Source: a virus. From it: a stretch of DNA of 57,259 nt. The DNA is taken from IMG/VR virus record IMGVR_UViG_3300030104_002855, positions 4,914 through 62,172 of that record, one strand, 5' to 3'. Shown here one piece after another: positions 1 through 57,259 of the stretch (positions within the stretch are counted from its first letter, which is position 1; every line of letters starts with the position of its first letter). The position numbers and the translations under genes are program-made. The notes beneath the pieces were generated by a model that made no database searches, was not told where the DNA came from, and saw only the letters and a program-made list of their open reading frames with translations.

Positions 1-2
1 AA

Positions 3-1505
3 ATGCATGTTGAATTAGACCTTGAAGGGTTTGAAGACACAGTCGATGGAGAGCCTACAGGCATTGCGTTACCATATATAGTAACTATAATTAAAGAAAG
101 TATGCAAATACTGTCTATTCGTAAGAATTTTAACCCAAACGACCCATTAAAAAAGAAAATAGAGTACTTTGTACACTATAAGTTCCTTCCAGGACTTGGA
201 TTTTACGGTTTTGGGCTAATTCACATGATTGGTGGGCTTACTAAGTCCGCTACATCAATTTTACGTCAGTTAATTGACGCTGGAACCCTAAGTAACCTAC
301 CTGCTGGCTTTAAAGCACGTGGTATGAGGGTACAAGGTGAAGATGAACCGTTACGTCCTGGTGAATTTAGGGATGTAGACGTTCCAGGAGGCACAATCCG
401 TGATGCACTGATGCCTTTACCCTATAAAGAGCCTAGTAACGTACTAACTCAGCTATTAGGTGTTATAATTGACTCAGGTAGACGTTTTGCTAGCATAGCA
501 GACATGCAAGTGGGCGATATAGGTAGTCAACAACTACCTGTAGGCACTACTGTAGCTATGTTAGAGCGTGGTACTAAGGTTATGTCGGCTATTCATAAGC
601 GTTTACACTTTGCTCAGAAGAAAGAGTTTAGGTTATTAGCTGGTATTTTTTCTCGTAGCCTACCCCCTGTTTATCCTTATGATGTTCCAGGAGCTAGTAG
701 AGAAATTAAAGCTCAAGACTTTGATGCTAAAGTTGATATTATACCAGTAAGCGATCCTAACATATTTAGTATGGCTCAAAGGGTAATGTTAGCTCAACAA
801 GAATTACAAATGGCACAGGCAGCACCGCAAATACACGATTTACGAGAAGCCTATAAACGTATGTACGAGGCACTAGAGGTAAAAGATATAGACGGTATAC
901 TACCGCCTGTTCAAGAAATACCACCTCGTGACCCGATAAGCGAACAACAAGCAGCCATGACAGGACAACCTATTAAAGCGTTTGAGTTCCAGAACCATGA
1001 TGCTTATATTGCTGCGCATAGTTCTTTCTTACAGAATCCTATGGTAGCTCAAAATCAAACAGCACAGATGGCTATTAGTGCAAACATACAAGAGCACCAA
1101 GCCATGTTATATAAACAACAAATAGAACAAGTATTAGGGCAACAATTACCAGAACTTGGCAATGAAATACCGCCAGAAGTGATGAATGAATTAGCTCTAC
1201 TTGCAGCTCAAGCTACTCAAGTAGTAACTGGACAAGCTCAGGCTATGGCTCAAGCACAAGAAAACGCACAAATGAATCCTATAGTGGAATTAAAACGTGA
1301 GGAAATTGCGCAAAAAGCACAGTCTGATGCCTTAAAATCTCAAGTAGATTTAGCTAAAATAGAATCAACGGAAGCTATAGCAGAAATGAAAATAGCTCAA
1401 GACAGGGAGGAAGCTCTTATGAAAGAAAAAGAGAGCATCCGTAAATCATACTCTGAGATACTTAAAGATGTAAGGAACTCAGATAACCAAAATAGAGGAA
1501 GATAA
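3..1505 (+). CDS. Portal protein, C-terminal part (5' end outside window)
   Basis: The 500 residues seen look like the C-terminal two thirds of a podovirus portal, the dodecameric ring that gates DNA packaging and joins head to tail. Residues 40-75 carry an aromatic/glycine-rich wing segment with FLPGLGFYGFGLIH, followed by an SATSILRQLIDAG helix, and the last 200 residues are a Gln/Ala-rich coiled coil ending in a charged helix, as in P22-type portals. The ATG at position 3 is only the first one in the window; portals of this kind are usually longer, so the true start is probably upstream. The position before scaffold and capsid genes supports the call. Family assigned by recognition, not by search. 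Confidence 0.72.
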   Translation: MHVELDLEGFEDTVDGEPTGIALPYIVTIIKESMQILSIRKNFNPNDPLKKKIEYFVHYKFLPGLGFYGFGLIHMIGGLTKSATSILRQLIDAGTLSNLPAGFKARGMRVQGEDEPLRPGEFRDVDVPGGTIRDALMPLPYKEPSNVLTQLLGVIIDSGRRFASIADMQVGDIGSQQLPVGTTVAMLERGTKVMSAIHKRLHFAQKKEFRLLAGIFSRSLPPVYPYDVPGASREIKAQDFDAKVDIIPVSDPNIFSMAQRVMLAQQELQMAQAAPQIHDLREAYKRMYEALEVKDIDGILPPVQEIPPRDPISEQQAAMTGQPIKAFEFQNHDAYIAAHSSFLQNPMVAQNQTAQMAISANIQEHQAMLYKQQIEQVLGQQLPELGNEIPPEVMNELALLAAQATQVVTGQAQAMAQAQENAQMNPIVELKREEIAQKAQSDALKSQVDLAKIESTEAIAEMKIAQDREEALMKEKESIRKSYSEILKDVRNSDNQNRGR

Positions 1506-1506
1506 A

Positions 1507-1671
1507 ATGCCAAGAGCAAAAAATAGAGGTAAAGCTAGTTCATCATTTGTAGCTGGTAATGCCAACCGTAGACGTATTGACGCTGAGTCAGTTAAAAAAC
1601 GCAAAGCTAAAAAACGTGGTGGTGGAGAAATGAAAATGACTAAAGGCGGAAAAGCCAAAAAGAGGAAGTAA
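1507..1671 (+). CDS. Lysine/arginine-rich mini-protein (54 aa)
   Basis: This tiny gene begins one base after the portal stop, with the SD-like AGAGGAAGAT just upstream inside the portal 3' end. The product is very basic, with runs such as KKRKAKKRGGG and almost no acidic residues. I do not recognise a family. It is the first of four consecutive basic mini-proteins, so a nucleic-acid-binding or head-internal role is possible but inferred only from charge and place. Confidence 0.6.
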   Translation: MPRAKNRGKASSSFVAGNANRRRIDAESVKKRKAKKRGGGEMKMTKGGKAKKRK

Positions 1672-1673
1672 CC

Positions 1674-1844
1674 ATGAAAAAGGTAAATGTAAAAGGTCCT
1701 AATAGAATTGACTTATCAAAACCAGTACGAGTAAAAGATGTTTTATTCAAAAAAGTATTTGGTCAGGGTAAAGTTAAAACTCAAGGAACAGGTAAAGCTA
1801 CACAAGGCACAAAACACAACGCAAGTTGGAGTGGGAAAGAGTAA
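1674..1844 (+). CDS. Basic mini-protein (56 aa)
   Basis: The ORF starts two bases after the previous stop and its TAA overlaps the ATG of the next gene (TAATG), a translational-coupling layout. The product starts MKKVNVKGPNRIDLSKP and is Lys/Gly/Thr-rich with a net positive charge. No domain is recognised. Tight packing with its neighbours is the main support for it being a real gene. Confidence 0.6.
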   Translation: MKKVNVKGPNRIDLSKPVRVKDVLFKKVFGQGKVKTQGTGKATQGTKHNASWSGKE

Positions 1845-2173
1845 TGGGTAAAGAAACGCATAAAACTAAAGACGGTAGAACTGCTAAAAAAGGTCTATAT
1901 TACAATATAAACCAAAAACGTAAAGAAGGCAGAAAGATGCGAAAGAAAGGCGATAAAGGTGCACCTTCAGCATCAGATTTTAAGGCAGCAGCAAGAACTG
2001 CTAAAACACACGGTGGTGAACTACACGGTGGTCAAACTAAACTAGATAAAAACAAAGACGGTAAATTATCTGGCGTGGATTTTAAAATGATGAAAAAAGG
2101 CGGTGGTTCTAATACTGTTATGTGTAAAGGTCAAGGTAAAGCTAAAAAGAAAAAAGTTACTAAATTAGCATAA
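1844..2173 (+). CDS. Basic protein with an EF-hand-like loop (109 aa)
   Basis: I chose the ATG at 1844 that overlaps the upstream stop; the frame also opens at a TTG (1826), but that would overlap the previous gene more and lacks a better SD. The protein is Lys/Gly-rich. Near residues 68-81 it has DKNKDGKLSGVDFK, which fits the D-x-N-x-D-G-x-L pattern of a calcium-binding EF-hand or dockerin loop, with Asp instead of the usual Glu at position 12. The rest is unrecognised. It could be a metal-stabilised virion component. Confidence 0.6.
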   Translation: MGKETHKTKDGRTAKKGLYYNINQKRKEGRKMRKKGDKGAPSASDFKAAARTAKTHGGELHGGQTKLDKNKDGKLSGVDFKMMKKGGGSNTVMCKGQGKAKKKKVTKLA

Positions 2174-2191
2174 TTAGGTATACTGATCACA

Positions 2192-2464
2192 ATGGCGAAA
2201 CCAAGAAGAGGCAAGGCAAAAGTAAAAGTAACTAAGTCTGGTAAAAGGGTTAGTTATGGTCAAGCAGGTAAAGCCAAAGATGGTAAAAGAAGAGTCAGAC
2301 CAGGAACATCTAAAGGTGACTCGTATTGTGCAAGAAGTTTAGGTATAAAAAAGAGGTTATCTAAGAAAAAACAAAATGATCCGAACACTCCTAATAACTT
2401 ATCAAGAAAAAGATGGAAGTGTTCTGGTGCTAAATCTAGAAGAAAATCTAAGAAGAAGAAATAG
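2192..2464 (+). CDS. Highly basic protein (90 aa)
   Basis: The product is extremely basic, with KPRRGKAKVKVTK at the start and a KSRRKSKKKK tail, plus two Cys residues (DSYCARSLG and RWKCSG) that are conserved-looking landmarks in otherwise low-complexity sequence. The Lys density suggests DNA or RNA binding, for example packing inside the head. No catalytic motif is visible. It sits between the portal and capsid-assembly genes. Confidence 0.6.
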   Translation: MAKPRRGKAKVKVTKSGKRVSYGQAGKAKDGKRRVRPGTSKGDSYCARSLGIKKRLSKKKQNDPNTPNNLSRKRWKCSGAKSRRKSKKKK

Positions 2465-2469
2465 TATAG

Positions 2470-2646
2470 ATGTTCGATAAGTTAAAGAAGTTAATTGCAG
2501 AAAGAAAAGAGCAGTTAACAGAAACACTCGCTAATGGTGGAGTGCAAGATTTTGAAAGTTATCAAAAAATCGTAGGCGAAATATCAGGTCTGTCGTTTAC
2601 GGAACTCTTAATTAGAGACCTGCATAAGGATATAGAAGATGACTAA
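2470..2646 (+). CDS. Small helical phage protein (58 aa)
   Basis: The gene follows the previous stop by five bases and overlaps the GroES-like gene by eight. The product starts MFDKLKKLIAERKEQLTE and ends in acidic IRDLHKDIEDD; it reads as two amphipathic helices. Similar small proteins sit beside capsid genes in many podoviruses, but their role is unknown to me. Confidence 0.55.
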   Translation: MFDKLKKLIAERKEQLTETLANGGVQDFESYQKIVGEISGLSFTELLIRDLHKDIEDD

Positions 2647-3109
2647 AGAAGTTGCCGCATTCGGCAAAGGTGGCGAACCGATACCTAATTCGGTTGACCG
2701 TTTTAAAGAAGAAGAAGTTGAACCTAAGGAAGATTTAAAATTTACTCCTGATAATGTTGAAAAAGATTCTAATTTAAAAGAAGAACTCCCTACCCCCACA
2801 GGCTACAGACTAATGGTTTTACCTTTCAGCAGAAAGCAAAAAACTAAAGGTGGTTTATACTTAGCTAATGAAACATTAGAGAAAGAACGTATAGCCACTA
2901 ATGTAGGATACGTAGTATCGCTTGGTCCAGACGCATACGCTGATAAGGAAAGATATCCTGGAGGTGCATGGTGTCAAGAAGGTGACTGGGTGATATTCGG
3001 CAGGTACGCAGGAGCACGAATCAAAATTGAGGGTGGCGACTTGCGATTATTAAACGATGATGATGTATTAGCAGTGATAACTGATCCTGAGGATATAGTT
3101 TCAGGCTAA
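2639..3109 (+). CDS. groES: GroES-like co-chaperonin with acidic N-terminal extension
   Basis: Residues 55-150 match the Cpn10/GroES fold: GYRLMVLPF at the start of the barrel, a mobile-loop region KTKGGLYLANETLEKER, then VGYVVSLGP and GDWVIFGRYAGARIKIEGGDLRLLNDDDVLAVI. The total of 156 residues exceeds the roughly 95 of bacterial GroES because of about 50 acidic N-terminal residues. No GroEL is present, so like T4 gp31 it would act with the host chaperonin, probably to fold the capsid protein encoded 2 kb downstream. The fold call is firm; the role is inferred. Confidence 0.85.
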   Translation: MTKEVAAFGKGGEPIPNSVDRFKEEEVEPKEDLKFTPDNVEKDSNLKEELPTPTGYRLMVLPFSRKQKTKGGLYLANETLEKERIATNVGYVVSLGPDAYADKERYPGGAWCQEGDWVIFGRYAGARIKIEGGDLRLLNDDDVLAVITDPEDIVSG

Positions 3110-3138
3110 TATGAATCACGCAACAACAGGAGCAAAAC

Positions 3139-4047
3139 ATGGCAGATGAAGCCTTGCAACAAGAAGAAGAGTTGACGGAAGTTGAACTTCCTGAAACTGA
3201 AGGTGATGAAGAGGAAGAAGTTGTAGAAGACGAACAACCTCAAGAAGAACCTAAAAAAGAAGAAGCTAAAGAATCAGATGAGATTGAAGACTATAGTGAA
3301 GGTGTTAAAAAACGTATCGCTAAACTTACTTATAAGATTCGAGAAGCTGAAAGACGTGAACAGGCAGCAATAGATTATGCTAAGTCTGTTCAGGGTGAAC
3401 TCAATCAGACAAAAAATAAACTTTCAAAAACTGATCAGAACTTATATGATGAGTATAAAGGTAGAGTTGGGTCTGAACTTCAGTCTGCTCAAGACCGATA
3501 TAAAAAGGCATACGAGATGGGCGATACAGACGCAATGCTCGAAGCTCAAAAAGATGTTGCTAAATTAGCAGTAGAAGAGGAAAGCCTCAATCGAGTCAAA
3601 GCAAAAAATACTGAAGAGGTAGAAGAACCTGCTGTTGATGTTGAAAAAGAGATAGAATCTAGAAGTCAACCTCAACAACAAGTTCAAGTAGAAGCAGATC
3701 CTAAAGCTCAGGAATGGGCTAAACAGAACGAATGGTTCGGCTCTGACGTAGCTATGACTACTAGTGCTTTTGCTTTTCATAGGCAACTAGTAGAACAAGA
3801 GGGTTACGATCCAACTTCTGATAGCTATTACGCAGAAGTGGATAAAAGAATGGCTGAGGCTTTTCCTCATAAATTAGGAAAAACTCAACAAAACAGTGTG
3901 AACGAGGTAGTAGCTGGTTCAAGTAGAGGGTCTACAACAGCAAGAACACGTTCACGTAGAAAAGTACAACTCACACCGAGTCAAGTAGCAATAGCAAAAA
4001 GATTAGGTGTGCCACTAGAAGAATATGCTAAGCATGTTAAGGAGTAG
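3139..4047 (+). CDS. Scaffold-like acidic coiled-coil protein
   Basis: The first 55 residues are almost pure Glu/Asp/Gln/Pro, residues 60-150 form a charged coiled coil, and the C-terminus is basic (TARTRSRRKVQ) and ends in a compact helix-loop segment. An acidic, coiled, non-globular protein of about 300 residues directly before the capsid genes is the usual layout of a head scaffolding protein, whose basic C-terminus binds the coat. The family itself is not recognised from sequence; gene order carries the call. Confidence 0.6.
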   Translation: MADEALQQEEELTEVELPETEGDEEEEVVEDEQPQEEPKKEEAKESDEIEDYSEGVKKRIAKLTYKIREAERREQAAIDYAKSVQGELNQTKNKLSKTDQNLYDEYKGRVGSELQSAQDRYKKAYEMGDTDAMLEAQKDVAKLAVEEESLNRVKAKNTEEVEEPAVDVEKEIESRSQPQQQVQVEADPKAQEWAKQNEWFGSDVAMTTSAFAFHRQLVEQEGYDPTSDSYYAEVDKRMAEAFPHKLGKTQQNSVNEVVAGSSRGSTTARTRSRRKVQLTPSQVAIAKRLGVPLEEYAKHVKE

Positions 4048-4050
4048 AAA

Positions 4051-4536
4051 ATGGTAGATAAAAATAAAGAAACTACTAACACAGATCGAACCTCCAGATC
4101 TGCAGAAAGTCGAGAAAAAACTTCACGACGTAAACCATGGAGTCCACCGTCTTTATTAGACGCACCCAATCCACCAGAGGGCTATGTATACAGATGGATA
4201 CGTGAGTCAATGGTTGGGCAACAAGATCAAGCGAATATGTCTAAACGTATTCGAGAAGGTTGGGAGCCAGTAATGGCTAAAGACCATCCTGATTTTGAAG
4301 CACCATCCCTTGATGAAGGTAAACACGCTGGAGTCATAGGAGTTGGTGGCTTAATCCTCGCTAAGATGCCAATCGAGACGATCGAAGAAAGAAGGCGATA
4401 TTACGCCAGACTTGCTAACGATCAGATGGATGCAGTGGACAATAATCTTATGCGAGAGAGTAATCCTATCATGCCTATAGACAATCCGTCTAGGTCATCT
4501 AAGATTACTTTTGGAAGCGGAGGTTCTAAAGGCTAG
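4051..4536 (+). CDS. Virion-associated protein of unknown function (161 aa)
   Basis: The ATG at 4051 follows GGAGTAGAAA and is three bases after the scaffold-like stop. After a polar, disordered N-terminus comes a conserved-looking core: SPPSLLDAPNPPEGYVYRWI, then a segment mentioning RIREGWEPV and HAGVIGVGGLILAKMP. Proteins with this pattern lie between scaffold and capsid in marine phages. No enzymatic motif is seen. A head-assembly role is inferred from position. Confidence 0.55.
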   Translation: MVDKNKETTNTDRTSRSAESREKTSRRKPWSPPSLLDAPNPPEGYVYRWIRESMVGQQDQANMSKRIREGWEPVMAKDHPDFEAPSLDEGKHAGVIGVGGLILAKMPIETIEERRRYYARLANDQMDAVDNNLMRESNPIMPIDNPSRSSKITFGSGGSKG

Positions 4537-4585
4537 TACTTTAGAACTATATTTTGAACTTATATTAACAATAAAGGTGATATAA

Positions 4586-5125
4586 ATGGCTAATGTAAAT
4601 GATCCTAACGGATTTACACCAGCATACCATATGAGTGGTGGCACTATTAGACCTTCAGAGTTCGCAATCGCAAGTGGGGCATCAGGTGATATTTTTTCAG
4701 GTGATGTCGTGAAATTGACAAGTGGTTACGTTCTTCAAGGTGGTGCAACCGACGCTCCTCTAGGTGTGTTTTACGGTGTACAATACACAGCAACAGATGG
4801 TACTCCAGTTTGGTCCAGAAAATGGCCAGATGGTACCGCAACACTAGGTTCTGCAGATGCTAAAGCATATGTATATGCTGATCCCGATATAGTCTATGAG
4901 GCACAGTACACAGGTACTCCTACTCAAGCAGACGTCGGTAAAGTACATACTATCTCTACAACTGCAGGTGATACTAACAACAACCGTTCTAAAGAAGGTG
5001 TGACTACTACTACTGCTAGTGGTATTGCTAAACAGGTTGGCTTCGTCGATAGACCAGACAACTCAATTGGGCAATATGCTAGAGGTTTATTCATATTCCC
5101 AGCTTCTGTATTCGGCAACGACTAA
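4586..5125 (+). CDS. Probable head decoration protein (179 aa)
   Basis: The protein is beta-rich, Gly/Thr-rich and weakly acidic, starting MANVNDPNGFTPAYHMSGG. It lies 12 bases upstream of the major capsid gene, with matching SD sequences (AAGGTGATATAA before both genes). A small beta protein next to the capsid gene is typical of decoration or head-stabilising proteins. No direct motif proves it. Confidence 0.5.
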   Translation: MANVNDPNGFTPAYHMSGGTIRPSEFAIASGASGDIFSGDVVKLTSGYVLQGGATDAPLGVFYGVQYTATDGTPVWSRKWPDGTATLGSADAKAYVYADPDIVYEAQYTGTPTQADVGKVHTISTTAGDTNNNRSKEGVTTTTASGIAKQVGFVDRPDNSIGQYARGLFIFPASVFGND

Positions 5126-5137
5126 AAGGTGATATAA

Positions 5138-6046
5138 ATGGCAATTAATAGAGCTCAACTAGTAAAAGAACTCGAACCAGGATTGAACGCACTTTTTGGT
5201 TTAGAGTACGATCGTTATGAGAACGAACATGCGGAAATTTTTGATACTGAGAATTCTGACAGAGCTTTCGAAGAGGAAGTAATGTTAGCTGGCTTTGCAC
5301 AAGCTCCTGTAAAAGGGGAAGGTGCTTCAGTTAGTTATGACACAGCTCAAGAAACTTTCACATCTCGTTACACCCATGAAACTGTCGCTTTAGCCTTCTC
5401 ATTGACAGAAGAAGCAATCGAAGATAACCTCTACGATAGCCTATCTTCTAGATATACAAGGGCTTTAGCACGTTCAATGGCTAACACCAAGCAGGTAAAA
5501 GCTGCGAATGTTCTTAACAATGGTTTCTCAACTTCCTTCCCAGGAGGCGACGGCAAACCTTTAATGACTACAGATCACCCAACTTTAACAGCTGGCGATC
5601 AGTCAAATGAACCTTCAACTGCTGCAGACTTGAATGAAACTTCATTGGAGAATGCTTTGATCGATATTTCTCAGTTTAAAGACGAGAGAGGAATTAAAAT
5701 TAATGTTCAAGCAAGAAAATTAATCGTTCCTCCTCAACTGCAATTTGTAGCTGAGAGAATCCTTCAAACTCCAGGAAGAGTATCAACTTCTGATAATGAC
5801 ATCAACGCAATGAAAAACATGGGAATGTTCCCAGAAGGTTACGTTGTTAACCATTATCTAACAGATACTGATGCTTTCTTCATCAAGACTGATGCTCCTA
5901 ATGGTATGAAGCACTTCGTAAGATCCCCTATGTCAACTGGCATGGAAGGTGACTTCGAAACAGGAAACGTAAGATACAAAGCAAGAGAAAGATATTCTTT
6001 CGGCTTTAGTGACTGGCGTGGAATGTACGGTTCACCAGGAGCTTAA
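5138..6046 (+). CDS. Major capsid protein (HK97-fold type)
   Basis: This 302-residue protein has the features of Mu/HK97-type coat proteins: an N-terminal helical arm, an E-loop-like region around residues 60-80 (GEGASVSYDTAQETFTSRY), a spine-helix region EEAIEDNLYDSLSSRYTRAL, an APC-like central segment with KLIVPPQL, and a C-terminal FFIKTDAPNGMKHFVR/RYSFGF strand pair. A strong rho-independent terminator follows, as often seen after the most heavily expressed virion gene. It is probably the client of the GroES-like protein. Confidence 0.85.
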   Translation: MAINRAQLVKELEPGLNALFGLEYDRYENEHAEIFDTENSDRAFEEEVMLAGFAQAPVKGEGASVSYDTAQETFTSRYTHETVALAFSLTEEAIEDNLYDSLSSRYTRALARSMANTKQVKAANVLNNGFSTSFPGGDGKPLMTTDHPTLTAGDQSNEPSTAADLNETSLENALIDISQFKDERGIKINVQARKLIVPPQLQFVAERILQTPGRVSTSDNDINAMKNMGMFPEGYVVNHYLTDTDAFFIKTDAPNGMKHFVRSPMSTGMEGDFETGNVRYKARERYSFGFSDWRGMYGSPGA

Positions 6047-6077
6047 TCCTTTCGGGGTAGACGTTTTTACGTCATTT

Positions 6078-6105
6078 AAGGGAGCTTCGGCTCCCTTTCT
6101 TTTTT
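6078..6105 (+). terminator. Intrinsic terminator after the capsid gene
   Basis: An eight-base-pair stem AAGGGAGC/GCTCCCTT closed by a stable TTCG tetraloop is followed by a T-rich tract (TCTTTTTT). It stands 32 bases after the capsid stop and should end or attenuate the capsid transcript, separating head-assembly genes from the decoration and tail genes. Confidence 0.9.
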
Positions 6106-6210
6106 CTAAGATACGTTATATCATTCACTTCTAGGACTTTTTAACTTGTTTTACCAACTGACCTAGCAGACAAGCCAAGATGGTGAAACTTATTTCCGTA
6201 GGAGGAAATT

Positions 6211-6831
6211 ATGGCAAATTCAACTTTTAGCGGACCAGTCCGCTCCAAAAACGGTTTTCAAACTATCTCAGAAAACTCAACTACTGGTACAGTTACTGTT
6301 ACTAGTGGCGATAAAATGGCAAATGAAGCTGTTGGTAGTGCTGGTATTGAAGGCACAGCAGCAGTATACATCACTCAGGTAGACAGACTACACAGTGATG
6401 TTGACACTAACGTTAACATAGTTAAATCTACTATCATGATTGACTTAACTGGGTTAAAAGACGGTGGAACTGCAGGCGATATTATCGGTAAAGATGGCTC
6501 AGGTGTTGCTTATATAGCACAGGTTACAACAGCTAACCAAGGTGTTGTTTTTGGTGTAACTATGACTTGTGTAGAAACTCCAGCTGGCGGAAGCACAGAC
6601 ATTGATCTATACTCAGCTACTGAAGGCACAGGTGTAAACGATACAGCTATCGGCGATTTAACTGAAACTCAAATCATCAACGCTGGTGCTGCATCTGCAG
6701 GTACTATGGTTGCTGGTGGAGACATCACTGCTGATCAATACTTATATTTAGTAAGTCAAGGTACAGGCGATGCTGCTTATACTGCTGGTCGTTTTATGAT
6801 TGAGATAATCGGCTACGACGTAGCTTCTTAA
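6211..6831 (+). CDS. Virion structural protein, decoration/fibre-like (206 aa)
   Basis: A strong SD (AGGAGGAAATT) precedes the ATG. The product is Gly/Thr/Ala-rich and predicted beta-sheet throughout, without charged clusters, Cys or catalytic motifs. Its place directly downstream of the capsid gene and the low-complexity beta character suggest a head decoration or neck protein. The exact family is not recognised. Confidence 0.5.
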   Translation: MANSTFSGPVRSKNGFQTISENSTTGTVTVTSGDKMANEAVGSAGIEGTAAVYITQVDRLHSDVDTNVNIVKSTIMIDLTGLKDGGTAGDIIGKDGSGVAYIAQVTTANQGVVFGVTMTCVETPAGGSTDIDLYSATEGTGVNDTAIGDLTETQIINAGAASAGTMVAGGDITADQYLYLVSQGTGDAAYTAGRFMIEIIGYDVAS

Positions 6832-6841
6832 GGAGTAATAT

Positions 6842-7246
6842 ATGGCAGACGCAGTAACTTCAACAACTCTGTCAGATAGTGATAGGTCAGCTGTTATTCA
6901 GCTGACCAACACATCCGATGGTTCAGGTGAGGCAGCAGTAAATAAGGTTGATGTAAGTGGTTTAGCAACTAGAACTAGTGATGGTAAAGCATGTACTGGT
7001 GTAAGATTAGCTAAAATTGTTTATTCAACTTTTGGTATGAGTGTTAAACTTTTGTGGGATGCTACTACTAATACTATCTGTTGGGATTTAAACTCAGACT
7101 ATACAACTGACGAAGATTTTACAGAGTTCGGTGGTATCAGGAACACTTCAGGCACTGGAAAAACAGGAGATATATTACTAACAACGACAGGTGCTGGAAG
7201 CGGTGACTCGTACGTTATAGTAATTACTCTATATAAAGAGTTTTAA
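6842..7246 (+). CDS. Virion structural protein (134 aa)
   Basis: The gene follows AAGGAGTAATAT. The protein is a small beta-rich polypeptide; the middle carries VKLLWDATTNTICWDL and the end SYVIVITLYKEF, like a beta-sandwich. It lies between the decoration-like gene and the connector gene and is probably a head or neck component. Function not recognised. Confidence 0.5.
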   Translation: MADAVTSTTLSDSDRSAVIQLTNTSDGSGEAAVNKVDVSGLATRTSDGKACTGVRLAKIVYSTFGMSVKLLWDATTNTICWDLNSDYTTDEDFTEFGGIRNTSGTGKTGDILLTTTGAGSGDSYVIVITLYKEF

Positions 7247-7250
7247 ATAA

Positions 7251-7922
7251 ATGGCTTTTTCAGGCACTAAAACTTTTGCCTTAGATATAGCTGAAACTAT
7301 AGAAGAGGCTTACGAACTAGCAGGACTAGAACAACGTACAGGGTACGATGCTAGAACTGCTAGACGTTCTATGAACATAATGTTTGCAGATTGGGCTAAT
7401 AGAGGCGTTAATCTGTGGACTATAGAACAAGTAACTCTAGATTTAACTAAAGGCACAGCCAGTTATAACCTAAACGGATACGATATTGATATATTGTCAG
7501 CTGTTGTAAGAGATACAAGCAAAAGCCCAGTTTTAGATATAGAGATAGATAGAATAGGTAGACAGGAATTTTTAAATATTCCTACTAAAACTACTCAAGC
7601 AAGACCTACACAGTATTTTGTTGATAGGCAAATAACTCCTATAGTAAACCTCTGGCCAACACCAGATACAAATAATTATCAATTAATTTCTTACAGAATA
7701 CAAAGGATTGACGATGTAAGTACATCAGCAGAAAATCCTGAAGTACCTTCAAGGTTTATGCCTTGTATGGTTAGTGGGTTAGCCTATTACATAGCTTTAA
7801 AAAAGAATCCTCAAAAAGCAGGGCTACTAAAACAACAATACGAACAAGATTTTAAACTAGCAGCAGACGAGGATAGAAATAGAGCATCATTAATGTTGAC
7901 TCCAGCTAGGAGATTTTATTAA
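7251..7922 (+). CDS. P22 gp4-like head-tail connector
   Basis: The 223-residue protein begins with helical AETIEEAYELAGLEQRTGYDARTARRSMNIMFADWANRGVN split over several turns, the pattern of the gp4 / head-completion adaptor family that docks beneath the portal and stabilises packaged DNA. The middle is beta-rich (PTQYFVDRQITPIVNLWPTP) and the C-terminus returns to helices rich in Arg. Its stop overlaps the next start (TTAATGG). Confidence 0.7.
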   Translation: MAFSGTKTFALDIAETIEEAYELAGLEQRTGYDARTARRSMNIMFADWANRGVNLWTIEQVTLDLTKGTASYNLNGYDIDILSAVVRDTSKSPVLDIEIDRIGRQEFLNIPTKTTQARPTQYFVDRQITPIVNLWPTPDTNNYQLISYRIQRIDDVSTSAENPEVPSRFMPCMVSGLAYYIALKKNPQKAGLLKQQYEQDFKLAADEDRNRASLMLTPARRFY

Positions 7923-8281
7923 TGGCTTATGCTCAAGGTAAGTACGCACGAGCGATATGCGACCGATGTGGTTTTGATATACCTTATCTTGATTTAAGAA
8001 AAGAATGGACTGGCTTTAAAGTTTGTGGCGAATGTTATGAGCCCAAATCCCCTCAATTAGATCCGCCACATAATATAGCAGACCCAGAGGCTCTATATCA
8101 ACCAAGACCTACTATATCCGCCCCAACAGCAGGGCAAGGTTACGTTATAGTTTCTAATCCTAAAGACAGTAATGGTGTAAGTTCTCCTATCATGTGGGCA
8201 CAAAATAGTGATACAATAGGTTCTATGTACAATATGTCCGCACTAACAGGTAGTGTGGGTGAATTAACGGTATCAGTATGA
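7922..8281 (+). CDS. Zinc-ribbon virion-region protein (119 aa)
   Basis: Residues 13-37 contain two CxxC pairs (CDRC and CGEC) with an intervening DIPYLDLRKEW segment, a clear zinc-ribbon. The C-terminal half is a Ser/Gly/Pro-rich extended region. It is sandwiched with overlaps between two connector-type genes, so it is probably a head-tail joining component. Related proteins occur in marine phages; no specific function is known to me. Confidence 0.6.
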   Translation: MAYAQGKYARAICDRCGFDIPYLDLRKEWTGFKVCGECYEPKSPQLDPPHNIADPEALYQPRPTISAPTAGQGYVIVSNPKDSNGVSSPIMWAQNSDTIGSMYNMSALTGSVGELTVSV

Positions 8282-8928
8282 GTTTTACATACACAACTTT
8301 AAAAACAGCTATACAAGACTACCTAGAAAGCACAGAGTCTAGTTTTGTTACTAACTTACCCACGTTTATTACAACAACAGAAGAACGTATATTTAAAAAT
8401 GTACAATTAGACGATTTTAGAAAAAATCAAGTTGGTGACTTAACAGCTTCAGGACCATACCTAGAATGCCCTACTGACTATTTAGCACCTTTTAGTTTAG
8501 CTGTAGTAGACAGCAGTAGTAATTATAGTTATTTACTATTAAAACAAGTTTCTTTCATTAGGGATTTTACTCCTAATGCGTCCACAACAGGACTACCAAA
8601 ATATTATGCAGAATTTGACGACAATACTTTTATAGTCGCACCCACCCCAGATTCAGCCTACGAGGTTGAACTGCACTACTACTATAGACCAGCATCACTT
8701 ACTACCACTTCAGGTAGTGAAACAACATGGCTGTCTAAAAATGCTCCTAATGCCATGTTATATGGTAGTTTAGTTGAAGCATGCACGTATCTCAAAAATT
8801 ACGAAGCAATACCAGCATACGAATCTAAGTTTCAGGAGGCTTTATTAGGATTAAAAAATCTTGGTGAAGCTAAATCAACTAGAGACCAATACAGGTACGA
8901 CGAGATACGGAGACAACCACAAGCATGA
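8278..8928 (+). CDS. Head-tail adaptor protein (216 aa)
   Basis: The fold pattern is helix (TTLKTAIQDYLESTE), helix with TTTEERIFKNV, then beta strands including ECPTDYLAPFSLAV and FIVAPTPDSAYEVELHYYYRP, and a final helical hairpin. This is the signature of adaptor proteins (tail-tubular-A or SU10-adaptor-like) that sit between portal and tail. It overlaps both neighbours by four bases. Confidence 0.65.
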   Translation: MSFTYTTLKTAIQDYLESTESSFVTNLPTFITTTEERIFKNVQLDDFRKNQVGDLTASGPYLECPTDYLAPFSLAVVDSSSNYSYLLLKQVSFIRDFTPNASTTGLPKYYAEFDDNTFIVAPTPDSAYEVELHYYYRPASLTTTSGSETTWLSKNAPNAMLYGSLVEACTYLKNYEAIPAYESKFQEALLGLKNLGEAKSTRDQYRYDEIRRQPQA

Positions 8929-9659
8929 GAATAAAAGAACTCGAGGGCAAGAATATTGCCATAGTTGCTATGGGCGAGAGTCAACTAGACTTTCACCTTA
9001 GTTTAGTACATTCAAAAACCTATGACGAAGTTTGGGGAATAAATTGTATGGGAGCTATTACTAAATGCGATAGAGTATTTATGCTTGATCCAGTTAGTAG
9101 GTTTATGGATACTGATGACGCAGGAAGTCAGACAGATGTTATGAGACGATGGTTACCTGTAGCTAATACACCTATATATACTTGTGAACTAGACGAAAGG
9201 TGCCCCTCTGCAGTACTCTTCCCTCTAGAAGAAGTTGCACAGGATGCAGATTGTGCTTACTTAAACAATACTGTGCCTTTTGCTTTTGCTTTTGCTTTAT
9301 ATAACAAAGTTGGCAGTATAAATTTATTTGGTATAGATTTTAGTTATAGGGGTAATTTACATTTTGCAGAAGCAGGTAAAGCATGTTGTGAGTTCTGGTT
9401 ATCTAAGTGTATAGAAAGAGGTATGATTGTAAACGTTGCCGCTAGGTCAGGGCTACTAGACACAGATTGCCCTATAGAAAAAAGAGTTTATGGCTACCAT
9501 AGACTTGAAGATCCAGATATACTAGTAGTTGATGATGAAAAAACTTATAGACAAATTAAACTTTCTGTTTACAATAAACTTTTATACGAAGAACAATTAA
9601 AAAATATCACAGAAGTAAGAACTGTGATGGATAGTCCACCAGAAGCTAAAAGGTATTAA
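8925..9659 (+). CDS. Rossmann-like protein, possibly MptE/DUF115-like
   Basis: The N-terminus NIAIVAMGESQLDF forms a nucleotide-binding-like beta-loop-helix, followed by VWGINCMGAI, a DRVFMLDP strand and INLFGIDFSY in the C-terminal half. This pattern resembles the MptE-like/DUF115 Rossmann family, some members of which act in glycan assembly. An enzyme here, between adaptor and tail genes, is unexpected; a role in modifying virion or surface glycans is possible. Family assignment is tentative. Confidence 0.4.
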   Translation: MRIKELEGKNIAIVAMGESQLDFHLSLVHSKTYDEVWGINCMGAITKCDRVFMLDPVSRFMDTDDAGSQTDVMRRWLPVANTPIYTCELDERCPSAVLFPLEEVAQDADCAYLNNTVPFAFAFALYNKVGSINLFGIDFSYRGNLHFAEAGKACCEFWLSKCIERGMIVNVAARSGLLDTDCPIEKRVYGYHRLEDPDILVVDDEKTYRQIKLSVYNKLLYEEQLKNITEVRTVMDSPPEAKRY

Positions 9660-9660
9660 A

Positions 9661-9951
9661 ATGATAGACAACACTACGTTAGGGGATATCGGCTCTATTA
9701 TAGTAGAAACACAGCAAAATAGAGGTCATCCGCCTGAGTTTTGGGCTGAAAAATTGACTGATAGAATATGTGGTATTAGTGATACTGCTGCACCTCATAT
9801 AAGGCAACAAGCTGAAGCGTATAAACTAGCTATTTACAACGTAATCGTTTATTATATAAAGCAGGCGATCAATAGTGAACGATGCACGATGCGTAATCTA
9901 TTGAAAGAACAGGGTCACGAAGACCTAGCTAAAATATTAAAGGAACTTTAA
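9661..9951 (+). CDS. Small helical protein (96 aa)
   Basis: The gene starts one base after the upstream stop and ends one base before the next ATG. The product is helical, with PPEFWAEKLTDRI, HIRQQAEAYKLAIYNVIVYYIKQA and a C-terminal KEQGHEDLAKILKEL helix. No family is recognised; it is probably a head-tail or tail-assembly factor by position. Confidence 0.55.
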   Translation: MIDNTTLGDIGSIIVETQQNRGHPPEFWAEKLTDRICGISDTAAPHIRQQAEAYKLAIYNVIVYYIKQAINSERCTMRNLLKEQGHEDLAKILKEL

Positions 9952-9952
9952 C

Positions 9953-10381
9953 ATGGCAATTACATCAACACTTACGACTAGTTTTAAGAAAGAGCTATTA
10001 GAAGCTAAACATAACTTTTTAGCGTCTGGCGGTAATTCTTTTAAACTAGCTTTGTATACTTCATCAGCTACTATGGGAGCTACCACAACTGCTTTTACCA
10101 CAACTAATCAAGCTAGTGGTACTAACTATACTTCAGGTGGATCAGCTTTAACCAATATTAATCCAACAAGTTCAGGAACCACAGGTTTTACTGATTTTGC
10201 TGATTTAACTTTTGGTACTGCTACTATTACCGCAAGAGGATGTATGATCTATAACGACACTAATAGTGATAGATCTGTAGCTACTATTGATTTTGGTGGC
10301 GATAAAACATCAACCGCTGGAGACTTTACAATCGTCTTCCCAGCAGCAGCATCTGGAACAGCGATTATAAGAATCGCCTAG
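9953..10381 (+). CDS. Virion structural protein (142 aa)
   Basis: A short N-terminal helix (SFKKELLEAKHNF) precedes a Ser/Thr/Gly-rich beta domain including NSFKLALYTSSATM and TITARGCMIYND, a pattern common in phage tail or neck proteins. There is no Cys cluster or catalytic motif. The call rests on composition and location among tail genes. Confidence 0.55.
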   Translation: MAITSTLTTSFKKELLEAKHNFLASGGNSFKLALYTSSATMGATTTAFTTTNQASGTNYTSGGSALTNINPTSSGTTGFTDFADLTFGTATITARGCMIYNDTNSDRSVATIDFGGDKTSTAGDFTIVFPAAASGTAIIRIA

Positions 10382-10387
10382 CCTTAA

Positions 10388-11029
10388 ATGGCTTTTCTTA
10401 ACGGTTGGGGTCGAGGCACTTGGGGTCAACTTGGTTGGGGTGAAGGTGCTGTACCAGTAGAAATATCTGGTCTTTCCGCAACTTCAGCATTAGGTGGTGT
10501 AGGTGTAAATGGTAAAGCTGTTGCTACAGTCGCTGGCGTAACAGCAACATTAGGCTCAGTTTCAGTCACAATCAACGCTGACGCAAATGCTACTCCATCA
10601 GGATTATCAAGCACTTCAGCATTAGGCACTTTAGCTAGTGTAACTGGTAAAGCAAATACAACCCCAGCAAGTCAAGTTGGAACCTCCGCTCTAGGTACAG
10701 TAACACCTGAAGCAGATGCAAAAGTTTCTTTGAGTGGAATCACTGCTACTTTAGGCAATGTTTCTGTACTAATTGACGCAGAAGCTACTGTTATTATTAC
10801 AACAGGAGTAACAGCAACAGGTGCAGTTGGAACAATTACAACACGATCATCCAATAAAATTATTGTGTTTGTACCAGCTGTGTTCGGATCAGTCGGGTCT
10901 CCAACAGTAGTAGCGAAAGCAAAAGTTACGCTTACAGGATTTTCAGTAACAGCAAGTGTAAGCACGCTCAATGTGTGGTCACCAGTTGTAGATAGTCAAA
11001 CACCTAATTGGAGAGATATTGCAGCATAG
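10388..11029 (+). CDS. Tail protein with repeated LGxVSV beta units (213 aa)
   Basis: The N-terminus has a tryptophan-glycine run (GWGRGTWGQLGWGEG). It is followed by about six degenerate repeats of some 30 residues around GVTATLGSVSVTI / GLSSTSALGTLASV / GITATLGNVSVLI, alternating Ala/Val-rich strands and small turns. The same LGTVSVTI motif ends the protein encoded at 19683-20003. Repetitive beta units suggest a fibre or adhesin-like structural protein. Confidence 0.55.
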   Translation: MAFLNGWGRGTWGQLGWGEGAVPVEISGLSATSALGGVGVNGKAVATVAGVTATLGSVSVTINADANATPSGLSSTSALGTLASVTGKANTTPASQVGTSALGTVTPEADAKVSLSGITATLGNVSVLIDAEATVIITTGVTATGAVGTITTRSSNKIIVFVPAVFGSVGSPTVVAKAKVTLTGFSVTASVSTLNVWSPVVDSQTPNWRDIAA

Positions 11030-11080
11030 GGTATAAACTTTATTCTTTTTGATTTATTATATACAATATAGGAACAAATT

Positions 11081-11587
11081 ATGGCAACTTACGTTAACGA
11101 TTTAAGACTCAAAGAAATCGCCACAGGGGACGAGAGTGGAACTTGGGGAACAAGCACTAACACAAATTTAGAGCTTATAGGTGATGCTTTTGGTTATGGA
11201 ACAGAAGCAATAACAACTAACGCAGACACTCATACGACAACAATAGCAGACGGATCAGCAGATGCAGGTCGAGCTTTGTTCTTAAAATATACAGGCACAC
11301 TTGATTCAGCTTGCACTATTACGATTGGACCTAATACGGTTTCAAAAGTATGGATTATAGAAAACGCTACTAGTGGTTCTCAAAACATAATTATCAAACA
11401 AGGTTCAGGAGCAACCGTCACTATACCTAATGGTATGGTTTCAGTAGTTTATTCTGACGGAGCAGGTTCAGGCGGAGCTATGATTGACGCTTTAACAGAT
11501 TTAAATGTTGCATCTTCACTTAGTATAGGTGGTTCAGGTGTAGCTACAACAGGAAAAGCTATAGCAATGGCTTTGGTTTTCGGATAA
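11081..11587 (+). CDS. Tail fibre-like structural protein (168 aa)
   Basis: After a conserved-looking start (YVNDLRLKEIATGDESGTWG) the protein is a beta-rich sequence with regular Gly/Asn turns (IWIENATSGSQNIIIKQGSG-like pattern), typical of N-terminal domains of tail fibres that begin with GDESGTWG. At 168 residues it is short for a fibre and may be a base that the following small proteins extend. Confidence 0.55.
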   Translation: MATYVNDLRLKEIATGDESGTWGTSTNTNLELIGDAFGYGTEAITTNADTHTTTIADGSADAGRALFLKYTGTLDSACTITIGPNTVSKVWIIENATSGSQNIIIKQGSGATVTIPNGMVSVVYSDGAGSGGAMIDALTDLNVASSLSIGGSGVATTGKAIAMALVFG

Positions 11588-11602
11588 AATTAGGACAATA
11601 TA

Positions 11603-11968
11603 ATGGCAAATCCAAATTTAGTAAATGTAACTTCGATATACGCTAACAGTATAAATGGAGCTTTAACAACTACAGTAACAACTGATTTATTAACTTGTGC
11701 AAGTGATAAGTTAATTAAAATTAATAGCATTATTGTTGCGAACATTGATGGCACTAACGCAGCAACCGTAACAATGGGTGTTATTAAAAGTGGTGGTTCA
11801 GTAGTTTTATTCGCTTCAACTATCTCTGTTCCAGCAGATGCTACTTTGGTTCTTATTGATAAGAACTCAGGCATCTATCTTGAAGAAGGAGATATCCTAG
11901 AGGGTGGTGCAAGTGCTAACTCAGACTTAACTTACACCATTAACTACGAAGAACTAGATGACGCATAA
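11603..11968 (+). CDS. Small virion structural protein (121 aa)
   Basis: The product is a beta-sandwich-like polypeptide with LIKINSIIVANIDGTNAATVT and a closing DILEGGASANSDLTYTINYEE. It resembles small tail or head-fibre proteins of marine phages that occur near glycine-rich adhesins. The function is inferred from location. Confidence 0.5.
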   Translation: MANPNLVNVTSIYANSINGALTTTVTTDLLTCASDKLIKINSIIVANIDGTNAATVTMGVIKSGGSVVLFASTISVPADATLVLIDKNSGIYLEEGDILEGGASANSDLTYTINYEELDDA

Positions 11969-11979
11969 GGAGTACAAAT

Positions 11980-12441
11980 ATGGCTCATTTTGCAGAACTT
12001 AATAACAGCAACGAAGTATTACAAGTCGTTGTAATTTCTAATGAAGATGTAGATGCTAATGGCGGAGATTTATCCGTTCAAGCAGAAGATTTTGTGGCAA
12101 CTTTAGTACCACACAAAAACGGTGGTAATCAATGGAAACAAACTTCATATAACGATAGTTTTAGAAAACAATATGCAGGTACAGGTTTTACCTACGATGC
12201 TACTAAAGATAAATTTGTTTGTCCTCAACCTTATTCTTCTTGGGCATTAGATGATAACGACGACTGGCAAGCACCAGTTCCTTATCCGACAGTAACAGAA
12301 ATTAATAGTTTATCGGTTATTATACAATGGGATGAACCTAATTTAAGATGGAAAGGCGAAACTGCTGATTTTACAACCGATCCAGCAACATTCACCAATT
12401 ATATATGGGATGCTTCTGGTAAAGTTTGGAATGAGGTCTAA
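11980..12441 (+). CDS. Virion structural protein of marine-phage type (153 aa)
   Basis: The N-terminus MAHFAELNNSNEVLQVVVI and the middle NQWKQTSYNDSFRKQYAGTG and PQPYSSWALDDNDDWQAPVP are a pattern I associate with structural proteins of T4-like cyanophages and pelagiphages. It ends two bases before the glycine-rich gene. A tail-tip or fibre-linked role is likely. Confidence 0.6.
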   Translation: MAHFAELNNSNEVLQVVVISNEDVDANGGDLSVQAEDFVATLVPHKNGGNQWKQTSYNDSFRKQYAGTGFTYDATKDKFVCPQPYSSWALDDNDDWQAPVPYPTVTEINSLSVIIQWDEPNLRWKGETADFTTDPATFTNYIWDASGKVWNEV

Positions 12442-12443
12442 TT

Positions 12444-13400
12444 ATGGCTAGTTCTAATGGCGGAATAGTAGGTGTAGATAACCCCCCAACCGATCAACCT
12501 CAAGTTATAACAACTTTTAACTCTAGTGGTACTTTAACTACAGCACCTTATACAACATCAGTACAATATGTTATTGTCGCAGGTGGCGGTGGCGGAGATA
12601 CTCAAGGTGCAGGATCAGGTGGCGGAGGAGCAGGTGGTTATCGTAGTTCAGTCCCTGGCGAAGCATCAGGTGGCGGAGCTTCAGCTGAATCTTTAAGCCC
12701 AGTTAATGGAGCTACTGGTTATCCAGTTGTTGTTGGTGGCGGAGGAGCAGGTGGAGTTGTTGACGCAGCTGCTAATGGAACAGGTGGTTCAGACTCAAGT
12801 TTTAATGGAGTAACATCAACTGGCGGTGGTGGAGCAGGTTTTGTACCGAGCCCAACATCTTCAAGAAATGGTGGTTCAGGTGGTGGTGCTTCTTATTCAA
12901 ATAATGGCGGAACAGGAACATCAGGTCAAGGTTTTAATGGCGGTGCTGCTGCATATAGTGGTGGTAGTGCTAATGGTGGCGGAGGTGGTGGCGGAGCATC
13001 TGAAGTAGGTGCTTCTTGTCCAACTCCTGCACCCCCACAAAGAGGTTATGATGGTGGAGATGGCGTAGCTTCTTCTATTACTGGCTCACCTGTCACAAGA
13101 GCAGGGGGTGGCGGTGGTTGTGGAAGATTTGCAAACAATGTTGTTGGTCAAGGCGGAGCAGGTGGTGGTGCACCAGGATCAAACCCTGTAGATTCACCAA
13201 ATCCAGGCGGAACTGCTAATACTGGCGGTGGCGGTGGCGGAACTGACTTAGGTAATCCACCATTTAGTCCAGTCGCAGGTGGTAATGGCGGATCAGGTGT
13301 AGTCATAATTAAAGAACCCAACGCAGGATTTAAATGCTCGGGAGTATGGGATATGAACGCTCTTTACGATAATGTAAAAGCAGGAACTTGGACAACTTAA
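12444..13400 (+). CDS. Glycine-rich adhesin-like tail protein, copy 1
   Basis: Residues 20-45 form a short beta lead (TTFNSSGTLTTAPYTTSVQY), followed by VIVAGGGGG and about 230 residues in which Gly runs alternate with short Ser/Asn/Ala turns. The end is GGSGVVIIKEP plus a C-terminal WDMNALYDNVKAGTW tail. This is the glycine-rich (polyglycine-II-like) domain of phage receptor-binding tips. It is paralogous to the next gene, sharing lead, GGSGVVI and WDM tail. Probably a host-recognition protein. Confidence 0.7.
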   Translation: MASSNGGIVGVDNPPTDQPQVITTFNSSGTLTTAPYTTSVQYVIVAGGGGGDTQGAGSGGGGAGGYRSSVPGEASGGGASAESLSPVNGATGYPVVVGGGGAGGVVDAAANGTGGSDSSFNGVTSTGGGGAGFVPSPTSSRNGGSGGGASYSNNGGTGTSGQGFNGGAAAYSGGSANGGGGGGGASEVGASCPTPAPPQRGYDGGDGVASSITGSPVTRAGGGGGCGRFANNVVGQGGAGGGAPGSNPVDSPNPGGTANTGGGGGGTDLGNPPFSPVAGGNGGSGVVIIKEPNAGFKCSGVWDMNALYDNVKAGTWTT

Positions 13401-13401
13401 C

Positions 13402-14310
13402 ATGCCTAGATTAATCGGAGCAGCACAATCAGTTACTACGCAAGCACAACAAATAACTACTTTTAACTCAAGTGGCACATTTACAGCACAACCTTTATCT
13501 TATCAAGCCGATATTCTTGTTATCGCAGGAGGTGGCGGTGGTGCAGGACAACTTGGAGGCGGAGGTGGTGCTGGCGGTTATAGAGAAATATCAAATCACC
13601 CAATACCAGCAAGTGGTGTTCCCGTAACTATAGGAGCAGGTGGAGCAGGAGCAACTACTGTTACAAGAGGAGCAGACGGTAATGATTCAGTATTTGGTGC
13701 AGGTTCTCCAATTACTTCTACAGCAGGTGGTGGTGGAGGTAGAGGAGGAAATCCTGACCCTGCCTTAACATCAACATCAGGAAGATCAGGTGGTTCAGGT
13801 GGCGGTGGATATTTTAGTGGTTTTGGCGGAAATGGAAACACACCCCCAACAAGTCCTTCACAAGGTAATGTTGGTGGAGCAGGAGCTCAACGTGGTGGAG
13901 AACCTGGAGAAGAAGACGGTGGCGGTGGCGGTGGAGCTAGTGCTGCAGGAGTAAAAGGAACATCAAGTGGGGGTGGTAATGGTGGAGCAGGACAGCCTTC
14001 AACAATTTCAGGCTCAAATGTAACTAGAGCTGGTGGAGGTGGCGGTGGTACACTTTATCCAGGGAGTCAATCATCAGGGGGTGCAGGTGGCGGAGGAGCA
14101 GGTGGTGCTCCATCACCAGGAGATGGAATAGACGCAACTGTAAATACAGGTTCAGGAGGAGGTAGTTCAAGTTTCCCTGGAAATGTTCCTGGAGGAGATG
14201 GTGGTTCAGGAGTTGTAATCGTCAAGGAAAATGAAGTTAAAACAGCATCAAGCTGTTGGGATATGAGACAAGTGTTTAGACAAGTTAAAGCTGACGATTG
14301 GCCAAGCTAA
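13402..14310 (+). CDS. Glycine-rich adhesin-like tail protein, copy 2
   Basis: This gene starts one base after copy 1 and repeats its plan: TTFNSSGTFTAQPL lead, ILVIAGGGGGAG, long glycine-rich region, then GGSGVVIVKENE and a WDMRQVFRQVKADDW tail. The middle differs in turn residues, as expected of receptor-contact loops under diversifying selection. Four predicted 2OG-Fe(II) oxygenases follow directly. Confidence 0.7.
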   Translation: MPRLIGAAQSVTTQAQQITTFNSSGTFTAQPLSYQADILVIAGGGGGAGQLGGGGGAGGYREISNHPIPASGVPVTIGAGGAGATTVTRGADGNDSVFGAGSPITSTAGGGGGRGGNPDPALTSTSGRSGGSGGGGYFSGFGGNGNTPPTSPSQGNVGGAGAQRGGEPGEEDGGGGGGASAAGVKGTSSGGGNGGAGQPSTISGSNVTRAGGGGGGTLYPGSQSSGGAGGGGAGGAPSPGDGIDATVNTGSGGGSSSFPGNVPGGDGGSGVVIVKENEVKTASSCWDMRQVFRQVKADDWPS

Positions 14311-14367
14311 CAACAACCTATCTTTTAAAATACATCTAACTTATACTATTTTTTCAAGAGAGAGAAG

Positions 14368-14988
14368 ATGAATTTAAAATACTATTACTGGTACTTCCAG
14401 TCAGTTATTCCTGAAAGAATATGTGATGATATTGTTCGCTATGGTAAAGAACAAAATAAAGAAATGGCTCTTACAGGTAATGCTAATAAAAAGAAGATAA
14501 CCAAACTAGACCTTAAAAACATTCAAAAGAAACGTAAGTCTGATATTGTATGGATGAACGATAAGTGGGTATACAATGAAATACAACCTTATATACACTT
14601 GGCAAACGCAAATGCAGGCTGGAATTTTGAATGGGATTATTCAGAATCTTGTCAGTTTACCGAATACAAAAAAGGTCAGTTTTATGATTGGCATTGCGAC
14701 TCCTATGAAGAACCTTACAAGAACCCTGAAAATCAAAATGTGCATGGTAAGTTAAGAAAACTTAGTATGACCATATCTCTAAGTGACCCTGAAGAATACG
14801 AGGGCGGTGATTTAGAATTTGATTTTAGAAACACAGACGAAGGCTCACAACCTAGAATATGCGAAGAAATAAGATCAAAAGGTAGCGTGGTAATTTTTCC
14901 ATCTTTCGTTTGGCATAGAGTTAGACCAGTAACCAAAGGAATACGACACTCCTTAGTGTGTTGGAATTTAGGATATCCATTTAGATGA
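14368..14988 (+). CDS. 2OG-Fe(II) oxygenase, PKHD/prolyl-hydroxylase type
   Basis: The double-stranded beta-helix core shows the iron triad H109, D111 (FYDWHCDSY) and H183 (VIFPSFVWHRVRPV), and R193 in GIRHSLVCW as the 2-oxoglutarate ligand. LSMTISLSDPEEYEGGDLEF is the usual strand before the distal His. Such enzymes hydroxylate protein side chains or small molecules with O2 and 2-oxoglutarate. It is the first of four overlapping oxygenase genes; its SD is AGAGAGAAG. The substrate is unknown; the tail adhesins just upstream are candidates by inference. Confidence 0.85.
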   Translation: MNLKYYYWYFQSVIPERICDDIVRYGKEQNKEMALTGNANKKKITKLDLKNIQKKRKSDIVWMNDKWVYNEIQPYIHLANANAGWNFEWDYSESCQFTEYKKGQFYDWHCDSYEEPYKNPENQNVHGKLRKLSMTISLSDPEEYEGGDLEFDFRNTDEGSQPRICEEIRSKGSVVIFPSFVWHRVRPVTKGIRHSLVCWNLGYPFR

Positions 14989-15611
14989 GTTTTAAGAAAA
15001 ATAAATACCTTGTAATTAAAAACGTTATATCAAGCGAGTTAGCAGATTTTTGTTATCAATATTTTTTAAACAAAAGAGCAGTAGCAAGACATTTGTTTGA
15101 TGATAAATATATTTCACAATTTACAACTTATTTTGGTATTTGGAATGATGCAATGATCCCTGAAACTTATTCCCATTATGGGGATATAGCAATGGACACT
15201 TTATTGCAAAAAGTTAAACCTCTTGTAGAAAAAGAAACAGAAATAAAACTTATAGAAACTTATTCTTACGCAAGAATATATAAAAAAGGCGATGAGTTGC
15301 TTAGACACAAAGACAGATCATCTTGCGAAATATCTACTACTATGCACTTAGGCGGAGATGAATGGTCAATCTTTTTAGAGCCATCGGGCGAAGAAGGAAA
15401 AAAAGGTGTTGAGATAAAACTAAACGCAGGAGATATGTTAATTTATAGTGCTTGTGATTTAGAACATTGGAGAGAACCATTTACAGGTAAAGATTGCGGA
15501 CAAGTATTTTTACACTATAACGACTCTAATAATCCAGAAGCTAAATTTAATAAATTTGACGGCAGACCTATGCTTGGGTTGCCTGGATATTATTCATCAG
15601 AAAATGGTTGA
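14985..15611 (+). CDS. 2OG-Fe(II) oxygenase-like protein
   Basis: The ATG overlaps the previous stop (ATGA). The core has H108 and D110 (LLRHKDRSSCEIS), the strand HLGGDEWSIFLEP, AGDMLIYSACDLEHWREPF with H161 as the distal iron ligand, and a final CGQVFLHY strand. The spacing fits a 2OG-dependent oxygenase, although the usual Arg for 2-oxoglutarate is not obvious, so cosubstrate binding could differ. Probable protein or metabolite hydroxylase. Confidence 0.75.
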   Translation: MSFKKNKYLVIKNVISSELADFCYQYFLNKRAVARHLFDDKYISQFTTYFGIWNDAMIPETYSHYGDIAMDTLLQKVKPLVEKETEIKLIETYSYARIYKKGDELLRHKDRSSCEISTTMHLGGDEWSIFLEPSGEEGKKGVEIKLNAGDMLIYSACDLEHWREPFTGKDCGQVFLHYNDSNNPEAKFNKFDGRPMLGLPGYYSSENG

Positions 15612-16107
15612 AGTTTTTGACTGCTCTTACATATCTAAGGTAAACAATAAAAAGTTTCAACAAGACTTAATTAAATATACTAAAGAAACTAAGTGTTGTG
15701 ATGAAGAAAATTGTAAACATCCAAAAATACAAAGCGACTTAAAAATAGATAGAGCTTTTCCAGTTATTGATGATTCTATCAACAACCTTTTTAAAACTTA
15801 CTTAGGTACAGATAAGTTTGAATTTACTAAAAAGAATGTATGGGGGTACTACGCATCTAAAGGCTCTCAATTACAAAGTGTTATCCACAATCATATTTTT
15901 AAAAAAGAAAAAGGTTTACAGCTTTCTGCTTTAATGTATATCACACCAACAAAACTAGGCACTAATTTTGCAAATTTTAAAATAGAACCTGAGATAAACA
16001 AATGGTATCTTTGGCATTCAGGTTTATATCATCACCCTAAAGATGGCGTAACACCTAAAGATAGAATTGTGTTAGCTTTATCTAGCGTAATAAATATATG
16101 CACATAA
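15604..16107 (+). CDS. 2OG-Fe(II) oxygenase-like protein with HxH
   Basis: I chose the ATG at 15604, which overlaps the preceding stop; an upstream TTG in frame would overlap much more. The protein of 167 residues has HNH at 95-97 (SVIHNHIFK), YLWHSGLYHHP with a distal His at 143 or 144, and R154 in KDRIVLALS. HxH instead of HxD occurs in some T4-type phage oxygenases and cupin-like dioxygenases. A Cys cluster (KCCDEENCKHP) near residue 35 is unexplained. Confidence 0.6.
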   Translation: MVEVFDCSYISKVNNKKFQQDLIKYTKETKCCDEENCKHPKIQSDLKIDRAFPVIDDSINNLFKTYLGTDKFEFTKKNVWGYYASKGSQLQSVIHNHIFKKEKGLQLSALMYITPTKLGTNFANFKIEPEINKWYLWHSGLYHHPKDGVTPKDRIVLALSSVINICT

Positions 16108-16640
16108 AGATTCCAAACTTTTTGTCAGCAGAAGAATGTAAGTCAATAGAAAAAATTTTGTTAGAAAAAGAACAAGAAATACTTTCTTTACCTGCAAATA
16201 CAGACTATTACACAGGAACAACCGCAAGGTATTCTAATTATAATTTTTTAAACTACATACCTAAAATTAATATAACAAAAAAATTTTTTGCTCTACCAAT
16301 TATGCAAGACGAAGATGAATTTTGGATTCAATGTTGGGGTAACGTTTTAAATAAAGGCGAAGAAATACCCATGCACAATCACGGAAAGCCTGACAGTATT
16401 TTTTATGCTTGTAATATCTTTATATCAGGTCCTGATGATTGTTTTACTTTTTATGATGATATGGGTCATGTTTCTAACAAAATAGGTGAGCTACATTTAA
16501 TTGACTGCCACCTTTGGCATGGTGTAAAAGAAAACACAAACGATCAATCAAGGTTATCTATTGCTTGTGATATACATTTTAGTAATCCTAAACACTTTGA
16601 AAACTACGAGCAAAGAATCGTTCATGCTAAGAGAAATTAG
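16098..16640 (+). CDS. 2OG-Fe(II) oxygenase-like protein with HxH
   Basis: Motifs are PMHNHGKPDSIFYACNIFI (H93 and H95), LHLIDCHLWHGVKEN (distal H141) and R152 in SRLSIACDIHF, in the order of putative 2OG-Fe(II) oxygenases that carry HxH. The N-terminal MHIKIPNFLSAEECKSIEK is the helix typical of P4H-like enzymes. It overlaps the previous gene by ten bases, closing the four-gene cassette. A -10-like TATAAT follows 8-13 bases after its stop. Confidence 0.7.
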   Translation: MHIKIPNFLSAEECKSIEKILLEKEQEILSLPANTDYYTGTTARYSNYNFLNYIPKINITKKFFALPIMQDEDEFWIQCWGNVLNKGEEIPMHNHGKPDSIFYACNIFISGPDDCFTFYDDMGHVSNKIGELHLIDCHLWHGVKENTNDQSRLSIACDIHFSNPKHFENYEQRIVHAKRN

Positions 16641-16673
16641 TATATAATTTTAAAAAAACTGAGGTAATACAGT

Positions 16674-16784
16674 ATGGATATATTAATACCATTAACAATA
16701 ATAGTAGTAGTTTTAGTTTGGTCTGTAAAAAAATTCAAACCTGAACTTTGGCAAAAATTAATTTCATTTATATCTAAAAATTGA
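16674..16784 (+). CDS. Single-pass membrane mini-protein (36 aa)
   Basis: The sequence is MDILIPLTIIVVVLVWSV followed by a short basic/aromatic tail. Residues 3-18 form one transmembrane helix. It starts the lysis block, and its stop overlaps the TTG start of the next gene. It could be a small holin-like or antiholin peptide; only topology supports this. Confidence 0.5.
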   Translation: MDILIPLTIIVVVLVWSVKKFKPELWQKLISFISKN

Positions 16785-17062
16785 ATGAAATTCTCCAAGC
16801 TATTGAAACTATAGGAATACCAGCAGCAGGAGCAGTTGGTTTAGGTTATTTAGTTTGGACGCTTTTCAAATCTCTTATAGCTGATATACACAAAAAACTT
16901 GATTCACAACATGCTATGATAGTAGCGTTAATTGATCGTATACGGCAAATGGACAACGATATGATACGTATTGACACTATGGTAAGAGCAGCATTAAAGT
17001 TACCGCCTGATGTAAATCGTATAGCAAGAGCTGATGGTAAAAAAGATGTTCGTAAGGATTAA
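16781..17062 (+). CDS. Membrane protein with coiled coil, possible holin or spanin
   Basis: The start is a TTG at 16781 overlapping the previous stop; there is no closer in-frame ATG. One hydrophobic segment (AAGAVGLGYLVWTLF, residues 15-30) is followed by a long coiled coil (HAMIVALIDRIRQMDNDMI) and a basic end. The topology resembles BhlA-type or haemolysin-XhlA-type lysis accessory proteins. The neighbouring endolysin supports a lysis role. Confidence 0.5.
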   Translation: MNEILQAIETIGIPAAGAVGLGYLVWTLFKSLIADIHKKLDSQHAMIVALIDRIRQMDNDMIRIDTMVRAALKLPPDVNRIARADGKKDVRKD

Positions 17063-17093
17063 CTTTTCTTAGATCTTATTATATGATTAACAT

Positions 17094-17318
17094 ATGGCTA
17101 GTAAACCAAGAAAAACAACTGTTGACGTAGCGAATGACCTAGCCAAACATGAGATACAGTGTGCGGAAAGATGGAAAACTGCTTTCAATCGTTTCGACTC
17201 TCTAGAAGAAAGTGTTCATCAAATTAATGACACATTAAAAAATTTTATTGTTGGGATGGTAGGGTTTTTAGCCACTGCTTTAATTTCTTTAGTTGTAACT
17301 GTAGTTTCTATACTTTAG
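17094..17318 (+). CDS. Coiled-coil plus C-terminal TM protein, lysis module
   Basis: This 74-residue protein has a charged N-terminus, a coiled coil (WKTAFNRFDSLEESVHQINDTL) and one C-terminal transmembrane helix (GMVGFLATALISLVVTVVSIL), the XhlA-like topology. It ends two bases before the endolysin start. It may anchor or regulate the lytic enzyme at the membrane. Confidence 0.5.
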   Translation: MASKPRKTTVDVANDLAKHEIQCAERWKTAFNRFDSLEESVHQINDTLKNFIVGMVGFLATALISLVVTVVSIL

Positions 17319-17320
17319 TT

Positions 17321-17788
17321 ATGACATACAACTCTAACGAGAGACTTTCTCCTCATTTTAGATTAAGAGAACTTGAGCGTTCGCAAATAGCAGAACGACA
17401 CAATATTGATAACACAGTTAAGGAAAAAAGTGTTTATAAAAATTTACAACTACTTTGCTCAAATGTCCTTGAGCCAGTACGTAATTATTATGGCATACCT
17501 TTTTCACCTAACTCTGGTTATCGTTGCCTTGACCTTAATAGGCGACTTAAATCGTCCGACACAAGTCAACATGTCAGTGGGCAGGCAGCAGATATTGAAC
17601 TCCCAGGCGTATCCAATTACGACCTTGGGATATGGATCAAAAATAACTGTGAGTACGACACCGTCCTCTTAGAGTTTTATAAAGAAGGAATTCCGTCTAG
17701 TGGATGGGTTCATGTATCCTATGTTGAAGGCAATAATCGTAAGCGTGCATTGATCTTTGATGGGAAACAATATAAAAGACTTGAATAA
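17321..17788 (+). CDS. Peptidase M15-family endolysin
   Basis: The zinc triad of M15 peptidoglycan peptidases is visible: H84 and D91 in SQHVSGQAADIE and H131 in GWVHVSY, with SGYRCLDLNRRL (R68) before them. At 155 residues it is a single catalytic domain without a cell-wall-binding part or signal peptide, so it needs a holin to reach the peptidoglycan; several candidate membrane proteins are encoded around it. It would cleave cross-link peptides in the Gram-negative wall. Confidence 0.88.
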   Translation: MTYNSNERLSPHFRLRELERSQIAERHNIDNTVKEKSVYKNLQLLCSNVLEPVRNYYGIPFSPNSGYRCLDLNRRLKSSDTSQHVSGQAADIELPGVSNYDLGIWIKNNCEYDTVLLEFYKEGIPSSGWVHVSYVEGNNRKRALIFDGKQYKRLE

Positions 17789-17808
17789 TACTATAAAATA
17801 TTAGTGTT

Positions 17809-19683
17809 ATGGCACTAAACAAATTCATATTTAAACCTGGAATTTTTAGAGAAGGAACCGACTACGATAATGAAGGTGGTTGGTTCAATTCTAACTTAGT
17901 TAGATTTAAAGCTGGTCGACCACAAAAAATAGGTGGTTGGCGTAAAGATTCCCTTAATACATTTTTAGGAACCTGTCGTGCTTTACACGCATGGATTCTG
18001 TTAGCTGGTACTAAACTTTTAGGGTTAGGTACTAATTTAAAATACTATATTGAAGAAGGAGACTCTTTCAATGACATTACACCAATCCGTGCTACTACAA
18101 ACGCTGGTGACGTTACTTTTTCCGCTTCTAACGGTGATGCGACTCTTACCGTAGCAGACACTGCCCACGGTGCAGTACAGAATGATTTTGTTACTTTTAG
18201 CGGTGCTGTTAGTTTAGGTGGATTAATTACAGCGACAGTTTTAAACCAAGAGTACCAAATAGCTACCATAGTTAATGCTAATAGTTATACCGTGGAAGCT
18301 AAAGACACTAGTGGGTCGACAGTAACTGCTAACGCTTCTGACAGCGGTAACGGTGGTAGTAATACCGTAGGTGCATATCAAATCAATACAGGTTTAGATG
18401 AGTATGTAAGCTCTACTGGGTGGGGAGTAGGAACATGGTCCGCAGGTACATGGGGTTCTTCAACTGCCATATCTTCAGCTAATCAATTAAGGCTTTGGGC
18501 TCATGATAATTTTGGTGAAGATTTAGTTATTAACCCACGTGGCGGAGGTATTTATTATTGGGATGCTACTAATGGCGTAGGCACGAGGGCTACTGAACTA
18601 AGCGGAATAACTGGTGCTAATCTTGTACCCACAGTTGGGCTTCAAACTATAGTCAGTGAAACAGATAGACATTTAGTTATACTTGGTGCCGATCCTTTAA
18701 ACACTGCTGGTACTGCTAGGACAGGGAGCATTGATCCTATGTTTATAGCTTTTAGTGACCAAGAAAATTCTTTAGAGTTTGAGCCTTTAAACACCAACAC
18801 TGCTGGTAGTCTTAGACTTTCTGAAGGTAGTATTATAGTTGGTGCTGAAAAAGCACGTCAAGAAATATTAATATGGACAGATATAGCTTTATATAGTATG
18901 CAGTTTATTGGACCACCATACACTTTTGGGCTTAACCTAATAAATGACAGTACAGGGCTTATAAGTCCTAAAGGTGCGATCGCTACTCCGAGCGGAGTTT
19001 ATTGGATGGGTTATGATAGTTTTTACGTGTATAACGGATCAGTACAAAAAGTTCCTTGTTCTGTGTTAAGTTACGTTTTTGATAATTTAAATGCAGGTCA
19101 AGCGTTTAAGATATTTGCGTTTAGTAATAGTGAATTTAATGAAGTAGGTTGGTATTATCCTTCTGGCAGTAATTTAAACATAGACAAATATGTAGTCTAC
19201 AACTACGCTGAAAATGTATGGTCAATAGGAGAACTTACAAGAACCGCATGGTTAGATAAAGGCATAGTTAATTATCCTAGAGCTACGGAAGGTCAATACC
19301 TGTACGAGCATGAGTTTGGTTATGATAACGACGGTAGCCCTATGACTAATGTGTTTATAGAAAGCAGTGATTTTGATATAGGTGACGGTGAAAGTTTTGG
19401 GTTTGTACGTAGAATTATCCCTGATATTAAATTCTTAAGTAATAGTGATGCAGGAAAAGTAAACGTCGTTTTAAAAACACGTAATTATCCTGGCGATACT
19501 TTAACTACTGCTAGTACAAGTGCTATACAGAGTACAACTACTAAAGCAGATGTAAGAGCCAGAGCAAGACAAATAGCTTTACGTTTAGAGTCTGACGATG
19601 ATGCTACTAACACTGGTAATAGTGATGTGGGTTGGCGTTTAGGAGCTACTAGGATTGATATACAGCCAGACGGAAGAAGATAA
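17809..19683 (+). CDS. Large tail protein, P22 gp10-like
   Basis: The 624-residue protein begins KFIFKPGIFREGTDYDNEGG and runs as repeated beta blades (LRLWAHDNFGEDLVINPRGG, IFIAFSDQENSLEFEP-like, PSGVYWMGYDSFYVYNGSVQ, YVVYNYAENVWSIGEL). This start and the blade pattern are typical of packaged-DNA-stabilising or tail-hub proteins of podoviruses with a beta-propeller. Residues 90-190 are an inserted Thr/Gly/Asn-rich domain. It probably forms the nozzle below the adaptor ring. Confidence 0.7.
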   Translation: MALNKFIFKPGIFREGTDYDNEGGWFNSNLVRFKAGRPQKIGGWRKDSLNTFLGTCRALHAWILLAGTKLLGLGTNLKYYIEEGDSFNDITPIRATTNAGDVTFSASNGDATLTVADTAHGAVQNDFVTFSGAVSLGGLITATVLNQEYQIATIVNANSYTVEAKDTSGSTVTANASDSGNGGSNTVGAYQINTGLDEYVSSTGWGVGTWSAGTWGSSTAISSANQLRLWAHDNFGEDLVINPRGGGIYYWDATNGVGTRATELSGITGANLVPTVGLQTIVSETDRHLVILGADPLNTAGTARTGSIDPMFIAFSDQENSLEFEPLNTNTAGSLRLSEGSIIVGAEKARQEILIWTDIALYSMQFIGPPYTFGLNLINDSTGLISPKGAIATPSGVYWMGYDSFYVYNGSVQKVPCSVLSYVFDNLNAGQAFKIFAFSNSEFNEVGWYYPSGSNLNIDKYVVYNYAENVWSIGELTRTAWLDKGIVNYPRATEGQYLYEHEFGYDNDGSPMTNVFIESSDFDIGDGESFGFVRRIIPDIKFLSNSDAGKVNVVLKTRNYPGDTLTTASTSAIQSTTTKADVRARARQIALRLESDDDATNTGNSDVGWRLGATRIDIQPDGRR

Positions 19684-20003
19684 TGGCTAAACTACTGCCT
19701 ACTAGACTACCTATTAGCATGGAGCCACAGGTAACGTCTGATACTTTTAATAGGTTAGTGCGTGTTTTAGAAATAAACTTAGGTCAGTTTGATCCCTCTA
19801 ACACTAGTCAAATAAACACTGCGGAACGTGGTATAGGTTTTTATAATCCAGGCTCAATAATTTTTAATACTAATACAGATACACTTCAATGTTGGGATGG
19901 TAACAGATGGAGAGACTTATTTAGTTCTCAGTTTTACGTTAATAACGATTTAGGTTTTGGCTTAACAGGAGCACTAGGTACAGTCAGTGTCACGATCTCG
20001 TAA
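19683..20003 (+). CDS. Small tail protein (106 aa)
   Basis: The ATG overlaps the previous stop (TAATGG). The sequence includes a helical FNRLVRVLEINLGQFD, then NPGSIIFNTNTDTLQCWDGNRWRDL, a motif seen in tail-needle or fibre-attachment proteins, and it ends GALGTVSVTIS. That end copies the repeat unit of the protein at 10388-11029, suggesting they interact or share ancestry. Confidence 0.6.
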   Translation: MAKLLPTRLPISMEPQVTSDTFNRLVRVLEINLGQFDPSNTSQINTAERGIGFYNPGSIIFNTNTDTLQCWDGNRWRDLFSSQFYVNNDLGFGLTGALGTVSVTIS

Positions 20004-20448
20004 GTGTCATTACTGCGGGATTAGTAAACCTGCTAGTAACTTTGATCAAAGTAAAAATAGCAACCAGTGTAACGAGTGTAAATTAGAAAGACGTTATGAA
20101 AAGATTAATAGTACTCCCTTAACCTATATACAACATTTATACGTTCAATTAAGATATGTGCGTAAAAAACAAGGTATAACTTGGGATATTTCGCCTCAAG
20201 AATTATTTATATTATACGCAAAACAAGAGGGTAAATGTGCTCTCACGGGAAAAGAACTAACATTTAAAAGAGGAACAGATGAAGAATCAGATTTTAATAT
20301 ATCTATTGACCGTATTAACCCTGATGACGGCTATAGTATTGACAACATCCAGCTTGTTGGTAAAATTATTAACTTTTTAAAACACGACCTACCTCAAGAA
20401 AAATTTATCAAATTAATAAAAGTAATATACAATAATTTAAACAATTAA
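19987..20448 (+). CDS. HNH endonuclease-like protein
   Basis: A GTG start at 19987 overlaps the previous gene by 17 bases. The N-terminus carries two zinc pairs (CHYCGISK and CNECKLERRY), and the C-terminal half carries GKCALTGKEL and SIDRINPDDGYSIDNIQLV, an HNH/His-Me motif in which Asp-Arg replaces the usual Asp-His. Free-standing HNH genes in structural clusters often act as homing endonucleases; some assist packaging. The overlap suggests that it was inserted into, or has eroded, the upstream 3' end. Confidence 0.75.
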   Translation: MSRSRKCHYCGISKPASNFDQSKNSNQCNECKLERRYEKINSTPLTYIQHLYVQLRYVRKKQGITWDISPQELFILYAKQEGKCALTGKELTFKRGTDEESDFNISIDRINPDDGYSIDNIQLVGKIINFLKHDLPQEKFIKLIKVIYNNLNN

Positions 20449-20459
20449 ATTTTTCTTTT

Positions 20460-20717
20460 ATGACTATAGACGAGCAAATGAAAGAAGCTCAAAAAATAAC
20501 GCTTAATGATGGTAAGACTTGGTACAATTTAGCAGAAGGATTTGATAAATGGAGAGTCTTTCCTAGGTTACTTATTACTTTATATGGGTATGCTTTTTAT
20601 AGAACTATAGAATGGTTCATGACGCTACCTGATCCCACTAACGCACAAAGTGCATTTGTATCTGTTATAGTAGGTGCAGGTGCTGCATGGTTTGGTTTAT
20701 ATGTCGGTAGAAAATAA
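20460..20717 (+). CDS. Two-TM membrane protein, holin-like
   Basis: The 85-residue protein has an acidic N-terminus, then two hydrophobic segments (RLLITLYGYAFYRTIEWF and AFVSVIVGAGAAWFGLYVG). Small two-helix proteins beside lysis genes are often holins. No clear SD precedes the ATG, so translation may be coupled to the HNH gene. Confidence 0.5.
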   Translation: MTIDEQMKEAQKITLNDGKTWYNLAEGFDKWRVFPRLLITLYGYAFYRTIEWFMTLPDPTNAQSAFVSVIVGAGAAWFGLYVGRK

Positions 20718-20832
20718 AGACTATAAAGGCATGTTTTGGGATGACGTTAATAAACGTTATTATCGATGGTATGATTTAGTACTACTAATGCAAGAAAGAG
20801 AGTTAAAGAAAAAACAAAATGATTCCAAATAA
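20701..20832 (+). CDS. Small polar protein (43 aa)
   Basis: The ORF overlaps the 3' end of the membrane-protein gene and the start of the 3-TM holin gene. Its product, starting MSVENKDYKGMFWDDVNKRY, is hydrophilic and aromatic. Overlap at both ends favours a real coupled gene, but no family is recognised. Confidence 0.4.
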   Translation: MSVENKDYKGMFWDDVNKRYYRWYDLVLLMQERELKKKQNDSK

Positions 20833-21208
20833 ATTAATAGACGCAGTTGGTGGCGTAGTAGATAAATTTATAGTAGACAAAGATCTACAAGCTACGCTTA
20901 AACACGAAATGGAAATGTCTCTACATAATGCTAATTTAGCACAAATAGAGTTAAATAAAGCAGAAGCACAACATGCTAGCATATTTGTTGCTGGTTGGCG
21001 ACCGATGGTAGGTTGGATATGTGCGGTAGCACTCGGTTATCACTTTATTTTCAGTCCTCTTTTGGCTACTATCCTCACACTTTCAGGGTATACTATTACT
21101 TTACCTGAGTTTGAATTTGCTCAACTCAGCACCATCCTAATGGGCATGCTCGGTTTAGGTGGCTTACGTACATTTGAGAAAATGAAAAAAGTAACGAAAG
21201 GTAACTGA
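20819..21208 (+). CDS. Holin of the 3-TM (gene-transfer-release) family
   Basis: The protein matches the 3TM_holin family pattern: an N-terminal amphipathic helix (EMEMSLHNANLAQIELNKAEA), SIFVAGWRPMVGWICAVALGYHFI, a middle hydrophobic stretch FSPLLATILTLSG, and the hallmark end MGMLGLGGLRTFEKM. It would form the membrane lesion that lets the M15 endolysin reach the wall. The stop overlaps the next ATG. Confidence 0.85.
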   Translation: MIPNKLIDAVGGVVDKFIVDKDLQATLKHEMEMSLHNANLAQIELNKAEAQHASIFVAGWRPMVGWICAVALGYHFIFSPLLATILTLSGYTITLPEFEFAQLSTILMGMLGLGGLRTFEKMKKVTKGN

Positions 21209-22161
21209 TGGGTTTAAAAAAGTTTTTCAAAAAAAATCTTAGAGATATCGCTACAGTAGTAGGGTTCGCTATCGGTGGACCTGCTGGTTCTGCAGCGATG
21301 GGTGCTGCTATCGGTCAAGGAGTAGGTTCATTAGCTGAAGGCAGAAGTTTTAAAGACTCAGTTATGAGTGCTGGTAAAGTTTACACTGGAGGCAAAATAG
21401 CTCAAGGTTTCGGTATCACAGGAGACACAATAACTCCAGGAAGTGGTAGTTTTGGAAAATTAGCAGATGGAGCAACCGCATATGGTGGTACTTCAGGTTC
21501 TTTTTTAGAAGGTATAGGTGGTGCTCTTAGAGGCTCAAACCCAGCAGCATTTGGCGAAGCACTAAAAGCATTACCTTTAGGTTCAAAAGCAATGTTGGCT
21601 GGGCAAGGTTTAAATTTATTAGGAGCTTTTGACCCTATAGCAGCACCCAATAACACAATGCCAGGACCAATGGGTGGTCAATATTTAACACAAGGTTTAA
21701 GACCAGCTACCGTTAGCGATGTATACGGAACAGGCAACATGAGAGGTTTACCTAGTGTGCCAGGAGTTCAAGGTTCTAGCGTAGCTATGGATCCTGTAAG
21801 TATGGCTTATATGGAACTATTAAGAAAACAACAAGAAGAAAGTTATGGTGATTTAGCTTTCCCTGAGTTTAGTCAATCGCCAATTATGACTGCCAAAACT
21901 GGCGGTATAGCAAGACTCGCCGACGGTGGGGAATTGCCTGAGGTAGATTTACGTTTTACAGGAGGTGGTACTAATGATCCTATGGGGTCAGGGGATGAAG
22001 ATACTATACCAGCATTACTTGCCGACGGTGAGTTTGTGATGACTAAACAAGCTGTAAAAGGAATAGGAAATGGCGACCATGATAAAGGTATCGCTATGTT
22101 ATACGCTATGATGGATAATAACGAAAACAAAGCACAACGAATGGGATTAGGTAGGGCATAA
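21208..22161 (+). CDS. Virion protein with C-terminal LADGGE domain (317 aa)
   Basis: The N-terminal 60 residues include a Gly/Ala-rich membrane-active segment (TVVGFAIGGPAGSAAMGAAI). The C-terminus has GGIARLADGGELPEVDL, DEDTIPALLADGEFVMTKQAV and GIAMLYAMM, the pattern of a domain found at the C-terminus of internal virion and tail proteins in marine podoviruses. It is the first of five large virion genes and is probably an ejected protein. Confidence 0.55.
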   Translation: MGLKKFFKKNLRDIATVVGFAIGGPAGSAAMGAAIGQGVGSLAEGRSFKDSVMSAGKVYTGGKIAQGFGITGDTITPGSGSFGKLADGATAYGGTSGSFLEGIGGALRGSNPAAFGEALKALPLGSKAMLAGQGLNLLGAFDPIAAPNNTMPGPMGGQYLTQGLRPATVSDVYGTGNMRGLPSVPGVQGSSVAMDPVSMAYMELLRKQQEESYGDLAFPEFSQSPIMTAKTGGIARLADGGELPEVDLRFTGGGTNDPMGSGDEDTIPALLADGEFVMTKQAVKGIGNGDHDKGIAMLYAMMDNNENKAQRMGLGRA

Positions 22162-23366
22162 TGGCAGAAACACAACAATTTGCAAGAGTAGAAAGTTTAC
22201 CACCAGCATTTTTACAACAATTTTTTGCTGGTGTACCAGGAGCAAATATTCCTGGAATCATGCCTTTACTCAATCAAGAGTTAGTAAATAGACTTACTGG
22301 TATGGGCGTTGAAGGTGCCACACCTTACACTTATCAAGGTGAGCGTATAGCTGGGTTTAGTCCCGCAGAACAACAAGCCTTTAGACTAGCAGGTGAAAGT
22401 GCTGGTAGTTATATGCCGTATATACAAAGAGGCGAACAATTAGCTGAACAAGGTTTATCAAACGTTTTAGGCTCTACAGGGTTAGCTACCGATTATTTAC
22501 AACAAGCTGGTAGAGAAGGTGCTGGGGCTGTTAGAGAAGCAGCAGGAATACTAAGAGGGCTTCCTGGTCAGTTTACTACTGCACAAGGCATAGGTCTTGG
22601 TGGTCTGGGTCAATTTGATCCTAGTTCTACACAAGGGTACTATAATCCATTTGAAGAGCAAGTGGTCGCACAAACACTAGAAGACATTAATAGGCAATAC
22701 GGTCAAGCTGATGTAGGTGAAAGAGCAAGACAAGTGGCTAGTGGTGCATTTGGTAGTTCTCGTGGTAGGCTTAACCAAGAAGAAATAGCAAGACAATATG
22801 GGCGTGGTGCAACAGAGGCTGTTAGTGGAATAAGAAGAGCAGGGTTTAGCCAAGCTCAACAACAAGCACAACAAGCATTTGAAGAAGCACAACGTAGACA
22901 ATTACAAACAGCACAACTTTACGGTAACTTAGCAGGTCAACAAGGCAACGTGGCTGGTGGTCTAGGTAGTTTAGGTACAGGGCTCAGTAATATATTGGGT
23001 GGCGTAGGTAGAGATATAGCAACTACAGGTTTACAAACTGGTCAGTTCGGCTCTAACGTAGGTCAGCAAATAGCAGGTCTAGGTCAAGGTGTAAGTGGTC
23101 TAGTTGGTACTGATATTAATAGATTGATGGGTATAGGTGGTCAACAAAGAGGGCTACAACAAGCAGGTCTAGATTTAGATTATCAAAACTTTGTGGGTCA
23201 ATATAACTTACCGATGCAAACTTTTGGTCAAGTAGGTCAATTAGCAGCAGGATTCGCTCCTGCTCTAGGTGGTCAAACTTTGACACAATCAAGCACTAGT
23301 GCACCTAGTAACAGCTTAATGCAAGGACTAGGCACTGCGATTGCTGCATACGGTGCACTTACATAA
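22161..23366 (+). CDS. Large Gln/Gly-rich virion protein (401 aa)
   Basis: The sequence starts with a globular part (LPPAFLQQFFAGVPGANIPG, ERIAGFSPAEQQAFRLAG). It continues as a Gln/Ala/Gly-rich helical region (SQAQQQAQQAFEEAQRRQ) with glycine-rich linkers, like internal core proteins that line the podovirus ejection channel. No enzymatic motif is visible. Confidence 0.55.
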   Translation: MAETQQFARVESLPPAFLQQFFAGVPGANIPGIMPLLNQELVNRLTGMGVEGATPYTYQGERIAGFSPAEQQAFRLAGESAGSYMPYIQRGEQLAEQGLSNVLGSTGLATDYLQQAGREGAGAVREAAGILRGLPGQFTTAQGIGLGGLGQFDPSSTQGYYNPFEEQVVAQTLEDINRQYGQADVGERARQVASGAFGSSRGRLNQEEIARQYGRGATEAVSGIRRAGFSQAQQQAQQAFEEAQRRQLQTAQLYGNLAGQQGNVAGGLGSLGTGLSNILGGVGRDIATTGLQTGQFGSNVGQQIAGLGQGVSGLVGTDINRLMGIGGQQRGLQQAGLDLDYQNFVGQYNLPMQTFGQVGQLAAGFAPALGGQTLTQSSTSAPSNSLMQGLGTAIAAYGALT

Positions 23367-25813
23367 TGGTAATGAATCCTAGACAGTTCGAATCTCAACA
23401 AATGAGTATGGATTTAGCTAATCAATTAGTAGCTCGTAACGTACCTATTGAAACTATAATCCAACAAACAGGTCTACCTAGAGCAACTGTCAATAATTTA
23501 GTAAACGCACAATTAAACATATCAAGACCAAGTATGCCTATGCCTAGCCCACAAGGTATAAACTCCCTTCAAGGTAGTTTACAACCTGAAGTAGCGGATG
23601 TAGTGCCAAACGTGGGTACAGATATAGCAGACTACTTAACAGAAGAACTAGGTTTTGACCCTGAAGCTATGGCTAATCCTAATATAGATATAACGTCAGA
23701 AGATTTAACTACAAAACAAAATTTAAACATAGCTAACGCAGAAGTAATGCTTGAAGATCCTAGTCAAGTAAATATACTTTTAGCGAATCAAAAAGCATTA
23801 TCTGGTCAAACAGATGAAGACGTAGTAAATGTTTATAAAAAAGCGTTAGCTCAATACTCAGGTGTAGACTATAAAAGTTTAATACCGTTACCTGATAAAG
23901 ATTTTGCTATTATGATGGGTGGGTTAAAACTAGCAGAAGCAGGATCAAAAGGTGAAAAATGGGGTACAGCTTTAACTCAAGCTGTAACTACTGGGCTTAC
24001 TCAATATGCTTCTGATAAACGTAGTTACAAAAAACAAATTTTAGGTATAGACCTACAACTTGCACTTCAAAACGATAAAGTTATGAAAGACTTTATAGGT
24101 AAACAAATAGATTACGCTCAAAAATTAAAAAATGAAGAGCTTACAGGTGCACGTAAACAATATATGGTCAAGGTGCCAGGAACAGAAGACAGTACTGTTT
24201 TACAACTTAGCTCTGTACAGGTGGGAAATCTACAGGCTGATGGATATGATTTAGTGGAGTACGATGTTTCTAAAATGGGAGCGTTAAAAAATTACACTAT
24301 TACTTACAACGATGGTATAACTACCACAGGCGCATTAACAGAAGCACAAGCGTTAAAGTACAATCAAGATAAAGCTAATGGTGTTATAAAAAATATTGAA
24401 GTTGCTGGAGCTACAAGTTCTTCTGATGACTTTGGTGTTTTAACTAGGGCTAAAAATGCACCGCCAGGAACTAATTTTACTTTTGATTACACCAGTAAAA
24501 CAGGACTTACTGACCTTATAAATAACCCTGATTTAGAAGTAATTCCGTTAAAAGACGCTGGTGGTAGTTACGAAGTTATAGATAGAAATGACAACACTTT
24601 AAAAAGAATACCTGCTATTCAATACTTTGCTAACGCAGATCAATATAAACTTAAACGAGGTTTAACAGGTAGTATAGTTTCTACTGATGGAACAACGATT
24701 AGTTTTGATAGTGATGGTTCTGGCTTTAGTAGTATGAACGCTAACTCAACAGGCAAGGCAGTAGAAAAAGTAGTTGAACAAGTAAGAAGTAGAAAATTTT
24801 TAACTAATGAAGTTAACCGTTTAGCAGGTAATACTATTGATACTATAATGGGTATGGAAAACCCTGACTTAGCATTTAATAATTTAGCTGGTAGAGGTAT
24901 AGATACTGTAAAAAGTGCTTTAACTAACTTGAACGCTATAAGTGGTATTTTTTCTAAACCCACAACTAGAGATCAAGACGGTAATATAGTAAAAGGTTTT
25001 ACGTTTTCTTATCAAAACCCAGATGGTGAAATACAAAAAGGTTTAAGTTATAACGAATTTAGAAATAAAATTATTCAATCAGATTTTTTTAAAGAGTTTG
25101 AAAAAAGTCCTTTAGGTCAGTTTATAACTAGTTCTAATATTGATCGTGGAGTTGCCCAGTCGCAACTATTTACGTTAGCTTTAGTTGGTGCTGCAGCAGC
25201 AGGTGGTTCAGCCGACCTTGATTTAAGGGCTATATCTGATAAAGATATGGAATTATTCATGACTAGAGTTGGAGCAAAGGCAAGTAACGCTGGTCAATTT
25301 ATGGCGATAGTAAATCAATTTAGAGAAGACATTATTGAAACAGAATTGAATTACTTAAACTCTATGTTGGATATGCCTATAACTCAAATGAGAGAAGTTA
25401 AAAATCCAGAAACAGGTGAGTTTGAAACTACAAAAGTTGATTTATTTCAAGAAAGAGGCATCTATAAACAACGTAATGAAAGAATAGAAGAATTAAACGC
25501 TGAGCTAGAAAAAATTAGAGCTATGCCAAGATTGAATGTATTAGACGATGATTACGCTGTTAGTAATGTAGGTAGCCTTAAAGTAGCACTTGAACCTATG
25601 GGCGGAGTATCCCCAACTACACCTATAGCCATAGCTATTGAAGGAATAGATAACCCTTCTTATGAACAAATGGTAGGGTATTTATTCTCATTATCACCAA
25701 CTAAACGTGGGGATTATTTAAATAATCTTGAAAAGAATTTTGGTAAACGCAACCCTAATGAGTTCAATGTATTATTAAATTTTTATAAACAAGCTTTAGG
25801 TAAGACGCAATAA
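23366..25813 (+). CDS. Probable internal virion (ejection) protein (815 aa)
   Basis: The N-terminus has an HTH-like QLVARNVPIETIIQQTGLPRA segment; the remainder alternates helical and beta segments without Cys or catalytic signatures. Around residues 320-400 it shows repeated small beta units with acidic turns. Size, order and lack of Cys fit DNA-ejection core proteins of podoviruses. I cannot assign a family. Confidence 0.5.
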   Translation: MVMNPRQFESQQMSMDLANQLVARNVPIETIIQQTGLPRATVNNLVNAQLNISRPSMPMPSPQGINSLQGSLQPEVADVVPNVGTDIADYLTEELGFDPEAMANPNIDITSEDLTTKQNLNIANAEVMLEDPSQVNILLANQKALSGQTDEDVVNVYKKALAQYSGVDYKSLIPLPDKDFAIMMGGLKLAEAGSKGEKWGTALTQAVTTGLTQYASDKRSYKKQILGIDLQLALQNDKVMKDFIGKQIDYAQKLKNEELTGARKQYMVKVPGTEDSTVLQLSSVQVGNLQADGYDLVEYDVSKMGALKNYTITYNDGITTTGALTEAQALKYNQDKANGVIKNIEVAGATSSSDDFGVLTRAKNAPPGTNFTFDYTSKTGLTDLINNPDLEVIPLKDAGGSYEVIDRNDNTLKRIPAIQYFANADQYKLKRGLTGSIVSTDGTTISFDSDGSGFSSMNANSTGKAVEKVVEQVRSRKFLTNEVNRLAGNTIDTIMGMENPDLAFNNLAGRGIDTVKSALTNLNAISGIFSKPTTRDQDGNIVKGFTFSYQNPDGEIQKGLSYNEFRNKIIQSDFFKEFEKSPLGQFITSSNIDRGVAQSQLFTLALVGAAAAGGSADLDLRAISDKDMELFMTRVGAKASNAGQFMAIVNQFREDIIETELNYLNSMLDMPITQMREVKNPETGEFETTKVDLFQERGIYKQRNERIEELNAELEKIRAMPRLNVLDDDYAVSNVGSLKVALEPMGGVSPTTPIAIAIEGIDNPSYEQMVGYLFSLSPTKRGDYLNNLEKNFGKRNPNEFNVLLNFYKQALGKTQ

Positions 25814-28371
25814 TGGCACAGAACGACGCAGTAGATATTGATTCAGTTATTGATGAGCAATTAGAACAAATACAACTTAGTGAACTATTTCCTGAGAGAC
25901 AAGCAATAGCCGATAGAACGTACAGTGGCAAAAGATTTGGTGACACTTTTAAAAATTTTTTAGTTGAAGAACTAGGTGTACCCCCTTCTATTCTTGATTT
26001 AGCTGTTGGTCCGCAAGGCGGATTTAGAGAAAGAATGTTCACTCCTGGAAAAGGTAGTGACCCACTAGGTATACCTCCTATGTCTCCTATACAATTTAGA
26101 GGCTTTAGAGAATTACTTGAGCCTACAGATGTCGGTTCAAGAGTAGCAAGAGAAAAAGGAATTAAAGAAGATCCACCAACGCAAATTAGTAGAATTGCTG
26201 CGTATTTACCTAGAGATAGCTATGATATAGGCGTTCAAAATTTAATACGTAATTACTACGGCGATAATTTTGACGTACCAGATAATTTTGATTACGAGTT
26301 TCAACGCGAACCTTTTAATAATCAAGTTATATACCGTGACCCAACGGACAGCGAACTTAAATTTATAAATCCACCTGGCATAGATTGGGGTAATTTTTCA
26401 GCTGCCATGGCACCTATAGCAGCAGAAATAACAGGAGTTTTAGCAGGAGCAGGAGCAGGTACTGTTGGGGCACCTATTCCAGGAGTCAATCCAGCATCTG
26501 GTGCGATAGTAGGTGAAGTATTAGCTAGTTATTTATGGCGTTATAACAATTTAAACGAACTTGCTAATCAAGGATTACTTAACCCCAATTACGACGAAAC
26601 AAAAATACATTACCAAGCTATGAAAGATGCAGGTATGACTGCTCTGTTTAGTCTTGGTGGTGCAGGTGTATTTAAACTATTAAGCAGGTACGCTGGCACA
26701 GGTGCCATTATTCCTGGATTAAACGAAGAAGAGTTTGTTAAGGCTTTTGATGATTTAAAAGCTGGTGCGGATACCCCTGCTAAAGAAAAAGTAGTAGAAA
26801 CTGCTACTGTTCCTGAAGTTATGGCTACGCAAGACGTACAACCGATTATTGCTGGTGGTCTAACAGCAGAAATAGCAAGAGCAGCAGGACGAGGAGATAA
26901 AAGGGCTGGTCAAGTAGTTGCTAAACTTGAAGCAGGAGAAAAAGCTAAACTTGAAGCTATTGAAGAAACTCTTGAGGATGCAGCAGGAGTTATGCCTACT
27001 AAAACAGGACCAATACGTGAGCAATTAGATGAACTTCAACCTGAAATAGTACTTCGTAAAGAAGAATTAGGTAAAGGTATGAAGTCCGAGTTTGACGAGA
27101 CTATTGATCCTAAGGTAATGGAAGTTGAAAAAACTATAGAAAATGCTAGAGGTACTTTTGATACTAATATCAATAGTTTATTAGATGAAACTGTTGAACC
27201 TGAAGTGGCACTAGAAGCGTTAAGAAAAACAGTTGCGGATCTTTCAAAAGGCGATAAAGCTCTTCCTGGAACTGGTAAAGGATTTAAAATTAAATTAAAC
27301 AAATTACTGGCTACTAATAAAACTGAAGAAGAAATTTTAGATAAAGTTTTACAACTAGCTAAAACCAGTGACAGAGATTTTTTCAAATCTTTTTTAAATG
27401 ATTCTGAATATGTTGAAAGTGCTGTTCTATTACGTAGAGCATTAAAAAATAAATATAAAAAATCAATGAATGTTGATGACTCTGGTAATCTTATGCCTTT
27501 AACACCAGATCAACATCAAAAATTTATTACAGATAATAAAAATATTATAGAAGATTTATTTGACCCTGCTGACGCTAAAATTTTTGAAGACGCAAGTCTT
27601 TTAGGTAGACAATTAAATAGAGAAGTTAGGCGTAATGAAAAAGCTATTGATGAGTTAAGAAGGTTGCCTTGGAACTCTGAAGCGAATGCTAATCCAGAGT
27701 ATATTTTTAAAAATACATGGACAACTCAAAAAGAAGGCATAACTAAAACTAGAAAAGTTAAAGATATTATTGGTGACAACCAAGAACTAGCTGATGAGTA
27801 TCGTTTAATGATTTTAAATGATATGCGTAAACAAACAGATAATTTTAAAGGCACTAAAATAGTAGACTATATAGACAACTATGGTGCTATGCTTGAACAA
27901 TGGTATCCTAAAGATGTAGTTAAAAATTTAAGAGAATACTCAAATTTAATTAAGAGTATGAAAACTAAACAAGGTGCAGTATTTGATGATCCTGCTCTAG
28001 TTGAGCTCATGAATAAAGCAGCAAGAATTTACGTAGGATTTTTTACTGCTCCTGGTAGGGCATTAAGTGCTTCTAAACAACTTTTAGGTATGCATAAAAA
28101 TGCTAAGTTTGTTGATTTAATGCTTAACCCTCAAAAATATAGAGACGCAATAAAAATGCGTGAAATACTTGAAGATCCTAAAGTTATAGATATAGTTAAA
28201 GGTTTAAGTAGAACTTATGGTAGAGAAACAAGTTTAGTTTCAGGTTTTGATGAACCAGAAACAGGTCAAATAGAAACAGCTGATCCTGTTTTACTCAATC
28301 AACCAATAGAAGAACTAGAAATAACTGAACTAAATAGAGGTGGAGAACCGTTAATGGAGTTAAAATACTAA
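25813..28371 (+). CDS. Probable internal virion (ejection) protein (852 aa)
   Basis: Near residues 195-240 lies a membrane-active stretch (AAMAPIAAEITGVLAGAGAGTVG), followed by a helical protein with long charged coiled coils (PKVMEVEKTIENARGTFD region) and a basic C-terminal third. It starts on the previous stop (TAATGG). Internal virion proteins that cross the host membrane have such features. There is no lysozyme or transglycosylase motif. Confidence 0.5.
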   Translation: MAQNDAVDIDSVIDEQLEQIQLSELFPERQAIADRTYSGKRFGDTFKNFLVEELGVPPSILDLAVGPQGGFRERMFTPGKGSDPLGIPPMSPIQFRGFRELLEPTDVGSRVAREKGIKEDPPTQISRIAAYLPRDSYDIGVQNLIRNYYGDNFDVPDNFDYEFQREPFNNQVIYRDPTDSELKFINPPGIDWGNFSAAMAPIAAEITGVLAGAGAGTVGAPIPGVNPASGAIVGEVLASYLWRYNNLNELANQGLLNPNYDETKIHYQAMKDAGMTALFSLGGAGVFKLLSRYAGTGAIIPGLNEEEFVKAFDDLKAGADTPAKEKVVETATVPEVMATQDVQPIIAGGLTAEIARAAGRGDKRAGQVVAKLEAGEKAKLEAIEETLEDAAGVMPTKTGPIREQLDELQPEIVLRKEELGKGMKSEFDETIDPKVMEVEKTIENARGTFDTNINSLLDETVEPEVALEALRKTVADLSKGDKALPGTGKGFKIKLNKLLATNKTEEEILDKVLQLAKTSDRDFFKSFLNDSEYVESAVLLRRALKNKYKKSMNVDDSGNLMPLTPDQHQKFITDNKNIIEDLFDPADAKIFEDASLLGRQLNREVRRNEKAIDELRRLPWNSEANANPEYIFKNTWTTQKEGITKTRKVKDIIGDNQELADEYRLMILNDMRKQTDNFKGTKIVDYIDNYGAMLEQWYPKDVVKNLREYSNLIKSMKTKQGAVFDDPALVELMNKAARIYVGFFTAPGRALSASKQLLGMHKNAKFVDLMLNPQKYRDAIKMREILEDPKVIDIVKGLSRTYGRETSLVSGFDEPETGQIETADPVLLNQPIEELEITELNRGGEPLMELKY

Positions 28372-28372
28372 C

Positions 28373-29437
28373 ATGAGCGTATATGACAGAATCAGTAATT
28401 TAAACAGATTTGATGAAACCGAGTTTGTTGATCCTAGAAATCAAACAGCAACTCCACCTGTTATGCCACAACAACAAATTAATTTAGGTGGTGGTTTAGG
28501 TGGTTTTAGTATTCCTCAAATAACTTTAGATAATATATTAGCCAATATGCCACAAGGTATATTTGGTTATCAACCACCAGCTATAGAACCAGAAGTAGAA
28601 CCTGTTGAAACTGGTTTAGAAGATACAGGCGTTTCTGATGAAGTAGTAGAAGATGTTGTAGATAACAATAGATATGATTTAGGTATATTAAATCCAGAAA
28701 CAGGTGAAGTTTACGAAAGTGAAGACGATTTACCAGAAGGTGTCGTAGTAGGTGGCGGTGATGGTCCAGCAGGAACAGTCGTTGAAGGACCATATGTTGC
28801 TCCTCCTCCGCTTTCAGTTTTTTCCGAACCTAGCCCAACAATCGTGGACGGTGGTATAACTACTGTTACACCTACAGTTGACGATAGAAATTTAATTACT
28901 CCTAATGTAGAAGTACCTGAAGGCAGTATGACTGGTTTAGGTAGTTACTTTACAGCTCCACAAATTGACCAAATAGTTGACCCTGGATATAGCAGACCAG
29001 CTACTACAGATATGGATAGACTATTACAAATGCAAAGGCAAACTTACGGTAATTTTTTATATGCACCGACACCTGCTCCTGCTCCTAGCCCAGACACAGG
29101 CACAGCTCCAGGAGAAGGTGACGCTGGTTCAGGGTACGCAGGAGATGTTTATAATCCAGGTATAACTAATCCTGTTAACAACCCTATCACAGATATCTAT
29201 ACTAACCCAACAGGCATACAGTTTGATGATATTCAAAATCAAATGAGTATGAATCCTTATAGCTTTGACAACATAGGTAATTATTACACTGCTTATAACC
29301 CAGCACAAGAAATGCAACAAGGAATATTAAATAATATTTATAACATTCCTAGAGGTTACGGTTCTATGGACTTTCCTGTATTTAGTGGTATTACTAGTCT
29401 AGTACCTAGTGATACTAGGCAAACTATCGGTCGTTAA
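28373..29437 (+). CDS. Pro/Gly-rich acidic virion protein (354 aa)
   Basis: The product is acidic, Pro-rich and of low complexity (EPEVEPVETGLEDTGVSDEV; APTPAPAPSPDTGT) with scattered Tyr/Asn-Pro motifs near the end (NPITDIYTNPTG). It is the last virion gene; its stop is one base from the stop of the convergent helicase. It may be a tail-tip or internal protein; the function is unrecognised. Confidence 0.5.
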   Translation: MSVYDRISNLNRFDETEFVDPRNQTATPPVMPQQQINLGGGLGGFSIPQITLDNILANMPQGIFGYQPPAIEPEVEPVETGLEDTGVSDEVVEDVVDNNRYDLGILNPETGEVYESEDDLPEGVVVGGGDGPAGTVVEGPYVAPPPLSVFSEPSPTIVDGGITTVTPTVDDRNLITPNVEVPEGSMTGLGSYFTAPQIDQIVDPGYSRPATTDMDRLLQMQRQTYGNFLYAPTPAPAPSPDTGTAPGEGDAGSGYAGDVYNPGITNPVNNPITDIYTNPTGIQFDDIQNQMSMNPYSFDNIGNYYTAYNPAQEMQQGILNNIYNIPRGYGSMDFPVFSGITSLVPSDTRQTIGR

Positions 29438-29438
29438 A

Positions 29439-30884
29439 TTATTTTAACCAATCAGTAAACGTTTCTTCACCCAATACTAGGTTAGCTATAGATTGTTTTC
29501 TACGTAACGCTTTCACTATCTTTTCGTCCACTGTCCGTTCACAAACTATATCTATATACGTTACTTTATTAGTTTGACCAATACGATGAGCACGGTCTTC
29601 TGATTGTAAACGTTTTTCTAAGTCATAGTTGTTACTATAATAGATAACAGTACTGGCAGCAGTGAGTGTTATTCCGTAACCACCTGTTTGAGTATTACCT
29701 ACAAAAAATCTTAGAGGACTATTTGGGTCTTGAAACTCATCAATAACCCTTTCACGTTCAGCTTGTTCAACGCCACCGTAATAAGTTCCTACTGAATTTC
29801 TACCATAAATGTCAATTAAGGTATTTTCTATTTTTTGTATGTCATATCTATAATTAGCCCAAATAATGACTTTTCCGTCAGTTTCTTCTAATATAGAGAG
29901 CAATTCTGGGAGTCTTTGAGAAGTTATTTCGGTAGTAACTCCGTCATCAGTCACTGTGAATCCGCATGAAATTTGGTGTAAACGTATGATTTGCGTTATA
30001 ACGTTTTTAATAGTAACGGTCTTAGAATTTTTTAATAAAGTCACAGCAAAACGTTGTAATTCTTTATACGCTTTCTGTTGGTCTTTTGTCATTTCTATAG
30101 TTCGTTTAATATAAACTTTTTCAGGTAAGTCTAAACAATCTTTTTTCAAAACTCTGTGGCTAAACTTAGTAAGTAACTCATTTAATTCATCCATGTTTTT
30201 ATAACCTGTGACAAATTTAAAAGTTCTACCTTGACCACTCTTTTCTACCATGTCTGCGTAACGTGCACGGAAACTATAGTAACTACTAAAGCCCAATAAT
30301 GCAGGGTTTAAAAACATACATTGACTATATAAATCTAGAGGACTTTTAGTAACAGGTGAGCCAGTAAGTATTCTTCTATAATAAGCGTACTTACCTAATC
30401 GTACACAGTTCGCTGTCCGTTTAGCGTCTTGATTTTTTATAGTGGTACTTTCATCAATAATAAAAATTGACTTACTTAGTTGTAAAAACTTATTAGCAAA
30501 CTGAACACCTTTTTTAGTGCTAAATGCTTCTATGTTCATAACTAGTATTTTTAAATTAAAGTCTGAAGAATAAATTACTTTTAATTCTTTTTGAAAAGAC
30601 TTAGTGTGATTACTTTGCCACTTCACTATGTCATAAGGTACGTGGTCAGGTAAGTGTGTTGGTATTTCTTTACTTACCCAATTATCATATACACCTTTAG
30701 GTGCAACTATAAGTGCATTATATATCTTGCCTTGGCTATATAAGTAAGCAATATTATCCAGTATAACTTTCGACTTACCGCAACCCATCTCCATAAATAA
30801 AGCATACTCATCTTTATCGTGTGATACTTCTAATGCTTCTAGCTGATGGTCGTATGGTTTAGTCTTAAATTTAAAATCTTTCAC
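29439..30884 (-). CDS. SNF2-type (SF2) DNA helicase/translocase
   Basis: The motifs run in order: Walker A in LFMEMGCGKSKVILDN, a DExx box as IIDEST, TGSPVTKSPLDLYSQ (motif III), VIIWANYRYDIQKIE, GGYGITLTAAST and RAHRIGQTNKVTYIDIV (motif VI). These are typical of SNF2/Rad54-family phage helicases of about 480 residues. It is one of only two - strand genes here and converges on the virion operon, with no terminator between the stops. It probably acts in recombination-linked replication. Confidence 0.88.
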   Translation of the reverse strand: MKDFKFKTKPYDHQLEALEVSHDKDEYALFMEMGCGKSKVILDNIAYLYSQGKIYNALIVAPKGVYDNWVSKEIPTHLPDHVPYDIVKWQSNHTKSFQKELKVIYSSDFNLKILVMNIEAFSTKKGVQFANKFLQLSKSIFIIDESTTIKNQDAKRTANCVRLGKYAYYRRILTGSPVTKSPLDLYSQCMFLNPALLGFSSYYSFRARYADMVEKSGQGRTFKFVTGYKNMDELNELLTKFSHRVLKKDCLDLPEKVYIKRTIEMTKDQQKAYKELQRFAVTLLKNSKTVTIKNVITQIIRLHQISCGFTVTDDGVTTEITSQRLPELLSILEETDGKVIIWANYRYDIQKIENTLIDIYGRNSVGTYYGGVEQAERERVIDEFQDPNSPLRFFVGNTQTGGYGITLTAASTVIYYSNNYDLEKRLQSEDRAHRIGQTNKVTYIDIVCERTVDEKIVKALRRKQSIANLVLGEETFTDWLK

Positions 30885-31301
30885 TATCTTAGTCTCTTAA
30901 TTAGTAAGAGCAGAGTATTCTATTCCTTACACTAGAAAACTACTGCCTTACTTATAGGTAATAATAAAGTACTTCAGTAAGAAATAAAAGGTTATTGCGT
31001 GTTTTATGCTAATAGCGACGTAATACGTTCAGCCAATACGCCACTAGCCCTTATATAATAAGCGTTTAAAAAAATTCTATTACAGCTATTAGCTAAACAC
31101 AAATGTTTTTTGATTTTTAAAACATAAATTATTTTTACCTATATAGCACATAGGGTTTTATTTTTTAGTAGATTAGGTTTATAATTTTTTATAGGGTAGC
31201 TTAACTTAGTGTTAAGGTTATTCATATGTAATCTCCTTTCATGGCTATCTACTTACCCTTAATTTGTAGGTAGCCGTGATTTTAAGATAAAAAGAGACAA
31301 G
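30885..31301. promoter_or_regulatory. Divergent control region with structured leader
   Basis: This gene-free stretch separates the - strand helicase from the rightward replication genes, so it should hold promoters in both directions. On the + strand TATAAT lies at 31180-31185. Downstream are a small hairpin (CTTAAC/GTTAAG near 31200-31216) and a strong one: GGCTATCTAC at 31243-31252 pairing with GTAGGTAGCC at 31266-31275 around a 13-base loop. A clear SD for the next gene follows only after this hairpin. No protein-coding ORF is supported. Confidence 0.6.
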
Positions 31302-31613
31302 ATGGCAGTATACGTAGTACAAAAACCAGATAGTAAAAAGAACATACTTTCCGCTTCACAGTTTGGTGATTTTGAATTTATACTGGATAGAACTCCAGAT
31401 ATGATATTTAGTCCTGTTCCAACTGTAGCTAAAATACGTAAGAAACTAATTGACTTCAATGATGACGACTACCTTTTATTAATTGGCGATCCCGCAGTTA
31501 TAGGCGTATGTGTACATTACGCTTTACAAAATAATAGAGGTAGGGCTAACTTACTTAAATGGGATAACCGTGAATATAAATACTTTAACATTGAGGTAAA
31601 TACAAATGTTTGA
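31302..31613 (+). CDS. Early protein of unknown function (103 aa)
   Basis: This is the first gene of the replication operon. The sequence (MAVYVVQKPDSKKNILSASQ, then FNDDDYLLLIGDPAVIGVCV) suggests a small alpha/beta fold with no catalytic motif. The end overlaps the next gene by eight bases. Similar genes head replication blocks in marine podoviruses, and its location suggests an early function. Confidence 0.55.
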   Translation: MAVYVVQKPDSKKNILSASQFGDFEFILDRTPDMIFSPVPTVAKIRKKLIDFNDDDYLLLIGDPAVIGVCVHYALQNNRGRANLLKWDNREYKYFNIEVNTNV

Positions 31614-32139
31614 ACCAGAAGATAAACCAATGGGCGACGCTTCCCTTAAAGCGTTATCTGATAAATGTAAAATTTTAGAAAATTTAATGGACAGTATATC
31701 AGACGTTGAAGAAAACTTAGGTAAATTAAAGGCTAAGTATAGAGAAATAAGCGAGGTAGACATACCGAGTATGCTTAGTGAGCTAGGGCTTAGTGAAATT
31801 ACACTAGCTAATGGTAATAAAATAAGTACCACTAGCTATTATTCAGCACGTATAAGTGAAGACAAACGTGATGAAGCCTTTCAATGGCTTAATGATAATG
31901 GCTTTGCTGATATTATTAAAAATACTGTTTCTGTAAGTTTTGGTAGAGAAGAAGACGACTCTGCTAAAAAGCTCGTAGATAGCTTAGAGGATAATGGGTA
32001 CGCTACTGCTCAAAAAAAGTGGGTAGAACCTATGACACTCAAGGCTTTTGTACGGGAACAAGTGGAAAAGGGTTCCGACCTGCCCTTAGAAACTTTTAAT
32101 GTTTATATAGGTCAAAAAACAAGGATAATTAAAAAATGA
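31606..32139 (+). CDS. Coiled-coil replication-region protein (177 aa)
   Basis: Residues 10-60 are a coiled coil (SDKCKILENLMDSISDVEEN), followed by an alpha/beta domain with ITLANGNKISTTSYYSARI and a C-terminal LKAFVREQVEKGSDLPLETF. It overlaps the SSB-like gene by four bases. It may be an SSB partner or recombination accessory; this is inferred from neighbours only. Confidence 0.5.
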   Translation: MFEPEDKPMGDASLKALSDKCKILENLMDSISDVEENLGKLKAKYREISEVDIPSMLSELGLSEITLANGNKISTTSYYSARISEDKRDEAFQWLNDNGFADIIKNTVSVSFGREEDDSAKKLVDSLEDNGYATAQKKWVEPMTLKAFVREQVEKGSDLPLETFNVYIGQKTRIIKK

Positions 32140-32912
32140 CACAAGAAAAAAGTGAAATAAGTGAAAAGAAAAAAACTGAACTAGCTGTGCCGTCTGCCTT
32201 TATGGAAGACGCTAACAGTGGTTTAGAGAATATAACCTCTGATGACCTTACCATACCTCGTTTAAAAATACTTCAAGCGTTAAGCCCAGAAGTAAACAAG
32301 CGTGACGGTAAGTATGTTGAAGGTGCCGACGCTGGTGACGTAATTAATACTGTCACTAGTAAGCTCTATAGCGATGAAAACCCTCTGGTAGTTTTACCTG
32401 TGAGTTATAAACGTTTGTTTTTAGAGTGGCAACCTAGAGACTCTGGTGGTGGTTTAGTTACGTCGCATGATGACCAATCTATCCTTAGTAAAACTACTAA
32501 GAACGATAGGGGTCAGGATGTACTTGAAAACGGTAACTATATACAAACCTCAGCTAACCATTTTGTTATTGTATTAAATAGCGACGGTAGCTTTGACCAA
32601 GCAGTTATTCCTATGGCTGGTACACAGCTTAAAAAGTCACGTACTTGGAACTCTGTTATGGCTAGTTTAAAACTACGATCAGGTGATAAGGTGTTTACCC
32701 CACCTAGCTTTAGTCACAGGTATAGTATGAAAACGGTACAAGAGTCCAATGACCGTGGCTCTTGGTTCGGTTGGAATATTACTAACCTTGGACCAATTAG
32801 TGAAGAAGATATGTTTTTCTACGAAGCAGCAAAAGACTTTGCTTCATCTGTAGGAGAAGTTAGTATGTCAAGTAACAGTGGTGAAGCCTCAACTGAGGAT
32901 GCACCGTTTTAA
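32136..32912 (+). CDS. Single-stranded DNA-binding-like protein
   Basis: The 258-residue protein has an OB-like beta core (LVVLPVSYKRLFLEW, HFVIVLNSDGSFDQAVIPM), followed by an acidic flexible tail ending in STEDAPF. Acidic tails with a terminal aromatic residue are the partner-binding tip of SSBs (E. coli DDDIPF) and T7 gp2.5. Place before primase and helicase genes and a strong terminator right after it, permitting higher expression, also fit. Confidence 0.65.
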   Translation: MTQEKSEISEKKKTELAVPSAFMEDANSGLENITSDDLTIPRLKILQALSPEVNKRDGKYVEGADAGDVINTVTSKLYSDENPLVVLPVSYKRLFLEWQPRDSGGGLVTSHDDQSILSKTTKNDRGQDVLENGNYIQTSANHFVIVLNSDGSFDQAVIPMAGTQLKKSRTWNSVMASLKLRSGDKVFTPPSFSHRYSMKTVQESNDRGSWFGWNITNLGPISEEDMFFYEAAKDFASSVGEVSMSSNSGEASTEDAPF

Positions 32913-32917
32913 CTCTT

Positions 32918-32941
32918 GGGGGCTTTATGCCCCCTTCTTTT
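32918..32941 (+). terminator. Intrinsic terminator after the SSB-like gene
   Basis: A perfect GGGGGC/GCCCCC stem with a TTTAT loop is followed by TTCTTTT. It begins five bases after the stop of the SSB-like gene and should cut transcription of the downstream primase operon relative to SSB. Confidence 0.88.
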
Positions 32942-32954
32942 ATAGGAGATTGTA

Positions 32955-34460
32955 TTGGACCTTGCCCAACAGTTTAGTCAAATTTTTGAAGGCTCTAAAC
33001 GTGCACACGGCATATTTGATATCAATGACTATAATAATGGTCAAAAGCAACAAGGTGTTGCTCGCACTATAAAGACCGTAGGTGCCACCCTACAAAACTG
33101 GACAGATCATTTAGAAGGTAAAACTGGCATAGGTATCATACCTATTAATGAAGATAATTTAGTTAAATGGGGAGTTATTGATATTGATACGTACTCTCTT
33201 GATCTACCTAAATTAGTACAAAAAATAGAAGATTTTAAATTACCACTTATAGTATGTAGAAGTAAAAGTGGTGGAGCTCACGTATTCTGCTTTACTGATG
33301 ATTGGGTACAAGCTGGGGATATGCAGGATAAACTAAGAGAGTTGGCTGCAGGGTTAGGTTATGGTGGTGTAGAAATATTTCCTAAACAACGTGAGGTACT
33401 TGTAGACCGTGGAGATATAGGTAGTTGGTTAAATATGCCTTATTTTGAAGGCAGTACCTCAGTAAGATATGCGTTAAGTATAAAAGGTGAAGCACTTACC
33501 CCAGAAGAGTTCATAGCTTTTGTACAAAAGCGTAGAGTAAGTCTTGACGTATTAAATGCTTTATCCGTACCAGAAATAGAGGAATTAAAAGGTGGACCAC
33601 CGTGTTTAAAAACACTACTCAAACAAGGTTTTCCTGAAGGCACTCGCAATAATGGTTTATTTAATGTAGGTGTATATTTAAAACAAGCTACACCTGATAA
33701 ATGGGAAACTGAAATAGAGGACTACAATAGAAAATTTGTTACTCCGCCTCTCCCTGCTCAAGAAGTAATTACTTTAATAAGTACGTTAAAGAAAAAAGAT
33801 TATAACTATAAATGTAGTGATGAACCTATACGTTCCTACTGTGACGTACAAAAATGTCGTACTTGTAAGTTTGGCGTAGGAAAAGGTAACACTGCTCCAA
33901 CATTTTCTAGTTTAGCTAAACTAGATACTAAACCACCTTTATGGTTTTTGTCTATTGATGATAAACGTTTAGAGCTTACTACCGAACAATTACAAAATCA
34001 AACTAAGTTTCAACGTGCCTGTATGGATGTTATAAATCTTATGCCACCTAAAACTAATGAACGTGCTTGGCAGGCACAAATACAAAGTTTAATGGATAGT
34101 GGTATGGAAATTATAGAGGTCAGTAATGACGTATCATTAGACGGTCAGTTTAAAGATTTACTAGAATCGTTTTGTACCGACTTAGCCCAAGCCAGTACAC
34201 GTGAAGAAGTTTTACTAGGTAAGCCCTATACAGAAAACGGTAACACCCACTTTAGAATTAAAGACTTACGTGAGTACCTAGTTAAACATAGATTCACTGA
34301 GCTTGACACTAATAAAATAGCCAGTAAACTACGAGACTTAAAGGCTAAACATACGTTCTGGAACCTAAAAGGTAGGGGAACTAATGTTTGGTACATACCT
34401 GAGATTGACTATAAAGATGAAACACTAGACGGTCATGACTTTACAGAGGATATGATGTGA
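32955..34460 (+). CDS. AEP-type DNA primase/primase-polymerase
   Basis: The start is a TTG at 32955 with ATAGGAGA just upstream. Archaeo-eukaryotic primase motifs are visible: D76 and D78 in GVIDIDTY, H109 in SKSGGAHVFCF, and GVEIFPKQ near 140 as the third motif. A zinc cluster with C287, C296, C301 and C304 (CDVQKCRTCKFG) follows, with C217 further upstream. The C-terminal 190 residues are a helical winged-type domain. It would prime replication for the PolA enzyme. No fused helicase is present; the next gene supplies one. Confidence 0.75.
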   Translation: MDLAQQFSQIFEGSKRAHGIFDINDYNNGQKQQGVARTIKTVGATLQNWTDHLEGKTGIGIIPINEDNLVKWGVIDIDTYSLDLPKLVQKIEDFKLPLIVCRSKSGGAHVFCFTDDWVQAGDMQDKLRELAAGLGYGGVEIFPKQREVLVDRGDIGSWLNMPYFEGSTSVRYALSIKGEALTPEEFIAFVQKRRVSLDVLNALSVPEIEELKGGPPCLKTLLKQGFPEGTRNNGLFNVGVYLKQATPDKWETEIEDYNRKFVTPPLPAQEVITLISTLKKKDYNYKCSDEPIRSYCDVQKCRTCKFGVGKGNTAPTFSSLAKLDTKPPLWFLSIDDKRLELTTEQLQNQTKFQRACMDVINLMPPKTNERAWQAQIQSLMDSGMEIIEVSNDVSLDGQFKDLLESFCTDLAQASTREEVLLGKPYTENGNTHFRIKDLREYLVKHRFTELDTNKIASKLRDLKAKHTFWNLKGRGTNVWYIPEIDYKDETLDGHDFTEDMM

Positions 34461-35956
34461 CTTGGAACGTTGTCCTTGGTCCTCCTGGAACAGGTAAAAC
34501 TACTTACCTACTAAAAACTGTTGAAGAATTATTCAAAAAAGATATAAAACCTTATGAGTTAGCATATCTTGCTTTTACTAAAAAGGCAGCAACGGAAGCT
34601 CTACAAAGGGCTGTAGAAAAGTTTGAATATGAACCTGATCAATTAGTTTATTTTAGAACGATACATTCACTTTGTTATTTCTGGCAAGGATTAAGTAAGT
34701 CTGATGTATTAGATAGAAAAGATTTAAGAGCGTTTAGTCAAACTGTAGGTGAAAAAATAAGTTCTGCTTGGGATGGTGAAAACTTAATGGCGTTAAACTC
34801 TAAGGGTGATCAAATGTTATTCTTAGAAAATATGGCACGTAACAAAGGTGAACCTTATCGGTTAACTTGGAATAAAGCCAATACTGATATATCTTGGATA
34901 CATTTTGATTGGTTTTGTAAAAACTATAATCAGTATAAAGCGTTGAATTACTTAATGGATTTTACAGATATGTTAACAGGTTTCTTAGAGTTTGAAACTA
35001 GACCACCTTTAAAAGCATTAATTGTAGATGAAGCTCAGGATTTATCAGCACTACAATGGAAGTGTGTACATAAATTAGCTCAAGATGTTGACCATGTTTA
35101 TATAGCTGGGGATGATGACCAAGCTATTTATAAGTGGGCAGGTGCTGACCCAGATCACTTTATAAATTTAGCTGGTAAAGAAATATACTTAGAGCAAAGT
35201 TACCGTGTACCTAAAAAAGTTCATGACGTAGCATTAAACATAGTAAAAAGAATACGTAATCGTAGACATAAAACTTGGATACCTAGAGAAGAAGAAGGAA
35301 GCGTTACCTACCATAATAACTTTGAACATATAGATATTTCTGACGGCGATTGGTTATTCTTAGCTAGAAATAATTATTTATTGAATAACGTAGAAAAACA
35401 TTTACGTACTAATGGGTACTTTTTTACCAAAAATAATAGAGCTTCTGTAAGTGAAAACCTATTGACCGCCATTAAAGATTGGGAACTTTTACGTAAAGGT
35501 GAAAGTATAGAAGCGAATAGAATCAAGAAAATATATGGTCAGATGAAAGCAGGTAAAGGTGTGCGTACTGGTTATAAAACTATGAAACAAGCTAGTCCTG
35601 ATTTAATTTTAAACATTAATCAACTTAAAAAGAATTATGGATTATTGGTAGATGATATATGGCATAAGTCTTTTGATTTAATAGGTGATGCTCAACGTGA
35701 GTACATTATTTCTGGCTTACGTAAGGGTGAAAAAGTAAATTCTTCAAGAATTAAATTGAACACTATACACGCCACTAAAGGTGGTGAGTGTGAAAATGTA
35801 GTACTTTTAACTGACGTAGCTAATAAAACTTATGAAGAATTATATAGAAGCCCAGATAATGAGTGTCGTGCTTTTTATGTAGGTGTTACTAGGACTAAAG
35901 AAAATCTACATATAGTGCAAGGTAAAACTAGAAAAGAGTTTAAAGTTATGATATAA
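34457..35956 (+). CDS. UvrD/PcrA-like SF1 helicase
   Basis: A GTG start overlaps the primase stop. Motifs run in SF1A order: Walker A GPPGTGKTT (8-16), LAFTKKAATEA, FRTIHSLCY, DExx box IVDEAQDLSALQ, AGDDDQAIYKWAGADP, LEQSYRVPKKV, NTIHATKGGECENVVLL and AFYVGVTRTKENLHIV. At 499 residues it is shorter than UvrD and lacks large insertion domains, like T4 Dda-type phage helicases. It probably unwinds DNA for replication or repair. Confidence 0.9.
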   Translation: MTWNVVLGPPGTGKTTYLLKTVEELFKKDIKPYELAYLAFTKKAATEALQRAVEKFEYEPDQLVYFRTIHSLCYFWQGLSKSDVLDRKDLRAFSQTVGEKISSAWDGENLMALNSKGDQMLFLENMARNKGEPYRLTWNKANTDISWIHFDWFCKNYNQYKALNYLMDFTDMLTGFLEFETRPPLKALIVDEAQDLSALQWKCVHKLAQDVDHVYIAGDDDQAIYKWAGADPDHFINLAGKEIYLEQSYRVPKKVHDVALNIVKRIRNRRHKTWIPREEEGSVTYHNNFEHIDISDGDWLFLARNNYLLNNVEKHLRTNGYFFTKNNRASVSENLLTAIKDWELLRKGESIEANRIKKIYGQMKAGKGVRTGYKTMKQASPDLILNINQLKKNYGLLVDDIWHKSFDLIGDAQREYIISGLRKGEKVNSSRIKLNTIHATKGGECENVVLLTDVANKTYEELYRSPDNECRAFYVGVTRTKENLHIVQGKTRKEFKVMI

Positions 35957-35965
35957 CTTTACTTC

Positions 35966-35983
35966 TACTTTACAAGTAAAGTA
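35966..35983 (+). other. Perfect hairpin between helicase and next gene
   Basis: TACTTTAC and GTAAAGTA form an eight-base-pair stem with an AA spacer, ten bases after the helicase stop. There is no T-tract beyond TAAAATAAA. It could be an mRNA processing or operator site at the entrance to the modification cassette. Confidence 0.45.
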
Positions 35984-36009
35984 AAATAAACTATTACGGA
36001 GATAAATAC

Positions 36010-36519
36010 ATGAATATATTTTATACATATAATGACCCAGTACTTGCTGCTCAGTCTTTACCTGATAAGCTAGTGGTTAAAATGCCTTTAGAATCAGCTC
36101 AAATGCTTTGTACTACTCAACGCTATTATTTTCATAGTAGCTATTGTGACCAGTTAGAAATTTATAAAACAGCCTACGTAAACCACCCCTGTACTATATG
36201 GGCTAGGGAAAGTTTAGAAAACTACGAATGGCTTTATAAACACTTTGTCGCTTTATGTGATGAGTACACATATCGCTACGGTAAAGTGCACGCTAGTGAT
36301 ACTAAACTAAGGCGTACCTTATCGTACATACCTGCCTCTATGCCTAGCTTAGGACTTACCCCTATAGCTCAGGCTATGCCTGATCAGTATAAAAACGCTG
36401 ACCCTGTCGTGGCTTATCGTAACTACCTAATTAATGAAAAACACTATGCTGCTTGGAATAAAACTAGACCTAAACCTAACTGGTGGAATAGTAGTTGGTT
36501 AGCTGAGGATTGCGCATGA
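36010..36519 (+). CDS. Conserved phage protein at the head of the DNA-modification cassette (169 aa)
   Basis: The pattern NIFYTYNDPVLAAQSLPDKL, VVKMPLESAQMLCTTQ, VNHPCTIWARESLENYEWL and ALCDEYTYRYGK is one I recognise from many phage proteins, sometimes labelled pyrimidine-dimer glycosylase-like, though that label is weak. It ends with a Pro/Trp-rich KTRPKPNWW. The stop overlaps the ATG of the next gene. A role with modified bases is inferred from the company it keeps. Confidence 0.55.
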   Translation: MNIFYTYNDPVLAAQSLPDKLVVKMPLESAQMLCTTQRYYFHSSYCDQLEIYKTAYVNHPCTIWARESLENYEWLYKHFVALCDEYTYRYGKVHASDTKLRRTLSYIPASMPSLGLTPIAQAMPDQYKNADPVVAYRNYLINEKHYAAWNKTRPKPNWWNSSWLAEDCA

Positions 36520-37379
36520 GTATTAATTTTAATTACACAGAAGCTAGTTTAGAAAGATTTTTTGGCTATCTTAATGAACGTCATATTATGTACCTTAGAA
36601 GGAAAAACGGTGTAGCTTATCCGTGGACCAGTGACCCTATACTTACAGAGTATAGTTTTTGTAACGTCTACCGTGAGTTAGATAGAGTTACTGAGTGGAT
36701 AAGAGTTAACTGGCGTGAACCTTATGCTGACCATAAAAACTTACCTTTTGCTATGGCTGTAGCTAGACAAATAAATTGGCCAGATACTTTAGAGGAAATA
36801 GGGTTTCCTGAAACTTGGGAACCAGAAAAGGTAAAAGCTATTATGCAAGCTAGAAAAGATAGAGGCGATAAGGTCTATACTGGTGCGTATATGTTGACTG
36901 GTACTTTAGGTGGTACTAAAATAGAGCAAACTGTAGATAAAATACTCACCCCTTTAAAAAAGTTTCACCCACCTATGATAACTTGGTCTCTAGAAGATAC
37001 TTGGAAAGGTTATTTACATAAAGCAGGGTTTAGTGGTTTTATGGCTTATGAGGTAGTTACTGATCTACGCCACACTAAATATTTAAATAAAGCTAAAGAC
37101 ATTATGACGTGGGCTAATCCTGGTCCTGGCGCACAGCGTGGGCTTAACCGAATAAAAAATAGAGAGTTGAATCAGACTGTAAAAAACCACATGCTTAATT
37201 TTGAGATGCAACAATTACTAGACCTTTCACCTAATTATTTACAAGGACATATGGAACCTTTAGAAATGAGAGACATAGAACATTGTCTTTGTGAGTTTGA
37301 TAAATACGAAAGGGTACGTTTAGGTCAAGGTCGACCACGTGCTAAATATAAACCAAAACCTGAGGAGGTTAACCTATGA
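36516..37379 (+). CDS. aG/PT-PPlase (5-hmdU DNA kinase helical-domain-like) hypermodification protein
   Basis: I chose the ATG at 36516, overlapping the previous stop, over a TTG six bases upstream. The signature run PWTSDPILTEYSFCNVYREL, DRVTEWIRVNWREPYADH, FAMAVARQINWPDTLEEIGF and GDKVYTGAYM matches the family first called alpha-glutamyl/putrescinyl-thymine pyrophosphorylase (clade 3), later linked to 5-hydroxymethyl-dU DNA kinase helical domains. There is no P-loop here, so the kinase itself would be missing or separate. It suggests chemistry on hydroxymethylated thymine-type bases in the phage DNA. Confidence 0.68.
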   Translation: MSINFNYTEASLERFFGYLNERHIMYLRRKNGVAYPWTSDPILTEYSFCNVYRELDRVTEWIRVNWREPYADHKNLPFAMAVARQINWPDTLEEIGFPETWEPEKVKAIMQARKDRGDKVYTGAYMLTGTLGGTKIEQTVDKILTPLKKFHPPMITWSLEDTWKGYLHKAGFSGFMAYEVVTDLRHTKYLNKAKDIMTWANPGPGAQRGLNRIKNRELNQTVKNHMLNFEMQQLLDLSPNYLQGHMEPLEMRDIEHCLCEFDKYERVRLGQGRPRAKYKPKPEEVNL

Positions 37380-38173
37380 AAATATTTATTCCAACCAGAG
37401 GCAGGGCTGATGATCAAGTGACCTTGTCCCATTTTCCTGAGGACTTACGTAAACAAGTTACGCTAGTTGTCAATGAATATGAAAAAGATTTATATGATAA
37501 GTATAATTGTCAAATTATGGCTTGTCCTGAGTCCGTTGTCCATGATATAGCTAGTAAGCGTAAGTATATCTGTGAAAACGCAGGTGGTGGCAAAATAGTT
37601 ATGTTAGACGATGACTTACGTTTTTATATTCGTAAAGCTACTAATGACTGGCACCTTAGATACATAGAGCCTGATGAGTTTCACGCTTTGTTTGGTTTAC
37701 TAGATAAATGGCTTGACGACTACGCCCACTGTGGCGTAAGTGCTAGGGAAGGTAATAATCGCGTTGAACATTTATCTGCTGAAACTACTAGATATATGCG
37801 TGTACTAGCATACAATCTCGATATGTTTAAAGGTAAAGGTATTGAGTTATTCAGGACTAAAGTCATGAGTGACTTTGATATGAACTTACAGTTATTAAGC
37901 AAAGGATTACCTAATAAGGTCAGCTATTATTACGCCCAAGGTCATGGCAGTAGTAATGCTCCTGGTGGTTGTAGTGAATGGCGTAACGTTCAAATGCAGT
38001 CAGAGGGTGCGGAAATTTTAAAATCTCATCACCCTGATGTGGTTAGGGTAGTAGAACGTGAAACTAAAACAGCTTGGGGTGCAGGAAAAGAAGGCACGGT
38101 TATACGTAAAGACGTCAACATACAATGGAAAAAAGCATTAAAACTAGGAGCACAAAATGGCGAATTATTCTGA
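37376..38173 (+). CDS. GT-A glycosyltransferase, TET-associated (TAGT)-like
   Basis: The opening KIFIPTRGRADDQVTLSHF, the DxD site KIVMLDDDLRFYI, and later SDFDMNLQLLSKG and GHGSSNAPGGCSEWR are the pattern of the TAGT family predicted to glycosylate oxidised DNA bases in phages. The gene overlaps its neighbours by four and 17 bases. With the base-modification gene upstream and the ThyA-family gene downstream it probably sugars a hydroxymethylated base. The donor is unknown; a UDP-sugar dehydrogenase homologue lies at 53.1 kb. Confidence 0.65.
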   Translation: MKIFIPTRGRADDQVTLSHFPEDLRKQVTLVVNEYEKDLYDKYNCQIMACPESVVHDIASKRKYICENAGGGKIVMLDDDLRFYIRKATNDWHLRYIEPDEFHALFGLLDKWLDDYAHCGVSAREGNNRVEHLSAETTRYMRVLAYNLDMFKGKGIELFRTKVMSDFDMNLQLLSKGLPNKVSYYYAQGHGSSNAPGGCSEWRNVQMQSEGAEILKSHHPDVVRVVERETKTAWGAGKEGTVIRKDVNIQWKKALKLGAQNGELF

Positions 38174-38378
38174 TATTTTAAATGGATATAAATCGGAACT
38201 TAAAGGTAAACGAGATTCTATAACGGTTAATTTAAGTGTACTACTTGATAACCCTACGTGTTTACCCGAACATGTAGAAATTATAGTACAGGTGGATAAG
38301 TTAATAGAACAGTTAGCTACCATACAAGAAAAAATAGACATGGTAGATTTTATTTTAAAATTCAAGGATAGTCAATGA
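38157..38378 (+). CDS. Small coiled-coil protein in modification cassette (73 aa)
   Basis: The gene overlaps the glycosyltransferase end by 17 bases and the ThyA-family start by four. The product is helical (HVEIIVQVDKLIEQLATIQEKI) with no catalytic residues visible. It may be an accessory or subunit-bridging protein. Confidence 0.55.
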   Translation: MANYSDILNGYKSELKGKRDSITVNLSVLLDNPTCLPEHVEIIVQVDKLIEQLATIQEKIDMVDFILKFKDSQ

Positions 38379-39391
38379 TAGTATTAAATTGTAGAAACGT
38401 TAACGATGGCTTTGTTAAAGCTATGGATCTTATTGGTCAAAATAAAGAGTACACTTTTCCCAGTAGGGCTGGCGAAGTTATAGAGGTACCTCAACCTGTA
38501 GCAACAGTGTATCGTAATTCAAAAGAAAGAGTTTTGTTTGAAGACGCACGTAATGCTAATCCTTTCTTTCACTTAATAGAAAGTTTATGGATGTTGGGTG
38601 GCTGTAATGACCTAGAGTATATAGAGTATTACAATAAACGCATGAGTCAGTTTAGTGATGACGGTGAAACACTACAAGGTTCTTATGGCTTTAGGTGGCG
38701 TGAACATTTTGGCGGTGATCAGTTAGGCGTAATTATAGAGAGGCTACGTAATGACCCTACCGATAGAAGATGTGTGCTTCAAATGTGGGATCCGTATGTT
38801 GATTTTAACACTGAAAGTGTAGACGTTCCTTGTAACACAGCTATTTATTTTAAAGTGCGTGACGGTAAGTTAGACATGACCGTTAGTAATAGGTCTAATG
38901 ATGTTATATGGGGAGCATTTGGTGCTAACGTTGTACATATGTCCATACTTCAAGAATATATGGCATACGGTATAGGTGTAGAGATAGGTACATACACCCA
39001 AGTTAGCGATAGCCTACACGCCTACACAGATTTATTTTATGATATGTATAATCAAATGGAGGCAGAAGATGCTTTTGACTTTTATAGTCAGATGAGCTTA
39101 AGAAACCCCTACGATAATAAAGCTATTAATTCGTTCCCACTTATTAGCACAGATATCATGACTTGGGAACAAGACTTAACATGGTTTTTATGCCGTGCAC
39201 CTATGTCGTCTGTAGATTTTGCTGACCCTTTCTTTAGTGAAGTGGCTGTACCATTACAAGATGCTTGGTATTTATACAAGAGCAAAGAGTATGATGAAGC
39301 GTTAATTGAAGTACAGTCTTGCCTAGCTAGTGACTGGGGTACTGCTGCTTATAATTGGCTAAATAAATCTATAAGCAACAAAGGAAAGTAA
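38375..39391 (+). CDS. ThyA-family pyrimidine C5-transferase (thymidylate synthase or dUMP hydroxymethylase)
   Basis: The catalytic Cys is in DVPCNTAIYFKV, followed by SNRSNDVIWGAFGANVVHMS, where the Asn of GAN should recognise the uracil ring as in thymidylate synthase; dCMP hydroxymethylases carry Asp there. SDSLHAYTD supplies the sugar-phosphate His/Tyr site. At 338 residues it is longer than ThyA (264), with a C-terminal extension. Given its neighbours, it could make either dTMP or hydroxymethyl-dUMP; sequence alone does not decide. Confidence 0.75.
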   Translation: MIVLNCRNVNDGFVKAMDLIGQNKEYTFPSRAGEVIEVPQPVATVYRNSKERVLFEDARNANPFFHLIESLWMLGGCNDLEYIEYYNKRMSQFSDDGETLQGSYGFRWREHFGGDQLGVIIERLRNDPTDRRCVLQMWDPYVDFNTESVDVPCNTAIYFKVRDGKLDMTVSNRSNDVIWGAFGANVVHMSILQEYMAYGIGVEIGTYTQVSDSLHAYTDLFYDMYNQMEAEDAFDFYSQMSLRNPYDNKAINSFPLISTDIMTWEQDLTWFLCRAPMSSVDFADPFFSEVAVPLQDAWYLYKSKEYDEALIEVQSCLASDWGTAAYNWLNKSISNKGK

Positions 39392-40072
39392 ATGAGTAAT
39401 ATCACACAGTGGTCGTATAGCCGACTGAAAATGTATGAGGCGTGCCCTAAGAAAGCAGAATATGCGTTTATACAACGTATAAAAGAACCTGGCAATAAAG
39501 CTATGGATCGTGGTAAAGATATCCATAAAATGTGCGAGGAGTATATACGTGGTCGATATGAGGAAATACCTAAACAACTTAGTGAGTTTGAAGAGGCTTT
39601 TGATTTATTAAAAGACTTACACCTTAAAGGTCATGTACTTTGTGAAGGTGACTGGGCTTTTACTACCGAATGGGAACCTACAGGCTGGTTTGATCATGAC
39701 ACATGGGGTAGGGCTAAAGTAGACGCATTTGTACATATTGAAGGGGATAAAAATGCTAGAGTAATAGACTTTAAAACAGGTAGGTATGAGGGTAATCAAG
39801 AAGGTCACAGAGAACAATGTGAGCTTTATGCCAGCATAGTATTTGAAAGATTACCAGAGTTAGAAACTATAACTACTGAGTTGTGGTATCTTGACCATGG
39901 TAAGTTAGACCGTTACGAATACGATAAACCTACTGTAGACGGTAAGCGTGAACGTTTAAACCAAAGGGCTGTAGATATGACCACTGCTACTGAGTTCCCT
40001 GCTAAACCTTCACAATTTAAATGTAAGTGGTGTTATTATGGTAAACAAAATATTTGCCCTAATAGAATTTAA
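39392..40072 (+). CDS. Cas4-like PD-(D/E)XK nuclease
   Basis: Features in order: WSYSRLKMYEACPKKAEY with a first Cys, GKDIHKMCEEYI, a nuclease core DAFVHIEGDKNARVIDFKTGRY (Asp-x(n)-Asp-Phe-Lys), HREQCELYASIVFE, and a C-terminal Cys cluster FKCKWCYYGKQNICPNR. The four Cys layout around a PDDEXK core is that of Cas4/RecB-like iron-sulfur exonucleases, which resect DNA ends for recombination. There is no CRISPR array nearby. The ATG is adjacent to the ThyA stop (TAAATG). Confidence 0.85.
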   Translation: MSNITQWSYSRLKMYEACPKKAEYAFIQRIKEPGNKAMDRGKDIHKMCEEYIRGRYEEIPKQLSEFEEAFDLLKDLHLKGHVLCEGDWAFTTEWEPTGWFDHDTWGRAKVDAFVHIEGDKNARVIDFKTGRYEGNQEGHREQCELYASIVFERLPELETITTELWYLDHGKLDRYEYDKPTVDGKRERLNQRAVDMTTATEFPAKPSQFKCKWCYYGKQNICPNRI

Positions 40073-40083
40073 TAGGAGAATAT

Positions 40084-40392
40084 ATGCCTGCAAATTTTGA
40101 TAAAATAGAAAAGTTAGCTCAACGTGATATAGCACAGCTTCAACACGCTGAAAAAAGTTACGGTGATAGTTGGCGTAAGCGTGGTGGCGTTGGTGCGTTT
40201 ATGATGTTAGCACGTAAATTTGACCGTATAGAAAACCAATCAATGAAAAACCATTGGGACGTATTTGGTGCCATACTAGATGACCCTAGTAATGCTGGCA
40301 TACTAGATGATATACGTGATTTACGTTGTTACCTTTATTTAGTTGAGGCTTATGCCTCTAGCTTAGAAATACATCCACCTGATGCAAAGTAG
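40084..40392 (+). CDS. Nmad1/DUF1599-like protein (102 aa)
   Basis: The core YGDSWRKRGGVGAFMMLARK, FDRIENQ and IRDLRCYLYLVEAY match the pattern of DUF1599, renamed nucleotide-modification-associated domain 1, whose MazG-like helical fold suggests nucleotide pyrophosphohydrolysis. It lies between nuclease and polymerase genes and overlaps the polymerase start. It could shape the dNTP pool for modified DNA. The family name is from memory and tentative. Confidence 0.55.
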   Translation: MPANFDKIEKLAQRDIAQLQHAEKSYGDSWRKRGGVGAFMMLARKFDRIENQSMKNHWDVFGAILDDPSNAGILDDIRDLRCYLYLVEAYASSLEIHPPDAK

Positions 40393-42268
40393 TTTATTTA
40401 TGCCTGAGACGGACTGGGTTCCCCCAAGTAGTTTACCAGACCTATCTAATTATAGTGAGGTAGCTATTGACTTAGAGACTTATGATCCGTTACTCATGTC
40501 TCACGGACCGTCTTGGGCATTCGAAAATAAAGGTCATGTTACTGGTATAGCTGTGGCTACTAAAGACTTTCAAATTTATCTACCTATACAGCACGTTGGT
40601 GGTGGTAATTTAGATAAGCGTGTGGTTATAAACTGGATGAATAAACAGTTTAGCCATAGTAATAACAAAGTTTTTCATAACTCTTTATATGACTTAGGTT
40701 GGTTAAGGCGTTTAGGTGTCAAGGTAAACGGAACTATACATGATACTATGTTTGCTGCACCGTTAATAAATGAAAATCAATATGGGTATTCTTTAAATAA
40801 ATTAGGTGAAAGATACGTAGGTGAACTTAAAGATGAAAGTCTGTTAGAAGATGCAGCAAAAGCCTATGGTCTTAATCCTAAAAGTGAAATGTATAAACTA
40901 CCAGCTAAGTATGTTGGACCATATGCTGAGCAAGACGCAGGGCTAACTCTAAAACTTTGGGGGATATTAAAATATCTTTTAGTTGAAGAAAACGTTATGA
41001 AAATATATGAGTTAGAAACTGCTTTAATTCCTTTATTGTTAGATATGCGTTGGAAAGGTGTACGTGTAGATTTAGAAAAAGCTGAAAAAATTAATAAAAA
41101 ATTAACTAACCAAGAAAACAAAATACTAGAAGGTATTTATAAAGAATATGGTGTAGCTCCAGACTTATGGGCAGCAGCATCAGTGGCTACTGTATTTGAT
41201 AGAGCAGGGCTTAGTTATCCTAGGACAGAAAAAACTAACGCTCCTAGTTTTACCTCAGCTTGGCTTGAAGGACATGAGCATAAATTAGCTAAAGATATAG
41301 CCAGAGCTCGACAATTAAATAAAGCTAGAACCACTTTTATAGATAACATGATATTAGACCATAATGTTAACGGTAGAATACATGGGGAATTACATCCTTT
41401 ACGTAGCGACCGTGGTGGTACTGTTACTGGTAGGTTCAGTAGTAGTAAGCCAAACTTACAGCAAGTGCCAGCTAGACACGATGAAATAGGTCCTCTTATC
41501 AGGAGCATATTTATACCAGAGGAAGGTATGCACTGGGGAGCTTTTGACTACTCTCAACAGGAACCTAGACTTACCGTACACTATGCCCATAAAACTCAAC
41601 AAGAAGGTTCAGACGACGCAGTAGATGCCTACCGTAATAAAGACGCAGACTTTCATCAAGTAGTAGCAGATATGGCTAACATAAGTCGTAAGGAAGCTAA
41701 GATTATTAATCTAGGTTTAAGCTATGGCATGGGTAAAGATAAACTTATCCGTCAATTAGATATCTCACCGCAGGAAGCTGAAATATTATTTGATACTTTT
41801 CATAGCCGTGTACCTTTTATTAAGGGGTTGCGTGATCAGTGTGCTAGGTTGGGTAGTAACCGTGGATTTATAACTACTGTGCTAGGGCGTAAGTGTAGGT
41901 TTAATTTATACGAACCTAGATACGAGTTTGGGAGTACGCCTCTACCCTTCTCAGATGCTCTAGATAAATACGGTCAGGACATTAAACGTTCCTTTACCTA
42001 TAAAGCTATGAATAGGCTTATACAAGGCTCTGCTGCTGACATGACTAAAAAGGCTATGGTAGAGTTATATAAGGAAGGCATACTAGCCCACACACAAGTA
42101 CACGACGAGTTAGATATATCTGTCGACTCTAAAGAAACTTGTGAAAAAATTATACAAATTATGGCTGATTGTGTGCCGTTAGTTGTACCTAATAAAGTTG
42201 ATGCTGAAATAGGTCAAAGCTGGGGTGAAGCAACTATTAACTTCAAGGAGTATTTTAATGTCACGTAG
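40382..42268 (+). CDS. polA: Family A DNA polymerase with 3'-5' exonuclease
   Basis: The exonuclease domain has D30 and E32 (VAIDLETYDP), D104 (HNSLYDLGWL) and Y181/D185 (YAEQDAG). The polymerase has GRFSSSKPNLQQVPAR, motif A D389 (FDYSQQEPR), the O-helix R436-K440-L444-Y448 (RKEAKIINLGLSYG) and motif C H574-D575-E576. L444 stands where E. coli Pol I has Phe762. The total of 628 residues is normal for phage PolA lacking the 5' nuclease. It would be the replicative enzyme. Its start lies inside the preceding gene; a later ATG at 40400 is possible. Confidence 0.93.
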   Translation: MQSSLFMPETDWVPPSSLPDLSNYSEVAIDLETYDPLLMSHGPSWAFENKGHVTGIAVATKDFQIYLPIQHVGGGNLDKRVVINWMNKQFSHSNNKVFHNSLYDLGWLRRLGVKVNGTIHDTMFAAPLINENQYGYSLNKLGERYVGELKDESLLEDAAKAYGLNPKSEMYKLPAKYVGPYAEQDAGLTLKLWGILKYLLVEENVMKIYELETALIPLLLDMRWKGVRVDLEKAEKINKKLTNQENKILEGIYKEYGVAPDLWAAASVATVFDRAGLSYPRTEKTNAPSFTSAWLEGHEHKLAKDIARARQLNKARTTFIDNMILDHNVNGRIHGELHPLRSDRGGTVTGRFSSSKPNLQQVPARHDEIGPLIRSIFIPEEGMHWGAFDYSQQEPRLTVHYAHKTQQEGSDDAVDAYRNKDADFHQVVADMANISRKEAKIINLGLSYGMGKDKLIRQLDISPQEAEILFDTFHSRVPFIKGLRDQCARLGSNRGFITTVLGRKCRFNLYEPRYEFGSTPLPFSDALDKYGQDIKRSFTYKAMNRLIQGSAADMTKKAMVELYKEGILAHTQVHDELDISVDSKETCEKIIQIMADCVPLVVPNKVDAEIGQSWGEATINFKEYFNVT

Positions 42269-42572
42269 AGATAGACAAAGAGCTAAGTATTTTGAAATTT
42301 TCATGATAACAATGAACACTAACATGACACTTGAAGAAATAGGTGTTAAGTTTAAGATCACTAAACAAAGAGTATGGCAAATCGTTAGGTTTAATCACAT
42401 AGGAGCAGGAGATTATTACCGAGGATACGATGCATATACTGAGTTTAATAATGCTTTACTAAATGATACGAGCCTTAGTAAACTTGAACGTAAGAACATG
42501 ATGAGAAACTGGCTAAGAGAACACGATGTTAGACTCATCAGGAGTAGAAATGACACAAAAATTACTGCATGA
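42258..42572 (+). CDS. Orphan sigma-region-4-like HTH regulator (104 aa)
   Basis: I chose the ATG at 42258 behind AAGGAG; the frame is open from a GTG at 42225. Residues 22-42 read MTLEEIGVKFKITKQRVWQI, almost exactly the sigma-70 region 4.2 helix-turn-helix that reads the -35 box. No region 2 is present, so it is not a full sigma factor. It could bind phage promoters, including the TTAACC/TTTACT -35 boxes at 48.7-55.9 kb, or act as an antagonist. The remainder is helical. Confidence 0.72.
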   Translation: MSRRDRQRAKYFEIFMITMNTNMTLEEIGVKFKITKQRVWQIVRFNHIGAGDYYRGYDAYTEFNNALLNDTSLSKLERKNMMRNWLREHDVRLIRSRNDTKITA

Positions 42573-42786
42573 AACTAGCAGTCTTCACGATTCCCCTTGT
42601 ATTGGCATGTGTACTGTTACTCAGTGGGGTACACGTACCTGTAAAGGATGTGGTAGGACTGCCACAGAAATTAGGGATTGGAACACTTTTACGGAAGTCG
42701 AAAAGAAACTGATTGTTGTCCGTTGCTGGGAAGACTACCTACCTCGGCAAAAAAGAGAGTGTATAAAAAACTATAGGAATATTTAG
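42550..42786 (+). CDS. DUF1289 zinc-binding mini-protein
   Basis: The SD CAGGAG places the start at 42550 rather than the ATG at 42526. SPCIGMCTVTQWGTRTCKGC followed by GRTATEIRDW is the DUF1289 signature: four Cys that probably bind metal. These proteins occur in proteobacteria and their phages; the function is not known. It overlaps the HTH gene by 23 bases. Confidence 0.8.
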   Translation: MTQKLLHETSSLHDSPCIGMCTVTQWGTRTCKGCGRTATEIRDWNTFTEVEKKLIVVRCWEDYLPRQKRECIKNYRNI

Positions 42787-42829
42787 ATCTTCCTTTTATC
42801 GGTAGCTAATCTAAGTTAAGTTATACGTA

Positions 42830-42850
42830 CCTATTAAATAACTTAATAGG
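42830..42850 (+). promoter_or_regulatory. Hairpin in leader of the DUF932 gene
   Basis: CCTATTAA pairs with TTAATAGG around an ATAAC loop, 11 bases before the GGAG of the DUF932 gene. Upstream (42815-42825) lies AGTTATACG, a plausible -10. It could be an operator or an mRNA stabiliser. Confidence 0.4.
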
Positions 42851-42871
42851 CATTTAAGATAGGAGAAACTT

Positions 42872-43909
42872 ATGGCTCATAATATTGAGACTATGGCTTA
42901 CGCTGGGGAAGTACCTTGGCATGGGCTTGGTGTACAAGTTGACGGCAACTTAACACCTAACGAGATGCTTAAACAAGCTGGACTTGACTGGACAGTGAGT
43001 AAGCGTAATATATTCACATATAATAACGCAGTTAGCGACAAAGCTGACGACCTTATTATGTCTGATGACTACTACATGCTTGTGCGTGATAGTGATAATA
43101 ATATACTTGGACCGTGTGGACCAAGGTTTATACCAACGCAAAACCAGGAGGCTTTTACTTTCTTTAAAAAGTTTACAGACGCTGGTAATATGAATATGCA
43201 TACTGCAGGTTCCTTACGCAACGGTAAGCAAATATGGGGGTTAGCTGAAATTAATGACGGCTTTACCCTGCCAGGCGACGATAGGATAGAGGGCTACTTA
43301 TTAGTGTCCGTGTCCCATGAGTGGGGTAAGTCTAATGAAATTAGGTTTACACCAGTACGTGTAGTTTGTAATAATACTTTATCAATGGCTTTAGCTGATA
43401 AGTCACAGCCTGCGTTTAAAATGCCTCACACTAAAGTATTTGACAGTCAGTTAATAACTACTGCAGAAGAAGCGTTAGGGTTAGCGAGTGTTAGACTTGA
43501 CGAGTATCAAAAAAGTGCTGAGTTTTTAAGCAGTAAAAAGTATAACGAAAATAAAGTTGTTAGTTATATAGCTGACTTACTACAGCCTAAACTGGCTTTA
43601 CAAGAAAAAATAATTGTAGAGAATAGTAAAAATATAGATACTGCTTTAGCTGAGTCTAAACTTAGAACGCTTGAAGAGTTTCAACGTACTCCTCATAAAG
43701 TTTATGAGGCTCTTGAGCAGCAACCTGGAGCTGACCTTAAAAGCTCTAAGGGTACGTGGTGGGGTGCTGTTAACGCAGTAACTTACGTGGTTGACCATAA
43801 GTGGGGTCACGACCGTGACGCATCAATGCATAACGCTTGGTTCGGTGCTCGTGCTTCACTTAAAAACCGTGCTATGACTAAAGCTATAGAGTATGCCGAA
43901 GCAGCATAA
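42872..43909 (+). CDS. DUF932 phage/plasmid-type protein
   Basis: The start MAHNIETMAYAGEVPWHGLG is the hallmark of the DUF932 (TIGR03299) family, followed by the expected PRFIPTQNQEAFTFF, GYLLVSVSHEWGKS, RVVCNNTLSMAL and WGAVNAVTYVVDH. The length of 345 residues is normal. These proteins are common in phages and plasmids, related in part to LGT-type/anti-restriction or replication functions, but their biochemistry is unclear. An SD AGGAGAAACTT precedes the ATG. Confidence 0.85.
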   Translation: MAHNIETMAYAGEVPWHGLGVQVDGNLTPNEMLKQAGLDWTVSKRNIFTYNNAVSDKADDLIMSDDYYMLVRDSDNNILGPCGPRFIPTQNQEAFTFFKKFTDAGNMNMHTAGSLRNGKQIWGLAEINDGFTLPGDDRIEGYLLVSVSHEWGKSNEIRFTPVRVVCNNTLSMALADKSQPAFKMPHTKVFDSQLITTAEEALGLASVRLDEYQKSAEFLSSKKYNENKVVSYIADLLQPKLALQEKIIVENSKNIDTALAESKLRTLEEFQRTPHKVYEALEQQPGADLKSSKGTWWGAVNAVTYVVDHKWGHDRDASMHNAWFGARASLKNRAMTKAIEYAEAA

Positions 43910-43927
43910 CTCTATAGAGTTTTTATG

Positions 43928-43961
43928 TTTCACCACCCCTGATTATTCAAGGGTGGTGAAA
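43928..43961 (+). other. Strong 11-bp hairpin after the DUF932 gene
   Basis: TTTCACCACCC pairs perfectly with GGGTGGTGAAA around a 12-base loop. It lies 18 bases past the DUF932 stop, after a 14-bp palindrome AACTCTATAGAGTT (43908-43921). There is no T-tract, so processing, stability or translation control of the next gene is as likely as termination. Confidence 0.6.
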
Positions 43962-43967
43962 GTTGAT

Positions 43968-44444
43968 ATGGCAGAACTGCATACTATTGTTAAAGGTTAT
44001 CAACGTATTGGTGACCCTGCTTTTATGTCACATCAAAATACAATTATACCAGAATCAAAAGCTCTTGAAGTTTACAATAAATTTGCTAAACGTAAGCTCA
44101 AGAATTTTAAAAATAAAAAAGATTGTCAAATTAAACTTTGGAATCTTTTTAGTAAAATGGCTGTTAAGCCAGAGGAGAGTGACATGAGTAGAAGCAAGGT
44201 TTTTAAAGTTGACCGTAGCAAACCTAAACCAGACCCACTGTGTAAAGTTATAAGTGCTCGTGACCCTTACGACACAAGTCAAAAACTTACTCGTACTGAT
44301 AAGATGCCTATGGCTTCTAAAAATATCGAACGTATGAAACAATACGAGAATATTAAAACTATTCAAGATGTACTTGATAAAGGTGTTCTTGATATACGTG
44401 CTATCAAATATGATATTAAATTAGGTTATGTCACGAAAGGCTAG
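43968..44444 (+). CDS. Two-part protein with family A C-terminal domain
   Basis: The frame is open from 43893, but that start lies inside the previous gene and the hairpin at 43928 separates them, so 43968 is preferred. Residues up to about 72 form a Lys-rich helical N-domain (ALEVYNKFAKRKLKNFKN). An internal ATG at 44184 with AGAGGAGAG upstream would make an 86-residue protein, the same size as the paralogues at 48780, 55960 and 56526. All share the N-x-x-R ... GKT ... R-x-x-YD-I-K C-terminus (here KTIQDVLDKG and IRAIKYDIKLG). Function unknown. Confidence 0.55.
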   Translation: MAELHTIVKGYQRIGDPAFMSHQNTIIPESKALEVYNKFAKRKLKNFKNKKDCQIKLWNLFSKMAVKPEESDMSRSKVFKVDRSKPKPDPLCKVISARDPYDTSQKLTRTDKMPMASKNIERMKQYENIKTIQDVLDKGVLDIRAIKYDIKLGYVTKG

Positions 44445-44682
44445 TCGTTATGAGTTACTTTGGGAAATGGTTTACCATAACCCTAAAGAAGTTGAAGGCA
44501 CACCTGCTCGGCTTTTAATAGAGGTCGACACAAATAATACTATTTCAAAGTCCCCTGATTTTAATCAATGGGTGGAAGATAATCGAGATAAAATAGCTTC
44601 CGCTATCATCAAAACTATAAGGAATAAAAGAGTTTCACGGTATAAATGTTTGCGTATTAAAGGCGTACCTTTTTATAAATGA
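44428..44682 (+). CDS. Small basic/aromatic protein (84 aa)
   Basis: The ATG overlaps the previous gene by 17 bases. The sequence MSRKASRYELLWEMVYHNPK, then FNQWVEDNRDKIASAIIKT and a basic end, suggests a helical nucleic-acid-linked protein. No family is recognised. Confidence 0.5.
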   Translation: MSRKASRYELLWEMVYHNPKEVEGTPARLLIEVDTNNTISKSPDFNQWVEDNRDKIASAIIKTIRNKRVSRYKCLRIKGVPFYK

Positions 44683-44703
44683 TTTTAATTTAGGGCTTAC
44701 TGT

Positions 44704-44781
44704 GACGCGTTTTAAGGCGTTGCTTTTAAAAGGGTAGGGTAAGTATAGGCTAGGTAAATCAAACGCTCTAAAAGGCTCTAA
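44704..44781 (+). repeat. Upstream element copy X (GACGCG...ATCAAACG)
   Basis: GACGCGTTTTAAGGC at 44704-44718 and ATCAAACG at 44758-44765, followed by CTCTAAAAGGCTCTAA, recur at 51794-51855 with exactly the same 54-base spacing. The 39 bases between them differ. Both copies lie just upstream of a promoter and start of a short operon. It may be an operator, a terminator-like RNA or an enhancer. Confidence 0.6.
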
Positions 44782-44853
44782 TTATATTGGGATTATACTA
44801 TAACTTCTAAATGAATACTTATATACTAAACTATAAATTTATTGGAGATATTT

Positions 44854-45108
44854 ATGCAAGAAAGTATTAGCGAATTACCAGTTATCGAAAAAGGTATTGA
44901 ATTACCGAAACCTAACTATAAAGAAAAGTGGAATTTTCACAGACTAAAAGTAGGGGATAGTTTTGCTATACCATTTACTGATGAAAGAGAAGTAACACGG
45001 TTACGAACTTCAGCTTCGGCTCATGGTCAAAGGCATAGGGCTAAAATAACTACTCGTACAGTTTACGAAGAAGGCGTTAAAAAGTTAAGAGCATGGAGAG
45101 TTAAGTGA
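44854..45108 (+). CDS. Small phage protein, probable RNA/DNA-linked fold (84 aa)
   Basis: The ATG at 44854 behind TTGGAG is preferred over an in-frame TTG 12 bases earlier. The pattern KVGDSFAIPF, VTRLRTSASAHGQRHRAKIT and VKKLRAWRV is one I have seen in many small phage proteins (a conserved phage family with R-x-x-R-x-S-A-x-x-x-G). Its stop overlaps the next GTG. Function unknown. Confidence 0.6.
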   Translation: MQESISELPVIEKGIELPKPNYKEKWNFHRLKVGDSFAIPFTDEREVTRLRTSASAHGQRHRAKITTRTVYEEGVKKLRAWRVK

Positions 45109-45482
45109 GTAAAAAAAGTAAACAAGATATAGGAGGTTTTTATAAAGACCCTCGTGTTATGAAATACTCAGACTTAACAAAAGCTAACGAACACGCAACT
45201 AAAAACGATTATAACAGAGCGTTGAACATTGATAAGTTTTTTATGACTATCAAAAGGTTTGGCTATGACCCTGAAGAATTATTATACCCTGTGCTTCCGT
45301 TATGTGTACATGAACACGCTCAAGGCAATAAAGTTGATGCGCATATGAGAGTAAAAATCGTAGGACCATTTGATGAAGAAACTGGTTTAGTAGTTCAAGG
45401 AATTTTAGATTGTTGCTTTGATATTTTCACTAAACTACCTGTATATGACCTTGAAAATCGTAAACTTATGAAAATGAATTAG
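45105..45482 (+). CDS. Unknown protein (125 aa)
   Basis: A GTG start overlaps the previous stop. The sequence has NIDKFFMTIKRFGYDPEELL, VLPLCVHEHAQGNKVDAHM and GILDCCFDIFTKLPVY, a compact alpha/beta protein without a catalytic signature that I recognise. It lies in the packaging/accessory block before the small terminase. Confidence 0.5.
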   Translation: MSKKSKQDIGGFYKDPRVMKYSDLTKANEHATKNDYNRALNIDKFFMTIKRFGYDPEELLYPVLPLCVHEHAQGNKVDAHMRVKIVGPFDEETGLVVQGILDCCFDIFTKLPVYDLENRKLMKMN

Positions 45483-45495
45483 GTTATAATAAATC

Positions 45496-45675
45496 ATGTC
45501 TATAAAAATATTAGAAGAATACTGGAGGGATCAAGAGTACGCTACTCCTTTTGAAGTTTTAATGTTGGCTAAAGTCGATGAATCTTCAGAGAGCTACCTT
45601 AAACGTAGAGACGGACACATTATTTTAATGATAGCTTTTAAACATCTTAATGAAGAAAAAGAAATTAACACCTAA
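45496..45675 (+). CDS. Small protein before the terminase (59 aa)
   Basis: This ORF (MSIKILEEYWRDQEYATPFE, later SYLKRRDGHIILMIAF) fills the gap between the 125-aa protein and the small terminase and overlaps the latter by 26 bases. It is polar and helical with no recognised domain. Confidence 0.45.
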   Translation: MSIKILEEYWRDQEYATPFEVLMLAKVDESSESYLKRRDGHIILMIAFKHLNEEKEINT

Positions 45676-46153
45676 GCAAGAAAAGTTTGCACAGAATGTG
45701 GCTAAAGGTATGACTCAAAAAGATGCTGCCATTAAAGCAGGATACAGTGAAAAGAAAGCTATTAAAACAGGTTACGAATTAGCCAGTAAAAATAACCCTC
45801 ACGTACAGGAAAAAATACAAGCACTTCAAGAAAAAGCCAGTAACAAAGTGGCTCTTGATTTAGCTACACATCTTACCGACCTAAAAGATATACGAGAGGG
45901 AGCTTTACGTAATGGAGCATGGTCAGCAGCAGTTACTGCAGAAGTGGCTAGGGGTAAAGCAGCAGGACTGTACGTAAACCGTAGTGAACTGACCGTCAAC
46001 CGTGTAGACGTTATGTCAAAAGAAGAAGTTTTAGAACGTATGAAACAACTCTATCATGATACAGGTGGCATACTGCCTACTGGTAAAGTGATAGAACTAG
46101 AGAAAGAAGAAACAGAAAATGTCGAATATTCATTACCTAAAGGGAGCACTTAA
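45650..46153 (+). CDS. terS: Terminase small subunit
   Basis: Residues 5-45 (LTPKQEKFAQNVAKGMTQKD, AAIKAGYSEKKAIKTGYEL) are the N-terminal helix-turn-helix of the terminase_2 family, with a central coiled coil (EKIQALQEKASNKVALDLAT) and a basic-acidic tail. It recognises the packaging site and stimulates the large subunit. The large subunit is not in this window; it should lie beyond the left edge near the portal, so TerS is separated from it by many kilobases unless the genome is circularly permuted. Confidence 0.85.
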   Translation: MKKKKLTPKQEKFAQNVAKGMTQKDAAIKAGYSEKKAIKTGYELASKNNPHVQEKIQALQEKASNKVALDLATHLTDLKDIREGALRNGAWSAAVTAEVARGKAAGLYVNRSELTVNRVDVMSKEEVLERMKQLYHDTGGILPTGKVIELEKEETENVEYSLPKGST

Positions 46154-46703
46154 ACACTTCAATCCTCAGTTTGAACACTGGGATGAACCTGTTGTGCGTA
46201 AAACTAAAAACGGTATGGTCTATGGTAGACCTAGTCGTGGTTTTGGTGACGCACCATTTGAGTATGCTGGTAAGCATATGAATCCTGAACCGTGGACTCC
46301 TGAACTAGAGGCTATAAAAGATCAAGCTGAAAACTTAGCTAGTGCTATTTATTTAGATTCAATTAAGTTTACCTTTTGTCTTTGTGGTTTGTATCCTGGA
46401 GAAGAAGGTATACCTCACCACAGTGATACTGTACCCACTCTTGATGATGTGGTTGTGTCTGTAAGTTTTGGTGCACCTAGAGTTTTTGCTTGGCGTACTT
46501 ACCAAAACGCTATTAAACATCACACTAATACTAGCGATATTTTTTTCGAGGAAAATTTCCTAAACAAAGAAACGTTTTATATTTTAGAACACGGAGACGT
46601 ACTTATATTTGACGGGCACAGTCAAATGAAAAGTACTCACGCTGTACCTGATTTACCTTTAGCCGAAGAAAGAATTAATTTAACCTTTAGGTCAGGTCTA
46701 TGA
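46119..46703 (+). CDS. AlkB-like 2OG-Fe(II) dioxygenase
   Basis: The AlkB signatures are clear: H101-x-D103 in GIPHHSDTVPT, VSVSFGAPRVF, a GDVLIFDG strand, H174 in MKSTHAVP and the double Arg R185 and R191 in ERINLTFRSG. The N-terminus has the nucleotide-recognition-lid type VYGRPSRGFGD. Such enzymes demethylate DNA or RNA bases; in phages they may repair damage or act on modified bases. It overlaps the small terminase gene by 35 bases. Confidence 0.88.
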   Translation: MSNIHYLKGALKHFNPQFEHWDEPVVRKTKNGMVYGRPSRGFGDAPFEYAGKHMNPEPWTPELEAIKDQAENLASAIYLDSIKFTFCLCGLYPGEEGIPHHSDTVPTLDDVVVSVSFGAPRVFAWRTYQNAIKHHTNTSDIFFEENFLNKETFYILEHGDVLIFDGHSQMKSTHAVPDLPLAEERINLTFRSGL

Positions 46704-46816
46704 AAAAAACTGCGTATAAAAAATTTGATAAACTTATGAAGTCTGGTAGGCTACAAAAAGTTGTCAAACTTGCTATAGGCAAAAATAAAAATGTCAAAAA
46801 ACAAAAAAGAAGCTAA
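46700..46816 (+). CDS. Basic mini-protein (38 aa)
   Basis: The ATG overlaps the AlkB-like stop (TATGA) and the ORF overlaps the next gene by 26 bases. The product MKKTAYKKFDKLMKSGRLQK with a KNKNVKKQKRS end is strongly basic. Only its tight packing supports it. Confidence 0.4.
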   Translation: MKKTAYKKFDKLMKSGRLQKVVKLAIGKNKNVKKQKRS

Positions 46817-46973
46817 GCACGTTCAAGTTATGAAACTCTGTATTATGACAGAAGAAGATGTATTTAATGACAAAACATCTATTGATGAAATGATGGAAAT
46901 AGTGGCTGAGCACATTGAAAACAAAAAATTTTATTTTGAATTAATAAACCCAGCGAGGAAAAAAGATGCCTGA
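46791..46973 (+). CDS. Small acidic protein (60 aa)
   Basis: The product (MSKNKKEAKHVQVMKLCIMT, then SIDEMMEIVAEHIENKKFYF) looks like a small alpha/beta polypeptide. It overlaps the oxygenase gene downstream by eight bases. No family is recognised. Confidence 0.45.
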   Translation: MSKNKKEAKHVQVMKLCIMTEEDVFNDKTSIDEMMEIVAEHIENKKFYFELINPARKKDA

Positions 46974-47673
46974 GTACAGTAAGTTAGCACCATACAGATT
47001 AAAGAATACTATGCTGGGTATTAATAGTAGTTGGTGTATAGACAAAACAACTATCGAATTAATCCAGGAAAGTGAGCCTACCATACAAGAATATGAAGAC
47101 AAGTGGGCACAGGTCGATATCAAAAATATTGTACAAGAGTACGTAAAAGAAGAAGTAAAAGACGTTTACTCTATACCATTATTTACTGAAGAATTTTGTA
47201 CCATGATGCTTGATGAAATAAAAAATATGGAAGAAGTTTTTGGTTTTGATGTTAACCCTACCGAAGATAAACTTAGACAAATACCAGAGATTACGCTTCA
47301 TGACCGTTGTCCTGAGTTGTTTAATAATATGTGGAGCGTGGTACTTAATTATATGAACCCTGTCTTTATGAGTATTTGGCAACGGTACGTGGACCGTCCT
47401 GGCTCAATACAGTTAGCGAACTACAACTTAGCTGATAAGAATCAAGGTGCCTGGCATCATGATACGTCTGCAGATATTAGCGTTGTAGTTCCCTTAAATA
47501 CTGGTGAATATGACGGTGGTGGTACAGAGTTTCATGGTAGGGGAATAGTAGATCCGCTTCCGTCTGGTCACGCTTTATTCTTTCCTAGTTTCAGTCACTT
47601 GCACCGTGGGCTACCAGTTAAAAAAGGCGATAGATATTTATTAGTGTTCTGGTTATTAGGAGCATTTGAATAG
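46966..47673 (+). CDS. 2OG-Fe(II) oxygenase, prolyl-4-hydroxylase-like
   Basis: Iron ligands H164 and D166 (GAWHHDTSADISVVVPLN), the strand EYDGGGTEFHG, SGHALFFPSFSHLHRGLPV with distal H213, and R223 of GDRYLLVFWL as the 2-oxoglutarate ligand make a complete P4H-type site. The N-terminal 120 residues are a helical extension. It is the sixth predicted oxygenase of this genome. The substrate is unknown. Confidence 0.85.
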   Translation: MPEYSKLAPYRLKNTMLGINSSWCIDKTTIELIQESEPTIQEYEDKWAQVDIKNIVQEYVKEEVKDVYSIPLFTEEFCTMMLDEIKNMEEVFGFDVNPTEDKLRQIPEITLHDRCPELFNNMWSVVLNYMNPVFMSIWQRYVDRPGSIQLANYNLADKNQGAWHHDTSADISVVVPLNTGEYDGGGTEFHGRGIVDPLPSGHALFFPSFSHLHRGLPVKKGDRYLLVFWLLGAFE

Positions 47674-48017
47674 TATAATGATGCTAACAAAAACCTTTTA
47701 TCTTTTTTACATCTAAGGTTTAATAAAATTAGGTTAAGTTTAAGGCGTTCGAGTCGCCAAGAAGGAAAACGCTACTTTGTTAGAGGTGAAGAATCCATAA
47801 GTGGCTAAGTGTGAAACTCAAGTCGCCAAGAAACGCAGTATCTCTTATTCTTAACTTAGTGGTGCAGTATGGTAACGTCGACACGATTGCTTAATGAGGA
47901 CTAAATAATTGCCACCAAATCCTCGCCACGCCTTTTATTTTTACATAGGGCTTTATTATCTTTGCGATGTAGGGCTAAATAACCTTATAGGTAATTTTTT
48001 AAAAACAAGGAATAATT
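47674..48017 (+). ncRNA. Gene-free, candidate structured RNA
   Basis: No ORF is supported in these 344 bases. TATAAT directly follows the oxygenase stop (47674-47679). The 12-mer AGTCGCCAAGAA occurs at 47752-47763 and 47821-47832, each followed by AACGC. TTAGGTTAAG near 47730 can pair with CTTAACTTAG near 47850, and GAGGA near 47896 with TCCTC near 47920. GGCG-TTCGAGT-CGCC near 47743-47758 looks like a T-arm, but no full tRNA can be folded. A structured RNA of about 250 nt is possible. Confidence 0.4.
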
Positions 48018-48314
48018 ATGAAACCACCACGTTTAAAACTAGTTAGCAATAACCCCAACCTGACTACATACTATGTACCGTTTACCTCTATACAGGTTGA
48101 CTATTATCCAATAAAAGCTATCAGCCCTGAGCAAGCCATTATGAAAGCTAACTCAGGTGAATTTGAACGTTTAGAAAAACGTGTGTCGCTTATAGAAACT
48201 GCTAGTAATGTGGTTTATGACCACTTGAATATTGACCATGCTGAGTCTTTTGCTAGGGATATAGATATATACGATATAAAAGAACAAAACTATGACCAAG
48301 TACTTAACAATTAA
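48018..48314 (+). CDS. Unknown protein (98 aa)
   Basis: The ATG follows AAGGAATAATT. The sequence begins with beta strands (LKLVSNNPNLTTYYVPF, IQVDYYPIKAI) and a helical ERLEKRVSLIETASNVVYDH. It is the first gene after the gene-free stretch and two bases from the zinc protein. No family is recognised. Confidence 0.5.
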   Translation: MKPPRLKLVSNNPNLTTYYVPFTSIQVDYYPIKAISPEQAIMKANSGEFERLEKRVSLIETASNVVYDHLNIDHAESFARDIDIYDIKEQNYDQVLNN

Positions 48315-48316
48315 TA

Positions 48317-48691
48317 ATGAGTGACCTCTGTACTTGGTGCGGAGAACCTATTAAACAACCTGAAGGTGTTGGTCGCCGTAGGAAATTTTGCTCACATGAG
48401 TGTTCAAAACAAAAGAGTTATTCTCTCAATAAATCTGTTTATGCAGAAAGTGGTATGGGAGCGTGTGGTCCCATAGGTCTTATAGAGGGGGAACACGTTA
48501 CTACCTCATGGGCAGGTTCTTATGAAGAACATTACGTTGACCCTGTTATACTTGCACAAGCTGAACTAAATGAAAGCAATTTTGCTTATGCTAATGAAAT
48601 CCTGCGTTCTAAAAATAAAGGTATTAGTCTCCGTAGAGATGGAGGCTGGTCAAAACCTGTGTCGCCAAAAAACCTCAATCGTTTCGTGTAA
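48317..48691 (+). CDS. Zinc-finger protein (124 aa)
   Basis: The N-terminus carries LCTWCGEPIK and RRKFCSHECSKQ, a treble-clef type zinc finger with four Cys. The remainder has HYVDPVILAQAELNESNFAY and an Arg-rich end. Such small fingers in phages often bind nucleic acid or host proteins. There is no closer family match. Confidence 0.6.
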   Translation: MSDLCTWCGEPIKQPEGVGRRRKFCSHECSKQKSYSLNKSVYAESGMGACGPIGLIEGEHVTTSWAGSYEEHYVDPVILAQAELNESNFAYANEILRSKNKGISLRRDGGWSKPVSPKNLNRFV

Positions 48692-48710
48692 AAAAACTTT
48701 CTGATCTAAC

Positions 48711-48739
48711 TTTACTAAAACTCCGATCGTTTATACTAT
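48711..48739 (+). promoter_or_regulatory. Type-P promoter, copy 1
   Basis: TTTACT and TACTAT (48734-48739) are 17 bases apart, and GATC sits in the spacer with its ATC starting 15 bases after the -35 start. This is the same register as the seven other copies. It drives the small family-A gene at 48780. Confidence 0.7.
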
Positions 48740-48779
48740 ATATACTGGTATATTTATATACCCATTTATAGGAGAATGT

Positions 48780-49052
48780 ATGGCTAATAAAACAGCTACC
48801 AAAAAGTCAATGCTAAGCAGTGCTAAGACTCAAACTGAAACTGCTACAACAACGCCGAAAGTAAAATTCGGTAAATATAGCCCAGACGCTAAATTAAAAG
48901 CGACTGGGAAACGAGTAACAGCCGAGCACAATAATGAGCGTGTAAAAGCTGTCAATGGTAAAACAATCAAAGAAGCTATAGCTACTGGGTTGTATACCAT
49001 GAGTGGTATCAGATATGACATTGAAAAAGTCAAAACTCTCGAAATCGCTTAG
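48780..49052 (+). CDS. Family A small protein (90 aa)
   Basis: A Lys/Thr-rich N-terminus precedes AEHNNERVKAVNGKTIKEAI and IRYDIEKVKTLEI, the C-terminal core shared with the proteins at 43968, 55960 and 56526. It has its own promoter and its own terminator, so it is a monocistronic, probably well-expressed unit. It may be a small DNA-binding or host-takeover protein; the function is unknown. Confidence 0.7.
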   Translation: MANKTATKKSMLSSAKTQTETATTTPKVKFGKYSPDAKLKATGKRVTAEHNNERVKAVNGKTIKEAIATGLYTMSGIRYDIEKVKTLEIA

Positions 49053-49065
49053 TTTTGCTCAATGT

Positions 49066-49093
49066 AAGGTGGGGTTAAGTTTTACCCCACTTT
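49066..49093 (+). terminator. Intrinsic terminator after family A gene
   Basis: AAGGTGGGGT pairs with ACCCCACTTT (one wobble) around an eight-base loop, followed by T-rich ACTTTACTTTGTTTTT. It lies 13 bases after the stop and runs directly into the next type-P promoter. Confidence 0.8.
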
Positions 49094-49095
49094 AC

Positions 49096-49124
49096 TTTAC
49101 TTTGTTTTTGATCAGTTTTAAATT
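49096..49124 (+). promoter_or_regulatory. Type-P promoter, copy 2
   Basis: TTTACT (49096-49101), 17-base spacer with GATC in register, and TAAATT as a weak -10 (49119-49124). It overlaps the T-tract of the preceding terminator. It drives 49157-49749. Confidence 0.6.
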
Positions 49125-49156
49125 TAATTACTTAAATAAATACCTTGGGAGGTAGT

Positions 49157-49537
49157 ATGAAAGAAAATAGTAGTGGCTTACGAGTCATATTAATTGACCC
49201 TTTTAAAGAAAAGGTTCGTGTTGGGTATCCTGTCACAGACGATTATATGACAGAGTTAAAAAAGTGGATGGAAGTATCTTGTATTGATATAGTCACCCTT
49301 GATAAAAAGAATATGCTAGTCGTTGATGATGACGGTTTACTTAGAAACCCTAACCGATATTTTCATTGGGCTCCGACTAACTATAATTTTGCTGGTAAGG
49401 CAGCAATATTAGGTTACGAAGAAGACTTAACTGTCGATTGTCAGTTACCTATTAGTCTAGTAGAAGACCGCTTAGTTAAGTGGATTCCAGAAGGCTATAA
49501 GGAAGAACCTTTTATGAAGTTTATACCTATACCATGA
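49157..49537 (+). CDS. DUF3846-like protein (126 aa)
   Basis: The ATG at 49157 behind GGGAGG is preferred over the TTG at 49145. The core LRVILIDPFKEKV, MLVVDDDGLLRNPNRYFHW and NFAGKAAILGYEED resembles the DUF3846 domain of phage and actinobacterial proteins. Its role is not known. It overlaps the following gene by four bases. Confidence 0.6.
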   Translation: MKENSSGLRVILIDPFKEKVRVGYPVTDDYMTELKKWMEVSCIDIVTLDKKNMLVVDDDGLLRNPNRYFHWAPTNYNFAGKAAILGYEEDLTVDCQLPISLVEDRLVKWIPEGYKEEPFMKFIPIP

Positions 49538-49749
49538 CACAGTATAAAGATATGGTCAAAAAGCGTAACGAAGAGTTAGTAGAGGAACGTGATATGAGTT
49601 CCGTTACAGGTATAACTCGTGTAATTAATAAAGCGAAAAACATTGATTACACTACAATTTACTATAAGAATGGTAAACAAGTGCGTTCTTATAAGGATAA
49701 ACGAAAAAAAGATGAGGTTATACAGGAGGCTTTTTCAAATTTTTGTTGA
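49534..49749 (+). CDS. Small basic protein (71 aa)
   Basis: The sequence MTQYKDMVKKRNEELVEERD, then ITRVINKAKNIDYTTIYYKN and a Lys-rich end, suggests a small helical/beta protein. The consensus promoter for the next operon starts inside its last codons. No family is recognised. Confidence 0.45.
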   Translation: MTQYKDMVKKRNEELVEERDMSSVTGITRVINKAKNIDYTTIYYKNGKQVRSYKDKRKKDEVIQEAFSNFC

Positions 49750-49773
49750 CGTATCCTTTACCTCCTTTATAAT
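49746..49773 (+). promoter_or_regulatory. Near-consensus sigma-70 promoter for the MazG leader
   Basis: TTGACG at 49746-49751 and a perfect TATAAT at 49768-49773 are 16 bases apart. It is the closest match to the bacterial consensus in the window and lacks the ATC spacer motif of the type-P set. Transcription would begin near 49780 and run through a 160-base structured leader. Confidence 0.85.
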
Positions 49774-49805
49774 GTGCGTTAACATGGTGAGATTTTTTAG
49801 TTTGC

Positions 49806-49915
49806 AAGAGTTTTGTTACTCACTTAAATCAACAAAGACTCTTCTAATTGAGCAAGGGTGTTGTATTATTGTCCCTTCATAGCAAGTTTGGCTCACTTGT
49901 GCTCAGAAACGAGCC
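49806..49915 (+). ncRNA. Structured 5' leader with pseudoknot, copy 1
   Basis: First comes a long hairpin (49806-49817 with 49831-49843, 12 pairs and a bulged G). The 66-base element at 49850-49915 follows: P1 GAGCA/TGCTC (49850/49900), P2 AAGGG/CCCTT (49854/49873), P3 CAAGT/ACTTG (49883/49895). The P3 loop GGCTC (49890-49894) can pair with GAGCC (49911-49915), forming a pseudoknot. The MazG-like gene starts 29 bases later. The same architecture recurs at 52332-52397 with compensatory changes. It may be a riboswitch or protein-binding leader. Confidence 0.65.
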
Positions 49916-49943
49916 TTATATTTAAACAACATAGGAGTATATA

Positions 49944-50273
49944 ATGGCTAGAGATTTAAATTCACTAGAAGAATTAATAGTAATATGGGCTAGGCAACGT
50001 GGACTTTTGACCGCTGACGTTCAGCCTCAAAAACAAATGCTAAAACTAGTTGAGGAAGTAGGTGAACTTGCTAAGGGTGTTGCGTACCGAGACAAGTGGT
50101 CTACCTCTGACGGTATAGGTGATGTATTTGTTTGCTTAGTGGTATTAGCTGAGCAGTTAGATTTAAAAGTAACAGAGTGTATTGACCAAGCGTACGATGA
50201 AATCAAAAACCGTGAGGGAGTACTAGAAGATGGGCTGTTTAAAAAGAATAATGATGTACCTGAACTACCTTAA
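49944..50273 (+). CDS. mazG: MazG-like NTP pyrophosphohydrolase
   Basis: The metal-binding EExxE/ExxD pattern is visible in KLVEEVGELAKGV and DGIGDVFVCLVVLAEQL, followed by ECIDQAYDEIKNREG. At 109 residues it is a single-domain, dimeric-type MazG as carried by many marine phages, where it may hydrolyse dNTPs or (p)ppGpp-like nucleotides. Its own consensus promoter and long structured leader suggest separate control. Confidence 0.82.
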   Translation: MARDLNSLEELIVIWARQRGLLTADVQPQKQMLKLVEEVGELAKGVAYRDKWSTSDGIGDVFVCLVVLAEQLDLKVTECIDQAYDEIKNREGVLEDGLFKKNNDVPELP

Positions 50274-50298
50274 CCATCGTATTGATCGCGTTTACTAT
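50270..50298 (+). promoter_or_regulatory. Type-P promoter, copy 3
   Basis: TTAACC at 50270-50275 (overlapping the MazG stop codon), spacer with ATC at the conserved place, and TACTAT at 50293-50298. It drives the 50331-51219 operon. Confidence 0.7.
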
Positions 50299-50330
50299 AT
50301 ATGTAGTTAAATAAATATTTGGAGAATAAT

Positions 50331-50606
50331 ATGAGCGATAACCCTATTATAAACATGTTACCTAAACGCAGGTTCACCGACTATTGTGACGGCTGTCAAC
50401 AATTAGGTGAAAAACAAGTAAGCGGTGTTAAACGACACCGTTCTATGCCACTTGATACGTGGCTCGTGGAACTTAGCTGTAGTGAGTTTGAAGATACACG
50501 TGAAACCGTGCTGTGTTCTAACTGTATTGACTCAGCTGGTAAAGAAGAGTTTATGAATCTTAAAACTAATAAAGATTATAAACCTTTTTACATTGATAAA
50601 ATTTAA
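50331..50606 (+). CDS. Zinc-ribbon mini-protein (91 aa)
   Basis: The ATG at 50331 behind GGAG is chosen over an in-frame TTG 12 bases before. Two Cys pairs (DYCDGCQQLG and LCSNCIDSAG) form a probable zinc ribbon around a beta hairpin. No family is recognised. Confidence 0.55.
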   Translation: MSDNPIINMLPKRRFTDYCDGCQQLGEKQVSGVKRHRSMPLDTWLVELSCSEFEDTRETVLCSNCIDSAGKEEFMNLKTNKDYKPFYIDKI

Positions 50607-50615
50607 GGAGAAATT

Positions 50616-50828
50616 ATGTATAGTAAACTAACTCATAAACAACAAGCAGAAAATGCTTATAATCATGGCGTTGAAGATGCCACTAACGGCAGGGAGCGTA
50701 AAAATTCTTCTGACTTTTATGGACCGTATAACAATGAATACGATAACGGCTATCAATCAGTTTTAAATAAAAGAAAAGAAAACATTGAAGACCTTTCTGC
50801 TTTCTTTGACTTTGGTGGTAAACGATGA
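50616..50828 (+). CDS. Small polar protein (70 aa)
   Basis: The ATG follows AAGGAGAAATT. The Asn/Tyr-rich product includes EDATNGRERKNSSDFYGPYN and NIEDLSAFFDFGGKR. It overlaps the next gene by four bases. No family is recognised. Confidence 0.5.
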   Translation: MYSKLTHKQQAENAYNHGVEDATNGRERKNSSDFYGPYNNEYDNGYQSVLNKRKENIEDLSAFFDFGGKR

Positions 50829-51019
50829 GTAATTGTGAAATTTGTAATAGCAAAGGTTGGGTCATAGCAGAGGGCAGACTTGGAGATGAAATACAAGTTT
50901 GTCAAAACTGTTTTAAATACACTTCTGATAAACAAGCATATCAAAAAGCTGGTTTAGAAATAGATGTATCAAAATTTAAATGTGATGATTTTGTATTTGT
51001 TAAAGGAGAACGAAGATGA
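50825..51019 (+). CDS. Zinc-ribbon mini-protein (64 aa)
   Basis: Cys pairs NCEICNSKGW and VCQNCFKY form a rubredoxin- or DnaJ-type zinc knuckle of about 25 residues; a lone Cys (KFKCDDFV) follows. It overlaps both neighbours by four bases. Regulatory or structural role unknown. Confidence 0.55.
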   Translation: MSNCEICNSKGWVIAEGRLGDEIQVCQNCFKYTSDKQAYQKAGLEIDVSKFKCDDFVFVKGERR

Positions 51020-51219
51020 GTAGACTTAAAGATTTAATGTTAGACGTTCAGTCTGATTTAGAAGCTATACTTTCTAATAAACCTCACCTAACTAGAAATC
51101 AAGCTGTCGCTACTGTTTCTGTCATGCGTGAGTTAGCTAAACGTGAGTTTGTACATACCGAGTTTATTGAACAAGTGTACGACCTTACAATGTCGGGTGG
51201 TCATACGGATCTTTACTAA
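51016..51219 (+). CDS. Family B small protein (67 aa)
   Basis: The start MSRLKDLMLDVQSDLEAIL is shared with the protein at 55251 (MSKLKDIMIDAQ), indicating paralogy. It is a small helical protein with no catalytic motif. It is the last gene of its operon, followed by a type-P promoter. Confidence 0.5.
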   Translation: MSRLKDLMLDVQSDLEAILSNKPHLTRNQAVATVSVMRELAKREFVHTEFIEQVYDLTMSGGHTDLY

Positions 51220-51239
51220 AATCTTTTTACTGAATTTAC

Positions 51240-51268
51240 TTAACCATCATATACATCAAAGCTATATT
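51240..51268 (+). promoter_or_regulatory. Type-P promoter, copy 4
   Basis: TTAACC at 51240-51245 with the extended CATCATA, ATC in register, and TATATT at 51263-51268. It drives 51309-51748. Confidence 0.7.
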
Positions 51269-51308
51269 AATAGCTACTTAACTAAACAATTAAATATAGG
51301 AGGATGTT

Positions 51309-51551
51309 ATGGTAAGTAGTGTAACTAAACAAATCGAGGATAATTTATTTATGACTCGTAAGGAAGACGGTATGTATTTTCATACTGCTCAGGCACTTAA
51401 ATATAGTAAAAATGGTGCTCATTTTTACGACGGTGCTTATGTCACTAGGCTTAATTCTAAGCACGTAATAAACGAAAGGGATTATACTCCAGAGTTACTG
51501 GAAGAATTTGAGAATGCCCCTACGTTATTTCAATATAAAATGGGTCGCTAG
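51309..51551 (+). CDS. Small unknown protein (80 aa)
   Basis: The SD is TAGGAGG. The sequence KQIEDNLFMTRKEDGMYFHT, then NGAHFYDGAYVTRLNSKH, suggests a small alpha/beta protein. The next gene starts on its last base. No family is recognised. Confidence 0.5.
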   Translation: MVSSVTKQIEDNLFMTRKEDGMYFHTAQALKYSKNGAHFYDGAYVTRLNSKHVINERDYTPELLEEFENAPTLFQYKMGR

Positions 51552-51748
51552 TGGTTGAGTGTAAAAACTGTGGTGAACTTAATATTAGTCGGGAGCGTTA
51601 TGCTCTCGGCTATTTTACTTGTTTAACCTGTGGTGAAAAAGAGGCTCAAACGCTCGCTAATACTCGTAAACAGCAAGTGGCTCCTGTGTACAATAAAGGA
51701 GCTTATCAATACATTACGGAAAATGATCTTGAAACTATCGGTAGGTAA
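51551..51748 (+). CDS. Zinc-ribbon mini-protein (65 aa)
   Basis: A GTG start abuts the previous stop (TAGTGG). VECKNCGELN and FTCLTCGEKEAQ give two CxxC pairs in the DksA/TraR-like arrangement, but the DksA coiled coil is absent. It may target host RNA polymerase or nucleic acids; inferred only from the zinc knuckle. Confidence 0.55.
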   Translation: MVECKNCGELNISRERYALGYFTCLTCGEKEAQTLANTRKQQVAPVYNKGAYQYITENDLETIGR

Positions 51749-51793
51749 TTTTACTAGGGCTACGGTTATGATGCCTAAAATAGGACGCTATAG

Positions 51794-51871
51794 GACGCGT
51801 TTTAAGGCTATGATTTACTTAGGGCTACCTACCCCCTACCCCTATACATCAAACGGTCTAACGGCTTTAAA
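51794..51871 (+). repeat. Upstream element copy Y (GACGCG...ATCAAACG)
   Basis: GACGCGTTTTAAGGC at 51794-51808 and ATCAAACG at 51848-51855 repeat copy X (44704) with identical 54-base spacing; the end GTCTAACGGCTTTAA matches copy X loosely. It precedes a type-P promoter by 20 bases. This gene-free stretch (51749-51945) has no supported ORF on the + strand. Confidence 0.6.
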
Positions 51872-51888
51872 ATATTTTAAGATATTAC

Positions 51889-51917
51889 TTAACCATCATA
51901 TAGATCGTAGCTATTAT
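51889..51917 (+). promoter_or_regulatory. Type-P promoter, copy 5
   Basis: TTAACC at 51889-51894, CATCATA and GATC in the spacer, and TATTAT at 51912-51917. It drives 51946 and probably reads on through the second pseudoknot leader to 53946. Confidence 0.72.
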
Positions 51918-51945
51918 AAACCTATAGTAAATAAGGAGTAAAACT

Positions 51946-52293
51946 ATGAATAGAAAAATTCTAAGAAAAGGTGTTACTTATATTTCCTATGATACGTGTG
52001 AAGACTTCGTTAAAGGTATGTGTATTGATACCGATATTGAAGTTACCGTTGATAACTGGCGTGAAGACCTAAAAGCTCATCAAGTCAATACTGACGCGGA
52101 AGTAGAGTTAAGCACAGGTGGGTTAGTGATATATAGCTGTTCCCATGGTGAGTTTAACTACGTCATACACCACTACTTAACTTATGTAGACGGTAAACAT
52201 GGCGACTTATTTGACGTATTTACGGAATATGATAACTCAAGTTTATGGGTGGATACCGTTGTTGACGGTATGCTTGAATTAGTAGTCAAATGA
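51946..52293 (+). CDS. Unknown acidic protein (115 aa)
   Basis: The ATG follows AAGGAG. The sequence carries YISYDTCEDFVKGMCIDTDI, VTVDNWREDLKAHQ and a C-terminal acidic beta/helix segment (YDNSSLWVDTVVDGMLELV). No domain is recognised. The second structured RNA element starts immediately after its stop. Confidence 0.5.
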   Translation: MNRKILRKGVTYISYDTCEDFVKGMCIDTDIEVTVDNWREDLKAHQVNTDAEVELSTGGLVIYSCSHGEFNYVIHHYLTYVDGKHGDLFDVFTEYDNSSLWVDTVVDGMLELVVK

Positions 52294-52397
52294 CTAGTCT
52301 CTCTGTCCTCCATACTAACGAGGCTAGTTTAGAGCAAGAGGTTTATTTAGTACCTCTATATTAGCAAGCGTGGTTCACTTGTGCTCGCAAACGAACC
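52294..52397 (+). ncRNA. Structured leader with pseudoknot, copy 2
   Basis: A hairpin CTAGTCTC/GAGGCTAG (52294-52301 with 52320-52327) precedes the 66-base element at 52332-52397: P1 GAGCA/TGCTC (52332/52382), P2 AGAGGT/ACCTCT (52337/52352), P3 CAAG/CTTG (52365/52378), and P3 loop GGTTC (52372-52376) pairing with GAACC (52393-52397). Distances between P1, the pseudoknot loop and its partner equal those of copy 1. The next ATG is 21 bases away. Confidence 0.65.
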
Positions 52398-52418
52398 ACT
52401 TAAATTTTAGGAGAAATT

Positions 52419-52925
52419 ATGAATAATTTTAAAACATATGTTAACTACGCTCAGCCTGTGGTTGAAGCTATAAATAAACACCACAATGAATTTTACTTAC
52501 TTCAATATTGTGGTATACGTCCTCAAGACTTATGTGTTGATGAAGAAAATTTAATAAAGTTTGAGGCTAGTGGCGAACCTGGAGCTTTTAAAGGTGATAT
52601 ACCTTTAATATATGCCCAGTATGGCGAGGAAACTGGTGCCAGCCTAGCTATTGAACTTACTGCTGAACACCGTAAGTTACTGAGTAAAGAATTAGCCTTT
52701 GAACTTTTTGGTGAGCACTTTGATTTATGGGAAGACGGAGTTGTGTATGCGTTACTTGACCATGAATATTATCAAACCTGTAGTGGTTTTGCGGTTCATG
52801 AAATAGTTGACCCCACTAGTGGCGGTGTAGGTAATGCTCTTGACTTTATTTCAGAAAGACTAGGGCTACCTTTCTTCAACCTTCATGAAGGTAAAAGCAA
52901 TTTAGACTTTATTTTAGACCAATAA
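52419..52925 (+). CDS. Unknown protein under the pseudoknot leader (168 aa)
   Basis: The ATG follows AGGAGAAATT. The protein has NYAQPVVEAINKHHNEFYLL, GEETGASLAIELTAEHRKLL and ELFGEHFDLWEDGVVYALLD, and looks like a compact helical fold without a recognised active site. Its expression is probably controlled by the upstream RNA, the same kind that precedes MazG. Confidence 0.55.
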   Translation: MNNFKTYVNYAQPVVEAINKHHNEFYLLQYCGIRPQDLCVDEENLIKFEASGEPGAFKGDIPLIYAQYGEETGASLAIELTAEHRKLLSKELAFELFGEHFDLWEDGVVYALLDHEYYQTCSGFAVHEIVDPTSGGVGNALDFISERLGLPFFNLHEGKSNLDFILDQ

Positions 52926-52939
52926 CATAGGAGAAAAAA

Positions 52940-53113
52940 ATGTATAATGAAGAAGAAAAATATAAATGTATCTATATCGCAGCAGATACACATAAACAAT
53001 TAAAAGAGTTTTGTGATGAGCATGGGCTAACTCTGTCAGGCATCTCTACAAAAGCAGTTGCAAAATATATGGGAGAATTAATAACACTATTTGAAATGAT
53101 GGATAAGAAATGA
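52940..53113 (+). CDS. Ribbon-helix-helix-like regulator (57 aa)
   Basis: This ORF has an SD (TAGGAGAAAA) and the sequence KCIYIAADTHKQLKEFCDEH, then LTLSGISTKAVAKYM, the strand-helix-helix pattern of CopG/Arc-type repressors. Its stop overlaps the dehydrogenase start. It may bind the repeated operator or promoter elements nearby. Confidence 0.6.
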   Translation: MYNEEEKYKCIYIAADTHKQLKEFCDEHGLTLSGISTKAVAKYMGELITLFEMMDKK

Positions 53114-53946
53114 GTTATAACATCGGCATATTAGGTTTTGGCTTTGTGGGGCAGGCAGTGGGAAATGCTTTTCGCCCTTATAATAATAGAGTTTGGACCG
53201 TGGACCCCATACTAGGCAACGACATTAGCCTACTCTACGATAAAAACCGTGCATCTGATGCGTTTATTGATTTCGTATTCGTATGTGTGCCCACTCCTTC
53301 GCTTAACTCTGGTGAAATAGACGCACGTATCGTACAAAAATGTACAGACGATATACTGCGTAATACTTCTGCCACAGTTATTATTAAGTCAACCGTGACT
53401 CCTGGTCTAATACCTACTAGTTCTAGAGTGGTTTATAACCCTGAGTTCTTAACGGAAGCTAACGCTGAGGAAGATTTTATTAACGCTGAATATCATATAC
53501 TGGGCGGAGACCCTGCAGCCTGTGGCGACGTAATGGAGCTCTACCGTGTGCAGTCAAACTTACTACACAAAGACTTTATTGTTATGACTAAGCAAGAAGC
53601 GAGCCTAGTTAAATACGCAACGAATGCTTTTCTAGCGACCAAAGTTACCTTCTTTAATCAACTATATGACTTAGCTAATCGCTGTGGTGCCGACTATCAA
53701 ATGATAGTAGATACCGTAACTAGCGATAAGCGTATAGGTGAGGGTCATACTAAGGTAGGTGACGGTGGGCGTAAAAGAGGGTACGGTGGTGCGTGTCTTC
53801 CTAAGGACGTGAATGCCTTGTATCATTTTAGTAAGAAAAAGTTCAGTTTACTAAGGCTCGTGGACCGTATCAATAATAAGTACCGACGCTTATACGCTCG
53901 TGACGAAAGAGAGCGTGGCAATAATATTAATTATTACCTGAACTAG
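53110..53946 (+). CDS. UDP-glucose/GDP-mannose dehydrogenase-family protein, C-terminally short
   Basis: The Rossmann motif G9-x-G11-x-x-G14 (ILGFGFVGQAVG), VFVCVPTPS, KSTVTPG, NPEFLTEANAEEDF, KYATNAFLATKV and catalytic C229 in YGGACLPKD are all present, so the NAD domain and active site are intact. At 278 residues it lacks the C-terminal UDP-sugar-binding domain of usual 390-450-residue enzymes, which makes the substrate uncertain. It could supply an oxidised sugar for DNA or surface glycosylation. Confidence 0.8.
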   Translation: MSYNIGILGFGFVGQAVGNAFRPYNNRVWTVDPILGNDISLLYDKNRASDAFIDFVFVCVPTPSLNSGEIDARIVQKCTDDILRNTSATVIIKSTVTPGLIPTSSRVVYNPEFLTEANAEEDFINAEYHILGGDPAACGDVMELYRVQSNLLHKDFIVMTKQEASLVKYATNAFLATKVTFFNQLYDLANRCGADYQMIVDTVTSDKRIGEGHTKVGDGGRKRGYGGACLPKDVNALYHFSKKKFSLLRLVDRINNKYRRLYARDERERGNNINYYLN

Positions 53947-53947
53947 C

Positions 53948-53976
53948 TTAACGATCATAAGCATCGTTTTTATAAT
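53948..53976 (+). promoter_or_regulatory. Type-P promoter, copy 6
   Basis: TTAACG at 53948-53953, GATCATA and CATC in the spacer, and a perfect TATAAT at 53971-53976. It is the best -10 of the set and drives 54015-54670. Confidence 0.78.
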
Positions 53977-54014
53977 TAACTTAGTTAATAAAAATTATAC
54001 AGGAGTATAAAATT

Positions 54015-54284
54015 ATGAAAATTATTAAACTAAATAATAATGTTGAAGAAAACGGTAGGTGGGAAGATATCCCCAATGGCGGACAAATTTTTAATGGTGC
54101 CGACGCTGGTGAGCTTCCTGATTATCCGATAGGTGACCAAGTAGGTAGTTGTGAAAAACGTACCGTCTTTGAGGACGGTGTAGAGTTTTATACTAGTGAA
54201 GATGAAAACTATAGTTATATAACTCATATCATGCCTAGTTTCTTTGGGAGCACTGGGATAGTGCTTAGGTTTAAAAAGTCATGA
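54015..54284 (+). CDS. Unknown acidic protein (89 aa)
   Basis: The sequence MKIIKLNNNVEENGRWEDIP, later CEKRTVFEDGVEFYTSEDEN, is an acidic beta-rich protein ending in a basic FKKS. It overlaps the next gene by four bases. No family is recognised. Confidence 0.5.
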   Translation: MKIIKLNNNVEENGRWEDIPNGGQIFNGADAGELPDYPIGDQVGSCEKRTVFEDGVEFYTSEDENYSYITHIMPSFFGSTGIVLRFKKS

Positions 54285-54670
54285 CTATTTCAAGAAGCCG
54301 TAGGGTTCAGAACTGGGTAGACAGAATAGCTGCTCGTGGAGAAGTGTCTTCTGACTTAATAGAAGAAGCTGAAAAAGATATAAATAAACTAGAAAAAGAA
54401 AATATTCATGTAGATATAGGGTACGTCCTTTACAACTTAACGTATAGGTTGAATGAACGTTTTGGTCAACCTAATAAAAAACCTACAGATTCATACGCTA
54501 AAGCCTGTAAGATTATACGGGAAGAAATACCTGAACAGCTAGAAGGTTACAGTAAAGAATACGCTGAACAACTAAAGCGTACCTTAATGAGTCCTGAAGG
54601 ACTAAATATAATAATTCAGTTAAATGAAGATATCAAAAATTCAACTAAGTTCATACCTGAACTAGCTTAA
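54281..54670 (+). CDS. Helical protein (129 aa)
   Basis: The product is helical: SRRVQNWVDRIAARGEVSSD, LIEEAEKDINKLEKEN, then LTYRLNERFGQPNKK and a long helix EEIPEQLEGYSKEYAEQLKR. No enzymatic motif is visible. A type-P promoter starts within its stop codon region. Confidence 0.5.
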   Translation: MTISRSRRVQNWVDRIAARGEVSSDLIEEAEKDINKLEKENIHVDIGYVLYNLTYRLNERFGQPNKKPTDSYAKACKIIREEIPEQLEGYSKEYAEQLKRTLMSPEGLNIIIQLNEDIKNSTKFIPELA

Positions 54671-54695
54671 CCATCATAGGGATCAAGGCTATTAT
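54667..54695 (+). promoter_or_regulatory. Type-P promoter, copy 7
   Basis: TTAACC at 54667-54672 overlapping the upstream stop, CATCATA and GATC in the spacer, and TATTAT at 54690-54695. It drives 54734-55469. Confidence 0.72.
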
Positions 54696-54733
54696 ATATA
54701 TAGTAGTTAAATATAAACAAGGAGGAACTAACT

Positions 54734-54967
54734 ATGGAACAATTAGATACTTTAATAAATATCCCTTACCCTAAGGGATTCTTCAAAGACGGACGCGAGT
54801 CAAACTGGTACATTGATTTGTTTACTTTAGACGTCTATAAAAAAGTAAAATTCAACGATAAGGTCAAATACCTTGAGCAGATTGATAATATACCTAGTTT
54901 CGTGTTCGGTAGCTTAAAGCCTGAACATCAAAAATACCTAAGAAATAGGTTAAGGGGTGAGTCGTGA
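54734..54967 (+). CDS. Small unknown protein (77 aa)
   Basis: The SD AAGGAGG precedes the ATG. The sequence INIPYPKGFFKDGRESNWYI, then a helical YLEQIDNIPSFVFGSLKPEH and a basic end, is not recognised. Its stop overlaps the next GTG. Confidence 0.5.
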   Translation: MEQLDTLINIPYPKGFFKDGRESNWYIDLFTLDVYKKVKFNDKVKYLEQIDNIPSFVFGSLKPEHQKYLRNRLRGES

Positions 54968-55254
54968 AAGTAATTAATAACTATGACGACTGGGCTACTC
55001 ACTACCCTGCTGAGGAATCTGAAATACCAGAAGGTGTCACTCTACAAATGATGTTTGATTACCCCTTTCAACTTAATGCTCGTGGTGAAGGTAATATTAT
55101 CACTTTTGTTCACGACGCAGAAAATACTTACTTTGAAACTGCTGGTGCTGCGTTTAATGCGGGAGCGTTTAAAATTCCTAAACTCTTTACTGATGTACAA
55201 CTGTATGAGTTAGTGTACCATATGTTTAAATTAATGCTTGAGGAGGAAATGTGA
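54964..55254 (+). CDS. Unknown acidic protein (96 aa)
   Basis: A GTG start overlaps the previous stop. The protein has NNYDDWATHYPAEESEIPEG and VQLYELVYHMFKLMLEEEM; small, acidic and helical at the C-terminus. It overlaps the next GTG by four bases. No family is recognised. Confidence 0.5.
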   Translation: MKVINNYDDWATHYPAEESEIPEGVTLQMMFDYPFQLNARGEGNIITFVHDAENTYFETAGAAFNAGAFKIPKLFTDVQLYELVYHMFKLMLEEEM

Positions 55255-55469
55255 GTAAACTAAAAGATATTATGATTGACGCACAGGCTACAGCCCAGTG
55301 CCTAATACATGGGGAAGGTTATACCTACAAGATGTTTATTAGTACTATGAAGGAAGACCACCCTGCGTGTCCCAGTGACTACTTTGATACACTCTGGAAC
55401 GAGGAAATGAAAGAACGCTGGGAAAAAACTCTAAGCCTCAAAGGTTTAATGAGGTCAAAACTCAAGTGA
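55251..55469 (+). CDS. Family B small protein (72 aa)
   Basis: A GTG start behind GAGGAGG. MSKLKDIMIDAQATAQCLIH matches the opening of the protein at 51016. The remainder (SDYFDTLWNEEMKERWEKTL) is helical. It is the last gene before the gene-free GC-rich region. Confidence 0.5.
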   Translation: MSKLKDIMIDAQATAQCLIHGEGYTYKMFISTMKEDHPACPSDYFDTLWNEEMKERWEKTLSLKGLMRSKLK

Positions 55470-55901
55470 TATTGTACCTCTGCCTATTAAGGGATCGATG
55501 GAGACATGGATTGTTTTCTATCTTGTAGAGAGAACAGCCAATAAGCCAATAGTGCATGGTCCGTGGTCCCTTGACACTACGATGTTTATTAAGGTTATTG
55601 CCTAACCTATTACCGACCTATTGGCTCTTGACAGCCAATAACAACGTGCGATGCTTATTTTTGATATCATCAGGAATCCACTGTTTCCCTATATAGCACC
55701 AACTATGATCCCCTCGGGAGACGGAGAGGGGACAAAAAGCTACAGTCCATGGTCCTAGATCCAGGAAAACTGCCAAACCACGCTCCACGATCGTAATGAC
55801 ACGCACAACGGTCCGTGGTCCAGGGTTCAGATCACGGGTATAAAGGGGGTAGGATCATGATCCCAGATCCCAAATTAATTTAATCTTTTTTATACGAGCT
55901 A
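55470..55901 (+). repeat. Gene-free region with iteron-like and GTCC repeats
   Basis: No + strand gene is supported. Tandem AGCCAATA at 55536-55551, the inverse TATTGGCT at 55619-55626 and another AGCCAATA at 55633-55640 (the last two form a hairpin) look like iterons. GGTCCGTGGTCC occurs at 55558-55569 and 55810-55821, with AGTCCATGGTCC at 55744-55755. CCCCTC/GAGGGG at 55710-55731 can form a stem. The base composition is clearly richer in GC than the genes around it. A replication origin or regulatory hub is possible. Confidence 0.55.
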
Positions 55902-55930
55902 TTTACTTTATATACGATCAAGCTTATACT
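55902..55930 (+). promoter_or_regulatory. Type-P promoter, copy 8
   Basis: TTTACT at 55902-55907, GATC in register and TATACT at 55925-55930, 17 bases apart. It drives the family A gene at 55960. Confidence 0.7.
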
Positions 55931-55959
55931 ATAGTCAGTTAGTTAAAAAGGAGGTTTAT

Positions 55960-56184
55960 ATGACTAATCTAAAAAAGGCTACTAAATCCGTAGCTCCTAA
56001 AGTCAACGCTCAAACGTTGACCTTCGTCCCTAATAAAGCTCGCGCCGAGCACAACGTCAAACGAGCTAAAGCCGTTCAAGGTATGACCTACGAACAGGCT
56101 ATAGAGCACTATAAGACGCTCGGCTTAAAGGAGCGAGCTTTAAAATACGACTTGAATAAAATCAAGTCTTTAAAGCTAGGCTGA
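55960..56184 (+). CDS. Family A small protein (74 aa)
   Basis: A strong SD (AAGGAGG) precedes the ATG. A short Lys/Ala-rich start leads to AEHNVKRAKAVQGMTYEQAI and RALKYDLNKIKSLKL, the core shared with 48780, 43968 and 56526. Like the 48780 copy it is monocistronic with its own type-P promoter and terminator. Function unknown. Confidence 0.7.
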   Translation: MTNLKKATKSVAPKVNAQTLTFVPNKARAEHNVKRAKAVQGMTYEQAIEHYKTLGLKERALKYDLNKIKSLKLG

Positions 56185-56190
56185 CGGTCA

Positions 56191-56215
56191 GGGGAGCTTC
56201 GGCTCCCCTCTTTTT
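56191..56215 (+). terminator. Intrinsic terminator with alternative outer stem
   Basis: GGGGAGC/GCTCCCC with a TTCG loop is followed by TCTTTTT, six bases after the stop. GGTCAGGG (56186-56193) can pair instead with CCCTGACC (56218-56225), sharing bases with the terminator stem. Confidence 0.88.
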
Positions 56216-56225
56216 ATCCCTGACC

Positions 56226-56456
56226 ATTAGATCGCGATCGCGATCGTCGCCTTCGGCGACGACAACAGAAGACAAGAACCAGATCCCAGGAACCAGGAGC
56301 GTCGCCTGACGGCGACGCACCAAGATCCAGGAGCCGTCGCCTACGGCGACGGACACACCTCACAGATCCCAGGAAGCAAGGACCTCACAGATCTCGGGAA
56401 GCCCAGATTCCAGGAAGCAGGTCAGTCGCCCTAGGATCACGATCCTTGTGTATATG
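56226..56456. repeat. GC-rich hairpin array with CAGATCCCAGGAAGCA repeats
   Basis: The region starts with GATCGCGATCGCGATC (56230-56245). Three perfect hairpins with one stem core follow: GTCGCC-TTC-GGCGAC (56246-56260), GTCGCC-TGAC-GGCGAC (56301-56316) and GTCGCC-TAC-GGCGAC (56336-56350). Repeats of CAGATCCCAGGAA type lie at 56280, 56363, 56388 and 56404, with a degenerate copy (AGATCCAGGAGC) at 56323. No ORF is supported. It looks like a designed-like repeat module, perhaps an origin, a recombination hot spot or a repeat element brought from another genome. Confidence 0.65.
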
Positions 56457-56484
56457 ATTAAAATCTTAAAATTTATTTTAGGCG

Positions 56485-56512
56485 TAAAAAAAGGGCTAGT
56501 TAAACTAGCCCT
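56485..56512 (-). terminator. Intrinsic terminator of the leftward family A gene
   Basis: On the - strand GGGCTAG pairs with CTAGCCC around TTTAA and is followed by seven T. It ends the transcript of the gene at 56526-56837 about 14 bases past its stop, which supports that gene being real. Confidence 0.85.
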
Positions 56513-56525
56513 TTAGGTTAGGTTA

Positions 56526-56837
56526 TTAGCCTAGCGTATAGCCTTTAGGTACGCTTAGGCTTTTAACTTTAAATATATCGTAAGTTAAAGCCCTTAACGG
56601 TTTTAACTTAGGGTTATTAGGGTTTAACGCTTTAGCGTTAGTATAAATAGCTAAGGCGTCTTTATACGTTTTACCGTTAACGCTACTAGCCCTTTTACTA
56701 TTAGCCGTAGCTAAACGCCCTTTATTATTAAAAGTTAATATAGGGTTAATAGTACCTATATTATCTTTAGTAATAACCGTAGGGCTAACGTTAGTACTTA
56801 CGCTAGTAGTAGCTTTTTTAGTATTAGTTTTAGTCAT
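56526..56837 (-). CDS. Family A small protein on the - strand with extreme composition (103 aa)
   Basis: The SD AAAGGT precedes the ATG, TATAAT lies on the - strand at 56905-56910, and a terminator follows. ATANSKRASSVNGKTYKDAL and RALTYDIFKVKSL match the family A core. The protein contains no Glu, Gln, His, Cys, Trp or internal Met, because its DNA contains no TG or CA dinucleotide except the start codon and no GA on the + strand. The paralogues do not show this, so the bias arose after duplication. Confidence 0.75.
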   Translation of the reverse strand: MTKTNTKKATTSVSTNVSPTVITKDNIGTINPILTFNNKGRLATANSKRASSVNGKTYKDALAIYTNAKALNPNNPKLKPLRALTYDIFKVKSLSVPKGYTLG

Positions 56838-57259
56838 ATTATTTTACCTTTAGGGCTAGTTAAAAAAGTAGTTAAAAAACGCCCTTTATTTAATAACTAA
56901 GGTAATTATACTAAATATATAGGCTTATAACCGTTATATACTAAAATAAACGTACTAATTTTAACGCCTTTTAAACCCGAGTGGTTACGACTTTTATACG
57001 TAAGTAAGTACTTACTTTAGGTTAGTAAGTACTTACTACGCCCGTAACCCGAGTGGTTGATCGCGTCGCGTCCGCGACAGATCGTCCCGCTTCGCGGGAC
57101 ACAGATCCCGCTATCGCGGGAGATGCAAACGCAGACAAGACAGACGGCACAGCTATAACAGACGTAACAGCTGTCACAGATCAACAGTCCTCCAGTAGTC
57201 CGCTGTGCCACCCCCCACCCCCCTTTATAGCAACTATGCATAGCGTAACGCCTGCGTCA
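56838..57259. repeat. Right-end gene-free region: palindromes and GC hairpins
   Basis: Bases 56838-56981 continue the TG/CA-free stretch. CCCGAGTGGTT occurs at 56976 and 57048. Two perfect 16-bp palindromes, AAGTAAGTACTTACTT (57002-57017) and TAGTAAGTACTTACTA (57023-57038), are 21 bases apart. Then come hairpins GTCGCG-TC-CGCGAC (57065-57078), GTCCCGC-TTC-GCGGGAC (57084-57100) and TCCCGC-TATC-GCGGGA (57106-57121), joined by ACAGATC. The final 130 bases are GC-rich and featureless apart from a C-tract; no gene is supported. Confidence 0.6.

Follow-up and report, generated by a model that had tools for sequence, protein, structure and literature searches.

The 57,259-nucleotide stretch of viral DNA analysed here, called the window below, contains a short sequence at 52332-52397 that the initial annotation read as a pseudoknot element and as the second copy of one fold in the same genome. 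The question raised by this locus is whether the fold is a genuine RNA structure and, if it is, what such an element does in a phage. On the first point there is hardly any room for doubt: the element spans 52332-52399 and is, almost certainly, a real folded RNA of about 66 bases that belongs to an RNA family. The pseudoknot element is confirmed and its bases are present as named, but its end had been placed two bases short, as the pseudoknot has 7 bp and reaches 52399. The nearest matches to the DNA polymerase of the phage, at 49-55% identity, belong to 023Pt_psg01, DSL-LC04, and the pelagiphages HTVC023P and HTVC027P, so the phage is probably a relative of these four that has not been cultured.

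The decisive evidence that the RNA family is real comes from relatives. The covariance model R1 was built from 17 of them, with the window sequences and their close kin left out, and this compact model of about 62 nt matches the window in only two places, 49850-49916 (E 2.5e-11) and 52332-52398 (E 1.2e-9). These are exactly the two sites at issue, 49850-49915 and 52332-52399, and the proposal of two copies of one fold in a single genome stands. Across the relatives P1, P3, and the pseudoknot covary and P2 keeps its pairing, which bears out the claim that a pseudoknotted RNA structure is under selection. The two copies alone had been offered as good evidence of covariation, and here the case is thin. 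The pseudoknot does change in a compensatory manner from GGCTC/GAGCC to GGTTC/GAACC, as described, but only one pair differs, and while P2 is paired in both copies, its two versions do not line up base for base. An 11-mer common to both copies with at most one mismatch is found in 2 matches, against a mean of 0.66 in shuffles, 13 of 100 of which reach 2.

Exact-pattern scans of IMG/VR returned near-identical phages first (L001, L007, L008, L010, L011, and L012) and then diverged elements (L005, L032, L034, L035, L040, and many more). Under a strict structural filter, the IMG/VR pattern scans give 127 elements in 116 contigs, with 77 distinct sequences, and the family is carried by over 100 virus fragments, most of them uncultured. 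Apart from the dispersed pair of the window, tandem copies are present in at least eight contigs, with two copies in L032, L035, L054, L082, L084, L117, and L343 and three in L040. A final scan for elements of the TGCTC type produced known relatives and chance matches only.

Searches of Rfam 15 at gathering thresholds give no match in the window or in 11 related loci, and at E up to 10 there is no meaningful weak match around three representative elements. In 50,697 phage records (INPHARED), BLASTN with consensus elements as short queries yields brief chance matches only, and nothing convincing is seen in the whole records of HTVC202P, HTVC026P, HTVC112P, HTVC023P, HTVC027P, DSL-LC04, DSL-LC06, and 023Pt_psg01. 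A pattern scan of bacterial genomes produced 12 stretches; among those listed by a pairing screen L139 scored through many G-U pairs only, and none was accepted as real. The model R2 found no element in 385 bacterial genomes of one class, with only 14 candidates scored per genome, nor did a strict pattern in 399 genomes of the phylum of that class. Searches of an open-access library turned up no phage or bacterial exoribonuclease-resistant RNA (xrRNA) and no described phage motif of this type. The family is thus absent from Rfam 15, although it is structured, covaries strongly, and occurs in environmental phages that are unrelated to one another.

P1, P2, and P3 meet in a three-way junction, and the loop of P3 is paired to bases immediately 3' of P1. 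Across the family P1 has 5-6 bp (5 in the window), P2 is a hairpin of 3-8 bp with a free loop, P3 has 4 bp, and the pseudoknot 4-7 bp. J12 is about 0 nt, J31 is 0 nt, and J23 comprises 4-7 nt ending in G. The P3 loop is made up of two free bases, a U (57/60), and the pseudoknot strand, which ends in C; an A follows, and then the 3' strands of P3 and P1, between which the two window copies, like each of the 60 elements, have 0 nt, a spacing that the descriptor assumed. The linker of 5-7 nt reads NN(A)AAC, sometimes with GAC at its end, and leads to a pseudoknot strand beginning with G and then to an A/U-rich stretch. Conserved unpaired bases are few, namely the G, the U, the A, and AAC, and all of these but the U were in part prescribed by the patterns used for searching; L054 has, in its second copy, a C in place of the conserved A between pseudoknot and P3. 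The sequences of P1, P3, and the pseudoknot differ widely among members, and P3 alone occurs as CCAG/CTGG, CAGG/CCTG, CTGG/CCAG, CGAG/CTCG, and CCGG/CCGG in relatives. The features of the window are collected in the table. Copy 1 forms P1 from GAGCA/TGCTC, P2 from AGGG/CCCT, and P3 from CAAG/CTTG, its linker is AGAAAC, and its pseudoknot joins GGCTC (49890-49894) to GAGCC (49911-49915).

Table. Positions of the two element copies, their parts, and neighbouring features in the window.
Feature	Position	Strand	Evidence or remark
Sigma-70-type promoter match (TTGACG, 16 nt, TATAAT; 11/12)	49746..49773	+	Consensus scan only
Copy 1 of element, MazG leader	49850..49915	+	R1 match, E 2.5e-11
MazG-like pyrophosphatase ORF	49944..50273	+	phrog_1992, E 4.2e-31
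Copy 2 of element	52332..52399	+	R1 match 52332-52398, E 1.2e-9
P1 5' strand GAGCA	52332..52336	+	Pairs with 52382-52386; P1 covaries in family
P2 5' strand AGAGGT	52337..52342	+	Pairs with ACCTCT 52352-52357
P2 3' strand ACCTCT	52352..52357	+	Pairs with AGAGGT 52337-52342
Unpaired conserved G preceding P3	52364	+	60/60 elements; search patterns fixed G, so conservation partly selected
P3 5' strand CAAG	52365..52368	+	Pairs with CTTG 52378-52381; alternative pairings in relatives
Pseudoknot 5' strand GTGGTTC, inside P3 loop	52370..52376	+	Pairs with 52393-52399; covaries
Unpaired conserved A, between pseudoknot strand and P3	52377	+	60/60; fixed in most search patterns
P3 3' strand CTTG	52378..52381	+	Pairs with CAAG 52365-52368
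P1 3' strand TGCTC, directly adjoining P3	52382..52386	+	Pairs with 52332-52336
Linker GCAAAC, 6 nt (consensus NN(A)AAC)	52387..52392	+	Linker table of elements; GAC-ending variants in relatives
Pseudoknot 3' strand GAACCAC	52393..52399	+	Pairs with 52370-52376
Shine-Dalgarno AGGAG of downstream ORF, outside fold	52409..52413	+	Sequence
Downstream ORF, 168 aa	52419..52925	+	No Pfam or PHROG match

This anatomy alters part of the earlier description. One helix, P3 (CAAG of AGCAAG with CTTG of CACTTG), had been overlooked; together with P1, P2, and the pseudoknot it makes four helices, all of which have support. The supposed unpaired core of AGCAAG and CACTTGTGCTC is not one, as CAAG pairs with CTTG in P3 and TGCTC is a strand of P1; its only unpaired bases are the G that precedes P3 and the A that follows the pseudoknot strand. 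A switch in which GAGCAAG and TAGCAAG of the window compete for CTTGTGCTC was considered and rejected, since relatives whose P1 has another sequence lack this repeat.

Many elements were chosen by pairing criteria, and weight is put on tests with less bias of this kind. Pattern A prescribed a few single bases and, of P1, only the 3' strand; the other P1 strand, two pairs of P3, and the greater part of the pseudoknot were open to vary. P1, P3, and the pseudoknot are all paired in 29 of its 31 distinct contexts. Homologues in which one arm alone had changed were to have spoken against the fold; in this sequence-only scan P3 is paired in every one of the 31 contexts and the pseudoknot in 30. Pattern B required P1 but placed no constraint on the pseudoknot or on two pairs of P3, and returned 46 contexts with both P3 and pseudoknot, 24 with neither, one with P3 alone, and six with nothing but a run counted as pseudoknot. 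P2 was never a selection criterion, and yet 50 of 51 distinct segments have a P2 stem of 4 bp or more (shuffles: mean 18.4, never above 28), with a hairpin of at least 3 bp in all 60 elements. When columns were shuffled, the observed pairing of P1, P3, and the pseudoknot was reached in 0 of 500 trials each, and slid versions score far lower, for rows that had been pre-selected for pairing. Pairs were counted by a script with fixed anchors, as the MAFFT alignment misplaced the linker gap. G-U pairs are found on the sense strand and A-C pairs are almost absent, which fixes the RNA strand. Single-sequence folding, in which no pseudoknots are possible, does not recover the fold (z -2.4 for copy 2, -0.4 for copy 1); simple folding neither finds nor excludes it. 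Two copies by themselves would be weak evidence, and one might ask whether two leaders are alike by chance. The R1 E-values, the 77 distinct relatives, and the retention of P3, pseudoknot, and P1 in pattern A refute this reading and leave it with next to no probability.

The contigs were sorted into 22 lineages by inspection, with no tree, and the element is intergenic in unrelated phages. Its start lies from -2 to 19 nt past the upstream stop codon in 14 of the 22 lineages, and a start codon follows 8-34 nt after the element in 11. Just upstream of the element, lineage C (L032, L067) has a terminator and, by eye, a promoter-like sequence, and so transcription would begin at or near P1; the promoter match in the window ends 76 nt 5' of copy 1. 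In other lineages the element comes after the last gene and is followed by a promoter-like sequence (F, K, R, and U, by eye), by a terminator (O, by script; D, S, and L330, by eye), or by convergent genes (E and I). Downstream of copy 1 the gene with a PHROG match is MazG, and the second copy in L008 is followed by UDP-glucose dehydrogenase, the window homologue of which has Pfam and PHROG matches. Genes read from translations include serine recombinases, an integrase, a helicase, and VRR-NUC-like, DUF3310-like, ParB-like, and terminase-small-subunit-like proteins. No nitrogen-metabolism genes were recognised downstream of elements, where many ORFs are without annotation.

Several neighbouring features are recorded here in their own right. 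The window ORF at 52419-52925 is missing from the near-identical L008, whose second element lies immediately before the UDP-glucose dehydrogenase ORF. The window homologue (53110-53946) matches Pfam from profile position 76 of the NAD-binding domain, the start of which looks reduced. A few kb before the elements, 46966-47673 matches a PHROG of the host-takeover category, a 2OG-Fe(II) oxygenase. Noncoding stretches of a few hundred nt with extra apparent stems follow the tandem elements of L040 (7200-7560) and L035 (minus strand); they are alike, lie ahead of convergent genes, and are possibly another structured RNA. In L299 a promoter-like match (TGGTCA, 16 nt, TATAAT; 2814-2841) overlaps the 3' part of an element that faces a convergent gene. 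In L047, L087, L283, L284, and L302 a promoter-like sequence about 60-100 nt past the element precedes a short GC stem (GCCTC..GAGGC), where the next transcript probably has its 5' end.

It is conceivable that the element is a riboswitch, that is, a metabolite aptamer in phage mRNA leaders, and about half of the lineages do place it just 5' of a start codon. Its topology is also that of the glutamine riboswitch, whose solved structure is a three-way junction with a pseudoknot between the P3 loop and the 3' tail. The glutamine riboswitch RNAs (glnA, RF01739, and Downstream-peptide, RF01704) resemble the phage family further in marine and phage occurrence and in tandem copies (PMC2864571, PMC9964418), the latter reported for glnA RNAs (PMC2864571). 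However, not even a weak Rfam match to glnA or Downstream-peptide is present at E 10 around the three elements, no consistent nitrogen genes accompany the phage element, and it has a linker before its pseudoknot strand and a smaller conserved core. The manA and wcaG motifs of cyanophages are likewise orphan structured leaders of marine phages (PMC2864571), but the phage element is without an Rfam match and its gene contexts are unrelated. For a riboswitch of any kind, it is troublesome that the downstream genes have nothing in common and that some copies have no close downstream gene, stand before terminators, or face convergent genes. Conserved unpaired bases are few, the window Shine-Dalgarno sequences lie 9-17 nt outside the fold with no complement noticed in the element, and no overlap of the fold with a Shine-Dalgarno sequence or terminator was noticed in the flanks that were inspected. 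We consider a riboswitch unlikely. The idea that the gene at 52419 shares a ligand or regulator with MazG fares no better: a shared ligand is unlikely given the unrelated neighbour genes, such as the dehydrogenase of L008, and the copies in 3' UTRs or before terminators, and a ligand tied to one metabolic function common to the copies is unlikely too. A protein or nuclease common to the copies is possible.

Such a protein, of phage or host, could be a translational repressor, an antitermination factor, or a processing endonuclease that binds several operons at once. One regulator in common would account for the diverse gene contexts, and several copies per genome before unrelated genes, tandem copies, and the small conserved core agree with this. 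Yet no small protein family is common to most element-bearing contigs, which are fragments and whose clusters are ordinary phage genes, and as the helices vary widely in sequence, a protein would have to recognise the shape and some six bases; we regard a protein-binding site as somewhat improbable. A self-cleaving ribozyme that separates cistrons would suit the size (50-80 nt), the junction with a pseudoknot, and the intercistronic position. There is, however, no Rfam ribozyme match in the window and 11 related loci, the hammerhead CTGANGA core is absent from both window copies, and the scarcity of conserved unpaired bases is again unfavourable. We also know of no small ribozyme with the topology of this element, which counts against the idea. 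The strongest association of bacterial self-cleaving ribozymes is reported to be with genes of Mu-like phages (PMC10085705), which counts for it; overall, a ribozyme is very unlikely.

The best explanation, which we put forward tentatively and short of calling it probable, is that the family consists of cis-acting RNA elements of about 60-70 nt in tailed phages, locked by their pseudoknots and positioned between cistrons, which would govern phage mRNA decay or processing. From the secondary structure, covariation, strand, and intergenic position that are observed, we infer a three-dimensional arrangement and the lock as its function. P1 and P2, which are separated by hardly any nucleotides, would stack, and P3 would bend back beside P1, given a J31 of 0 nt and a J23 of 4-7 nt. 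This type of junction, with P3 alongside P1, is family C of Lescoute and Westhof. Pairing of the P3 loop with bases starting 5-7 nt 3' of P1 would lock P3 to P1 in a closed ring-like fold. The locked element may then act as a compact mechanical barrier at an mRNA end or between cistrons, limiting exonucleolytic decay or setting a site of transcript processing, and neighbouring phage genes would be held at different levels. Such a barrier would suit an element between cistrons whatever the gene function, and the scarcity of conserved unpaired bases is easier to reconcile with a mechanical element than with a pocket for a ligand.

Flaviviral class 1 xrRNAs have short P1 and P3 helices of near-fixed length and a variable P2, a pattern explained by ring formation (PMC7527734), and the same pattern in the phage element may, by analogy, support a barrier. 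At the level of secondary structure the two also have in common the helix order P1-P2-P3 and the pairing of the P3 loop 3' of P1 (Pk2), tandem copies occur in both, and the phage pseudoknot of 4-7 bp compares with the 2-7 bp given for xrRNAs (PMC8571300). The phage element is nevertheless not a member of class 1, as its P3 abuts P1 with 0 nt and leaves no room for Pk1 (PMC7527734), the pseudoknot of the 5' strand with bases that separate P3 from P1; it differs further in the 5-7 nt linker before the pseudoknot strand, in its occurrence in DNA phages, and in having no sequence match. Placement close to stop codons, unrelated neighbours, and tandem copies like those of the flaviviral exonuclease-resistant RNAs all count for the tentative barrier reading. 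Against it, copies in 3' UTRs fit a 3'-5' barrier and those in 5' leaders a 5'-3' one, whereas flaviviral elements block 5'-3' enzymes. A 5'-3' block would also require that the hosts carry a 5'-3' exonuclease such as RNase J. The glutamine riboswitch also counts against a barrier, having the same topology with another function.

A more specific form of the locked barrier, and a doubtful one, is an exonuclease-blocking ring RNA of bacteriophages, with an xrRNA-like fold that arose independently of the flaviviral one, that would stabilise or segment mRNA against bacterial nucleases. To our knowledge, it would be the first of its kind. The family most likely represents a new piece of phage gene control, and if nuclease blocking should prove true, a mechanical trick for RNA survival would be common to phages and to the RNA viruses of animals and plants.
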